A stretch of 46,118 nucleotides of DNA from assembly GCA_005881595.1 (NCBI GenBank), contig VBBY01000062.1, positions 1 through 46,118 on the forward strand, in the 5' to 3' direction. The position numbers and the translations under genes were made by a program. The notes under the pieces were generated by a model, which saw only the letters and a program-made list of their open reading frames with translations, had not been told where the DNA came from and searched no databases. Below are positions 1-46,118 of this stretch, piece after piece. Positions within the stretch are counted from its first letter, which is position 1, and the number at the start of each line of letters is the position of its first letter. This stretch comes from Betaproteobacteria bacterium (GTDB lineage Bacteria > Pseudomonadota > Gammaproteobacteria > Burkholderiales > SG8-39).

Positions 1-163
1 GAAGGGCCTCGAGCATGAAAGGAGGCTGCGCGGTCGCGCGCGCTTGCGTAGTGGCCGGCGCGAAGAAAGCCGGAACGAGGAGGACCATCCCCGAGCAGCG
101 TGCGGCGAGCCGCAGGCACAGCCCAACCTGTCGCTTAGGCAAGCCGAATTTAGTGACCACCAT
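1..163 (-). CDS. exported protein, 5' end only (runs off the left edge)
   Basis: An open frame starts at an ATG whose first base is 163 and continues leftward off the window. It begins inside the last codons of the GGDEF-EAL gene, overlapping it by 14 bp, which suggests co-transcription. The first ~50 residues are basic, then hydrophobic (LLVPAFFAPATTQARA), which looks like a signal peptide with a possible Ala-x-Ala cleavage site near residue 38. An internal ATG near position 85 is an alternative start and would also give a signal-peptide-like N-terminus. Too little is visible to name a family. A periplasmic sensor or solute-binding partner of the neighbouring c-di-GMP protein is possible, but this is inference. 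Confidence 0.45.
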   Translation of the reverse strand, partial: MVVTKFGLPKRQVGLCLRLAARCSGMVLLVPAFFAPATTQARATAQPPFMLEAL

Positions 164-2438
164 GAAGTTCGGGTAACGCGCGGGTCCTGACAAACGTCGC
201 GAAATCCTCGACGTTCAGGGGATGACAGAAATAGAAACCCTGTCCCTCGTTACATTGCCGAGTCTGAAGAAATCTGAGCTGTTCTTCCGTTTCCACGCCC
301 TCGGCGATCACCCGCTGGTTGAGATCCCTTCCCATGCTGATGACTGCACTGATGACCGAGGCATCGTTGGCATTGAGAAGCATCTTATGCACGAACGACT
401 GGTCGATCTTCAGGGTGTCGATCGGGAATTGCGTCAGGTAGCTCAGGCTTGAGTAGCCGGTGCCGAAGTCATCGACAGAAAGCTGCACTCCCAAGGTCTT
501 GAGTGCCCGGAGCGTGGATCCGGTCGACTTCGCATCCGGCATGAGGACGCTTTCGGTCAGCTCGAGTTCAAGGCAGCCAGGCTCCAGGCCGGTCTCCGTC
601 AGGATGTCGCGAACGTCTTCGAGAAAGCCCTTGTGCCGGAACTGCACCGCGGAGATGTTGACCGCCACCGGCATGGCCTCCACGCCTGCGTCTACCCAGG
701 CTTTGGCTTGCCTGCATGCTTCCCGCAGAACCCAGTTGCCGATCGGGGTGATGAGACCGCAGTCTTCCGCGATGGAAATGAACTGCTCGGGAGGGATGGT
801 GCCGCGAATCGGATGCAGCCAGCGAATCAGGGCCTCGGTGCCGGTCAGCGCACCGGTCTTGAGGTTTATTTTCGGCTGATAGTGTAGGCTGAACTCGCCC
901 CGCTCCAGCGCGCCGCGCAGGCTGGCTTCGGTGCAGAGTCGCTCGACGACCCGGGTATTCATGTCCTGCGTGAAGAACTGGTAATTGTTGCGCCCGTTTT
1001 CCTTGGCGTTATACATCGCGGTGTCCGAACTCTTGATCACGGTGTCCAGGTCCCGACCGTCATCCGGGTACACTCCGATGCCGATACTCATGGTGACGTG
1101 GAGGTCCTGCGCGTCGATGCGATGCGGCAAGGCCAGCGCGGTGAGTATTTTTTTTGCGAAGTGGGCGGCATCCTGCGGGTGCTCGATGTCCGGAAGCAGC
1201 ACCAGGAATTCATCCCCGCCCTGGCGGGAGACGGTGTCCGAGACGCGCACACAAGCGAGCAGGCGTGTCGCAACCGACAGCAGGAGTTTGTCGCCCATCC
1301 CATGTCCCAGGGAGTCGTTGATATGCTTGAAGCGATCCACGTCCAGAAACAATATCGCGGCCTTTCTTCCGTGCCGACGAGCCAACGCGGTCGCCTGAAC
1401 AAACCGTTCATTCAGCAGCACCCGGTTAGGCAAATCGGTGAGGGCGTCGTAGTGGGCCAAATGGGCCATTTTTTCCGCCAATTCCCGCGCGCGGGTGACA
1501 TCGTGGAAAACCAGCACTGCGCCGGTTACCTTGCCGTCGCGGTCGTGAATGGGAGCCGCTGAATCTTCGATCCCGACCTCGTGGCCATTGCGCTGGACCA
1601 GTACCACGCCGGCGGCCATGTCCACGGTCTTGTTTTCCGCGAGGGCCATCTTCGCCGGATTTCGCGCGGGCAGTCGGGAGTCGCCGTCGAGGATGTGGAA
1701 CACTTCGTCAAGCGGCCGGCCCTCTGCCTCCTCTCTACACCAGCCCGTCATCCTCTCCGCGACCACATTTAGATAATTGATGTTGCCTGCTATGTCGGTG
1801 GTGAGCACCGCGTCGCCGATGGAGTTGAGCGTGACCCGGGCGCGTTCTTGTTCTCCGAACAACGCTTCTTCGGTCGACTTGCCCACCGATATATCCTGGA
1901 CCTGCCAGATGAAATACAAAGGCGCACCGTTCCCGTCGCGCACCAGCGACATGCTCAGGAATACGTGTACGTTGTGCCCCCTTTTGTGAACATAGCGCTT
2001 TTCTACCTCGTAAGTGGCGATCTCGCCCGCCAGCAATCTCGCCGCGTGAGCGGAAATGATCGCCAGATCGTCGGGATGAGTCATGGCATGATAGGTAAGG
2101 CCCAGCATTTCCGGCTCGGAATATCCGACGATTCCACACAGGGCTCGATTGACTTTCAGCCAGCGGCCATCGGGTGCTACTAGGGCCATGCCGATCACAG
2201 CATAGTCAAAGGCGCTGTGGACACCCGCCTCGGGGTCTTGCGATGCCGCCGGGCGGGGAGGATGGGCGGCGCCCGCCTCGGCCGTGTGTTGCCGCCGGTG
2301 ACCGACCTCTGCCTGCATGGATTCGACGGGCTTCTGCGCCGGAGCGGCGTCGGGGGCGGCAACTCCGGCCTGGCCTTGCGCGCCTTTGAACCGACTTCGC
2401 CTCGTGGCCGGCACTCGGCTGAGTTTTCCTATACTCAT
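150..2438 (-). CDS. PAS-PAS-GGDEF-EAL c-di-GMP turnover protein
   Basis: A 762-residue cytoplasmic signalling protein predicted to make and/or degrade cyclic di-GMP. After a ~70-residue low-complexity N-terminus it has a PAS domain (about 75-190, with the PAC-like stretch ending WQVQDIS), a second PAS (about 200-325), a GGDEF domain (about 330-495) with an intact RQGGDEFLVLL active site, and an EAL domain (about 505-750). The EAL domain keeps EALIRW, ELTESVLM, the DDFGTGYSS loop and KIDQSFV, so phosphodiesterase activity is likely; diguanylate cyclase activity is also possible. There is no membrane segment, so sensing is probably through the PAS ligands. The ATG at 2438 is preceded by a good ribosome binding site (AAGGAGA). 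Which activity dominates cannot be told from sequence. Confidence 0.93.
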   Translation of the reverse strand: MSIGKLSRVPATRRSRFKGAQGQAGVAAPDAAPAQKPVESMQAEVGHRRQHTAEAGAAHPPRPAASQDPEAGVHSAFDYAVIGMALVAPDGRWLKVNRALCGIVGYSEPEMLGLTYHAMTHPDDLAIISAHAARLLAGEIATYEVEKRYVHKRGHNVHVFLSMSLVRDGNGAPLYFIWQVQDISVGKSTEEALFGEQERARVTLNSIGDAVLTTDIAGNINYLNVVAERMTGWCREEAEGRPLDEVFHILDGDSRLPARNPAKMALAENKTVDMAAGVVLVQRNGHEVGIEDSAAPIHDRDGKVTGAVLVFHDVTRARELAEKMAHLAHYDALTDLPNRVLLNERFVQATALARRHGRKAAILFLDVDRFKHINDSLGHGMGDKLLLSVATRLLACVRVSDTVSRQGGDEFLVLLPDIEHPQDAAHFAKKILTALALPHRIDAQDLHVTMSIGIGVYPDDGRDLDTVIKSSDTAMYNAKENGRNNYQFFTQDMNTRVVERLCTEASLRGALERGEFSLHYQPKINLKTGALTGTEALIRWLHPIRGTIPPEQFISIAEDCGLITPIGNWVLREACRQAKAWVDAGVEAMPVAVNISAVQFRHKGFLEDVRDILTETGLEPGCLELELTESVLMPDAKSTGSTLRALKTLGVQLSVDDFGTGYSSLSYLTQFPIDTLKIDQSFVHKMLLNANDASVISAVISMGRDLNQRVIAEGVETEEQLRFLQTRQCNEGQGFYFCHPLNVEDFATFVRTRALPELHGGH

Positions 2439-2543
2439 TAATGTCTCCTTGCCCGGTGCACGTGACGCCGCTTCAGCGGCGCATTCCGGCAGATTTCCTT
2501 CACTGCTGCAAAGGTAGTTGAAGCAATCGAAGGCAACTGTTCT

Positions 2544-2606
2544 CTAGCGCACATAGGGCAATACATCTAGCGCACATAAGGCAATACATCACATAGGGCA
2601 ATACAT
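2544..2606. repeat. 23-bp tandem repeat, 2.7 copies
   Basis: Two full copies of a 23-bp unit (2544-2566 and 2567-2589) differ by one base and are followed by a 17-bp partial copy (2590-2606). The unit contains CACATAGGGCAATACAT. It lies in the ~450-bp space between the GGDEF-EAL start (2438) and the Crp-like gene, upstream of both. There are no spacers, so it is not CRISPR. It could be a set of regulator sites or a simple slippage product. Nothing else was identified between 2439 and 2750. Confidence 0.85.
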
Positions 2607-2889
2607 GACCATGGGCGCCTGATATGCCGTTCGGGCTACCACACCCGCCGCCATCCATTCATCTTTCCCGTAGCCTGCTCTGTTCGCTGCCGCACATAGC
2701 GCCGGCGAAATCGTCAGATAGGATTTCGCCCGCTGATCAGTCTGCGCAAGATGACCACGAGCGCGATCACCTCCGAGGTGACCGCGCTCATCAGGGCATC
2801 GGGCCGGGGGCCCGGGGAGCTGCGCACGCGCACCCCAGCTGCCGAGCCCGATCGAGGCGGCGAGGCCGAGCGACCTGGTCTTCGGCGAC

Positions 2890-3561
2890 GTGCTCTACGA
2901 GCCCGGCCAACCGATCCGGGACGTCTACTTTCCCACCCAGTCCCTGGTTTCGCTGCTCACGCTGGTGGAAGGCCACCTCGCGCTCGAGGTCGGGCTGGTG
3001 GGCCGCGAGGGCATGGTCGGCATTCCCTTGGCGCTGGGCGTCGAGGTTTCGCCGGTCCGCGCGCTGGTGCAGGGCGCCGGGCCCGCCTTGAAAATGAACG
3101 CGGCCCGCTTCCGCACCGAGCTGCGCCGCAGCCCGCCACTGCAGCGCGAGCTGGACTGCTATATCCACGCGCTGATGGCGCAGATCTCGCAGACCGCCGC
3201 GTGCAACCGCTTCCACGTGGTGGAGGCGCGGCTCGCCCGCTGGCTGCTGATGACTCGCGACCGCGTGCGCTCGGCAGAATTCCGCATGACGCACGAATTT
3301 CTTTCGCACATGCTGGGCGTGCGCCGGGTCGGCGTCACCGAGGCGGCTTCCGCCCTGCAGCGGCAGAAGCTGATCGAGTACAGCCGCGGCAACATCAGGA
3401 TCCTGGATAACCGCGGCCTCGAAGCGGTCTGCTGCAGCTGCTACGAGATCGTCAAGGACATGCACGACGCCGTGCCGCTTCGCAGTCTCGGCGCCTTTGC
3501 TCAGCGCGCAGCGTGGGCCGTCAGCACGTCGGCGACGCAGGCGGTGAGACGCTTGGCGTAG
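2890..3561 (+). CDS. Crp/Fnr-family regulator, 5' end uncertain
   Basis: Encodes a cyclic-nucleotide-binding-like jelly roll (GDVLYEPGQPIRDVYFP, then GLVGREGMVGIPLALG) followed by a C-terminal winged helix (about residues 130-200, with FLSHMLGVRRVGVTEA as the recognition region). This matches the Crp/Fnr type common in Betaproteobacteria, usually ~235-245 residues. The GTG at 2890 would start in the middle of the first beta strand. Homologous-looking sequence (DLVFGD) continues upstream in frame as far as a stop at 2779-2781, with no ATG. A plausible native start (ATG 2751, MTTSAITSEV...) lies in another frame. The gene may therefore carry a frameshift or small deletion between 2751 and 2880. 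The C-terminal ~30 residues after KDMHDA run into the antisense M20 remnant and are probably not native fold. Confidence 0.65.
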   Translation: MLYEPGQPIRDVYFPTQSLVSLLTLVEGHLALEVGLVGREGMVGIPLALGVEVSPVRALVQGAGPALKMNAARFRTELRRSPPLQRELDCYIHALMAQISQTAACNRFHVVEARLARWLLMTRDRVRSAEFRMTHEFLSHMLGVRRVGVTEAASALQRQKLIEYSRGNIRILDNRGLEAVCCSCYEIVKDMHDAVPLRSLGAFAQRAAWAVSTSATQAVRRLA

Positions 3562-3731
3562 TCGAGGTGCAGGAACTCGTTCGGCCCGTGCGCGTTGGAG
3601 TGCGGCCCGAGCACGCCGGTGATGAGGAACTGCGCCTGCGGGTACTTCGCGCCGACCATCGCCATGAACGGGATCGTCCCGCCCTCGCCCATCCACATCG
3701 CCGGCCATTTTTCCGTATTTTTTCCGTACAC
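3501..3731 (-). pseudogene. M20-family metallopeptidase, C-terminal remnant
   Basis: Only the last ~70 residues of an M20 dipeptidase/deacylase-like protein remain. MGEGGTIPFMAM and GPHSNAHGPNEFLHLDYAK are the C-terminal catalytic-domain signatures; the final His-containing GPHSNAHGPNE segment normally contributes metal binding. Everything upstream, including the rest of the catalytic domain and the dimerisation domain, is missing. Homology stops near 3715, at a short AT-rich direct repeat (TTTTTCCGTA twice, about 3708-3728). The break adjoins the decayed integrative element, so insertion or deletion at that element's left side probably removed the rest. Non-functional as a peptidase. Confidence 0.75.
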
Positions 3732-3851
3732 TAGGAACGATATTTTGTATGCCCATGATTTATTGGCGTCCCCCGCGCGTCACGAAAGCTGCCCGCCACC
3801 TTAGCCCAAGAAAGCGGGTAAACGTACGGGTATCTTGAGGACAGTACGGAT

Positions 3852-3894
3852 ATGATCATTCGCTACATCAACTATTTAGCTAAAAAATGATCAT
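3852..3894. repeat. ATGATCAT palindromes flanking the primase remnant's 3' end
   Basis: The palindrome ATGATCAT occurs at 3852-3859 and again at 3887-3894, extended by one base to 9-bp inverted arms. The second copy sits where the primase-like frame loses family similarity. It may mark a recombination scar or element end; this is inference. The rest of 3732-3871 is AT-rich with no recognisable gene. Confidence 0.5.
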
Positions 3895-4039
3895 CGACAA
3901 GCAGGATGCGCCCGTCCTCGAGCTCGCGGATCGCCAGCGACGGTCGTCGGTCGTCATGCGCAGGGCAACGCGCAATCCAGCGATCAACGCGCGTCCGACG
4001 AACTCCTTCGAGCTTGGCGAGCAGCCTCTCGGCAGTCAT
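3872..4039 (-). pseudogene. truncated primase-type zinc-finger protein
   Basis: A 55-residue frame begins at an ATG overlapping the AlpA-like gene's stop (ATGA). Its sequence ([21 protein letters not shown], then [17 protein letters not shown] and DGRILL) matches the N-terminus of the CHC2-type primase/replication proteins found in phage-like and integrative elements. Those continue after this point with a HC(F)AGC segment that completes the zinc site. Here the sequence turns into VDDHFLAK and stops, so the second half of the zinc ribbon and the whole catalytic part are gone. It is the decayed replication gene of the element. Confidence 0.7.
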
Positions 4040-4341
4040 TGATTGGGTCTAGCGTCTCGTTCGGCGATTCGCGCCTTAATGAAGACTTGGATCTCAGACT
4101 GCACCCAGGCACGCACCTTCTCGCCCAACGGCACTGGGCGAGGCGCGCGTCCAAGTGAAATTTGGCGATACCACTCGCTTCGGGAAAGACCGACGATGCG
4201 CAAGACCTCAGGAAGACGAAGCAGTCGTTGCTGTTCCTCGGCAGCCCGATCCCTAAGTTCGGCGATTTGTGTGGCGAGGCGCTCGAGTTCAGCGATGTTC
4301 GCGGCTTGCGCTCGCCTCTCTGCTGGCCCGATGTGTCCCAT
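4036..4341 (-). CDS. AlpA-family regulator/excisionase-like protein
   Basis: A 101-residue protein. Residues ~10-40 are Glu/Arg-rich and probably a short coiled coil. The C-terminal half carries an AlpA-type winged helix ([20 protein letters not shown], then [18 protein letters not shown]), the MerR-like fold used by AlpA activators and excisionases of P4-like elements. The ATG at 4341 is used; a TTG three codons upstream is possible. It lies about 100 bp downstream of the integrase on the same strand and overlaps the primase remnant by 4 bp, so it belongs to the integrated element. By family analogy it would control integrase expression or excision; the repeated motif upstream of the integrase is a candidate target. 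Confidence 0.75.
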
Positions 4342-4442
4342 GGGACGCAACGGTACGCAGCCTTGACCTTGTCGCTAATGGCGTGTGCAAGCGCCATTTC
4401 TGCGACCTCGCCCGGATATGTGGTTCCCCGGTTACCACAGAC

Positions 4443-5660
4443 TCATGCTGCCTTCCCCGAATTGATAGAAACAACGTTGCCGATCGCCAGTCCGTCGAGG
4501 AAGTCGGACCAGTGCTGCATCATCTTGCGTCGCTCGTCCATCTTATCGGCGTAGTTGTAGCTCGCCCGAGTTTTATTTCGCTCAATATGTGCAAGTTGAA
4601 GCTCGATCGCCTCCGCAGCCCAGCCTTGCTTATTTAGCTCTGTGCTAGCAGTCGACCGCGCGCTGTGCGGCGTGAAGTGCTGGAAACCCATGTCCACCAG
4701 GGCATGGTTTAACGTGCTGCCGCTCATGGGGCACATGGTGTCATTGGCGCTGGGAAACACGTAGTCAGACCCATTTGCTAACTTGAGAAGCTCGCGCAGC
4801 CATTTCACCGCCTGCCGGCTGAGCGGAACGATGTGCGGTCTCTCCATCTTCATGCGTTCGGACGCGATGGTCCATTCTGCACGATCCAGATCAAACTCAG
4901 CCCACGGCGCTTCAACCAGTTCATGCTTCCTCGTGAAGGTATGCAGCAGCAGCCGGATTGCGTACTTGGTTTGCTCGCGGCCGGTGTAGCTATTCACAGC
5001 TTTTAGTAGCTCCGGGATCTGCCTCATCGGCAGCGGCTTTCCCATCGGTTCGCCCTTGGGAATCTCGAGAAAGTTACCGACGTCGCGAGCCGGATTCCCG
5101 AGGTTCAGAGACCGCGGCTGTTTCCTGAACACGTCGGCCAACAGCAGCCGGGCGTAGAACGCCGTCTTGGCACCGCGCTTCTTGGCGGTCGCCTTCACCA
5201 GATCCTCGATATCGCCCGCTGTGACGTTCCGGATGGGCTTATCGCCAATCGTCGGGTAGATGTCGCCATCCAGCCATCGCCGAGCGTTTCGGCGCCAGCT
5301 CTTGGACCTGGTAGGAGCCTTGGCCGCGTACCAATCCTCGGCCCGAGCCTTCAGGGTGTTCTTTCGGTCGAGCTCAGCCGCTGCCTTCTTTTCCTGCTTT
5401 GCCCTTGATGGGCTGATTCCCTGCGCTACGAGCGCTCTGGCCGCACTCACGGCGTCCCGGGCAGCCGTGAGCCCCACTTCTGGGAACCGCCCGATAGTGA
5501 GCGTCCTACGCACGCTCGCGAGGCGGTAGTCGAAGCGCCAGGACTTCGCCTCGTGTGGAGTGACAAAGAGATAGAGCCCGTCGCGATCAGCAATCTTGTA
5601 TGGCTTGTCTTTCGCCTTTGCCTTCCTGAACCTCAAATCCGGTGCATTTTTCTTCGCCAT
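4443..5660 (-). CDS. P4-type tyrosine integrase (DUF4102 N-terminus)
   Basis: A 405-residue site-specific recombinase. It has the N-terminal arm-binding DUF4102 domain (about 1-90: DRDGLYLFVTPHEAKSWRFD, RRTLTIGRFPEVGL), a SAM-like core-binding domain and a C-terminal catalytic domain. Catalytic-type residues are visible: Arg in FTRKHELVEAPW, the H-x-x-R box PHSARSTAST, His in QLAHIERNK and the Tyr in RASYNYADK. The length is normal for the family and the gene looks intact. The ATG at 5660 follows GAGGG at good spacing; a TTG further upstream lies inside the repeat operator. Base composition is visibly less GC-rich than the neighbours. It mobilises, or once mobilised, the element containing the AlpA-like and primase remnants. 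Confidence 0.9.
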   Translation of the reverse strand: MAKKNAPDLRFRKAKAKDKPYKIADRDGLYLFVTPHEAKSWRFDYRLASVRRTLTIGRFPEVGLTAARDAVSAARALVAQGISPSRAKQEKKAAAELDRKNTLKARAEDWYAAKAPTRSKSWRRNARRWLDGDIYPTIGDKPIRNVTAGDIEDLVKATAKKRGAKTAFYARLLLADVFRKQPRSLNLGNPARDVGNFLEIPKGEPMGKPLPMRQIPELLKAVNSYTGREQTKYAIRLLLHTFTRKHELVEAPWAEFDLDRAEWTIASERMKMERPHIVPLSRQAVKWLRELLKLANGSDYVFPSANDTMCPMSGSTLNHALVDMGFQHFTPHSARSTASTELNKQGWAAEAIELQLAHIERNKTRASYNYADKMDERRKMMQHWSDFLDGLAIGNVVSINSGKAA

Positions 5661-5671
5661 GCCGCCCTCGC

Positions 5672-5724
5672 TTGACGGTATTTGAGCCATGCATCGGCCC
5701 GATACCGTCAACCGATACCGTCAA
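5672..5724. promoter_or_regulatory. repeated ATACCGTCAA sites upstream of the integrase
   Basis: The 10-mer ATACCGTCAA occurs at 5702-5711 and 5715-5724, within two abutting 13-bp direct repeats (CCGATACCGTCAA). It also occurs inverted at 5672-5681 (TTGACGGTAT), 12 bp before the integrase ATG. Three copies within ~50 bp upstream of an integrase suggest arm-type integrase sites or operator sites for the AlpA-like protein. The remaining sequence to 5839 shows no tRNA 3' end and no gene. Confidence 0.6.
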
Positions 5725-5839
5725 TCGCGACAGGATTCAATGGGATGCGTCGGGACGCCCTGAAACGCATATTCATAGGGAAACTGCGGAATTCAGGGCG
5801 TAGCTGACACTTACCTGGACGCCCAAGACAACGATCAAT

Positions 5840-6610
5840 CTAAACGTACTTTACAGCGAGCGCGAGCACCTCGATCAGCCCGAGCGCGAAGAACAGGCGC
5901 ACCATCCCTCCCATCACTGCCACGGGTGCGGAGCGCATCTGGCGCGTCGCCTCCGTGCCCGCCGCGACCGGGAGCACGGCGACCGCCAGGCTGAACGCGA
6001 GGCACTTGAGCGCGAAGCCGACCAACGCGGGGGGATCGAATACTCGCGCGATCGTGCGCGAGTACTCGTTGAAACCCCAGGGGGAGAAGCCGTACATGGC
6101 GAGGTAGGCAGTCACGAGCACCAGGCCACAGCCAAGAATGGTGAGCGCTGTCACCGATATCCCGGTGGCCAGCACCCGCGGCAGAAATTCGCGTTCGAGA
6201 GGATCCATGTCCTCGGCGCGCATGCCGTCGAGCTCGCCAGACACCTGCATCAAGGCGATTTCGGTATTGATCGCGGCTCCGGAACGCAGCGCGACGAACA
6301 GCGCGGTCAGCAGCGGAATCACCTCCAGCACCAGCACGCGCAAAACCAGTTCGAGCGCATAGGCGGCAAGGTCGAAGTCGCGCGCCACGCTGACAGTGAT
6401 CTGGACCACGACCAAGCCCAGTAACGCTGCGAACAGAGAGAAGCGGATCAGCACCTGCCAGGCCGTGAAATAAATCTGCTGCAGCGCGACGCTGCGAGTG
6501 TGCGGCGTATAGCTCGCGGGTGACAACCCGGCCACTGCTACCGCAAGCGCCAAGCGGGCGGCGCGTCCCCAGACCCGGATCCAGCCGAGGGTTGCGTCGC
6601 GCCTGGTCAT
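5840..6610 (-). CDS. MlaE/YrbE-family ABC transporter permease
   Basis: A 256-residue inner-membrane protein of the MlaE permease family, which works with an MlaF ATPase and an MlaD/MCE protein to move lipids or, in other subfamilies, hydrophobic substrates across the envelope. Several membrane segments are evident (for example FSLFAALLGLVVVQITVS and VLEVIPLLTALFVALRSG). The family's central amphipathic EALRVMQVDP-like region appears as IALMQVSGELDGMRAEDMDP. The ATG at 6610 overlaps the dehydrogenase stop by 4 bp (ATGA), so the two are translationally coupled. No mlaF or mlaD gene follows; the downstream side is cut by the integrative element. Partners must lie elsewhere or were lost. Confidence 0.8.
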   Translation of the reverse strand: MTRRDATLGWIRVWGRAARLALAVAVAGLSPASYTPHTRSVALQQIYFTAWQVLIRFSLFAALLGLVVVQITVSVARDFDLAAYALELVLRVLVLEVIPLLTALFVALRSGAAINTEIALMQVSGELDGMRAEDMDPLEREFLPRVLATGISVTALTILGCGLVLVTAYLAMYGFSPWGFNEYSRTIARVFDPPALVGFALKCLAFSLAVAVLPVAAGTEATRQMRSAPVAVMGGMVRLFFALGLIEVLALAVKYV

Positions 6611-7686
6611 CGGCCTTCGGCGAGCCGCTGCACGGTCTCGCGTGCGAGCTTCAGCTTGACGCCGGCGGCCTGGATTTCCTCCCAGGTGGTCCGGTCCACC
6701 GGGATGCCATCCTTTTCGCGCTTGCGCCGCATCTCGCGCTCGGGATCGCCGGCAATGCGTACCTTGTCGAATCCGGGCGCGGGCCGGCCCTGGTGCAACC
6801 ACTCGAGGAACAGCCGCGCTTCGCGCTCGAAGGCGGGAGCGGTGCCGAGGCGCGCGGGATTGATGACAATCGCCAGCATTCCGTTCAGCACGCGCTGCTG
6901 CTGGCTTTCTTCATAGTGCCAGGTGCCGCCGCCGCTCAGCGCGCCGCCGAGCAGCTCGCACGCCAGGGCCATACCGTAGCCCTTGTGCTCGCCGAACGGC
7001 AACATGGCGCCGAAAGGCGGCACGACCGCGTAACGCGGATCGTCCGTCGGATTTCCCTGATTGTCGATCAGGCGTCCTAGAGGCACCTTCTCGCGCTTGT
7101 TGTGCGCGACACGCAGCTTTCCCTGAGCCACCGCGCTCGTGGCGTAATCGAGGATGAACGGCGGCCTGCCCGGCAGCGGCACGCCAATGCAACAAGGATT
7201 GGTGCCGAAGCGGGCATCGCGCCCTCCATACGGCGCTACGCGCGCGTGAGAGATCACATTGACGAAGTGAATCGACACCAGCCCTTCCTGCACCGCCAGC
7301 TCCGCCCAATGTCCAATGCGGCCCAGATGATGCGTATTGCGCAGTGCCATCACGCAGCATCCGTGCTGCTTGGCACGCTCGATCGCCATGCGCATCGCCT
7401 CTAGACCGATGGCCTGGCCGTATCCCTTCCTGCCGTCGAGCGCGAGCAGCGCGCCGGCATCGAGCATTGCGGCCGGATGGCGGTTCGCCTCGAGACCGCC
7501 TTCGAGCAGCGCGTCGATGTAGCGCGGGATCATGCCCACGCCGTGCGAGTCGTGTCCGGTGAGGTTCGCGGTAACGAGATTATCGGCGACCAGTTTCGCC
7601 TCGCGCGGCTCGCTGCCGCCCGCGGCCACGATCGCCTCGATCGCGCGGGTCAGGGGACCGGCCTGGAATACCAGCGTGTCAGCCAT
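6607..7686 (-). CDS. malate/L-lactate dehydrogenase (Ldh2) family oxidoreductase
   Basis: A 359-residue NAD(P)-dependent oxidoreductase of the Ldh2/MDG2/YiaK family, a fold distinct from classical malate dehydrogenase. Family hallmarks are the N-terminal GHDSHGVGMIPRYI segment with its conserved His, ALRNTHHLGRIGHW, the nucleotide-binding GTNPCCIGVP and ILDYATSAVAQGKL, and GEHKGYGMALACELL. Known members act on 2-keto or 2-hydroxy acids such as malate, sulfolactate, ureidoglycolate, 2,3-diketogulonate and cyclic imino acids; substrate cannot be assigned here. The ATG at 7686 faces the Bug receptor divergently, with an inverted repeat between them. The neighbouring sugar-acid-type genes suggest a keto/hydroxy acid from the same pathway. 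Confidence 0.88.
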   Translation of the reverse strand: MADTLVFQAGPLTRAIEAIVAAGGSEPREAKLVADNLVTANLTGHDSHGVGMIPRYIDALLEGGLEANRHPAAMLDAGALLALDGRKGYGQAIGLEAMRMAIERAKQHGCCVMALRNTHHLGRIGHWAELAVQEGLVSIHFVNVISHARVAPYGGRDARFGTNPCCIGVPLPGRPPFILDYATSAVAQGKLRVAHNKREKVPLGRLIDNQGNPTDDPRYAVVPPFGAMLPFGEHKGYGMALACELLGGALSGGGTWHYEESQQQRVLNGMLAIVINPARLGTAPAFEREARLFLEWLHQGRPAPGFDKVRIAGDPEREMRRKREKDGIPVDRTTWEEIQAAGVKLKLARETVQRLAEGR

Positions 7687-7792
7687 CGCTACTCAGTCCG
7701 GCTTGATGCCGCGGCCGCGGTGACGGCCGCAGCCCAAATGATCCAACGCTGCATTGCCTTCTCCCAAGCGAGCAGCGAGTTTACTTGTTTGG

Positions 7793-7817
7793 CGACGCGA
7801 TGCGCTACGTCGCGTCG
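7793..7817. promoter_or_regulatory. 8-9-8 inverted repeat in the ldh2/tctC divergent promoter region
   Basis: CGACGCGA (7793-7800) and TCGCGTCG (7810-7817) are perfect 8-bp inverted arms separated by 9 bp, in the 170-bp space between the divergent dehydrogenase and Bug-receptor genes. A TATATAT stretch (7822-7828), which could be a -10 for the rightward genes, lies just beyond. The arrangement fits an operator for a dimeric regulator acting on both directions. No regulator gene is adjacent. The site is GC-rich, so chance is not excluded. Confidence 0.4.
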
Positions 7818-7856
7818 TGGTATATATCCACGACCCCTTTGTTCGGAGTCCTAGCC

Positions 7857-8822
7857 ATGAAATGCGCGTTCGCGCTAACGCTTATCGCTGCTCTGCAGGC
7901 CGCGCTCCCGGCACACGCGCAACCCTATCCGTCCAGGCCGATCCGCCTCATCGTGCCCTATGCGGCTGGCGGCACCTCCGACATCCTCGCCAGGCAGATC
8001 GCGCCGAAGCTGAACGAGGCCTGGGGCCAGCCGGTGATCGTCGAGAACAAGCCGGGCGCGAACGGCAACGTCGGCGCGGACTTCGTGGCCAAGAGCGCTG
8101 CCGACGGCTATACGCTGCTTCTCACCGACCTCGGTGGCCTGGTCATCAGCGCGAGCGTCTATCCCAAGCTGCCGTTCGACCCGTCGCGGGATTTCTCACC
8201 GGTGGCGATGGTCTCGTATTCGCCGCACGTGCTCGCCGTGCACCCGTCGGTTCGCGTCAACAGCGTGAAGGAGCTGATCGACATGGCGAGAGCGCAGCCC
8301 GGCAAGCTTAATTTCGCGATCTCGGGCATCGGCGGGGCGCCGCAGCTCGCGGGCATCGAATTCGCGCAGCGCACCGGCATCCAGTGGACCTACATTCCGT
8401 ACAAGGGAGGGTCCGATGCGGTCACCGCCGTGGCTGCTGGTCAGGCCGACGTTCTCTTCAACGGCATGCTCGCCACCTGGCCCTCGGTGCAAGGCGGCAG
8501 GCTCAGGGCGCTGGCGATCTCGAGCGCGCAGCGCGTCGCCGCGGCGCCCGACACGCCGACCGTCGCTGAGCAGGGCCTGCCCGGCTTCGAGACCGGCTCG
8601 TTCCAGGGCGTGGTCGGACCCGCCGGCATGCCGCGTGCGAGCGTGACGAAGCTGAACTCGGAGTTGATCAAGGTGCTCAATTCGGCGGAGATGAAGGAAC
8701 GCTTTGCGAAACAGGGCACGGAGGTGCGCGCCGGCGCGCCTGAAAGCCTCAGCGAGTGGCTGCGCACCGAGCAGGCACGCTGGGCCCGCGTGGTCAAGGC
8801 ATCGGGGGAAAAGTTTGAATAG
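7857..8822 (+). CDS. Bug/TctC-family tripartite transporter substrate-binding protein
   Basis: A 321-residue periplasmic solute receptor. The ATG at 7857 starts a clear signal peptide (about 1-21, ending AHAQ). The mature protein has the Bug signatures [16 protein letters not shown] near its start, then [30 protein letters not shown] and [15 protein letters not shown]. Bug proteins capture carboxylic acids for TctAB-type permeases, but many are orphans, as here: no TctA/B gene is present. Its last 8 bp overlap the TTG start of the dehydratase-aldolase gene, so both are in one operon. The likely ligand is the acid consumed by that enzyme, which is inference. Confidence 0.92.
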
Positions 8823-11238
8823 GAAAAGGCCCGAGGAGCTGCGCAGCTACCGCTGGTACGGCGCGCGCGATCTGCGCGCATTCGGCCATCGCTCGCGCAC
8901 CGCGCAGATGGGCTACAACCGCAGCGACTACGCCGGCAAGCCGGTCATCGCCATCGTCAACACCTGGTCGGACATCAATCCCTGCCACACCCATTTCCGC
9001 CAGCGCGCCGAAGAGGTGAAGCGCGGCGTCTGGCAGGCGGGGGGCTTTCCGGTCGAAATGCCCGCGATGTCGCTCGCCGAGCCGATGCAAAAACCGACCA
9101 CCATGATGTACCGCAATTTCCTGGCGATGGAATGCGAGGAGCTGCTGCGCTCCTATCCCGCCGACGGCGCGGTGCTGATGGGCGGCTGCGACAAGACCAC
9201 GCCCGCCCTGGTGATGGGAGCAACCAGCATGAACCTGCCGGCGATCTACGTGCCTGCCGGCCCGATGCTCAAGGGTCACTGGCGCGAGAACACGCTCGGT
9301 TCGGGCTCGGACACGTGGAAATACTGGGCGGAGCTGCGCGCCGGCAATATCAGCGAGCACGACTGGCAGGAGATCGAGGACGGCATCGCGCGTTCCCCGG
9401 GCACGTGCATGACGATGGGCACGGCAGCGACCATGATGTCCATCGCCGAGACCCTCGGGCTCGCGCTCCCCGGCGCCTCGTCCATCCCCGCGCCCGACTC
9501 GAACCACTCGAAGATGGCGACCCTCGCCGGCAAGCGCATCGTCGAGATGGTGTGGGAAGATCTCAAGCCACGAGATATTCTGAGAAAGGAGTCTTTTGAT
9601 AACGGCATCGTGGCGCTGATGGCGATGGGCGGCTCGACTAACGCCCTCATACACCTGGTCGCGATGGCCGGCCGTGCCGGCGTGAAGCTGCCCCTGGAAC
9701 GCTTCAACGAGTTCTCCGCGAAAACGCCGCTTCTCGCCAACGTGCGCCCGTCGGGCGACAAGTACCTGATGGAGGACTTCTACTACGCAGGCGGTTTGCG
9801 CGCCTTGCTGTCTGAACTGGGAGATCTCCTGGACTTGAATTGCAGGACGGTAACTGGGAAAACCCTGGGGGAGAACCTGCAAGGTGCGAAGATCTACAAC
9901 CAGGACGTCATCCGCCCGCGAACAAGGCCGCTCAAGGCTTCCGGCGGCCTGGTCGTGGTGCGCGGCAACCTGGCGCCGAACGGCGCTGTAATCAAGGCTT
10001 CGGCCGCCACGCCCAAGTTACTTAAGCATGCTGGAAAAGCGGTGGTCTTCGAGGACTACAACGACATGGCAGCGCGCATCGACCGCGACGACCTGGAGGC
10101 GGATGCCGACTCGGTGCTCGTGCTGCGCAACGCCGGGCCGCTGGGCGGTCCGGGGATGCCTGAGTGGGGCATGCTGCCGGTGCCGAAAAAGCTGCTCAAG
10201 CAAGGCGTGCGCGATATGGTCCGCGTGTCGGACGCGCGCATGAGCGGCACCAGCTATGGCACCTGCGTGCTGCACGTTGCGCCGGAGTCATTCGTCGGCG
10301 GGCCGCTCGCGCTGGTGCGAAACGGCGATCTCATCGAGCTAGACGTGGAGCGCCGTGTCCTGGACCTGAAAGTGACCGATGAAGAACTGCGGAAGAGAAA
10401 AGCGGCCTGGAAACCCCCTGCCCGCAAGTACGCGCGCGGATACGGCGCCGTTTTCTCGCAGCACATCCGGCAGGCCGACGAGGGCTGCGATTTCGATTTC
10501 CTCGCGCTCGTCTCGGGCCGGCCGCAGATCGGCCTGTGGTCAAGCCTGTCATCCAACTACAGCGTCGAGGTCATCGCCGGCGCTGGCTTTGACTGGATCC
10601 TGCTCGATACCGAACACTCACCGAGCGATCTCGAGAGCGTGCTGACGCAGCTGCAAGCGGCGGCGCCCTACCCCACCCACCCCGTAGTGCGCGTCCCATG
10701 GAACGACATGGTGACCATCAAGCGCATGCTCGATATCGGCGCACAGTCGCTGCTCGTCCCCTACGTTTCCACGCCGGCTGAGGCGAAGCAGGCGGTGTCC
10801 TATACGCGTTACCCGCCTGCGGGCGTACGTGGCGTTGCGGGCACCACGCGCGCCACGCGCTTCGGCCGGATCAAGGACTACGCCAAGCGCGCGCACCATG
10901 AAATCTGCCTGCTGGTGCAGGTCGAAACGCAGCAGGCGCTCGACAATATCGAGACCATCTGCGCCATCGACGGCGTCGACGGGGTGTTCGTCGGCCCGGC
11001 CGACCTGCACGCCTCGCTCGGCCATACCGGCGAAATCGCGAATCCCAAAGTGAAACCGCTCATCGACGAGGCGGTCCGGCGCATCCGCAAGGCGGGCAGG
11101 GCGCCCGGAATCCTGACTCCCAACGAAGCCGACGCGCGCCACTGGCTCGAGTGCGGCGCGCTGTTCGTGGCCGTCGGGGCCGACGTCGGCATACTCGCGC
11201 GCGGCGCCGAAGCGCTCGCCGCCAAATTCAAGTCCTGA
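8815..11238 (+). CDS. IlvD/Edd sugar-acid dehydratase fused to HpcH/HpaI aldolase
   Basis: An 807-residue single frame joining two whole catabolic enzymes. Residues ~1-562 are an IlvD/Edd dehydratase, closest in look to the sugar-acid (arabinonate-type) branch, with the Fe-S Cys ligands C57 (SDINPCH), C125 (GGCDKTT) and C198 (PGTCMTMG). Residues ~563-807 are a class II HpcH/HpaI 2-keto-3-deoxy-acid aldolase with [18 protein letters not shown], the metal-binding Glu of LLVQVETQQ and [14 protein letters not shown]. The join ([19 protein letters not shown]) removes only the dehydratase's last few residues and the aldolase's first ~10. Such enzymes catalyse consecutive steps: sugar acid to 2-keto-3-deoxy acid to pyruvate plus an aldehyde. 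The TTG start at 8815 has a good GGGGGAA site and overlaps the receptor gene. Confidence 0.88.
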
Positions 11239-11242
11239 GACG

Positions 11243-12181
11243 ATGAAAGCCGAAATCATTCTTACCGCGCAGGGCCACGCCGGGACCATGGCGACGCTGC
11301 AAAATGAATTCACCTGCCACAAGCTGTTCGAAGCAGCGGACCGCGCCGCGTTCCTGAAGCAGCACGCCCAGACGGTGCGCGGGCTCGCCACCTTCGGCCC
11401 GATGCCGGTCGACGGCAAGCTGATGGACGCGCTGCCCAAGCTCGAGATCATCTCGAACTTCGGCGTCGGGGTGGACGCCATCAACCTAGAGGATGCGAGA
11501 AAGCGCGGCATCATCGTCACCAATACCCCTGACGTGCTGAACGACTGCGTTGCCGACACCGCGTTCGCGCTGGTGGTAAGCAGCTTGCGAAAATTCCCGC
11601 AGGCCGAGGCTTACCTGCGCGCCGGCAAATGGGCGTCGCGCGGGCCATATCCGCTCACCACTTCGGTCGGCGGCAAGACCCTCGGCATCCTGGGCCTGGG
11701 CCGCATCGGCGAGGCGATCGCCAAGCGGGCGCTCGCCAGCGGGATGAAGATCCGCTACCACAACCGGCACAAGAAGGACGCCCCCTACTCCTACGATCCG
11801 GACCCTGTCACATTGGCCCGCAACAGTGACGTGCTGATGATCGTAACGCCGGGGGGGCCGGAGACCAGCAAACTGGTAAGCACCAAGGTGCTCGATGCCC
11901 TCGGTCCCGAGGGCTATGTCGTCAACATCGCGCGCGGCTCGGTCATCGACGAGCCGGTGCTGCTGCGCTACCTGCAGGAAAAGCGCATCGCGGGCGCCGG
12001 CCTGGACGTATTTGCCGATGAACCGCGCGTGCCGCCCGAATTCTTCAGCCTCGACAATGCCGTCCTGTTTCCGCACGTCGGCAGCGCAACGGCGGAGACG
12101 CGCAAGGCTATGGGCGACCTGCAGATCGAAAACCTGCGGCGGCACTTCGCCGGCCAGCCGGTTCTCACGAAGGTGGCGTAG
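11243..12181 (+). CDS. D-isomer-specific 2-hydroxyacid dehydrogenase
   Basis: A 312-residue NAD(P)H-dependent reductase of the glyoxylate/hydroxypyruvate reductase type. Visible are the N-terminal substrate loop (ISNFGVGVDAINL), the Rossmann LGILGLGRIGEAIAKR, the catalytic Arg in VVNIARGSVIDE, Glu in FADEPRVPPEF and His in LFPHVGSATAETR. Length and motifs are complete. It starts 4 bp after the dehydratase-aldolase stop, so it is in the same operon. Reduction of a glyoxylate- or hydroxypyruvate-like product, or of the aldehyde-derived acid, would fit the pathway; the actual substrate is not readable. The gene closes the operon; a Fur-box region follows. Confidence 0.9.
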   Translation: MKAEIILTAQGHAGTMATLQNEFTCHKLFEAADRAAFLKQHAQTVRGLATFGPMPVDGKLMDALPKLEIISNFGVGVDAINLEDARKRGIIVTNTPDVLNDCVADTAFALVVSSLRKFPQAEAYLRAGKWASRGPYPLTTSVGGKTLGILGLGRIGEAIAKRALASGMKIRYHNRHKKDAPYSYDPDPVTLARNSDVLMIVTPGGPETSKLVSTKVLDALGPEGYVVNIARGSVIDEPVLLRYLQEKRIAGAGLDVFADEPRVPPEFFSLDNAVLFPHVGSATAETRKAMGDLQIENLRRHFAGQPVLTKVA

Positions 12182-12261
12182 AAACATTTAGAGTAAGTGG
12201 TCACTCCTGTTCAACCGTTCATTTTGGCGAGGTGAAACGTCATTTGAGAACCATTGACGAT

Positions 12262-12280
12262 TGTAATGAGAACGATTATC
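12262..12280 (+). promoter_or_regulatory. Fur box upstream of the FTR1 gene
   Basis: TGTAATGAGAACGATTATC matches the classical 19-bp Fur consensus at 14 of 19 positions and ends 10 bp before the FTR1 ATG. This places iron-dependent repression directly on the start of the iron permease cluster. Another 80 bp of AT-richer, gene-free sequence lies between it and the preceding operon. Confidence 0.75.
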
Positions 12281-12290
12281 GTTATATCTA

Positions 12291-13052
12291 ATGGTTCAAA
12301 TGCTGCTTGTCACGCTGCGCGAAGGTATCGAGATGTTCCTGATCGTGGCGCTCGCCGCGACGTATCTCAGAAAGTCCGGCCGCGTCGCGCTGCTCTCCGC
12401 GGTGAGCTGGGGGACCGCGACGGCTGTCGCCGCTTCCGTAGTTCTAGGAACCTGGCTCGCCGAGGTCGCCGTCCTGCCGAAATGGGAGGCCTTGCTGGCG
12501 CTGGTCGCCGCGGTGCTCGTCATTACCATGGTGATCTACATGCTGAAGGCGGCCAAGCACCTGCGGCGCGACATCGGTGCGAGGCTGGAAGCCGCGGCCG
12601 TGCGGACCGGCCGAGGAGCATGGCTCGGGGTGTTCCTGTTCGTCGTACTCATGGTGACCCGTGAAGGGATGGAGACAGCCTTCATCACCGCGTCACTCTT
12701 CCGCCAGACCGACACCGCGCACTTCGCGTTGGGCGCCTTCGGCGGGCTTAGCCTGGCGGCCGCCTTGGCGTGGACTTGGGTACGCTATGGCCAGCTCGTC
12801 AACCTCGCGCTGTTCTTCAAGGTAACGTCCGTCTTCCTAGTGTTGTTCGCTTTTCAGCTGGTCATCTATTCTTTCCACGAGGCGACCGAGGCGAACCTTT
12901 TGCCGCTTGACAACGCATATTGGCACGTGGCCACCGAGCCTTATGGCCCGGAGGGCCAGTACGGTGCGCTGCTCACGTACTTGCTCGTGCTCGTGCCAGC
13001 CGCCTGGCTCATGTTCGCGGGCTTGAAAACGAGACTCGCTGCCGCGCGTTGA
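12291..13052 (+). CDS. FTR1/EfeU-family iron permease
   Basis: A 253-residue, seven-helix inner-membrane protein with the two iron-binding REGxE motifs of the FTR1 family: REGIE at residues 10-14 and REGME at 124-128. FTR1/EfeU permeases import iron across the cytoplasmic membrane, usually together with a redox partner (multicopper oxidase in fungi, EfeOB in enterobacteria). No EfeO, EfeB or P19 gene is adjacent. Instead a barrel-like protein, a flavoprotein and an ApbE flavin transferase follow. The ATG at 12291 lies just behind a strong Fur box, so expression is predicted to rise under iron limitation. Motif assignment is direct; the redox-partner idea is inference. Confidence 0.92.
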   Translation: MVQMLLVTLREGIEMFLIVALAATYLRKSGRVALLSAVSWGTATAVAASVVLGTWLAEVAVLPKWEALLALVAAVLVITMVIYMLKAAKHLRRDIGARLEAAAVRTGRGAWLGVFLFVVLMVTREGMETAFITASLFRQTDTAHFALGAFGGLSLAAALAWTWVRYGQLVNLALFFKVTSVFLVLFAFQLVIYSFHEATEANLLPLDNAYWHVATEPYGPEGQYGALLTYLLVLVPAAWLMFAGLKTRLAAAR

Positions 13053-13113
13053 GCGGCTCTGCCAGCCAGCGGCCGCAAGCCAGCCCTTCCTAGTTCACGA
13101 GAGGAGGTCTGGC

Positions 13114-13998
13114 TTGTCTTTCCGATATGCAGTTCTCAGTGTCGCTGCTCTCGCTTTGGGCCAACCCGCGGTCGCTGGCGACTCGCCGTTCGGCTATGTC
13201 TACACCACGGATACTCATCCGAGGGGTCAGCGCGAGTTCGAGCAGTGGATCACCAGGCGTCATGGACACTCGCGTGGCGACTTCGACGCGTGGCAGTTCC
13301 GCACAGAGCTCGAGTACGGCGTTACCGACAACCTGCAAACGGCGCTGTACTTGAACTACGACAGCGTCGATGCCTTCCGCAACCGCCCGGACGGCAGCAC
13401 CGGTCCTGGCGCGTTCGTGCCTGACGGCGTCGATCCCGATGCCCGTTACAAGAGCAGCTTTCTCGAGTCGGTCTCGAACGAGTGGATTTATCGGCTCCTG
13501 AGCCCGTACAAGGACCCGATCGGCCTGGCCCTGTACGTCGAGCCGACCTATGGGCCGAAGAAACGCGAGCTCGAGGGCAAGATCATCTTGCACAAGAACT
13601 TCCTCGATGACCGCCTCGTCTGGGCGGGCAACTTTAGCGCCGCGCAGGAACACGAAAAGTTTCATGGCGAATGGGAGCGCGAGGGAGAGCTGGAATTCAC
13701 CACCGGCGTTGCCTATCGCTTTGCGCCACGCTGGCACGCTGGTGTCGAATACCGCAACCATCGCGGCTATGGCGGATCGAGTTTCTCGAAAGCCAACCGC
13801 AATTACTCGGCGAGCTTCTTTGGCCCGTCCCTGCACTACGCGGAGAAATCGTGGTGGCTGACGGCGAGCTTCCTGAACCAGCTCGGCAATGCGAAAGGCT
13901 ACACGGACCAGGCGCGCGAGGACATCATCGGCGGCCGCTTTTACGGCGAGCATCACGAGCGCAACGAGCTGCGCGTCAAGGTGGGCTTCAGCTTCTGA
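13114..13998 (+). CDS. putative outer-membrane beta-barrel protein in the iron/flavin cluster
   Basis: A 294-residue protein starting at TTG 13114 behind a strong GAGGAGGT site. It has an N-terminal signal peptide (about 1-21, ending AVAG), then many alternating-polarity strands (FRTELEYGVTDNLQTALYLN, TTGVAYRFAPRWHAGVEYRN, SASFFGPSLHYAEKSWWLTA) and a terminal aromatic residue (RVKVGFSF), all typical of outer-membrane barrels. I do not recognise a characterised family; it resembles uncharacterised DUF proteins found beside FTR1 and FMN-binding genes. The downstream start codon overlaps its stop (TGATG), so it is coupled to the flavoprotein gene. A role in iron or electron passage at the outer membrane is only an inference from position. 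Confidence 0.75.
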   Translation: MSFRYAVLSVAALALGQPAVAGDSPFGYVYTTDTHPRGQREFEQWITRRHGHSRGDFDAWQFRTELEYGVTDNLQTALYLNYDSVDAFRNRPDGSTGPGAFVPDGVDPDARYKSSFLESVSNEWIYRLLSPYKDPIGLALYVEPTYGPKKRELEGKIILHKNFLDDRLVWAGNFSAAQEHEKFHGEWEREGELEFTTGVAYRFAPRWHAGVEYRNHRGYGGSSFSKANRNYSASFFGPSLHYAEKSWWLTASFLNQLGNAKGYTDQAREDIIGGRFYGEHHERNELRVKVGFSF

Positions 13999-14477
13999 TG
14001 GTGCCCTGGCCTGCTTTCGTTGCTGCGCCACTCGCCATATTTGCCCCGGCAGCCCATGCGGCCGTGTATCTGAGCGTCGAACAGGCGCAGCAGGCCATCT
14101 TTCCCGGCGCCCGTTTCACCGTGGAAGCGCTCGCTTCGCCAGATGCGGCTCATCGCCAGCTATGGAGGGTCTCTCAGGGGGGCTGGTTCATCGTCGACGC
14201 CGTGTTCGGCAAGCATGAGCTGATCACCTATGCCGTCGGGCTCGGGGCCGACGGCAGCGTGCGAGGCGTCGAGATCCTGGAGTACCTCGAAAGCTACGGT
14301 TACCAGATCCGCGACCCTGCGTGGCGGCGCCAGTTTGCCGGGAAGACTGCTCGCGACCCTCTGAAGCTCGACCAGGATATCCGTAACATCAGCGGCGCCA
14401 CGCTTTCGTGCCGCCACGTCACCGATGGCATCAAGCGCCTGCTTGGCTTCTATGAGTCGGCCCTCAAGCAGCGTTAG
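13998..14477 (+). CDS. exported FMN-binding protein with SGAT flavinylation motif
   Basis: A 159-residue protein. Residues 1-22 form a signal peptide (ending AAHAA). The mature part is an FMN_bind domain of the NqrC/RnfG kind ending in ISGATLS, where T135 is the expected residue for covalent FMN attachment through a phosphoester. The acidic residue often found three positions before the SGAT Ser is Arg here (R129). It directly precedes, and overlaps, an apbE gene, whose product attaches FMN to such Thr residues. The protein should therefore be a periplasmic one- or two-electron carrier. With an FTR1 permease two genes upstream, a ferric/ferrous redox step is the natural hypothesis, not a demonstrated fact. 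Confidence 0.88.
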   Translation: MVPWPAFVAAPLAIFAPAAHAAVYLSVEQAQQAIFPGARFTVEALASPDAAHRQLWRVSQGGWFIVDAVFGKHELITYAVGLGADGSVRGVEILEYLESYGYQIRDPAWRRQFAGKTARDPLKLDQDIRNISGATLSCRHVTDGIKRLLGFYESALKQR

Positions 14478-15180
14478 GCGGGCGCGTCCGCTGCTCGGCA
14501 CCCTGGCGGAAATTCGCCTGCCGCGAGAGGCTTCGGGCGCCATCGAGGGGGGCTTCGAAGCACTCGAGCGCGTACACCGGCTGATGAGCCGCCAGGACTC
14601 TGAGAGCGATGTGGCAAGAATCAATGCCGCGTCAGCCGGCAGTGTCATTAGCATCGATCCCTGGACCATGGCGGTGCTGCGACGGGCAAAGGAGGTCCAC
14701 GCGCTCACGGGCGGGCTGTTTCACTGGGAGCCGCTCGAAATGCTCGAATCAGCCGTCCATGTGAAGCAGCGCGTGCATCTTACGCTCGATGGCATCGCAA
14801 AGGGATATGCGGTCGACCGCGCGGTCGACGCACTACGCCGCGCGGGTGCAGATTGCGGCGTAGTCAATGCTGGCGGCGACCTGCGGGTATTCGGCAGGCA
14901 GCCCGAGCCCATTTACGTGCGACATCCGCGCTCTCCAGGCAAGCTGGTGCATATCGGCCAGGTGACGGAAGCAGCCGTCGCCAGCTCGGGGGCTTACTTT
15001 TCCGCCACGGAGTTCTTCGACCCCAGAACAAGAAAGGTCGCGAAACCGGGCCACGGAGTCACTGTGATCGCGCTTGACTGCACGACCGCCGATGCGCTCA
15101 CCAAGCCCTGCCTGCTTGAGCCGACCCGCTCAAACGTCATTGCCGCCCGTTTCGGGGCCCTTGCGGTGGTGATGCAGTGA
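14452..15180 (+). CDS. apbE: ApbE-type FAD:protein FMN transferase, short form
   Basis: A 242-residue protein related to ApbE, which transfers FMN from FAD to Thr in SGAT-like motifs of exported redox proteins. Family features are the start ARPLLGTLAEIRL, the cofactor loop LDGIAKGYAVDRAVD, VNAGGDLRVFG and the C-terminal TADALTK metal/active-site stretch. It is shorter than typical ApbE (300 or more): no signal peptide or lipobox is visible from ATG 14452, and ~50 residues are missing between the TGGLFHWEP and GIAKGYAVD blocks. The compact form may be active in the cytoplasm or use another start; an in-frame ATG lies 27 bp upstream. It overlaps the FMN-binding gene, its predicted substrate. 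Confidence 0.87.
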   Translation: MSRPSSSVRRARPLLGTLAEIRLPREASGAIEGGFEALERVHRLMSRQDSESDVARINAASAGSVISIDPWTMAVLRRAKEVHALTGGLFHWEPLEMLESAVHVKQRVHLTLDGIAKGYAVDRAVDALRRAGADCGVVNAGGDLRVFGRQPEPIYVRHPRSPGKLVHIGQVTEAAVASSGAYFSATEFFDPRTRKVAKPGHGVTVIALDCTTADALTKPCLLEPTRSNVIAARFGALAVVMQ

Positions 15181-15551
15181 GTACGCTGCGCCGCGCATTT
15201 CGTGGCCTGCTCTATGCGACGCTCGCCGTGCTTCTGGTCTCCGGTGGGCTCTGGGAATGGCTGCGCTCGGCGCTGCTGATGAAGGTCCATGGCGGCACCG
15301 CGATGCTGGCGCTGCTTCTGCTCGGGGCAGCCCTTGCCTCTCACGTGCCGACCGGGTGGAAGGACGCTCGCTACAAAGGGACTGGGATTGGGATTCTCGC
15401 GGCCGCGGCGTGGCTGATTATCAGCGGCCATTTGCTTTATTACTCGGGCGACGAGGCAGTTCGCCAAGCCGCGAGCTACAGCCACCTCGGCGCCGGCATC
15501 GGATTGCCGGTACTTCTCGGCCTCCATCTCTGGCGTAGGGCGCTGGTGTAG
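15177..15551 (+). CDS. small four-helix membrane protein with conserved-looking His residues
   Basis: A 124-residue membrane protein whose GTG start overlaps the apbE stop (GTGA). Four hydrophobic segments are visible (about 10-27, 37-56, 69-88, 104-119). His residues sit in or at the ends of them: H38, H56, H85, H103 and H117. That pattern is reminiscent of small b-type cytochromes (DUF4405 or cytochrome b561-like), so it may bind haem and pass electrons from the quinone pool or cytoplasm to the exported flavoprotein. The family assignment is tentative. It is the last gene of the Fur-box cluster; the next gene has its own ribosome binding site after 23 bp. Confidence 0.7.
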   Translation: MSTLRRAFRGLLYATLAVLLVSGGLWEWLRSALLMKVHGGTAMLALLLLGAALASHVPTGWKDARYKGTGIGILAAAAWLIISGHLLYYSGDEAVRQAASYSHLGAGIGLPVLLGLHLWRRALV

Positions 15552-15574
15552 CCTAAGCACCGGAGGAGGCGCCG

Positions 15575-16540
15575 ATGAAAATCATTGCATGCGTCGCCGC
15601 GGCGGCCCTGCTCGCCGCGTCCACGCTCGCGCTGGGCCAGTCCTGGCCGGCAAAACCGATCAAGTACATCGTTCCATTCGCACCCGGCGGCACCACCGAC
15701 ATTCTGGGACGCATGGTCGCCGCGGGGCTCGCACCGGCGCTAGGCCAGCCGGTGGTGGTTGAGAACAAGCCCGGCCAGGCCGGGTCGGTCGGCTCGGCCG
15801 AGCTCGCCCGTGCGGCAGCGGACGGCTACACCCTGGGGGGCGGCACGATCAGCTCGCATGCCATCAACGCCTCGCTCTACCCGAAGCTTCCATACGACCC
15901 CATCAGGGATTTCGCGCCCATCACGATGCTCGCCACGCTGCCGAACATGCTGATCGTGCATCCCAGCCTCAACGTGAGCTCGGTGCGCGAGCTGGTCGAG
16001 CTGCTCAAGGTCAATCCGAACCGCTTCAGCTTCGGCTCGGCGGGCAACGGCACTTCCCAGCACATCTCCGGCGAGCTTTTCAAGATCATGACCGGCACGC
16101 AGATGCAGCACATCCCGTACAAGGGCAGCGGTCCGATGATCCCCGACCTGATCGCCGGCACGATCCAGCTCAGCTTCGAAAACATCACCACCGCCTATCC
16201 GCAGGTGAAGGGCGGCAAGCTGAAAGCGCTGGCGGTGACTTCGGCGAAGCGCTCATTCGTCGCGCCGGACGTCCCGGCGATGGCGGAAGCCGGGCTGCCG
16301 GGCTACGACATCACGTCGTGGCAGGCGATGTTCGCCCCGGCGGGGACGCCGAGGGAAATCGTCGCACGCCTGCATGCCGCGACCGCGAAGATCCTGCGCA
16401 TGCCTGAAAACCGCGACAAGCTGAACCAGCTCGGCCTCGAGGCCGGCGGCATGCTGCCGGATGAGCTCGCCGCGCTGATCCGCGCGGAAATTCCCCGCCT
16501 CGGCAAGGTGGTAAGAGAATCCGGCGCGCGCGTAGATTAG
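15575..16540 (+). CDS. Bug/TctC-family substrate-binding protein
   Basis: A 321-residue periplasmic receptor with a signal peptide (about 1-22, ending LALGQ) and the usual Bug blocks: WPAKPIKYIVPFAPGGTTD, GQPVVVENKPGQAGSVGS, RFSFGSAGNGTSQHISGE and HIPYKGSGPMIPDL. It is a paralogue of the receptor at 7857 but clearly diverged. GGAGGAGG precedes the ATG. A CoA-transferase gene follows after 44 bp, suggesting the ligand is a carboxylic acid that is then activated to its CoA thioester. No TctA/TctB permease is nearby. Family certain, ligand unknown. Confidence 0.92.
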   Translation: MKIIACVAAAALLAASTLALGQSWPAKPIKYIVPFAPGGTTDILGRMVAAGLAPALGQPVVVENKPGQAGSVGSAELARAAADGYTLGGGTISSHAINASLYPKLPYDPIRDFAPITMLATLPNMLIVHPSLNVSSVRELVELLKVNPNRFSFGSAGNGTSQHISGELFKIMTGTQMQHIPYKGSGPMIPDLIAGTIQLSFENITTAYPQVKGGKLKALAVTSAKRSFVAPDVPAMAEAGLPGYDITSWQAMFAPAGTPREIVARLHAATAKILRMPENRDKLNQLGLEAGGMLPDELAALIRAEIPRLGKVVRESGARVD

Positions 16541-16584
16541 GATCCGGGGCTAGGCGGTAGCACGGGGCTTAGAATCGCCTTCCC

Positions 16585-17766
16585 ATGCAGCGCCCCCTGG
16601 ACGGCATCACCGTCGTCGCGCTCGAGCAGGTCATCGCCGGCCCGTTCGCAACGCGCCAACTCGCTGAGCTCGGCGCACGGGTCATCAAGATCGAGCGTCC
16701 GGGCGGTGGCGATGCTGCGCGCGGCTACGACCGCACGGTCAAGGGCCTGTCGTCGCACTTCGTCTGGACCAACCGCTCCAAGGAAAGCCTTTCGCTGGAC
16801 GCGAAGCATCCTGAAGCGAAACAAATCCTGTGCCGGCTGATCGAGCGCGCCGACGTCTTCGTGCAGAACCTGGCGCCCGGGGCCGCGGACCGCCTGGGTC
16901 TCGGCGCGGCCGAGCTGCGCGCGAAGCAGCCACGGCTCGTGTGGTGCGGCATTTCGGGCTACGGCCCGTCGGGGCCGTACGCCGAAAAGAAGGCCTACGA
17001 CCTGCTGGTGCAATGCGAGGCCGGCCTGCTCTCGGTCACCGGAACGCCCGAAGCGGCCTCAAAGGCGGGTATCCCGGTCGCAGACATCGCGGCCGGAATG
17101 TATGCTTTCTCGGCCATCCTCGCAGCGCTGCTGAGGCGCGAGCGGACCGGCGAAGGCGCGACCCTCGATATAACGATGTTCGAGGCGCTGGGCGAATGGA
17201 TGGGTTTCCCGTCCTATTTCACCGCCTACGGCGGTGCGCCGCCGCCGCGCTGCGGCGCGTATCACGCGACCATCGTGCCGTATGGCCCCTTCCCGACCGG
17301 GGACGGCGGCACGGTCTTTCTCAGCGTCCAGAACGAGCGCGAATTCGCCCGCTTCTGCGACCGGGTTCTCGGAGATGGGTCGCTGAAGGACGATGCCAGA
17401 TTCTCATCCGGCCCCGCCCGCCTGCAATACCGGGACGCCCTGCACGCCGAGATCGCGCGCGCATTCGCGAAGATGGGCCTCCAAGAAGTCATCGACAGGC
17501 TCGAAGCGGCCGATATCGCCAATGCGCGCCTGAACACGATGCGGGAGTTCTGGCGCCACCCGCAGCTCGCAGCGCGTGGGCGCTGGGCGCGCGTCGGCTC
17601 CCCCGGCGGCGAGCTCGATGCGCTGAAGCCGCCCTTCAACCTCGATGGCCTGGAGCCGCGGATGGACCCGATCCCGGCGGTCGGTGAGCACACCCGCGCC
17701 GTTCTTGGCGAACTCGGCTATACCGCCGCCGAGATCGACCGCCTGGCAGCCGACGGCGCGGTTTAA
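16585..17766 (+). CDS. CaiB/BaiF family III CoA-transferase
   Basis: A 393-residue enzyme of the formyl-CoA transferase/CaiB family, which moves CoA between carboxylic acids through an aspartyl-CoA intermediate. Family blocks are the N-terminal GITVVALEQVIAGPFATRQL, VIKIERPGGGDAARGYD, NRSKESLSLDAK, the region with the likely catalytic Asp (KKAYDLLVQCEAG) and DITMFEALGEWMGFP. Length is normal. It is paired with the upstream Bug receptor, a common combination in Burkholderiales. The TAA stop forms a TTAA palindrome shared with the stop of the convergent DGQHR gene. The acyl substrate is not identifiable. Confidence 0.92.
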   Translation: MQRPLDGITVVALEQVIAGPFATRQLAELGARVIKIERPGGGDAARGYDRTVKGLSSHFVWTNRSKESLSLDAKHPEAKQILCRLIERADVFVQNLAPGAADRLGLGAAELRAKQPRLVWCGISGYGPSGPYAEKKAYDLLVQCEAGLLSVTGTPEAASKAGIPVADIAAGMYAFSAILAALLRRERTGEGATLDITMFEALGEWMGFPSYFTAYGGAPPPRCGAYHATIVPYGPFPTGDGGTVFLSVQNEREFARFCDRVLGDGSLKDDARFSSGPARLQYRDALHAEIARAFAKMGLQEVIDRLEAADIANARLNTMREFWRHPQLAARGRWARVGSPGGELDALKPPFNLDGLEPRMDPIPAVGEHTRAVLGELGYTAAEIDRLAADGAV

Positions 17767-18884
17767 GGCTTCTTCGCGGCCTCGATTCCTATGGCGCGCG
17801 CCAGGTCGCGGTGCACGCGCGCGACGCGTTCGACCTCACCCTTGGCGGGGAAGCGCTCGTAGAAGCCCTCCTCCCGGAACTGGCGCGCCATATCGGCCCA
17901 GGGGGCAAGGCGCTGCTCCCATCGGGCGACGCGGCCGGATTCCGGCTCGGCGTCCTCGCGCGCGAGATCGGCGCACGCGCGCACGATTGCCTTGATCGTC
18001 ACCGGCTTGGTGACCATGTAGTCTTCCTTGCCCCACACCGCGTCGCCGAAGACGGCGCGAGCGGCCTTGAAGAAGTCGCGGATGATGCCGTAGTAGCGGG
18101 GCACTTCCTTGGAGCTGCCGCCGGCCAGCTGGATCGAGCGCCAGCGTCCGCGCACCCAGCGATGCAATTCGTTGAAGAGCTCCGCCTGCAGCACCCATTT
18201 GTCGCGCTGGCTGCGTCCGCCCAGGCGGTTGATGCGGTAGCGCAGCGGGCTGTCGCCCTCGCTGTAGAGCTTCTCGACCAGGCGGGCGGCGAACTTGCGG
18301 TCGGGCGCTGCGAACGACACGTGTTCGTACAGATCGACCAGATGGCTCTTGTTGATGCGCGTCGGGGTCGAATTGATGATCACGAACATCTCGGTCGCGA
18401 AGTCCTCGCTGCGACCGTCGAAGATGATGCACGGCACGTTGATCGTCGCCGCGTCGTCGGGTCGCTCGTGCAGGTAGAACTGCAGCGCCGCGAGCCGGTG
18501 CTGCCCGTCGATGATCAGGAACTTCGATGACGGCTCGTTCACGCTGCCGACGCCGCCATCGCCGCCGGGGCGGAAGCTGAGTCTCTCGGAGGTGAACAGC
18601 AATACCGTGCCGGGGATCGGCGGTTGCGTGATCGCGGTCTCGTAGAAGTTCTTGAGCTGGCGCACCTTGGCGCGTGACAGCGAGCGCTGGAAGGCCTGGT
18701 CGGTGCGCTCGATCCTGGCGATGAACTGGGCGATATCATCGTCCTGCGCGATGTGCCCGGGCTCGATCTGCTCGCCTTCGCCGTAGAAGCGGCTGATGAA
18801 GCGCACCTTCGCCAGCAGATCCTTGGCGCGGTAACTGACGAAATAAAAGACGCCGTCCTTTTGTCGGATCTGCGTCGCTTGCAT
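17763..18884 (-). CDS. DGQHR-domain protein (DndB-like), standalone
   Basis: A 373-residue protein with the signature IIDGQHRLAALQFYL (DGQHR at 126-130) followed by MFVIINSTPTRINKSHLVDL, as in DGQHR/DndB-family proteins. DndB regulates the Dnd DNA phosphorothioation operon; other DGQHR proteins occur in varied defence or island settings. The DGQHR box is related to ParB-like nucleotide-binding folds. No dndACDE, methylase or nuclease gene is adjacent; the neighbours are a DUF1223 gene 84 bp upstream and a convergent CoA-transferase whose stop it overlaps by 4 bp. GGAGGGG precedes the ATG. Function here is unknown. Confidence 0.8.
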   Translation of the reverse strand: MQATQIRQKDGVFYFVSYRAKDLLAKVRFISRFYGEGEQIEPGHIAQDDDIAQFIARIERTDQAFQRSLSRAKVRQLKNFYETAITQPPIPGTVLLFTSERLSFRPGGDGGVGSVNEPSSKFLIIDGQHRLAALQFYLHERPDDAATINVPCIIFDGRSEDFATEMFVIINSTPTRINKSHLVDLYEHVSFAAPDRKFAARLVEKLYSEGDSPLRYRINRLGGRSQRDKWVLQAELFNELHRWVRGRWRSIQLAGGSSKEVPRYYGIIRDFFKAARAVFGDAVWGKEDYMVTKPVTIKAIVRACADLAREDAEPESGRVARWEQRLAPWADMARQFREEGFYERFPAKGEVERVARVHRDLARAIGIEAAKKP

Positions 18885-18968
18885 GGGCGCTCCCCTCCAT
18901 GGGCCCGGCCCGCCGGGCGGACATGACCGCGCGAATATACCCGAGGATCGCTTGGAGCGAAAAAAAAG

Positions 18969-19742
18969 TCAGGCCGGGCAGGCCGGCAGCATCAGCGCCT
19001 GCAGCACCTCCGTGGTGCTGCGGTTTTGCACGAATCCGACCACTCCTGAGTTCGCGGGTACTGCCTCGGGCAGCAGCGGCAAGACGCGCTGCTCGAGCAA
19101 CCGGGCATCGCGGGAGAAGGCGAACGGGCCCTCCCACTCCAGGACGGCATAGTCGTGCGCCAGCGTGCGGCCGCGGTTCTCCCCGGCCGTTACCCGGTTG
19201 CTCAGCTTGTTCTCATAAGTCGCCAGGTAAAGCGCCGCATCGTCCTTTTGGGTGCGGTCAAGCAGTTCCGCACGCGCTTCGACTTCCAGGGCCTGGCGGC
19301 CCACGGAACGGATCTCCAGTGCAATCCGCGCCTTAGCGGCCTGCGCGTTGATTCTGGCCACCGCCTCGTCGAAGGCGGCGCTCCCCCACCGCCTGAAATC
19401 CCGCCCCTGGAGCAGCACTTGGGGCGTGTAGACGAGCGCCGAGCGCTGCAGCTGCGTGAGCTTTCTTTGCCGTGCTGAAAACTCGCCTTTGGCGTACGGA
19501 TCCTTCCAGCCGATGTAGTCCCAGTAATCGACATGCAGCGACAGCGGCACCACGCGTTGCGGCACGTAGCCGCGAGCGCCGAGGCCGGAGAGCCAGCGGT
19601 CTGCGGGCGGGCAGCTGCTGCAGCCTTGGGACGTATAGAGCTCTACGAGGGCGACGGTCCGCTCCCCGCTCAGAGCGCTGCAGCGTTCCGCCCCGGCGGC
19701 GTCCGCCAGAAAGAGCGCCAGCACTGCGGCCGCGATACGCAT
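18969..19742 (-). CDS. DUF1223 thioredoxin-like exported protein
   Basis: A 257-residue protein of the DUF1223 family. ATG 19742 begins a signal peptide (MRIAAAVLALFLADAAGAE). The mature N-terminus has the thioredoxin-fold motif VELYTSQGCSSCPPADRWL with a CxxC pair, then HVDYWDYIGWKDPYAK, which is characteristic of the family. A periplasmic thiol-redox role is suggested by the fold, but no member is well characterised to my knowledge. It is transcribed away from the MFS gene (56 bp between starts) and towards the DGQHR gene. Confidence 0.85.
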   Translation of the reverse strand: MRIAAAVLALFLADAAGAERCSALSGERTVALVELYTSQGCSSCPPADRWLSGLGARGYVPQRVVPLSLHVDYWDYIGWKDPYAKGEFSARQRKLTQLQRSALVYTPQVLLQGRDFRRWGSAAFDEAVARINAQAAKARIALEIRSVGRQALEVEARAELLDRTQKDDAALYLATYENKLSNRVTAGENRGRTLAHDYAVLEWEGPFAFSRDARLLEQRVLPLLPEAVPANSGVVGFVQNRSTTEVLQALMLPACPA

Positions 19743-19798
19743 GGGCCTTGGTCGAAACGGTGGCCTGCGGCTTACGGCCTGGCGACCCATAATGTGCC

Positions 19799-20941
19799 GT
19801 GCCGCATCAGTTTTTTTTCCTCGCCTCGCTAGCGTGGAATTTCGGCCTCGGCATGACCTGGCTTGCGGTACCGCTGTACGCCCATTCCGAAGGCTTGTCC
19901 AATGCCGAGATCGGTGCGCTGTTCGCCGCCCCGGTCCTGGCTCAAGTGCCCCTCAACCTGGCCGGCGGCGCCTACACCGACCGCATCGGTGGACGGCGCA
20001 TCATGCTGGGTGCGTGCTGGGCGAGCGTCGTAGCCGGCGCCTGGCTCATGTTCGCCCACGGGTTTTGGATGCTGATGCTCGGCCAGCTCGCCCTGGTCCT
20101 GTCGCGGGCCGCGTTCTGGCCTGCGACCTGGGCGCTGGCGAGCGAGTTGCCGGGGGAGCGCGGCATCCAGCTGGGACGCCTGAACGCCGCGACCAACATA
20201 GGCCAGATCGCCGGCACTGCGCTGTGTGGGTTTCTCCTCGCCGCAGCGGGATTCCAGCCCACATTCCTCGCCTTGGCAGGCACTGGGCTGATGGCCTTTT
20301 TTGCCGGTCTCGGCACCAAGCCGGCCGCGCAAAAGCCTGCCGTCGGCGGCCCTAGCCTGCTGGTCGGCTACTGGCGCCTGCTCCATCAACGGATCATCCG
20401 GTATTCGATGCTTTGCGCCTACCTCTCGGCGCTGCCGTTTTCGCTTTCCATCTCGTTCTACCCCCTGCTGCTCGCAGACTTCGGCTACGGCGAGGGGGCG
20501 TCCGGCATCCTGCTCGCGCTGCGCGCTCTCGGCGCGATAGCCGCCGGGCTGATCGCTGCGCGCTTCGTACGCACGGGACCGGAGACTCTGTGGCCGGTGC
20601 TGTGCGGGGCCGGCGTGGCGGCTGCGGTCGGCCTGGTGCCGACGCTCGACCATGCCGTGCCCATCGGCTTCTGGCTGCTGCTCGTCGGCTTCGGTTCTGG
20701 CGCCATGACCTTGTACTTCCAGATCACCATCGCGGAGGCCAGCCGGCGGGAGGAGCGCGGATCGGCGCTTGCGCTCGGCGGGCTGGGCTGGGGCATCTCG
20801 CACCTCAGCACCCCCCTGGTCATGGGTTTTCTGGCCGACCGCTACGGCATCGTGGCCGGCTTCTATGCTATCGGGGCCTTCGCGCTCGCCTGCACCCTGG
20901 TCATTGCCGTAGTGCGCGCCTGGGCGTTCAGGCGGCCTTGA
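19799..20941 (+). CDS. major facilitator superfamily transporter
   Basis: A 380-residue, roughly twelve-helix inner-membrane protein. The MFS signature between helices 2 and 3 is present (GGAYTDRIGGRRIML), as is the halfway loop and a helix 4-5 RAAFWPATWALASELPGERG motif seen in sugar-phosphate/drug-type MFS members. A GTG at 19799 is the most plausible start, placing the first helix immediately after the N-terminus. It ends 27 bp from the convergent lipoprotein gene. Substrate is not predictable; export of small molecules is as likely as uptake. Confidence 0.85.
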   Translation: MPHQFFFLASLAWNFGLGMTWLAVPLYAHSEGLSNAEIGALFAAPVLAQVPLNLAGGAYTDRIGGRRIMLGACWASVVAGAWLMFAHGFWMLMLGQLALVLSRAAFWPATWALASELPGERGIQLGRLNAATNIGQIAGTALCGFLLAAAGFQPTFLALAGTGLMAFFAGLGTKPAAQKPAVGGPSLLVGYWRLLHQRIIRYSMLCAYLSALPFSLSISFYPLLLADFGYGEGASGILLALRALGAIAAGLIAARFVRTGPETLWPVLCGAGVAAAVGLVPTLDHAVPIGFWLLLVGFGSGAMTLYFQITIAEASRREERGSALALGGLGWGISHLSTPLVMGFLADRYGIVAGFYAIGAFALACTLVIAVVRAWAFRRP

Positions 20942-20968
20942 ACATGCCGGGTTTAAGGGAATGGCGTG

Positions 20969-21478
20969 CTACCTTTGCTTGCGGCGCAATCGCTCCTCGC
21001 GCTCCAGGATGCCGCGCTCGATCGCTCTCAGAGCCTCGAGTTGCTGCCGTAATGCTTCTTCGCGCTTATCTCGGTCCTTATCGACGCGCTCGCGCTCGCG
21101 CGCCGCGCGCTCGAGCTCGCGGGTCAGGCGCTGGCGCTCGACGACTAGGGCAGAAAAGAGCGCTGCAAAGCGTCCGAACCCCGGCGCGGCGGCATCGGCC
21201 AGTGGCTCGAACAGCTCTGCCGCGCGCGCATCGTCCCGCAACGGGGCAGGCAGAACAGCGAGCAGCGTCGCAAGCCGCAGGCGATTTACGGCGGTCGGAT
21301 CGCGCGTAAAGGCGTCTTGCGCGCTGGACAACGCAGCCTTTTGCTCGGCAGAAGGCGCCCGCGCAGCGGTCATGGCGTCTGCGATGATGGCGTCCACCGT
21401 GCCCAACTGCTCGGCGCCCGGCTGCAGCAGTGCGCAACCGGTAAGAGCGATTGCGATAGCTACGATGACAGCCTTCAT
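20969..21478 (-). CDS. QseG-like lipoprotein accompanying the sensor kinase
   Basis: A 169-residue lipoprotein. The signal sequence ends in the lipobox LTGC with the lipidated Cys at 15. The mature part is helical and ends in a long Arg/Glu-rich coiled coil (about residues 105-168). Its ATG overlaps the kinase stop by 4 bp. Position and architecture match QseG (YfhG), the outer-membrane lipoprotein encoded between qseE/glrK and qseF/glrR in enterobacteria, where it controls kinase activity. Sequence similarity is weak by eye, so the name rests largely on context. No response regulator follows; the next gene is a convergent transporter. Confidence 0.7.
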   Translation of the reverse strand: MKAVIVAIAIALTGCALLQPGAEQLGTVDAIIADAMTAARAPSAEQKAALSSAQDAFTRDPTAVNRLRLATLLAVLPAPLRDDARAAELFEPLADAAAPGFGRFAALFSALVVERQRLTRELERAARERERVDKDRDKREEALRQQLEALRAIERGILEREERLRRKQR

Positions 21479-22920
21479 GCCGCCACCGGCAACGCCCGCG
21501 CGGGTCTACGCGGCAAAGTGACGCGGAAATGCCCGCCGCTCGCCTCGCTCACTACGCTGATCCGCCCGCCGTGCGCCTCGACGAACTCGCGCGCGATAGC
21601 AAGGCCCAGACCGGTGCCCTCGATGCGACCGCTCTCCTTCGCCCGGCCGCGGAAAAACGAGTCGAAGATCGATTCTCGCTCTTCCAGCGGCACCCCCGGG
21701 CCGGTGTCGATCACATCGACCATGGCCTCGCGGTCCGCCGCCCGTGTGAGCACTCTGATGGTGCCTCCGCTCGGGGTGAACTTCACTGCGTTGCCAAGCA
21801 GGTTGTCGATGATCGAACGCAGCTTCTCTGGGTCGGCTTCCACGCTCACCTTGTCGAGGTCTAGCTCCAGCCGCTGCCCCTTGGCCTGCACCGCGAGCTG
21901 GTGCGGCCGCGCCACGTCCTGGACCAGCGCATCCAGCGCTACGGCCCGTGGTTGCAGCGACCCGGCCGAATGTAGAGCGCGCTGGTAGTCGAGCAGATCC
22001 TCGATCAGCCGCTGCAGCTTGACACTGTTGTCGCGCATGATGGCGACAACTTGGCGCTGCGGCGGCGCCAACGGGCCGCCCACCTGGTCGTTCAGCAGCT
22101 CGGCGCCTTCGCGCAGCACGGTCAGAGGCGTCTTCAGCTCGTGCGACAGATGGCGCAGAAAGCGGTTTTTCTCCGCCTCCAGCTCGGCGAGCCGTCGCCG
22201 CAGCCAGTCGAGCCGCTCGCCGAGCGATTGCAGATCCTCCGGGCCGCGCACGGTGATCTCGCGCGAGAAATCCGCCCCGCCCAGTTGCCGGATCGACGCG
22301 TCGAGCGCCGCGATCGGGCGCGAGATGTAGCGCGTGAGGCCGAGCGCTATGGTGAGCGCGACGGCGGTGCTGAAGATGACGAGCAGGATCAGCCTGCGCT
22401 GCACCGCCTCGGCGTTCGATCGCAGCCGCACCACCTCGCGGTCGGCCACCAGGTAGCTGATGGCCAGGACCTCGTACGCGTTCTCGGCCAATTCGGCCGC
22501 GATGCCGCCGATCCTGCGCGGATCTTGGCGCGGGCGCGGCTGCGTGCCGAGGAGCTCGTAGAGCTGTTGCTCCAGCGCGACAGTCTTTTTGAGCGCGGCA
22601 AGCTGCTTCTCATCGAGCGGCAGGAGCAGCAACTCGTCGGCAATCTGCCTGAAACTGCGATGTACCGCGGCGTAGTCGGCGGCGAGAGCCGGGTCTTTTA
22701 CCGCCGCCAACTGCTGCGCCAGGCGCTCGATCGAGCCGATGCGGTTCACCAGCGAGCGACTGGCGCGCGCCGCCTGCGACGCGCTGAACACTGCGGTGCG
22801 ACTCTGCTCGGCGAGCCGCTCCGTGTTCCAGGCCGAATAGGCGAGCGCACCCACGAGCGGCAGCGCGACCACCGTAAAACCGGTCAGCAACAGGCCAAGA
22901 AACGATCGCGGGTACGCCAT
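21475..22920 (-). CDS. QseE/GlrK-like sensor histidine kinase
   Basis: A 481-residue inner-membrane kinase. It has TM1 (about 8-28), a ~145-residue periplasmic, largely helical sensor region, TM2 (about 175-195), a HAMP domain (RYISRPIAALDASIRQL), a dimerisation/phosphoacceptor helix with the His in RHLSHELKTPLTVLREG, and a HATPase_c domain with N box DNLLGNAVKFTP, DTGPGVPLEE and GTGLGLAIAREFVEAHGG. All catalytic boxes are intact. The overlap with a downstream QseG-like lipoprotein gene suggests the QseE/GlrK type, but the usual sigma-54-dependent regulator gene (qseF/glrR) is absent from this locus. Its partner must be encoded elsewhere. Confidence 0.9.
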   Translation of the reverse strand: MAYPRSFLGLLLTGFTVVALPLVGALAYSAWNTERLAEQSRTAVFSASQAARASRSLVNRIGSIERLAQQLAAVKDPALAADYAAVHRSFRQIADELLLLPLDEKQLAALKKTVALEQQLYELLGTQPRPRQDPRRIGGIAAELAENAYEVLAISYLVADREVVRLRSNAEAVQRRLILLVIFSTAVALTIALGLTRYISRPIAALDASIRQLGGADFSREITVRGPEDLQSLGERLDWLRRRLAELEAEKNRFLRHLSHELKTPLTVLREGAELLNDQVGGPLAPPQRQVVAIMRDNSVKLQRLIEDLLDYQRALHSAGSLQPRAVALDALVQDVARPHQLAVQAKGQRLELDLDKVSVEADPEKLRSIIDNLLGNAVKFTPSGGTIRVLTRAADREAMVDVIDTGPGVPLEERESIFDSFFRGRAKESGRIEGTGLGLAIAREFVEAHGGRISVVSEASGGHFRVTLPRRPARALPVAA

Positions 22921-22962
22921 GTCCTTATAATTTCAACAGAATTTCCATTGGCGCGAGGATCA

Positions 22963-23463
22963 ATGTCACACAATGCAGAGCCCCGCATCTATCTCGTCGC
23001 CGCCGTGGCCGCAAATGGAATCATAGGCGCCAACGGCCGGCTACCGTGGCACTTTCCGGAGGACTTGAAGCACTTTAAGCAACTGACTCTGGGTCACCCG
23101 GTGATCATGGGGCGGCGCACCTGGGAATCGCTCGGACGACGGGCGCTCCCTGGACGCGAGAACATCGTAGTGACCGGCACGCCTGGATACGAGGCCCCCG
23201 GGGCGGCGGTGGCTACCTCGCTGGAAGCGGCACTCGCCCTGTGCACCGGCGAACCTGTAGTCTTCGTAATCGGCGGTACGCGGCTGTTCGAGACCGCGCT
23301 GCCGATCGCTGATGGCCTGGTGATGACGGAGATCCACAGGGATTACCGGGGTGACACCTGGTTTCCGCGCTACGACCGTTCGCGCTGGCGCGAGGCACAG
23401 CGGGAGGCGCGTACCGCAGCCGATGGCACGAAGTTCGACTTCGTGCGGTACGAGCGCGCCTAG
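22963..23463 (+). CDS. folA: dihydrofolate reductase
   Basis: A 166-residue enzyme that reduces dihydrofolate to tetrahydrofolate with NADPH. All DHFR landmarks are present: AVAANGIIGANGRLPWHFPEDLKHFK (Met20 loop and the catalytic acid of the PEDLKHF helix), VIMGRRTWESLG, the adenine-binding IVVTG and FVIGGTRLFE. The ATG at 22963 follows GAGGA. A 42-bp space holding a TATAAT sequence (22926-22931) separates it from the divergent kinase start. The stop forms a CTAG palindrome shared with the convergent decarboxylase gene. Confidence 0.95.
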   Translation: MSHNAEPRIYLVAAVAANGIIGANGRLPWHFPEDLKHFKQLTLGHPVIMGRRTWESLGRRALPGRENIVVTGTPGYEAPGAAVATSLEAALALCTGEPVVFVIGGTRLFETALPIADGLVMTEIHRDYRGDTWFPRYDRSRWREAQREARTAADGTKFDFVRYERA

Positions 23464-24671
23464 CGCTTAGACTCGAATACCCGAACCTCCGGCAGCGGAA
23501 AGCCGTTGAAGTGGCTCGCATAGGCGGTCGTGTACGCGCCTGCGTTCTTGATGTAAACGAAATCACCTTCCTGCAGGTCCGACGGCAGCGGCTCGTCGCG
23601 CATGACGATGTCCACCGAGTCGCAGGTCGGCCCGCCGACGGTCCAGGGAATGTCGGGGCCGGAGCGCTCGGTGCGGATGCGGTACTTCAGGCCCTCGCTG
23701 CTCTCGATCACGCCGCCGAACAGGCCTGCGTCCCAGTGCATCCAGCGCTTGCCGGCGCGGGTGGCTGTGCCGAGCACGCGGCAGACAAAATAGCCAGCGT
23801 CGGAGACCAGGAAGCGGCCTGGCTCGGCGATCACCTGCACGTCCTCGGGGAAGGCCCTGAGGCACTCGTTCACCACCTCGCCGATGACCTCGACCGACGG
23901 GATCGGCTTGACGTGCCGGACTGGAAACCCGCCGCCGATATTGAGCAGGCGCGGCTTCAGGCCCGCCTTGCTCATCACCTCGAACAGCGCTCTCGCCTTT
24001 TCCAGGGCGACGCGCCAGTTCTCCGGGTTGCGGCATTGCGAACCGACATGGAACGTTACACCGGCCAGGTCCGTGCCGAGCTTGGCGGCCAGGGCAACGA
24101 TCTCGCGCGCGTCGGCGGCGCCGGCTCCGAATTTGCCGGACAGCGGCCAGTCGCTGCCGATGTTGGGAGCGGCGATCCGCAGGTACTGCTTGGCATCCGC
24201 CTTGGTCTCGTGGATGCGCCGCAACTCGTCGGCGCTGTCGACGACGAACCATTCCACGCCCTTGGCGGCGGCGTAGGCGATCGACTCGCGCGACTTCACG
24301 GGGTTGGAAAAGAAGATCTCGGCCGGCGCCACGCCGAGACCCAGGAGAAGCTCGAGCTCGGCCGTCGACGCGATCTCAAAGCCCGCGCCCTCCTGCACCT
24401 GCACCTTGAGCACCCGTCGGTCCGGATTGGCCTTGACCGCGTAATGCGGCCGCACGCGGGGCATGGCGGCGCGAAAGCGCCTCACCTTGCCGCGCACGAT
24501 GGCGGTGTCGATGATCAGGAACGGTCGGCTGTACCTCTGGTGTGCGGCCTGGCGGACGATCTCGAAGTCGAGGCTGACCTCGGGATGCGTGTCGAAGAGC
24601 TGTTCTTGCTGCGGCTGCTTGGGAAGTGCGTTTTGTCTGCTGCGTGCAAAGCTACTTGGGCGATCCCCCAT
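23460..24671 (-). CDS. ornithine/lysine decarboxylase, fold type III PLP enzyme
   Basis: A 403-residue PLP-dependent decarboxylase of the eukaryote-like ODC/bacterial type III family, which makes putrescine (or cadaverine) for polyamine synthesis. The PLP lysine is K80 in PHYAVKANPD; HVGSQ (H208) stacks on PLP; LNIGGGFPV binds the phosphate; the C-terminal WTVGGPTCDSVDI supplies the catalytic Cys (C350) and following Asp from the partner subunit. These mark an ODC/LDC rather than diaminopimelate decarboxylase. ATG 24671 has GGGAGA at good spacing. A 21-codon ORF ends 21 bp upstream in the same transcript, behind a near-consensus promoter, so translational control is possible. Confidence 0.9.
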   Translation of the reverse strand: MGDRPSSFARSRQNALPKQPQQEQLFDTHPEVSLDFEIVRQAAHQRYSRPFLIIDTAIVRGKVRRFRAAMPRVRPHYAVKANPDRRVLKVQVQEGAGFEIASTAELELLLGLGVAPAEIFFSNPVKSRESIAYAAAKGVEWFVVDSADELRRIHETKADAKQYLRIAAPNIGSDWPLSGKFGAGAADAREIVALAAKLGTDLAGVTFHVGSQCRNPENWRVALEKARALFEVMSKAGLKPRLLNIGGGFPVRHVKPIPSVEVIGEVVNECLRAFPEDVQVIAEPGRFLVSDAGYFVCRVLGTATRAGKRWMHWDAGLFGGVIESSEGLKYRIRTERSGPDIPWTVGGPTCDSVDIVMRDEPLPSDLQEGDFVYIKNAGAYTTAYASHFNGFPLPEVRVFESKR

Positions 24672-24692
24672 CAAAGTTCTCCCGAAATGGAC

Positions 24693-24758
24693 CTAGGTCT
24701 CAGGAATATCGCGGACGCAGACTTCATAGACCGGGCAGCAGTTCCTTTTGCTTGTCAT
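24693..24758 (-). CDS. candidate leader peptide (21 aa) upstream of the decarboxylase
   Basis: An ATG at 24758 preceded by a full-strength AAGGAGGT ribosome binding site opens a 21-codon frame, MTSKRNCCPVYEVCVRDIPE plus T, ending in TAG. It has three Cys residues (C7, C8, C14) and no signal peptide. It lies ~40 nt after the predicted transcription start and its stop is 21 bp before the decarboxylase ATG. The ribosome site is better than that of the enzyme gene. It could be a regulatory leader peptide, as known for ornithine-sensing speFL upstream of E. coli speF, although no sequence similarity to SpeFL is seen. It could instead be a separate small metal- or thiol-binding protein. Its expression is inferred from the sites alone. 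Confidence 0.55.
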   Translation of the reverse strand: MTSKRNCCPVYEVCVRDIPET

Positions 24759-24804
24759 GATGACCTCCTTCTTCTCGCTGAAGTTGAAGGAAAAACTCCG
24801 GCTG

Positions 24805-24832
24805 ATTATAGGGACGACCCCTCTGGAGTCAA
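24805..24832 (-). promoter_or_regulatory. strong sigma-70 promoter for the leader-decarboxylase transcript
   Basis: On the minus strand TTGACT (-35, 24827-24832) and TATAAT (-10, 24805-24810) are separated by 16 bp: five of six and six of six consensus bases. An A/T-rich run at 24846-24862, upstream of the -35, resembles an UP element. Transcription would begin near 24798. This is the clearest promoter in the window. The remaining sequence to the dcd stop (24863-24931) shows nothing recognisable. Confidence 0.75.
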
Positions 24833-24931
24833 GGGCTTGGCCAAGATTTTTTCATTTTTTTTGCGTGGCACTGAAACGCAGCCCGGCCGTTGCGTCCACG
24901 CAAGGGGTAGTGGCCCAGAAGAAGACAACCA

Positions 24932-25498
24932 CTAGATACGGGGGAGCGTCACGCCCTTCTGGCCCTGGTACTTGCCGCCGCGGTCGCGGTACGACGTCTG
25001 GCAAAGCTCGTCGGACTCGAGGAACACCACCTGCGCCACGCCTTCGTTGGCGTAGATGCGCGCCGGCAACGGCGTGGTGTTGGAGAACTCGAGCGTCACA
25101 TGGCCCTCCCATTCCGGCTCGAGGGGCGTGACGTTGACGATGATGCCGCAGCGCGCGTAGGTCGACTTGCCAAGGCAGATGGTGAGCACGTTTCGCGGGA
25201 TGCGGAAGTACTCCACGGTACGGGCCAGCGCAAACGAGTTCGGCGGGACGATGCACACATCGCCCCGGTAGTCGACGAAGTTTCTCTCGTCGAACGCCTT
25301 GGGATCGACGATGGTCGAGTTGATATTGGTGAAGATCTTGAACTCGGTCGAGCAGCGGATGTCGTAGCCGTAGCTGGAAGTGCCGTAGGACACCACGCGA
25401 CGCCCGGCGAGCTCCTTCACCTGTTCCGGCTCGAAGGGCTCGATCATCCTGTGCTCCGCAGCCATGCGACGGATCCAGCCGTCGGATTTGATGGTCAC
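24932..25498 (-). CDS. dcd: dCTP deaminase
   Basis: A 188-residue homotrimeric enzyme converting dCTP to dUTP for dTTP synthesis. Diagnostic segments are [10 protein letters not shown], the catalytic core [16 protein letters not shown] with the Ser and Arg of the active site, [16 protein letters not shown] with the catalytic Glu, and the C-terminal [13 protein letters not shown] lid that closes on the triphosphate. Length is typical of the monofunctional enzyme. The GTG start at 25498 overlaps the apbC stop (GTGA), so the two genes are translationally coupled. Confidence 0.95.
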
Positions 25499-26580
25499 GT
25501 GTTCTGCACCACGATATTGGGAAACTTGGAGGTCATGTCGCGCTGCGACTCGGCGATCCTGACGGCGCAGCGGCGCGCGATGCGCCGGTAGATCTCCGCC
25601 ACCGGGCCGTCGGGGTCCGATACTACCGTCGGCTTGCCCGAGTCCGCCTGGCTGCGGATCGCCTCGTCGAGCGGCAGCTGGCCGAGCAGCTCGGTGCCGT
25701 AGTCGCGGCACATCTTCTCGGCCCCGCCGGCGCCGAAAATATGGCTCTGATGGCCGCATTTCGGGCAGACGTGGGAAGACATGTTCTCCACCACGCCGAG
25801 GATCGGAATGCCGACCTTCTCGAACATCCTGAGGCCCTTGCGGGCATCGATGATCGCGATGTCCTGCGGCGTGGTGACGATGACGGCGCCGGTCACCGGC
25901 ACCTTCTGGGCGAGCGTCAGCTGGATGTCGCCCGTGCCGGGGGGCAGGTCGACCACCAGATAGTCGAGGTCTCGCCAGCGCGTGTCCTTCAGCAGCTGCT
26001 CGAGCGCCTGGGTCACCATCGGGCCACGCCAGACCATGGGCGTGTCGATGTCAATGAGAAAGCCGATCGAGATCGCCTGCAAGCCGTGGCCCTCCATCGG
26101 CTCGAGCGACTTGCCGTCCTTCGACTCCGGCCGGCCGGCGATGCCGAGCATCATCGGCTGCGACGGCCCGTAGATGTCGGCGTCAAGCACGCCAACCGAG
26201 GCGCCTTCGGCTGCCAGCGCCAGCGCGAGGTTCACCGCAGTGGTGGATTTGCCGACGCCGCCTTTCGCGGAGGCGACGGCGATGACGTTCTTGATCCCGG
26301 GGATCAGCTTGACGCCGCGCTGCACGGCGTGCGCCACCACCCTGGAGCTCAGGCTCACCGCGACGTTCGCGGCGCCCGCCTGCTTCAGGGCCTGGACGAC
26401 CTGGCGGCGGATCGGCTCGTGCTGGCTCCTGCCCGGATAGCCGAGCTCGATGTCCAGCGAGACGTCGTTGCCGGAGACCTTCATGTTGCGCGCCGAGCGC
26501 GTGCTGAGGAAGTCCTTGCCGGTATTCGGGTCGATGAGCTGCTTGAGGACGCCTTGAACGTCCGCGTCACTGAGAGGCAT
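25495..26580 (-). CDS. apbC: Mrp/ApbC-family Fe-S cluster carrier ATPase
   Basis: A 361-residue cytosolic P-loop ATPase that carries and delivers Fe-S clusters. An N-terminal MIP18/DUF59 domain (about 1-90) is followed by the deviant Walker [20 protein letters not shown], Walker [18 protein letters not shown] and the [12 protein letters not shown] pair whose CxxC bridges a 4Fe-4S cluster between subunits. The start is ATG 26580. It is divergent from metG, with starts 54 bp apart, an arrangement common in proteobacteria. Fe-S delivery could serve the Fe-S proteins encoded nearby, but the role is general. Confidence 0.95.
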
Positions 26581-26634
26581 CTTCAAAGTGTAAGCTAAAA
26601 TTGCCCCTTTCCCGAGCAGTCCCGCCTCACTCAC

Positions 26635-28650
26635 ATGGCCTCCCGCAGGCTCTTCGTCACCACCGCGCTGCCCTACGCGAACGCGCCGTTCCACATCGGC
26701 CACATGATGGAGTACATCCAGGCCGACATCTGGGTGCGGTTCCAGCGCATGCAGGGGCACGAGGTGCATTTCATGGGCGCCGACGACGCGCACGGTGCGC
26801 CCATCATGCTGGCAGCCGAAAGCGCGGGGAAATCCCCCGAGCTCTTCGTCGCCGAGATCGCCAGGGGGCGCAGGCAGTACCTCGAGGGTTTTCATCTCGG
26901 CTTCGACAACTGGCACTCCACCCATTCAGCGGAGAACACCGAGCTCTCGCAGGACATCTACCGCAAGCTGAAGGCGGCGGGCCTTGTCTACACCAAGCCG
27001 GTGGAGCAGTTCTACGACCCCGTGAAAGGCATCTTCCTCGCCGACCGCTACATCAAGGGCGAATGCCCCAACTGCGGCGCGAAGGACCAGTACGGCGACG
27101 CGTGCGAGAACTGCGGCACCGTGTACACCGCCACGGAGCTGAGAAACCCGTATTCGACGCTCTCGGGCGCAGCCCCGGTGCTGAAGAGCTCGGAGCACCA
27201 TTTCTTCAGGCTCTCCGATCCGAAATGCCGCGCCTTCCTCAAGCAATGGCTCGAGGCGCCGGGCCGGCTGCAGCCGCAGGTCGTAAACAAGGCGAAGGAG
27301 TGGCTCGAAGGCACCGGCGAGCGGGCGCTCGCCGACTGGGACATCTCGCGTGACCCGCCCTACTTCGGCATCCGCATCCCGGACATCAAGGAAGAGAAAT
27401 ACCTTTACGTCTGGCTCGACGCGCCGGTCGGCTACCTGGCGTCCTTCAAGAACTACTGCGCGAAGAAAGGCCTGGATTTCGAGAAGCTGCTGCAGGACCC
27501 GAAGACCGAGCAGATCCATTTCATCGGCAAGGACATCATCTACTTCCACACCTTGTTCTGGCCGGCGATGCTGAAGTACGCGGGCAAGCCGTACAAGGTT
27601 CCCGACCACGTATACGTCCACGGCTTCATCACCGTGTCGGGCGACAAGATGTCGAAGTCGCGCGGCACCGGCATCAGCCCGCTGCGCTACCTCGAAATCG
27701 GCATGAACCCAGAGTGGCTGCGCTACTACATCGCGGCCAAGCTGAACGCCAACGTCGAGGACCTCGACTTCAACCCTGACGATTTCATGGCGCGCGTCAA
27801 CAGCGACCTGGTCGGCAAGTACGTCAACATCGCCAGCCGCTGCGCGGTGTTCATCAACCGGAAATTCGGCGGCAGGCTGGTCGCGGCGCGGCGGGACTTC
27901 GCATTCAGCGCCAAGGCCGGCGAAATCGCAGCGCTCTACGAGCAGCGCGAGTTCGGCAAGGCGTTGCGGGAAATCATGGCGCTCGCAGACGCCGCGAACC
28001 AGTTCGTCGACGAGCAAAAGCCGTGGGAGCTTTCCAAGCAGCCCGGCGCGGAGCACAAGCTGCAGCAGGTCTGCTCGGTCGCGATCAATCTCTTCAGGCT
28101 CCTGACGATCTACCTGAAGCCGGTGCTGCCGCAGACTGCGGCCGAGGCCGAGCGGTTCCTCAACGTGGCGCCGCTGCAGTGGTCGGACGCCGGAACGCTG
28201 CTTCCGGCCGGCCACCGCATCAGCGAATACCGGCATCTGCTGAATCGGGTCGACGAAAAACAACTGGATCAGCTGTTCGACGTTGCGTCAGTCCCCGGGG
28301 TTGCAAAGGAGCAGGCTGTGAGCGATACGATCAGCATCGACGATTTCAACAAGCTGGATCTGCGCGTGGCGAAAATCGCGCGCGCCGAAGCGCTCGAGGG
28401 GGCGGACAAGCTGCTGAAGCTGACCCTCGATATGGGCGACGGCACGCGCACGGTGATCGCCGGAATCAAGTCGGCCTACGCTCCCGAGAAGCTCGAAGGC
28501 CGGCTGACGGTCGTGGTGGCGAATCTTGCGCCGCGGAAAATGAAGTTCGGCGTCTCCGAAGGCATGGTGCTCGCCGCTTCGGGCGACGGACCGGAAATTT
28601 TTCTCGTTTCACCGGACGCCGGGGCGCAGCCCGGCATGCGCGTAAAATAG
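26635..28650 (+). CDS. metG: methionyl-tRNA synthetase
   Basis: A 671-residue class I synthetase charging tRNA-Met. The HIGH-type motif is [19 protein letters not shown], the KMSKS loop is [12 protein letters not shown], and the zinc knuckle carries [19 protein letters not shown], so the enzyme is the four-Cys zinc type. The C-terminus has an appended tRNA-binding domain of the Arc1p/EMAP type (about 565-671, [20 protein letters not shown]). Everything is full length and intact. The ATG at 26635 is divergent from apbC. Confidence 0.97.
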
Positions 28651-28692
28651 CGCCGTCGCGGCCTGCGCGCCGCATTCGGCCGAAGATCCGTG

Positions 28693-29724
28693 ATGGAGAG
28701 CTCCAGCCGCACGCTCGTCTGCAGTGTGCTCTTCCTCGACATCGTGGAGTATTCGAGGAAGCCGGTCGCAGAGCAGCTGCAGCTCAAGCAGCTGTTCAAC
28801 GCGGTGCTCGCCAAGGCGCTCGACCAGGTGGCGGCCGCCGACCGCATCATTCTCGACACCGGCGACGGCGCTGCGGTCACCTTCATGGGCGATCCCGAGG
28901 ACGCGTTGTTCGCCGCAATGTCGGTGCGCGACATGGCCAGCACCGTCCCCGTGCGCCTCGGTGTGAACCTCGGCCCGGTGCGGCTGGTAAAAGACCTGAA
29001 CGACCAGGTAAACATCATCGGCGACGGCATCAACGTCGCGCAGCGCGTCATGAGCTTCTCGCGTCCCGGGCAGCTGCTCGTGTCGCGCTCGTTCTACGAG
29101 GTCGTGTCCTGCCTGTCGCGGGATTACAAGGCCCTGTTCCGGCACGAAGGCCAGCGCACCGACAAGCACGTGCGCGAGCACGAGGTCTACGCCGTGGTCG
29201 GCGGCACGCCGTCGGCGCGGCGCGTGGCGCAGACCGAGTCGCGGCTGATCGGTCCGCTGAGCGTCGGCGGCTGGTTCGCGGCCGGCGGTCCATTCGGCGT
29301 GCGGCGTTCCGCGCTCGTCTCCGCCCCGGTGGTATTGCTCGCCTTGATCGGCAGCGGCATGGCGGCGCGGTCGGTGATGGACCAGCAGACCGCGGCACAG
29401 GTGATCCCGGCTCCCCCGCCCCGGCTGACGCTCGTGCCGCGTCCCGAGACGGTCGCGTCGGTTCCTGGCATGGAAAAAACACAGGAGAAGACCGAGGCAC
29501 CCGGCGCCACCGGCCGTCCAGGCCGGCTCGAGCTGGCCGTCACGCCGTGGGGGGAAGTCGTCATCGATGGCAAGAGCCGCGGCGTGAGCCCGCCGCTGCG
29601 CCTGCTTGAAATCCCCTCCGGGTCGCATACGATAGAGATCCGTAACTCGACCTTTTCCAGCCACGTCGAGAAGATCAATTTGAAAGCCGGGGAAGCAAAA
29701 AGAATCCAGCACAGGTTCCGATGA
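28693..29724 (+). CDS. class III nucleotide cyclase-like protein with C-terminal PEGA domain
   Basis: A 343-residue protein. Residues ~5-170 form a class III adenylate/guanylate cyclase catalytic domain. Both metal-binding Asp are visible (LFLDIVEYS and ILDTGDGAAVTFMG), and the transition-state Asn/Arg pair lies in GDGINVAQRVM, so catalysis is plausible. A hydrophobic segment (about 209-232) follows, then a Pro/Thr-rich linker and a C-terminal PEGA domain (RLELAVTPWGEVVIDGKSRG...), a surface-exposed beta domain. The ATG at 28693 is chosen; a GTG one codon upstream is equal. It overlaps the TssQ-like gene by 4 bp and a Ser/Thr kinase follows, forming a signalling operon. Confidence 0.82.
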   Translation: MESSSRTLVCSVLFLDIVEYSRKPVAEQLQLKQLFNAVLAKALDQVAAADRIILDTGDGAAVTFMGDPEDALFAAMSVRDMASTVPVRLGVNLGPVRLVKDLNDQVNIIGDGINVAQRVMSFSRPGQLLVSRSFYEVVSCLSRDYKALFRHEGQRTDKHVREHEVYAVVGGTPSARRVAQTESRLIGPLSVGGWFAAGGPFGVRRSALVSAPVVLLALIGSGMAARSVMDQQTAAQVIPAPPPRLTLVPRPETVASVPGMEKTQEKTEAPGATGRPGRLELAVTPWGEVVIDGKSRGVSPPLRLLEIPSGSHTIEIRNSTFSSHVEKINLKAGEAKRIQHRFR

Positions 29725-30107
29725 TGATTCGATTGCTCGTCAGTGCCGTCGCCTTCGCCGCCCTCGCCGCGTGCTCGTCCGACCCGATGGGCGACATTCG
29801 CGACATATTCCAGCCCGCCAAGGGTGAGGCGGCGTTCACCACCGGTCTGAAGCAATACGAGGATGGCGAGTACGCCGAGTCGGCGAAGAACCTGCAGAGC
29901 GCCCTGCACAAGGGGCTCGGCGACCGGGACAAGGTGGCGGCGTACAAGCACCTCGCGTTCATCCACTGCGTCTCGGGCCGCGAACGTCAGTGCCGCGACG
30001 AGTTCCGCAAGGCTCTCGCCGTGGACCCGACCATGGACCTCGCCCCCGCGGAAGCGGGCCACCCGATCTGGGGACCGATCTTTCGGGCGGTCAAGGCGGG
30101 CCGCTAG
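29721..30107 (+). CDS. TssQ-like lipoprotein with TPR-type repeat
   Basis: A 128-residue lipoprotein. The signal peptide ends in the lipobox LAAC, with Cys18. The mature part has a TPR-like helical repeat region (AAFTTGLKQYEDGEYAESAK, then KVAAYKHLAFIHCVSGRERQ and CRDEFRKALAVDPTMDL) and ends HPIWGPIFRAVKAGR. The arrangement recalls TssQ-family lipoproteins described as T6SS-associated. No T6SS structural genes are in the window, so a secretion role is not supported here beyond an Rhs tip 15 kb away. ATGA overlap with the cyclase-PEGA gene and 16 bp to the kinase gene make a three-gene operon. Confidence 0.72.
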   Translation: MMIRLLVSAVAFAALAACSSDPMGDIRDIFQPAKGEAAFTTGLKQYEDGEYAESAKNLQSALHKGLGDRDKVAAYKHLAFIHCVSGRERQCRDEFRKALAVDPTMDLAPAEAGHPIWGPIFRAVKAGR

Positions 30108-30123
30108 GCCCGCGCCCGGTTCA

Positions 30124-31365
30124 ATGGAAGCGCCGCAGCTCGGCCGCTACGTCATCCAGTCCGAGCTCGGTCGCGGCGCGATGGGCGTCGTGTACAAGGC
30201 GACCGACTCGGTGCTGCAGCGAACCGTCGCCGTCAAGACGGTCAACATGGCGCTCGAAAGCACCGGCATCGGCAATTACGAAGCCCGTTTCTACCAGGAG
30301 GCGCGCGCCGCAGGCAGCCTGAACCACGCCAACATCGTCACCGTCTACGATGTCGGCAAGGCCGGCGACATCGCCTACATGGCGATGGAGTTCATCGAGG
30401 GCGTCGAGCTGCGCACGATGATCGGCGAGGGCCGCTCGCTGCCGGTGGCGCAGGCGATCTCCATCGGCGCGCAAGTGGCCGAAGGGCTGGGCTATGCCCA
30501 CCAGCACGGGGTCGTGCATCGCGACATCAAGCCGGCCAACATCATGGTGGTGGCGAACGGTCCGGTGAAGATCACCGATTTCGGCATCGCCCGCATGCGC
30601 GCCTCGGGCGAGCTGACCCAGACCGGAATGATGCTGGGCTCGCCCAAGTACATGTCGCCCGAACAGGTCATCGGCAAGCGCGCCGATTACCGCTCGGACA
30701 TCTTCTCGCTCGGCATCATCCTTTACGAGATGCTGTGCGGCAACGTCCCGTTCAACGGCGAAAACGTGACGGCGCTGATGTACCAGATCGTGAACTTCGC
30801 GCCCCCCGCGCCGAGCGCGGTGAACCACGCCGTGCCCGAGCTGCTCGACTATATCGTCGCCAAGATGCTCGCCAAGCCGCTCGAGGAGCGCTATCAGGGC
30901 GCGCAGGAGCTGGCGCAGGACCTGCGCGAGTGCGAGCGCCAGCTGGCCGCGCCGCCGGGTTCCACCGTGCCCCCCCGGCCCACCGGGCTGGCGAGCGGAC
31001 CGCAGCCGGAACTGGTCGACACGCGCGCCCACGACGTGGTGATGGCGCAAACGCTGAACCGCACCCGCGACAAGGACAAGACCCCCGAGGACCCGACCAC
31101 GCCGCCGGCGCGCGGGCTTTCGCACTCCTTCGATTCCCTCGAGGCGACGCAGCGCCTTGCCGTGCTCACCGGGGCGGCCGCCCTGCCAGGCGCGAGCACC
31201 CTTCCGGGTTCTACTGTGGAACCGCAAACCGCGACCCAGGCGATCGGCTCGCTGCCCCCGCCGCCGCGCATCGGTTGGCGGCGGCGCGACTGGCTGCTGG
31301 TCGGCGCAGCCGCGGTCCTCGGACTGATCGTCGCGCGCGCGGTCATGAAACGCGACGACCGCTGA
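30124..31365 (+). CDS. membrane-anchored Ser/Thr protein kinase (PknB type)
   Basis: A 413-residue kinase with a complete Hanks-type domain (about 8-270): glycine loop LGRGAMGVVYKA, VAVKTVN lysine, catalytic VVHRDIKPANIM, DFGIAR metal loop and GSPKYMSPEQVIGKRAD. A Pro/Thr-rich linker (about 275-385) with many potential phosphosites follows. A single C-terminal membrane helix (WLLVGAAAVLGLIVARAV) places the kinase domain in the cytoplasm. The ATG at 30124 is the start. With the upstream cyclase-PEGA and TPR lipoprotein it looks like a two-output envelope signalling module. No phosphatase or FHA gene is adjacent. Confidence 0.92.
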   Translation: MEAPQLGRYVIQSELGRGAMGVVYKATDSVLQRTVAVKTVNMALESTGIGNYEARFYQEARAAGSLNHANIVTVYDVGKAGDIAYMAMEFIEGVELRTMIGEGRSLPVAQAISIGAQVAEGLGYAHQHGVVHRDIKPANIMVVANGPVKITDFGIARMRASGELTQTGMMLGSPKYMSPEQVIGKRADYRSDIFSLGIILYEMLCGNVPFNGENVTALMYQIVNFAPPAPSAVNHAVPELLDYIVAKMLAKPLEERYQGAQELAQDLRECERQLAAPPGSTVPPRPTGLASGPQPELVDTRAHDVVMAQTLNRTRDKDKTPEDPTTPPARGLSHSFDSLEATQRLAVLTGAAALPGASTLPGSTVEPQTATQAIGSLPPPPRIGWRRRDWLLVGAAAVLGLIVARAVMKRDDR

Positions 31366-31374
31366 CGGGGTTAT

Positions 31375-33366
31375 TTGCCTAGCCTCGACGCTACCCTGCT
31401 CCTCATAGCCGCGTGGCTGGCTATCGGGCTCGCCGGGATGCTGGCGCCGCGCAGCCTGCGGCTGGCGAGCCGCGTGCTCTTCCCAGGGGGCGCAGTGGCA
31501 GGGCTGGCGCTCGCCGCGGTAGCGCTCCAGGCGATATTCGGATCGCCCGCCTCGCGGGTGCTGCCCCTGGGCCTGCCCGATCTGCCGTTTCACGCGCGCA
31601 TCGATGCGCTGTCGGCTTTTTTCCTCCTCCTCCTTGGCGCTGTAGCTGCAGGCATCTCGACATTCGCCTGCGGGTACCTGCGCGCCGGCGAAGGGCAGCC
31701 GCCCGGATTGCAATGCCTGTGCTACCACGCTTTCCTCGCCAGCATGGCCGCGGTGCTGGTCGCCGACGACGCGTATTTCTTCATGGTCGCGTGGGAGACG
31801 ATGGCGCTGTCCTCGTTCTTTCTCGTCACGAGCGATCATCGGCACGCCGAGATCCGGCGCGCCGGCTACCTGTATCTCCTCATTGCGCACCTCGGGGCAA
31901 TCTCGATCCTGCTGTGCTTCGGCGCGTTGCAGGCGGGCACCGGCGACTACACGTTCGACGCAATGCGTCGGATCGAGCAGCCGGCGGGCTGGGCGACGGT
32001 CGCTTTCCTGCTTGCGCTCGCCGGCTTCGGCGCCAAGGCCGGCGTCGTGCCCCTGCATGTGTGGCTGCCCGAGGCGCACCCGGCGGCGCCTTCGCCGGTC
32101 TCGGCGCTGATGTCGGCCGTGATGCTGAAGACCGCGGTCTACGGAATGCTTCGCGTGACGCTGGATCTCATCGGCTTGCCGCTCTGGTGGTGGGGCGTGA
32201 TCGCGCTCGCCGCCGGGCTGGTGAGCGCGCTTTTCGGCATCGTATTCGCGGCCGTGCAAACCGACATGAAGCGCCTGCTTGCGTATTCGTCCATCGAGAA
32301 CATCGGCCTGATCATGTCAGGCTTCGGGCTGACGCTGCTGTTCCGCGGCTTCAGCATGGGGACCCTGGCCGCCCTCGCTTTGACAGCGACGCTCTACCAC
32401 TGTCTCAACCACGCCTTCTTCAAGAGCCTGCTGTTTCTCTCCGCAGGCTCGGTGCTGCATGCCACGCGCGAGCGCAGCCTCGACCGGCTCGGGGGGCTGA
32501 TCCAGCGCATGCCGTGGGTGGCGTGGTGCGCGCTGGTGGGCACGGTAGCCATCGCCGGCTTGCCGCCGCTTAACGGTTTCGTTTCCGAATGGCTGCTGCT
32601 CCAGGCATTTCTGTTCACCCCGGGGTTGCCGCATGCCTACATGAATATGCTGGTGCCGATAGCCGCGGCCGCGATCGCGCTCGCCGCAGCGCTTTCGGGC
32701 TACGTCATGGTGAAGTTCTACGGCGTCATATTTTTGGGGCAGCCGCGCGAGGCGAGGCTGAGCGAGACGCACGACGCCGGACCCTGGGAGCGCACCGGCC
32801 TGCTTTGGCTAGCCGCGGGCTGCGTCGCGCTGGGTCTCGCGCCCGTCACGGTGATCAGTCTGCTGGATCCCATCACGCGCAGCGCGACCGGCTACGGCAT
32901 CGGCAGCCACGCCGGCAGCTGGCTGTTTCTCGCGCCCATCGAGCCGCAGCGCGCCAGCTATAGCCCGCTGCTATTCTTTGTCGTCGCCACGCTGCTCGTA
33001 GTAGTGACCTGGCTCTCGGTGCGGGTTTTCTACCATGGCCGCGTGCGCCGGTCCGGGCCCTGGGATTGCGGCTTTCCCCATCTTGACGCGCGCATGCAGG
33101 ACACGGCCGAAGGTTTCGGCCAGCCGGTGCGCCATATCTTCGAGCCCTTTTTCAGAGTCACGCTCGAGACGCCTTCGCCGCTCGATTCCCGGCCCCGCTA
33201 CCGCGACCTCGTGGAGGACCGGTTGTGGTACTGGCTATACCTTCCCGTCGCCCGCGCCGTCGAGCGCGTCACGGTGCTGGTCACGGTTCTTCAGCGTGGG
33301 CGCATCTCGGTGTACCTGATGTACAGCTTCGCGACCCTGCTTCTCCTGCTGCTCTTCGTGCGGTGA
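31375..33366 (+). CDS. hyfB: HyfB-like proton-pumping antiporter subunit (NuoL/MrpA family)
   Basis: A 663-residue membrane protein of the ND5/HyfB family, starting at TTG 31375 nine bases after the kinase stop. About 16 helices are visible. The proton-pumping core is recognisable in VAWETMALSSFFLV, HVWLPEAHPAAPSPVSALMSAVMLKTAVYG, FAAVQTDMKRLLAYSSIENIGLI and HCLNHAFFKSLLFLSAGSV, with the key Glu and Lys residues in place. The C-terminus has a hydrophilic stretch (about 545-640) and a last helix, like HyfB/HycC. It is the first gene of a six-gene complex I/hydrogenase-4-like operon and overlaps hyfC by 4 bp (GTGA). Confidence 0.9.
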   Translation: MPSLDATLLLIAAWLAIGLAGMLAPRSLRLASRVLFPGGAVAGLALAAVALQAIFGSPASRVLPLGLPDLPFHARIDALSAFFLLLLGAVAAGISTFACGYLRAGEGQPPGLQCLCYHAFLASMAAVLVADDAYFFMVAWETMALSSFFLVTSDHRHAEIRRAGYLYLLIAHLGAISILLCFGALQAGTGDYTFDAMRRIEQPAGWATVAFLLALAGFGAKAGVVPLHVWLPEAHPAAPSPVSALMSAVMLKTAVYGMLRVTLDLIGLPLWWWGVIALAAGLVSALFGIVFAAVQTDMKRLLAYSSIENIGLIMSGFGLTLLFRGFSMGTLAALALTATLYHCLNHAFFKSLLFLSAGSVLHATRERSLDRLGGLIQRMPWVAWCALVGTVAIAGLPPLNGFVSEWLLLQAFLFTPGLPHAYMNMLVPIAAAAIALAAALSGYVMVKFYGVIFLGQPREARLSETHDAGPWERTGLLWLAAGCVALGLAPVTVISLLDPITRSATGYGIGSHAGSWLFLAPIEPQRASYSPLLFFVVATLLVVVTWLSVRVFYHGRVRRSGPWDCGFPHLDARMQDTAEGFGQPVRHIFEPFFRVTLETPSPLDSRPRYRDLVEDRLWYWLYLPVARAVERVTVLVTVLQRGRISVYLMYSFATLLLLLLFVR

Positions 33367-34310
33367 GCGCTGCCGGCATCGCCGCCCAATTCGCCGAGCT
33401 GGCGCTCGCCGTTCTGCTCGCGCCGCTGTTGACCGGCTGGGTCAACCAGTGCCGCGCCTGGCTGCAGAACAAGAGCGCACCCGGCATCCTCCAGCCTTAC
33501 CGCGTGCTGGCCAAGCTGTTCCAGAAGGAAGTCATTCTCGCGCACAACGCCTCGCCGCTCTTCCGCTCGGCGCCCTACCTGATCTTCGGCAGCCTGGCGC
33601 TCTCCGCCGCCATCGTCCCGACCCTGGGGACCGACCTGCCGCTGAACGAGGCCGCCGATGCCATCGCGCTGGTCGGCCTGCTCGCCCTGGCACGCCTGTT
33701 CATCGCGCTGGCTGCAATGGACGTCGGCACTGCGTTCGGCACGCTTGGCGCGCGCCGCGAAATGATGGTCGGCTTCCTCGCGGAGCCGGCGCTGCTGATG
33801 GTGTTCTTCACCGCCTCGCTCATCTCGCATTCAACGTCGCTCTCCACCATCGTCGCGGCGATCGCGCACCGCGAGCTGGTGATCTACCCCAGCATGGCGT
33901 TCGCCGGCGTCGCGTTTGTCATGGTGTCCCTCGCCGAGAACGCGCGCATTCCCATCGACAACCCGGCGACGCATCTCGAGCTGACGATGATCCACGAGGC
34001 GATGGTGCTGGAGTACTCGGGGCGGCATCTCGCGCTGATCGAATGGGCGGCCAGCCTGAAGCTGTTTGTCCACATGTGCATCGGGCTGGCGCTGTTCTTT
34101 CCATTCGGCATCGCAGGAGGCGGCGACTGGCTGGGCCTCGTCCTCGCCCTGCCCGCGCTTGCCGCCAAGCTGGCCGTCGGCGGCGCTGCGCTGGCCTTGA
34201 TCGAGATGCTGAGCGCCAAGATGAGGATTTTCCGCGCTCCGGAGTTCCTCGGCACCGCTTTCCTGCTCGCGGTGCTGGCAATGCTCGTCCACGTGATGCT
34301 GGAAGGCTGA
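33363..34310 (+). CDS. hyfC: HyfC-like membrane anchor subunit (NuoH/HycD family)
   Basis: A 315-residue eight-helix membrane subunit homologous to NuoH/HycD, which joins the membrane arm to the catalytic arm. The hallmark loops are there: GILQPYRVLAKLFQKEVI, LGARREMMVGFLAEPALLM and the conserved acidic stretch SLAENARIPIDNPATHLELTMIHEAMVLEYSG, in which Glu and Asp line the proton path in relatives. The GTG start at 33363 overlaps the hyfB stop. The subunit is intact, indicating that coupling between a redox site and ion movement is retained in this complex. Confidence 0.9.
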   Translation: MSAAGIAAQFAELALAVLLAPLLTGWVNQCRAWLQNKSAPGILQPYRVLAKLFQKEVILAHNASPLFRSAPYLIFGSLALSAAIVPTLGTDLPLNEAADAIALVGLLALARLFIALAAMDVGTAFGTLGARREMMVGFLAEPALLMVFFTASLISHSTSLSTIVAAIAHRELVIYPSMAFAGVAFVMVSLAENARIPIDNPATHLELTMIHEAMVLEYSGRHLALIEWAASLKLFVHMCIGLALFFPFGIAGGGDWLGLVLALPALAAKLAVGGAALALIEMLSAKMRIFRAPEFLGTAFLLAVLAMLVHVMLEG

Positions 34311-34314
34311 GGCC

Positions 34315-34977
34315 ATGCTGCAGCACTTCGGACCCCAGGTCATCAATCTGCTCGCCGCGGTCCTGCTGCTGCTCGCGTTCGCCATGCTGTCACAGCGCAG
34401 AATCCTGTCGCTGATCAACCTGTTCGCGGCGCAAGGCTTCGTGCTGTTCCTTTCGACCGCGCTGGTGGCCGCGCTTACCGACCAGAAGCATCTGTACGTT
34501 TCCGCAGCAGTGACCCTGGTGCTGAAAGTCACCCTCCTCCCGTGGATCCTGCATCGCCTGATCCGCAGGCTGAACGTGAAATGGGACGTCGAGACCCTGA
34601 TCAACATCCCGACCACTATGCTCGTCGGCATCCTGCTGGTGATCCTCGCTTTCAACCTGGCCGCGCCGATCTCGCAGCTGGCCGGCACGGTAACCCGCTC
34701 GACCCTCGGCATCGCGCTGGCGAGCATGCTGCTCTCGTTCATGATGATGATCACGCGCTCCAAGGCGGTGCCGCAGGTGATCGGCTTCCTGTCGATGGAG
34801 AATGGCCTGTTCTTCGCCGCCACCGCCGCCGTCTACGGCATGCCGATGGTGGTCGAGCTCGGCGTGGCGCTCGACGTGCTGGTGGCGGCGCTGATCCTCG
34901 GCATTTTCATTTTCGAGATTCGCGAGCGCTTCGACACGCTCGACACGCGGCACCTCGAGAAGCTCAAGGAGCACTGA
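34315..34977 (+). CDS. hyfE: HyfE-like membrane subunit (NuoK-like)
   Basis: A 220-residue membrane protein with about six helices, matching HyfE: an N-terminal pair of helices (INLLAAVLLLLAFAMLSQRR), a middle NuoK-like part (FVLFLSTALVAALTDQKHLY) and a C-terminal part (IGFLSMENGLFFAATAAVYG, with the conserved Glu) ending in a charged tail. HyfE-type proteins replace NuoK/J in hydrogenase-4 complexes and are absent from hydrogenase-3. Its TGA overlaps the hyfF ATG (ATGA). Confidence 0.88.
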   Translation: MLQHFGPQVINLLAAVLLLLAFAMLSQRRILSLINLFAAQGFVLFLSTALVAALTDQKHLYVSAAVTLVLKVTLLPWILHRLIRRLNVKWDVETLINIPTTMLVGILLVILAFNLAAPISQLAGTVTRSTLGIALASMLLSFMMMITRSKAVPQVIGFLSMENGLFFAATAAVYGMPMVVELGVALDVLVAALILGIFIFEIRERFDTLDTRHLEKLKEH

Positions 34978-36431
34978 TGCCGATCGAGCTCCTCGCCCTT
35001 CTGCTGTCGCCGCTCGCTGGAAGCGCGGTTCTTGCCCTCGTCGGGCACCGGCCGCGCGCTGCGGAAGTAAACGCCGTGTTCAGCAGCCTCAGCTTCGCCG
35101 CCGCCGCCGTGCTGGTGGCGCGCGTCATCGAAAGCGGCCCGCTGGTTGCGCTGGGTGAGCAGCTGTTCGTGGACTCGCTCAACGTCTTTCTCGTGGCGCT
35201 CACCGCCTTCGTCGCGATGACGACGTCTTTTTTTTCGCGGCCTTACATGCGCGTCGAACGCGATCACAGGCGGGTAACAGGCCCCGGGATGCGCCTCTAC
35301 CACAGCATGTACCAGCTGTTCAGCTTCACGATGCTGCTCGTGCTGACGACCAACAACCTTGGCGTAATGTGGGTCGCCATGGAAGCCGCAACGCTTACCA
35401 CGGTGCTTCTCGTCGCGCTTTACCGCACGCATGCCTCGCTCGAGGCGGCGTGGAAGTACTTCATCCTCTGCGGCGTCGGCATCGCCCAGGCGCTGTTCGG
35501 AACCATCCTCGTCTACTTCGCCGCCGAGAAGGTGCTCGGCCCGGGAACCGGATCGCTCCTGTGGACGCACCTCGACGCCGTCAAGACCGAGCTGCAGCCG
35601 ACCGTCATGTCGATCGCTTTCGTGTTCCTTCTGGTGGGCTATGGCACGAAGGTGGGACTGGTACCGCTGCACAACTGGCTGCCCGACGCGCACGCTGAAG
35701 GCCCCACGCCTATTTCGGCCGTGCTCTCCGGGCTGCTGCTGAACGTCGCGCTTTACGCGCTCATCCGCTGCAAGGTGATTACCGACGGCGCGCTCGAGCG
35801 CCCGTTCGCGAGCGCGCTGCTCATGGGGTTCGGCCTGGTCTCGGTCGTGGTGGCCGCCTTCTTCCTCTCGCGCCAGCGCGACGTGAAGCGCATGTTCGCC
35901 TACTCCTCGATCGAGCACATGGGGTTGATCACGTTCGCCTTCGGCATGGGCGGACCCGTCGCGAGCTTTGCCGGGCTGCTCCACATGACGGTGCACTCGC
36001 TCACCAAGAGCGCCATCTTTTTCACCGCAGGGCACGCCGCGCAACAAACCGGCACCCAGCTCATGGAGAACATCCGCGGATTGGCCCAGGTCACCCCGAC
36101 CGTAGGGTGGGGATTGATGCTCGGCACTGTCGCCATTCTTGGCATGCCGCCCTTCGGTGTGTTCGCGAGCGAGTTCCTCATCCTCACCACCACCATCGCG
36201 GTCCAGCCTTGGGCTGCGCCGGTGCTGCTGCTTTCGCTCGGCGTGTCGTTCGCCGCCATCTTCGGCAAGGTGCAGCCCCTGGTGTTCGGGGAGCCGACCG
36301 CTGCGCGCCTGCCGCACCCACCGGCGCTCGTGCCGGTGTTCACGCACCTCGCGTTAGTGCTGATGCTCGGATTATTCATACCTCCCTCGCTGGCCGACTG
36401 GTACCGCCAGGCGGCACGTCTGATTGGTTAA
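34977..36431 (+). CDS. hyfF: HyfF-like antiporter subunit (NuoN/MrpD family)
   Basis: A 484-residue, roughly 14-helix proton-translocating subunit. Key segments are VMWVAMEAATLTTVLLVALY (Glu of the pump pair), GTKVGLVPLHNWLPDAHAEG, FLSRQRDVKRMFAYSSIEHMG and HMTVHSLTKSAIFFTAGHAA with the channel Lys. It is the second ion-pumping subunit of the complex; hydrogenase-4 has a third (HyfD), which is missing here. The ATG at 34977 overlaps the hyfE stop, and the large-subunit gene follows after 4 bp. Confidence 0.9.
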   Translation: MPIELLALLLSPLAGSAVLALVGHRPRAAEVNAVFSSLSFAAAAVLVARVIESGPLVALGEQLFVDSLNVFLVALTAFVAMTTSFFSRPYMRVERDHRRVTGPGMRLYHSMYQLFSFTMLLVLTTNNLGVMWVAMEAATLTTVLLVALYRTHASLEAAWKYFILCGVGIAQALFGTILVYFAAEKVLGPGTGSLLWTHLDAVKTELQPTVMSIAFVFLLVGYGTKVGLVPLHNWLPDAHAEGPTPISAVLSGLLLNVALYALIRCKVITDGALERPFASALLMGFGLVSVVVAAFFLSRQRDVKRMFAYSSIEHMGLITFAFGMGGPVASFAGLLHMTVHSLTKSAIFFTAGHAAQQTGTQLMENIRGLAQVTPTVGWGLMLGTVAILGMPPFGVFASEFLILTTTIAVQPWAAPVLLLSLGVSFAAIFGKVQPLVFGEPTAARLPHPPALVPVFTHLALVLMLGLFIPPSLADWYRQAARLIG

Positions 36432-36435
36432 GGGC

Positions 36436-37974
36436 ATGCCACCGGGCATCGGAGGCTTGAGGCTCGCGCCGCTGCCGGGCGCCGTCCCGGCCTGGCGTGC
36501 GTCGGTGGACAGCGACGGATTGCGACGCGTGTGCGAGGCAGTGGCGGGCAGCGGGGGGCGGCTGGGTGCCCTCTGGGCGAGCGACGAGCGCGATCGCGGC
36601 GCAGGATTTGTGCTGCACGCCGTCCTGGTCGCCTTCGAAGGGCTGGTTTGCGTCGATGTTCGTCTCGATGGCGAGACCTATGCGGATGTTTCGGACATCT
36701 TTCCGGCCGCGGGCCGGATGCAGCGCGCGATCGCGGATCTGATGGGGTTGCGCGCTGGAATGCGCGACACGCGCGGCTGGCTGCGGCATGGGGCATGGCG
36801 CGAGGACGCTTTCCCCTTGCGCCGCGACGTGGCGCTCGACGCGCGCCTCCCGGCGGGCGATCCACGCTATGCCTTCGTTCCGGTCGAGGGCGAGGGGGTG
36901 CACGAGATCCCCGTCGGTCCGGTGCATGCCGGCATCATCGAGCCCGGGCATTTCCGCTTCTCGGTGGTCGGCGAGCGCGTCCTGCGGCTGGAAGAGCGCC
37001 TTGGGTACACGCATAAAGGCGTCGAGAAACGCTTCGAATCGCTGTCGCTGGAGGAAGGGGCCCGGCTCGCGGCGCGCGTCTCCGGCGACAGCAGCGTGGC
37101 ATTTTCCTGGGCCTATGCCATGGCGCTGGAGACCGCCGCGGCGCGCAAAGTGCCCGAACGGGCGCTCTGGCTGCGCGCGCTGCTGCTCGAGCGCGAACGC
37201 GTCGCGAACCACCTCGGCGACCTTGGCGCCCTCGGCAACGACGGTGGCCTGGCGTTCGGGCTGGCCCAGTTCTCGCGCATGAAGGAGCACCTGCTGCGAA
37301 ACAACGCCGCCCTGTTCGGGCATCGCTATCTGATGGACCGCGTGGTCCCGGGAGGTGTGACGGTCGACCTCGACGCCGCCGGAGCCGACTCGATCCTGGC
37401 CGAGGCCGATCGGCTCGAGGATGAATTGCGCACGCTGCGCGACATCTATTACGACCACGCCGGCTTGCAAGATCGTTGCATCAACTGCGGCCGCCTTACC
37501 TCCCGCACCGCCGCGGCCCTCGGGGTCGTGGGCCTCGCGGCACGCGCGAGCGGTCATGCGATCGACGCACGGGTGTTTCCCGGCCATGCGCCCTACGGCG
37601 AGCTCGGGCCGAGGCTCTGCTCTCATCGGAACGGCGACGTGGCGGCGCGCATCGTCGTGCGTTTCGAGGAGGCGTTCGAATCGCTGGACCTGCAACGCAA
37701 GGTCCTCCACACCTTGCCATCGACGCCGACGCTCGTCCGGCTGCCCGAGATTGCGCAACGCGCATTCGGCATCGGCTGGATCGAAGGCTGGCGCGGCGAG
37801 GTGCTGGTCGCCGTGGAGGCCGACGCCGGCGGGCGGATACGCCGCTGCCATCCGCACGATCCTTCGTGGCAGAACTGGCCTGCGCTCGAGCACGCCGTGA
37901 TCGGCAACATCGTTCCGGACTTCCCGCTGATCAACAAGTCGTTCAACCTGTCATATGCCGGAGCGGACCTCTAG
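36436..37974 (+). CDS. hyfG: HyfG/NuoCD-like large subunit lacking the NiFe ligands
   Basis: A 512-residue fusion of a NuoC-like N-terminal domain (about 1-150) with a NuoD/[NiFe]-hydrogenase large-subunit domain (about 150-512). Homology is clear through GHFRFSVVGERVLRLEERLGY, GVEKRFESLSLEEG, KVPERALWLRALLLERERVANHLGDLG and RASGHAIDAR. In hydrogenases the first NiFe Cys pair is RVCGxC; here it is RVSGDS (S216, S219). The second pair, DPCxxC near the C-terminus, is replaced by SFNLSYAG (S506). No NiFe centre can form in the usual way. An unusual CINC pair (C348, C351) stands where relatives have none. By analogy to Ehr complexes it may reduce or oxidise a quinone or other acceptor. Confidence 0.88.
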   Translation: MPPGIGGLRLAPLPGAVPAWRASVDSDGLRRVCEAVAGSGGRLGALWASDERDRGAGFVLHAVLVAFEGLVCVDVRLDGETYADVSDIFPAAGRMQRAIADLMGLRAGMRDTRGWLRHGAWREDAFPLRRDVALDARLPAGDPRYAFVPVEGEGVHEIPVGPVHAGIIEPGHFRFSVVGERVLRLEERLGYTHKGVEKRFESLSLEEGARLAARVSGDSSVAFSWAYAMALETAAARKVPERALWLRALLLERERVANHLGDLGALGNDGGLAFGLAQFSRMKEHLLRNNAALFGHRYLMDRVVPGGVTVDLDAAGADSILAEADRLEDELRTLRDIYYDHAGLQDRCINCGRLTSRTAAALGVVGLAARASGHAIDARVFPGHAPYGELGPRLCSHRNGDVAARIVVRFEEAFESLDLQRKVLHTLPSTPTLVRLPEIAQRAFGIGWIEGWRGEVLVAVEADAGGRIRRCHPHDPSWQNWPALEHAVIGNIVPDFPLINKSFNLSYAGADL

Positions 37975-37976
37975 CC

Positions 37977-38498
37977 ATGCACAAGATCCTGCTGCAGATT
38001 GCAAGAGTAGGGATCAAGACCGAGCCCGCGCCGCCGCCCGACGAGGCGTTACGCCGGGCTGCCGCCCGGATGAGCGAAGAAATGCTGCAACTTCTCGGTC
38101 GCGCCCTCGCCATCCGGCATGTCGACGCCGGGTCGTGCAACGCGTGCGAGCTCGAGATTCACGCCACCAACAACCCTTATTACAACCTCGAAGGGCTGGG
38201 GATAAAGTTTGTCGCCAGCCCGCGCCACGCCGACATGCTTCTCGTTACCGGGCCGGTATCGCGCAACATGGAGGAAGCGCTGCGCCGTACCTACGAAGCC
38301 ACGCCCGAGCCGAAGCTCGTCGTCGCGATCGGCGACTGCGGGTGCGGCAAGGGCATATTCGGGGAGAACTACGCCAGCTGCGGCGCGGTATCGAACGTCA
38401 TTCCGGTCGATGTCGCCGTGCCGGGCTGCCCGCCGGACCCGGCGGCGATCATGCGCGCAATCCTGACGGCCGTGACCACGACGGCCAAGGGACGGTAG
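37977..38498 (+). CDS. hyfI: HyfI/NuoB-like Fe-S small subunit
   Basis: A 173-residue peripheral subunit of the NuoB/HyfI family. The ligands of the terminal 4Fe-4S cluster (N2 or proximal cluster) are intact: CNAC in VDAGSCNACELEI, GDCGC and PGCPPDP. So an electron could reach the large-subunit cavity even though that lacks NiFe. It is the last gene of the operon. No HyfA, HyfH (ferredoxin-like, two 4Fe-4S), HyfJ, maturation or formate dehydrogenase genes are nearby, so the electron donor is not encoded here. The ATG at 37977 follows the hyfG stop by 2 bp. Confidence 0.9.
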   Translation: MHKILLQIARVGIKTEPAPPPDEALRRAAARMSEEMLQLLGRALAIRHVDAGSCNACELEIHATNNPYYNLEGLGIKFVASPRHADMLLVTGPVSRNMEEALRRTYEATPEPKLVVAIGDCGCGKGIFGENYASCGAVSNVIPVDVAVPGCPPDPAAIMRAILTAVTTTAKGR

Positions 38499-38504
38499 TT
38501 CCCG

Positions 38505-38891
38505 TCAGCGCCCGCCGCAGTTCGGCGGCATCGCGTTCACCGGATAGCCCTTGCAATTCCAGCTTGCCTTGCCGCCCTGCACCGAGGGCATCAGCGTGAC
38601 CTCGATGGCGTTTTTCTCGTTCCAGCCATGGATGACGCCGTTATCGGAGACAATCCATTTCATATCGCCGTACTTGGGATCGTTGCGCGCGGTGACCTTG
38701 ATCCCCGTGCCAGAAACATGGCCGGTTTTTTCGGCCGCCACGCCTACTCGCTGCTTCGCCGGCTCGGCGCCCTCGATCAGCGCCTGTGCGGCTTCCTTGG
38801 CTTCGGTCCCCTGCATGTGGGGCAGCACGACTGCGACAACCAGGAACCCGATCAGGGCGAGCCCCGCGACGATCAGCAAGCCGATGCGCAT
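38505..38891 (-). CDS. pilin-like single-helix protein with C-terminal Cys loop
   Basis: A 128-residue protein with an N-terminal hydrophobic helix (LLIVAGLALIGFLVVAVVLP) after only three residues, followed by EAAQALIEGAEPAKQRVG and a beta-rich domain ending KASWNCKGYPVNAMPPNCGG. The terminal WxC...P..C loop is typical of the disulfide loop in PilA-type pilins, and the helix continuation resembles alpha-1C. The prepilin peptidase motif (GF-T-E) is absent, so it is unlikely to be processed as a normal pilin and may be a membrane-anchored pilin-fold protein. It is convergent with hyfI (6 bp). GAGGGA precedes the ATG. Confidence 0.6.
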   Translation of the reverse strand: MRIGLLIVAGLALIGFLVVAVVLPHMQGTEAKEAAQALIEGAEPAKQRVGVAAEKTGHVSGTGIKVTARNDPKYGDMKWIVSDNGVIHGWNEKNAIEVTLMPSVQGGKASWNCKGYPVNAMPPNCGGR

Positions 38892-38938
38892 TTTTTTGTC
38901 CCTCGGCGGCAGCTTAACATGACGCTCCGGCAGGCTGC

Positions 38939-39223
38939 ATGATCATCCGGCAAATCAGCGTTCGCGGGCGCGTGCAGGGCGTGGGATTCCGCGATGCGCT
39001 GCAGCGCGAAGCAAGGCGATTCGGCGTCACGGGCTGGGTGCGCAATCGCGCCGACGGCAGTGTTGAAGCCGTCCTGCAGGGCAGTCCCGAGGCCGTGGAG
39101 AAGATCATCGACTGGGCGCGACGCGGACCGCCCGCGGCTCTCGTGGCGGCAGTCCGTACCTCGCCGCCCGCGACGGAATTCGACCGCAGCTACCCGAGCT
39201 TCGAGTTCTGGCCCACGACCTAG
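38939..39223 (+). CDS. acyP: acylphosphatase
   Basis: A 94-residue enzyme hydrolysing acyl-phosphates such as carbamoyl and acetyl phosphate. The signature VRGRVQGVGFRDALQREARR contains the catalytic Arg; the catalytic Asn is in GWVRNRADGSVEAVLQG. It is otherwise typical in length. It is divergent from the pilin-like gene (47 bp between starts). Its TAG stop forms a CTAG palindrome shared with the stop of the convergent regulator gene. Confidence 0.93.
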   Translation: MIIRQISVRGRVQGVGFRDALQREARRFGVTGWVRNRADGSVEAVLQGSPEAVEKIIDWARRGPPAALVAAVRTSPPATEFDRSYPSFEFWPTT

Positions 39224-39960
39224 GCGCTCCTGCGCTTCTTCAAGGCATTCACGACTGAGAATTCCCATGGCCGGCAGGCAGCAAGTAACGCGACGCCGAC
39301 CCTGCGCGACCCCGGCACCGCCGAGTCGAGCTCGGCGAAGTCGTTGAACTCGGCCACCAGCCTCTCCAGGCGCCGCTTGAGCAGCACCGCGGACTCGGGG
39401 GACAGCTGGCGCGTCTCGAACCGCAGCAGCTCGAGCGGCGAATCGAAGCGCGCTTCTAGGAATTCTCCTATGACGCGGCGACCGTAAGCCTTCTTCACCG
39501 GCCCGCCCGCCCGCCACTGGAAATCCTTGGCTACTCGCAGCCGCGCCCTCTCCTCTTTGCCCCATTCGATGAGCCTGAGCCGGTCCAGTCGCGCAAAGAC
39601 CAGGGTCAGCTCGGCGCGCGAGACCGAGAAGGCTTCCGCAATCTGCTCGTAGCGCCAGCCATTGAGCACCAGCCAGAACACCGAAATCAGGCGCTCGTCC
39701 TTGGCCAGCGCCGTTTCCTGATCGAGCGTGAGCTCGGTCGGTCCCGCCGCGGAGGCGAGGCTCATGCGCGCCACCTCGTGCAGATCGAGGTCGAGCGCGG
39801 CCAGGATTTCCTCGATGCGCGACAGGGTGAAGCTGCTGCGCGAGAACATGCGTTTCACGCTCGCTTCGGAGATCCTCAGTTCCCTCCCCAGCGCGGCGTA
39901 GGTGATGCCGCGCGCGCGCAAGCACTTCTTGAGCGCTTCCACGAAGCGGCCGGCGGGCAT
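39220..39960 (-). CDS. XRE-type helix-turn-helix regulator with a long C-terminal domain
   Basis: A 246-residue protein. The N-terminal ~65 residues carry a Cro/CI-like HTH (YAALGRELRISEASVKRMFS, then TLSRIEEILAALDLDLHEVA). The middle has a second possible HTH (RYEQIAEAFSVSRAELTLVFARLDRL, at about 105-130), then a winged or helical C-terminal domain (FQWRAGGPVKKAYGRRVIGE). This two-part layout is seen in uncharacterised betaproteobacterial regulators. A GTG three codons upstream (39969) is an alternative start. It is divergent from the FAD-binding gene (105 bp), which it might control. Confidence 0.78.
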   Translation of the reverse strand: MPAGRFVEALKKCLRARGITYAALGRELRISEASVKRMFSRSSFTLSRIEEILAALDLDLHEVARMSLASAAGPTELTLDQETALAKDERLISVFWLVLNGWRYEQIAEAFSVSRAELTLVFARLDRLRLIEWGKEERARLRVAKDFQWRAGGPVKKAYGRRVIGEFLEARFDSPLELLRFETRQLSPESAVLLKRRLERLVAEFNDFAELDSAVPGSRRVGVALLAACRPWEFSVVNALKKRRSA

Positions 39961-40065
39961 GCGACGCACAGTATCAGATTTCGCTACTTTTTATGGATGT
40001 ATTGCAATGCACCATCGGCTGCTTCAAGAATCCGGCCAAGTTTTCAACCAACAACGGAGGATTCC

Positions 40066-40950
40066 ATGCCTGCCACCTCGTCTGTTCCTCTCTCGGCGCA
40101 CGAATTGCAGGAGGCGATGCGCAACGCGCGGCCCATCGATGCGGCGCGCCTGGATCGCGTGCTGCGCGTCGAGCCGGGCCACGGCGTAGTCGAGGTGCAG
40201 GCGAATACGACCTGGAGAAGCCTCGCCGAGCGCCTTCGCCCGGGGAACGCCCAGGCCGCCTCGCTACGCACGACGATGCCGACCGTGGCAGAGAGCCTGG
40301 CGAGGAATGCGGCCGGACCCGACGGCCGGCCGACAGTGATGCACGTCGAGGGGCTTATGCTGGTTACGCCGGATGGCGAGCTGCGGCGGGTCAGCCGGCG
40401 CGCTCATCGCGAGCTGTTTGCGCTTTCGGTCGGCGGCCAGGGCCTGTTCGGCGCGCTCTATAGCGTGACGCTGAAGCTGGACTCGCTTGCGCGGGCGATC
40501 AGCGAAGCCGCGCCAAGCGTTTCCGGCACCGGAACTGCGCCCGGCATGCGGCTACTGCTGCCGCCGGAGCGCGCAGCGGCCTTCATTGCCGACGCCCGGT
40601 CGCGCTTCACGGAGTGGCGAATTGCCATGCAAGATCCGACGCTGCGCCATGTCATGCAGGAAGACGAAACCTTCCTGCGGTGGGCACGCCGCGAATACGC
40701 CGAGATCAGCTTGCGGGTCCCCGAGCCGGGCACCATCGGCGGTTCGGTGAGAACGGCGCAGCTGCGTCGCAGCCTGATCGATGCCGCGATCGCGCACGGC
40801 GGGGGGTTTCCGATTGCGTGCACGCCCGAGGCGACTCGCGCCCAGACCGAGGCCTGCTATCCGCAGCTCAGGGCATTTCTCGCGCAGAAGCGCCTGTTCG
40901 ACCCGGCTGAGCGCATCGTGAATCCCTGGTACCTCCATTACCGCAAGCTT
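40066..40950 (+). pseudogene. FAD-binding (PCMH-like) protein whose native stop is missing
   Basis: The start is well defined: ATG 40066 after GGAGG. About 295 residues look like a vanillyl-alcohol-oxidase/PCMH-type FAD protein: VVEVQANTTWRSLAERLRPG, TMPTVAESLARNAAGPDGRP, LVTPDGELRRVSR, ALSVGGQGLFGALYSVTLKL, and near the end KRLFDPAERIVNPWYLHYRKL. The first half of a full PCMH domain is absent, as in a short subfamily. Relatives end just after the HYR segment. Here no stop follows; the frame continues antisense through dnaE to 42543. The end given is where similarity stops. The product would carry a long meaningless tail, or the transcript lacks a proper end, so function is doubtful. Alternatively the assembly is wrong here. 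Confidence 0.6.
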
Positions 40951-43900
40951 CAGCCAGGCGTCGAGCTCGGCGAGCAAGCGCCCGTCGGGTCGCACGCGCC
41001 AGGCGTCGCCGAGCGCGATCTCGCACGCCGCGGCGCCGTTTTCGTATCGCACCAGCACCTGGCAGGCACCGCTTGCGCGATACGGCGCAAGCACCTGCTG
41101 CAGCCGCTTGGCATCTGCCTGCCCATTCATCGCGATGCGCAAGCGCGCCGCGTAACGGCCGCGCAGCGCCTCGAGATCGAGCAGCTCATCGGCGCTCACT
41201 CTCAACCCGCCGGAAAACTCGTCCCTTTGTACTTTGCCCGCCACCACGAGGAGCGTGTCCTCCTTCAGCTTGTCGCGGTGCTTCTCGAACAACTCGTTAA
41301 AGACGGAGATCTCGAGCTGCGCGCTGCCGTCGTCGAGCATCACCACCATCATGCGTCCGCGGCGCGTCATCTGCACGCGGGCGGAAGCCACGATTCCCGC
41401 GATCCAGACGCGCTGCTCGGACGCAGTCAGCGCCGACAAGGGGGTGCGCGGGAACCCCGCCAGGTCCCGCTCGTAGACTGCAAACAGGTGGCCCGAGAGA
41501 TAGAAACCGAGGGCCGTCTTCTCCTCCAACAGCGTCTGCCTCAGGTCCCAGCGCGCCGCGTCGACAAAAGCATGCTCACCGCCGCGCGGGGCCTCCGCTT
41601 CGCCGAACAGGCTCGATTGCGACGCCTGGCGCTCGGCCTGCTCGGCGCCCTCCAGCGCGCGTCCCACCGAGGCGAGCAAGCGGGCGCGATTGGATTCGAT
41701 CGCGTCGAAGGCGCCGGCGCGAACCAGCGCCTCCATCACGCGCCGGTTGACGATGCGCTTGTCGACCCGCCGGCAGAAATCGAACAGGTCGGTAAACGGC
41801 GCCGCCTTGCGCGCCTCGAGGACCGCGCCGATCGCCGACTCGCCGGTACCGCGCACCGCGCCGAGGCCGTAGCGGATCGTCTGCCGGTCCACCGGCACGA
41901 AGCGGTATTCGGAGGCATTGACCTCGGGCGGCAGGACTCGCAGGCCGTTGGCGAGCGCATCCTCGTACAGCTGGCGCACCTTGTCGGTGTCGTCCATCAC
42001 TGCGGAAAGGTTGGCCGCCATGAACGCCGCGGCGTGATGCGATTTCATGTATGCCGTCTGATACGCCAGCAGCGCGTAAGCCGCGGCGTGCGACTTGTTG
42101 AAGCCGTAGCCGGCGAACTTCTCCATCAGGTCGAACAACTGCGTCGCCTTGCTGCGCGACAGGCCGTTCTTCTGCGCGCCGGCAACGAAGATGTCGCGCT
42201 GCGGGGCCATCTCCTCGGGCTTCTTCTTCCCCATCGCGCGGCGCAGCAGATCGGCGCTGCCCAGGGTGTAGCCGCCGATGACCTGCGCGATCTGCATCAC
42301 CTGCTCCTGGTAAACCATGATCCCGTAGGTCGGGCCGAGGATCGGCTCCAGCCGCGGATCCAGGTAGTCGACGCGCTTGCCGTGCTTGCGCTCGATGTAC
42401 TCCGGAATCAGGTCCATCGGGCCCGGCCGGTACAGGGCGACGAGCGCGATCACGTCTTCGAAGCGGTCGGGCCGCGCGCGCTTGATGAGATCGCGCATGC
42501 CGCGCGATTCCAGCTGGAACACTGCGGTAGTGTTCCCCGATGACAGCTGCCGGTAGGTCTCGGCGTCGTCAAGCGGAACGCGCTCCAGCGAGAACTCCTG
42601 CTCGCCGAGCCGGCGCACGTAGCGCTCGGCCCAGTCGAGAATGGTCAGCGTCGTCAGGCCGAGGAAATCGAACTTCACCAGCCCCACCGCCTCGACGTCG
42701 TCCTTGTCCAGCTGCGAGATGACGTTGGCCGTGCCCTCGGCGGCATACAGCGCACAGAACTCGGTGAGCCGGCCGGGCGCGATGAGCACGCCGCCGGCAT
42801 GCATGCCGACGTTGCGCACCAGGCCCTCGAGCCTTTCGCCCAGGTCGAGGAGCTCGCGCACCTCGTCTTCCTTGCGCTCACGCTCGGCGAGCAGCGGCTC
42901 CATCTCGCGCGCCATCTCGAGGGTGATCGTCTTGTTAGGCTGCACCGGTATGAGCTTCGCCAGCTGGTCGCAGAAGTTGTAGCCGAGGTCAAGCACCCGG
43001 CCGCAGTCGCGCAGCACGGCGCGCGCCGCCAGCGTGCCGAAGGTCGCGATCTGCGAAACGCTCTCAGCGCCGTATTTGTCCCTGACGTAATCGATCACGC
43101 GGTCGCGCCCGTCCTGGCAAAAGTCGATGTCGAAGTCCGGCATCGAGACGCGCTCGGGATTGAGAAAGCGCTCGAACAGCAGGTCGTAGCGCAGCGGATC
43201 GAGATCGGTGATGCCGAGCGAGTAGGCGACCAGCGATCCCGCGCCGGATCCCCGGCCGGGGCCCACCGGAACGCCGTTCGTTCTTGCCCAGCTGATGAAG
43301 TCGGCGACGATGAGGAAGTAGCCGGCAAAGCCCATCTGCACGATGGTGCGGATCTCGAAAGCGAGCCGCTCGCGGTAGCGTGCAGCGGCGTCGCCTTTCA
43401 AGCCGAGCTGCTCCAGCCTGCGCGCAAGGCCGGCCTCGGCCGCGTTCTCGAGGTACTGGTCGACGCTCACGCCCGGCGGCGTTGGGAAGGCCGGCAGGCG
43501 GCTCTTGCCCAGCTCGATCTCCAGGTTGCAGCGCCGCGCGATCTCCACCGAGTTGTCGAGCGCCTGCGGCAGATCGGCGAAGAGCTTCACCATCTCGGCA
43601 CGGCGCTTGAAGTACTGCTCCGCGGTGAACAGCTTCGGCCGGCGCTGATCGCCGAGCACGTAGCCCTGCGCGATGCAGACGCGCGCCTCGTGCGCCTTGA
43701 AGTCCTCGGGCTCGAGGAACTGCACCGGATGAGTCGCCACCACCGGCAAGCCGACGCGCGTCGCCAGCGCGACCGAGCGCGACAACAGTGCTTCGGTGTT
43801 GGCGAAACCGGCGCGCTGCAGCTCGATGTAATAGCGGCCGGGAAACAGCTTCGCCCAGTCGCGCGCGAGGCGCTCGGCGAGGGGCGACTGATCCGAGAGC

Positions 43901-44331
43901 AGGGCCTGGCCGACGTCGCCCGCCGCCGCCGCGGAGAGGGCAATCAGGCCGTCGGTGCCGTTTTCTTGCAGCCAGCCGCGCGCGATCTCCGCCTTCGCGC
44001 GGTGCTGGTTGCGCAGCCAGGCGCGCGACAGCAGCTCACAGAGCTTGCGGTACCCGGCGCGCGAAGCGCAGAGCAGCAGCACGCGATGCGGCTTGTCCCG
44101 GTCGGCTTCGTTCTGCACCCAGCAGTCCGCGCCGACGATCGGCTTGACACCCGCGGCGCGCGCCGCGCCGTAGAATTTCACCATGCCGAACAGGTTGGCC
44201 GAATCGGTGAGCGCGAGCGCCGGCATGGCGTCGGCCGCGGCCCGCTTCACCGCCTGCTCGATGCGGACAATCCCGTCCGTCACCGAGTATTCGCTGTGCA
44301 TTCTCAGGTGAACGAAGTGCGGCGCAGCCAT
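40552..44331 (-). CDS. dnaE: DNA polymerase III alpha subunit with aberrant C-terminal extension
   Basis: The replicative polymerase subunit. From ATG 44331 it shows the PHP domain (FVHLRMHSEYSVTDG, ALALTDSANLFGM), the polymerase active site with paired Asp (SMPDFDIDFCQDGRDRVIDY), GMHAGGVLIAP, YQEQVMQIAQVIGGY, a helix-hairpin-helix region and a C-terminal OB fold (VWIAGIVASARVQMTRRG). Family similarity ends at LLAELDAWLKL, near 40945, about 1129 residues in and about 10-30 short of the usual end. The frame then runs on for ~130 residues antisense to the FAD-binding gene before a stop at 40552. The essential domains are complete, so the enzyme is probably functional; the tail is not native-looking. 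Confidence 0.9.
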   Translation of the reverse strand: MAAPHFVHLRMHSEYSVTDGIVRIEQAVKRAAADAMPALALTDSANLFGMVKFYGAARAAGVKPIVGADCWVQNEADRDKPHRVLLLCASRAGYRKLCELLSRAWLRNQHRAKAEIARGWLQENGTDGLIALSAAAAGDVGQALLSDQSPLAERLARDWAKLFPGRYYIELQRAGFANTEALLSRSVALATRVGLPVVATHPVQFLEPEDFKAHEARVCIAQGYVLGDQRRPKLFTAEQYFKRRAEMVKLFADLPQALDNSVEIARRCNLEIELGKSRLPAFPTPPGVSVDQYLENAAEAGLARRLEQLGLKGDAAARYRERLAFEIRTIVQMGFAGYFLIVADFISWARTNGVPVGPGRGSGAGSLVAYSLGITDLDPLRYDLLFERFLNPERVSMPDFDIDFCQDGRDRVIDYVRDKYGAESVSQIATFGTLAARAVLRDCGRVLDLGYNFCDQLAKLIPVQPNKTITLEMAREMEPLLAERERKEDEVRELLDLGERLEGLVRNVGMHAGGVLIAPGRLTEFCALYAAEGTANVISQLDKDDVEAVGLVKFDFLGLTTLTILDWAERYVRRLGEQEFSLERVPLDDAETYRQLSSGNTTAVFQLESRGMRDLIKRARPDRFEDVIALVALYRPGPMDLIPEYIERKHGKRVDYLDPRLEPILGPTYGIMVYQEQVMQIAQVIGGYTLGSADLLRRAMGKKKPEEMAPQRDIFVAGAQKNGLSRSKATQLFDLMEKFAGYGFNKSHAAAYALLAYQTAYMKSHHAAAFMAANLSAVMDDTDKVRQLYEDALANGLRVLPPEVNASEYRFVPVDRQTIRYGLGAVRGTGESAIGAVLEARKAAPFTDLFDFCRRVDKRIVNRRVMEALVRAGAFDAIESNRARLLASVGRALEGAEQAERQASQSSLFGEAEAPRGGEHAFVDAARWDLRQTLLEEKTALGFYLSGHLFAVYERDLAGFPRTPLSALTASEQRVWIAGIVASARVQMTRRGRMMVVMLDDGSAQLEISVFNELFEKHRDKLKEDTLLVVAGKVQRDEFSGGLRVSADELLDLEALRGRYAARLRIAMNGQADAKRLQQVLAPYRASGACQVLVRYENGAAACEIALGDAWRVRPDGRLLAELDAWLKLAVMEVPGIHDALSRVEQALLREKCPELRIAGLGLGASRLGRARNRKPPAVRDRGIDQAATQLRRSHRTADGARLGDPQADLGVFAACPPQEGFVFLHDMAQRRILHGNSPLREARPGVGNEGRCALRRQQ

Positions 44332-44357
44332 GTCAAAAAATTCTACCGGAGTGCATC

Positions 44358-44450
44358 GTGGAACGCTTAGTGTTTGTTTTTCTTCTGCTCGCGGCGCCGG
44401 CGGTCACTGCGCAGGAGCGCGCCACGAAGCGCTGGAACGACCTGAAGTAA
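44358..44450 (+). CDS. possible small secreted peptide (30 aa)
   Basis: A GTG at 44358 opens a 30-residue frame with a perfect-looking signal peptide (MERLVFVFLLLAAPAVTAQ) and a short remainder (ERATKRWNDLK). It lies between the dnaE start and the DMT transporter gene. The ribosome site is weak. It may be the stub of a longer exported protein or a chance frame; coding is unproven. Confidence 0.3.
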   Translation: MERLVFVFLLLAAPAVTAQERATKRWNDLK

Positions 44451-44486
44451 GGGCTGCCGCCGAAAGGAAGTAACATCGGCGGGCCC

Positions 44487-45512
44487 ATGAAGCCCGCGCT
44501 CGGCGCGCTATTGCTCGGCGCCACCTGCATTGCGCTCTCGCCGATCTTCGTGCGTGTCTCCGAAGCCGGGCCGACCGCCACCGCGTTCTGGCGCGTGGCC
44601 CTCGCCGTGCCGCCGCTGTGGCTGCTGCACGCGTTAAGGCGCGAGGCCGCGCCTCGCGCCTATCTCGCCAAGTGGCCGCTCCTCGTTGCGGCCGGCGTCG
44701 CGTTCGCAGGAGATCTCGGTTTTTGGCACACCTCGATCAAGCTTACCTCGGTTGCCAATTCGACGCTGCTCGCGAACCTTGCTTCGCTCTTCGTGACACT
44801 CGCGGCGTGGATCTTCCTGGGGCAGCGGCCGACGCGGCTATTCCTCGCCGGACTCGTGGCGGCGCTTGCCGGCGTCGCGCTGCTGGTCAATGCGAGCCTC
44901 GAGTTTTCAGGCACGGCGCTGACCGGCGACGCCCTCGGCGTGGTGACCGCCGTCTTCTACGCTGGTTATCTGCTCGCGGTCAAAGGATTGCGCGACCGGG
45001 GTGAGCGCACGCTTCACGTCATGGCCGTGACCAGCACAATCAGCGCCATCTTTCTTTTCCCGGTAGCGCTCGCCTCGGGTGAGCAGATGCTGCCCTCGAG
45101 CCTTCTGGGCTGGGGCTACCTCCTCGGGCTGGCGCTCGTGTCGCACGCTGCGGGACAGGGGCTGATCGCCTACGCGCTCGCGCACCTGCGCGCGGCGTTT
45201 TCCTCGGTGAGCCTGCTGTTTCAGCCAGTGATGGCCGCACTGTTCGCCTGGGTGCTCCTCGGAGAAGCGCTCGTCCAGCTAAGCGTCAACGCATGGCCTC
45301 GTTGGTACCCGGGCGTGTCTTCTATCGTGCTCCGACGTCCGCCCCGTCTCGACGCCTTAATGCGCGCACGACTCGAAAACTGGCCCATCCCAGAATCCCG
45401 TAAAGCACAGCGTTCAGGAATGCAGAGACTGCAATCGCAGTTACCTCAGCTGCCAATGTTGCGTGTCCGCTTATTCCGCCGAGAACTATTGCCGTTGGCC
45501 ATATGTAGATAG
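44487..45512 (+). CDS. EamA/DMT-family transporter, C-terminally truncated and run-on
   Basis: Residues 1 to ~264 are a typical drug/metabolite transporter: two EamA repeats, helices such as ALGALLLGATCIALSPIFVR, AGDLGFWHTSIKLTSVANST in repeat 1 and HAAGQGLIAYALAHLRAAFS with LLFQPVMAALFAWVLLGEAL in repeat 2. Relatives finish with a tenth helix after this point. Here similarity stops near 45280 and the frame continues for ~75 unrelated, Arg/Pro-rich residues antisense to the immunity-like gene until 45512. The last helix was lost when Rhs-associated DNA was joined. Nine helices remain, so activity is doubtful. Confidence 0.75.
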   Translation: MKPALGALLLGATCIALSPIFVRVSEAGPTATAFWRVALAVPPLWLLHALRREAAPRAYLAKWPLLVAAGVAFAGDLGFWHTSIKLTSVANSTLLANLASLFVTLAAWIFLGQRPTRLFLAGLVAALAGVALLVNASLEFSGTALTGDALGVVTAVFYAGYLLAVKGLRDRGERTLHVMAVTSTISAIFLFPVALASGEQMLPSSLLGWGYLLGLALVSHAAGQGLIAYALAHLRAAFSSVSLLFQPVMAALFAWVLLGEALVQLSVNAWPRWYPGVSSIVLRRPPRLDALMRARLENWPIPESRKAQRSGMQRLQSQLPQLPMLRVRLFRRELLPLAICR

Positions 45513-45621
45513 TCCAGTCCAGACTGTCGACATTCGCATAACGGCTAAGAAACCCGAGAACAACTGCCACAAGAAACCCTATAGCTGCTGGAATGAGAAA
45601 CGCCTTCGCATTATTGGTCAT
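45322..45621 (-). CDS. candidate immunity protein for the Rhs tip (three-helix membrane protein)
   Basis: A 99-residue membrane protein with three hydrophobic segments (about 8-25, 35-55 and 58-82) and a basic tail. Its ATG overlaps the Rhs gene stop by 4 bp (ATGA). In Rhs and other polymorphic toxin loci the gene directly after the toxin tip is normally the cognate immunity gene. I recognise no family, so the assignment is by position. A membrane location would suit a toxin acting in the periplasm or on the envelope. GC content is visibly lower than in the rest of the window. Confidence 0.6.
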   Translation of the reverse strand: MTNNAKAFLIPAAIGFLVAVVLGFLSRYANVDSLDWTIYIWPTAIVLGGISGHATLAAEVTAIAVSAFLNAVLYGILGWASFRVVRALRRRDGADVGAR

Positions 45622-46118
45622 TGTTTGCGCCTTTGACCGCCATGGATACTCTGCAATGCATCGTAGTAGTCAGCCGGTAGGGATCCAGCGGTCGGGCTTG
45701 CAGGACGGGCGACGCCACCTGCGGTGAGAACCGCATGGACAAATGATTGGCACTGATCGACGCACAAGTTGTATGCCGGACTCGCACTGCCCTGTAAGCG
45801 ATTGATGTAGTTCTGCATAAGTTCGTCCTGCCCGGGCTCGGTCTTTATAGCTAAGCTGCGCGCTGCCGCCAGATGTTTCGGCATTTGGAGTGTTTGATCA
45901 CGGGCTACGACTCCAGCGACTGTTGAGCAAGTCATCATGGAAACGGTCTGTAGTACCGGATAGAGTCCTACGGTCTGGCTTGTATCAATGCCAATGCCTA
46001 TATGGCCCGGGAAGCCCGGAAAGTAAGTGACGATAACGTCCAATCCAAAAGGATCAATCTCGACGAGCGGGTTGCTAAGACCGTAGGCGTAGGTGCTCAG
46101 CCCCGCCTTAAGTCCAAC
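45618..46118 (-). CDS. Rhs-family protein, C-terminal tip with hydrolase-like toxin domain (partial)
   Basis: The visible 166 residues are the C-terminus of a protein entering from the right edge. The first ~26 (LSTYAYGLSNPLVEIDPFGL) are the conserved end of the Rhs core, after which tips diverge. The ~140-residue tip has a permuted papain/NlpC-P60-like pattern: PGFPGHIGIGID with H39 first and, ~80 residues later, YNLCVDQCQSFVHAVL with C123 in the NCxxFV-like position. Such domains cleave peptides, peptidoglycan or acyl groups. The catalytic assignment is by pattern only. Lower GC than the genome suggests recent acquisition. The next gene overlaps and is the likely immunity gene. Confidence 0.75.
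   Translation of the reverse strand, partial: VGLKAGLSTYAYGLSNPLVEIDPFGLDVIVTYFPGFPGHIGIGIDTSQTVGLYPVLQTVSMMTCSTVAGVVARDQTLQMPKHLAAARSLAIKTEPGQDELMQNYINRLQGSASPAYNLCVDQCQSFVHAVLTAGGVARPASPTAGSLPADYYDALQSIHGGQRRKQ

Follow-up and report, generated by a model that had tools for sequence, protein, structure and literature searches.

We propose that a row of five genes in a betaproteobacterial genome is a Fur-repressed iron-acquisition operon built around a four-gene envelope iron reductase that would carry electrons from quinol to FMN and feed the adjacent permease. We give this reading a probability of about 60%. The genes occupy positions 12291–15551 of the 46,118-nucleotide stretch of DNA that was analysed (the window). 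All of them lie on the plus strand, tightly packed, in the order FTR1 permease, DUF6662 barrel, SGAT FMN-binding protein, ApbE and a small four-helix membrane protein. Coordinates, Pfam matches and motif scans agree with the first-pass annotation, which had described this order and spacing with a Fur box in front of FTR1. The annotation had also treated the five genes as one unit. Their co-occurrence stands, but the conserved core consists of the last four genes, and FTR1 is one of several exchangeable partners.

Conservation and neighbourhood of the four-gene module

An alignment of the flavoprotein was used to scan genome contigs of bacteria and archaea, which gave 406 relatives. The best 80 of these 406 were fetched and combined with loci from genome searches, giving 105 loci for comparison, many of which are mutually related. 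The barrel, the flavoprotein, ApbE and the small membrane protein are all present in 88 of the 105 sampled loci, nearly always in that order, which bears out the co-occurrence elsewhere on which the annotation had staked its interpretation. Carriers belong to the Pseudomonadota, Verrucomicrobiota, Omnitrophota, Myxococcota, Bdellovibrionota and Thermodesulfobacteriota; a spread sample of the phylum comprised 398 genomes, of which about 13 have a strong match. Culturable carriers include Duganella, Methylobacillus and Sulfuriferula. The module is thus widespread across phyla, and it is previously undescribed: the openly licensed literature that we searched yielded no description of it.

At least one iron gene (hemP, bacterioferritin, FeoB or FTR1) adjoins the module in 44 of the 105 loci. 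Individual counts are 36 for hemP, 20 for bacterioferritin, 19 for FeoB and 5 for FTR1, raw values that are inflated by kinship. The identities of the FeoB, P19, Ferritin, hemP and BFD neighbours were confirmed by Pfam. Depending on the lineage, FeoB lies upstream or downstream of the module, and no fewer than six changes along the flavoprotein tree are needed to account for its distribution; if a genome has one or two FeoB genes, we estimate that chance alone would place FeoB next to the module in about one locus.

In 61 of the 105 loci none of the iron genes tested adjoins the module, and most loci have no iron transporter next to it. This would also suit a Fur-controlled general periplasmic redox chain, acting in oxidant protection or quinol balance in place of an iron-rich cytochrome, with iron not being the acceptor. 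The substitution of flavin for iron is discussed in the excerpts of PMC8238504. We consider this explanation unlikely, given the repeated adjacency to FeoB, FTR1, Bfr and P19 and the insertion of permeases within the operon, between hemP and the barrel, in relatives. The module also includes a predicted haem protein, and would therefore save no iron.

HemP is a small protein of Fur-controlled haem-uptake operons. Where present, it is the first gene of the operon, and is followed directly by the barrel in 18 loci, by FeoB in 7, by Bfr in 7 and by FTR1 in 3. Its position, nearly always directly upstream, could indicate that the system handles haem or haem iron, the barrel importing a haem-derived compound that the cytochrome and flavin pair reduces. 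HemP/HmuP proteins regulate haem-receptor genes, and ChuP of C. violaceum binds haem (PMC9131926). Against this, the permease neighbours belong to inorganic-iron families, and the recurrent neighbour clusters included no recognisable TonB receptor for haem, haem oxygenase or ABC transporter for haem. The genome of the window, as far as its assembly shows, has no hemP and has kept the module nonetheless. Altogether, a role in haem handling appears improbable.

FTR1 was considered as the defining partner of the module and rejected, as it is found in only 5 of the 105 loci, with FeoB, bacterioferritin or nothing in its place in most relatives. Within the window's family it heads the module in three further genomes (G853, G860 and G862; two of the same genus, one of another). 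There, hemP precedes FTR1, and bacterioferritin and Bfd-like genes diverge from the other side of a Fur-box promoter. A Thiobacillus locus (L066) has P19, FTR1 and a polyferredoxin-like protein, in this order, in front of the module.

Promoter and Fur boxes

A sigma-70-like promoter (TTGACG-N17-TATCGT, positions 12254–12282, plus strand) was identified by alignment with the promoters of the three family relatives. Consensus scoring places Fur box 1 at 12262–12280 on the plus strand (14/19), and an overlapping Fur box 2, offset by 6 bp, at 12268–12286 on the same strand (15/19 on the better strand). These are the two highest-scoring sites of the entire window. Twenty trials with Markov-simulated windows produced no site of at least 14/19; when the local intergenic stretch was simulated, 0.6% of the copies reached 14/19.

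Fur box 1 is kept in G860, G862 and G853. The blocks TTGAC, TGAGAA and ATTA..GT are invariant in the alignment with the three relatives, so that the TTGAC element and the Fur/-10 region are retained in all four genomes. In the window, FTR1 starts about 8 bases past the -10 element, because hemP has been lost from the operon. Across the module carriers, sites of at least 14/19 occur in 17 of 84 regions upstream of the barrel, versus 0.6 expected in shuffled sequence, and their density there is about 17-fold higher than elsewhere in the same loci. The conservation of the Fur box, a second point on which the annotation had made itself refutable, is borne out by this enrichment and by the shared layout in the relatives. 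The genome encodes one Fur-family protein. Judging from these sites, the operon is most likely Fur-repressed and is predicted to be switched on under iron shortage.

Protein components of the locus

The permease gene (12291–13052, plus strand) matches the FTR1 family PF03239 with 94.7 bits against a cut-off of 25.3 (E=8e-27) and encodes two RExxE motifs of the form REGxE, REGIE at residue 10 and REGME at residue 124. Its score with the EfeU model is 128, below the cut-off of 255. It is the only FTR1 of the 97%-complete host genome, in which FeoB, P19, EfeO and EfeB were not detected. P19 (PF10634), Peptidase_M75 (EfeO) and Dyp_perox_N (EfeB) have no match across the genome, and FeoB_N matches of at most 47 bits were judged to be other GTPases, since true FeoB proteins score 150–184 bits in this analysis. 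These absences agree with the earlier suggestion that the module stands in for EfeO/EfeB or P19. However, it is not strictly a replacement for P19/FTR1, because one Thiobacillus carries it beside both.

The second gene (13114–13998, plus strand) encodes a DUF6662 protein (PF20367, 73.5 bits against a cut-off of 27, E=3e-20). The AlphaFold2 model (pLDDT 91.7) contains 12 strands and an N-terminal segment, and its top structural matches are a COG4313 channel and FapF (Z about 22). The protein is accordingly predicted to be an outer-membrane channel, in line with the outer-membrane role assigned to the barrel at first pass. Several relatives, one of them of the same genus, encode a coiled-coil porin-like protein at this position. 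G862 is one such case; its barrel appeared to be missing, a reading that was dropped, as the different protein occupies the same place. This exchange argues that an outer-membrane channel belongs to the function. The cargo would be ferric iron or a ferric chelate.

The flavoprotein (13998–14477, plus strand) contains an FMN_bind domain (PF04205, E=5e-10). Its N-terminus is hydrophobic and resembles a signal peptide, and in a hydropathy-based prediction 84 of 90 homologues exceed 1.6. The SGAT motif recognised earlier is present as ISGAT with Thr135, and the threonine is invariant in 90 of 90 sequences. An FMN_bind domain with this threonine, adjoining ApbE, is the arrangement of ApbE-flavinylated extracytosolic electron-transfer systems. 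Thr135 is thus a predicted flavinylation site, probably occupied by FMN.

The ApbE flavin transferase is encoded at 14452–15180 on the plus strand (alternative start at 14425; PF02424, E=3e-38). Its GIAKG and NAGGD motifs are invariant. The protein lacks a signal peptide, and almost none of 81 homologues has a hydrophobic N-terminus ahead of the RPLLGT start, which is conserved. It differs in this from the exported ApbE of extracytosolic flavinylation systems, with its presumed substrate being exported. Two explanations suggest themselves: the flavoprotein receives its FMN in the cytosol and is exported afterwards, or ApbE crosses out of the cytoplasm by some other means.

The last gene (15177–15551, plus strand) encodes a four-helix membrane protein of 124 residues, labelled hypothetical in one RefSeq record. 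The protein has no significant Pfam match of its own. Among 59 relatives, 28 match Ni_hydr_CYTB at E<=0.1 (best 3.6e-7, mostly sub-threshold), a family that the window's own protein does not match, and 21 show weak similarity to DUF4405, mostly under Pfam significance. The model has four helices (pLDDT 94), as opposed to the six helices of DUF4405. Of the five histidines first noted at helix positions, four are conserved: H38, H56 and H103 are invariant in 83 of 83 sequences and H117 in 82 of 83. His85 is not, being Tyr in most relatives. H38 and H56 are located at opposite ends of TM2, and H103 and H117 at opposite ends of TM4. Such a placement is expected if the protein holds two haems, one towards each membrane face, ligated by H38/H103 and H56/H117, and paired histidines of this kind, for bis-His haems, are a feature of the prokaryotic cytochrome b561 family (Ni_hydr_CYTB). 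The N-terminal arginines and the basic residues between TM2 and TM3 suggest that H38/H103 face the periplasm.

Among natural proteins, the structural neighbours of the model are the di-haem cytochromes b FdnI, HyaC and CybB, with the caveat that helical bundles often score high by chance. CybB is the E. coli superoxide oxidase, and its presence among the matches would also be compatible with the general redox chain considered above. A Foldseek search against the PDB was set aside as evidence, as it returned weak matches, mostly to soluble helical bundles (E>0.1); a profile search found no relative among PDB sequences. The histidine pattern, the sub-threshold Pfam matches and the fold point to a di-haem b cytochrome, which fits the membrane haem cytochrome proposed at first pass.

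Proposed electron path and relation to known systems

In the iron-reductase reading, electrons from membrane quinol would enter the minimal four-helix cytochrome b and pass between two haems, held by H56/H117 towards the cytoplasm and by H38/H103 towards the periplasm. The module contains no NAD(P)H domain. The cytochrome would reduce periplasmic FMN that ApbE has fixed covalently to the SGAT protein at Thr135. In the periplasm this FMN would in turn reduce ferric iron, or a ferric chelate, that had come in through the DUF6662 channel, and the permease next door (FTR1 in the window, FeoB in many relatives) would import the iron so produced. Of the interpretation initially offered for the locus, the module, Fur control, the cytochrome and the barrel are supported, but not FTR1 as a defining element, nor strict replacement of its partners.

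The direction of the electrons deserves consideration. Yeast FTR1 works with a ferroxidase (Fet3-Ftr1). By analogy, the flavoprotein might oxidise Fe(II), with electrons flowing through the cytochrome to quinone and Fe(III) passing to FTR1, and some carriers of the module belong to iron-oxidising lineages such as Sideroxydans. We regard this reverse flow as very improbable, because the ferrous importer FeoB is the commoner permease partner and Fur control fits the scavenging of scarce iron. That the module is paired with FTR1 as well as with FeoB speaks for reduction rather than oxidation.

Related flavin-based systems are known. Excerpts of Meheust et al. 2021 (PMC8238504) name five transmembrane components that serve flavinylation, and connect P19-FTR1 clusters with FMN-binding proteins. 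Those clusters resemble our locus in that FTR1 stands beside a predicted flavinylated exported protein. In contrast, the window lacks P19 and adds ApbE, the four-helix cytochrome and the outer-membrane barrel, and in Thiobacillus both systems are found side by side. The PepSY-like and MsrQ-like systems of the same excerpts resemble the module in their link to iron uptake and in that electrons are predicted to reach ApbE substrates across the membrane by way of haem, but use other membrane protein families and DUF2271 or other substrates.

DUF4405 cytochromes and the ferrosome protein FezC were added to the flavinylation systems by Huang et al. 2024 (PMC11334425, excerpts). As with the small protein, a four-His membrane cytochrome is found beside apbE. 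The small protein family is shorter (about 125–170 residues) and is partnered with FMN_bind and DUF6662 proteins, whereas DUF4405 is partnered with Flavodoxin_4 in these excerpts. Neither set of excerpts (PMC8238504, PMC11334425) mentions the four-gene set, DUF6662 or a four-helix cytochrome. EfeUOB likewise has an EfeU-family permease under Fur, but the genome of the window lacks EfeO and EfeB. As for FeoAB, its ferrous permease takes the place of FTR1 in relatives, while FeoB is undetected in the window's genome.

We tentatively advance a broader proposal, which we hold to be possible but rather less than an even bet. The module may represent an undescribed, widely distributed class of envelope iron reductase in which a minimal cytochrome of four helices and two haems works with a dedicated outer-membrane channel and with an FMN protein that receives its flavin from a cytosolic ApbE prior to export. 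This unit would pair interchangeably with FTR1 or FeoB, and would thereby supply the redox step of a bacterial FTR1. Little is understood of how FTR1 and FeoB in bacteria are supplied with iron in the appropriate redox state, and a module beside both permeases suggests a specific electron path that is open to experiment. If correct, the proposal would bring a new type of cytochrome and a partner in the outer membrane into flavinylation systems, and would give DUF6662 and the small hypothetical protein their first functional hypotheses.

FTR1 start and neighbouring fused frame

The predicted -10 element lies only about 8 bases before the start of the iron permease gene FTR1 (window 12283-12300). 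This start occupies the position where hemP, a small iron-linked gene that is lost in the window, begins in relatives. Judging from the sequence, translation of FTR1 may be nearly leaderless. Both domains of an IlvD/Edd dehydratase and an HpcH/HpaI aldolase are contained within a single open frame (window 8704-11238), which constitutes an apparent fusion. An IlvD-like sequence is present in the corresponding neighbourhood of the related genome G860.

Gene content and surroundings of the module

Downstream of FTR1, the module comprises a DUF6662 barrel, an SGAT flavoprotein, ApbE and a small four-helix membrane protein. Among the compared loci, tandem duplications affect the barrel gene (L086, L087 and L105) or the flavoprotein gene (L068 and L073). 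The place of the barrel is taken by a coiled-coil porin in L141, L142, L143 and L145, which is Porin_O_P-like in L142. In a set of Verrucomicrobiota loci that includes L082, L091, L093 and L100, housekeeping genes surround the module; several of these loci have rpoC on its upstream side or rpsB on its downstream side. Plasmids, too, carry the flavoprotein gene together with apbE, one in Bradyrhizobium (L155) and one in Sphingomonas (L156). The latter carries all four module genes in complete order, the last, at the small-membrane-protein position, being annotated as hypothetical.

ApbE and its exported substrate

ApbE (window 14425-15180) lacks a signal peptide, yet the adjoining substrate is predicted to be exported. 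The same pairing recurs across the family's homologues.
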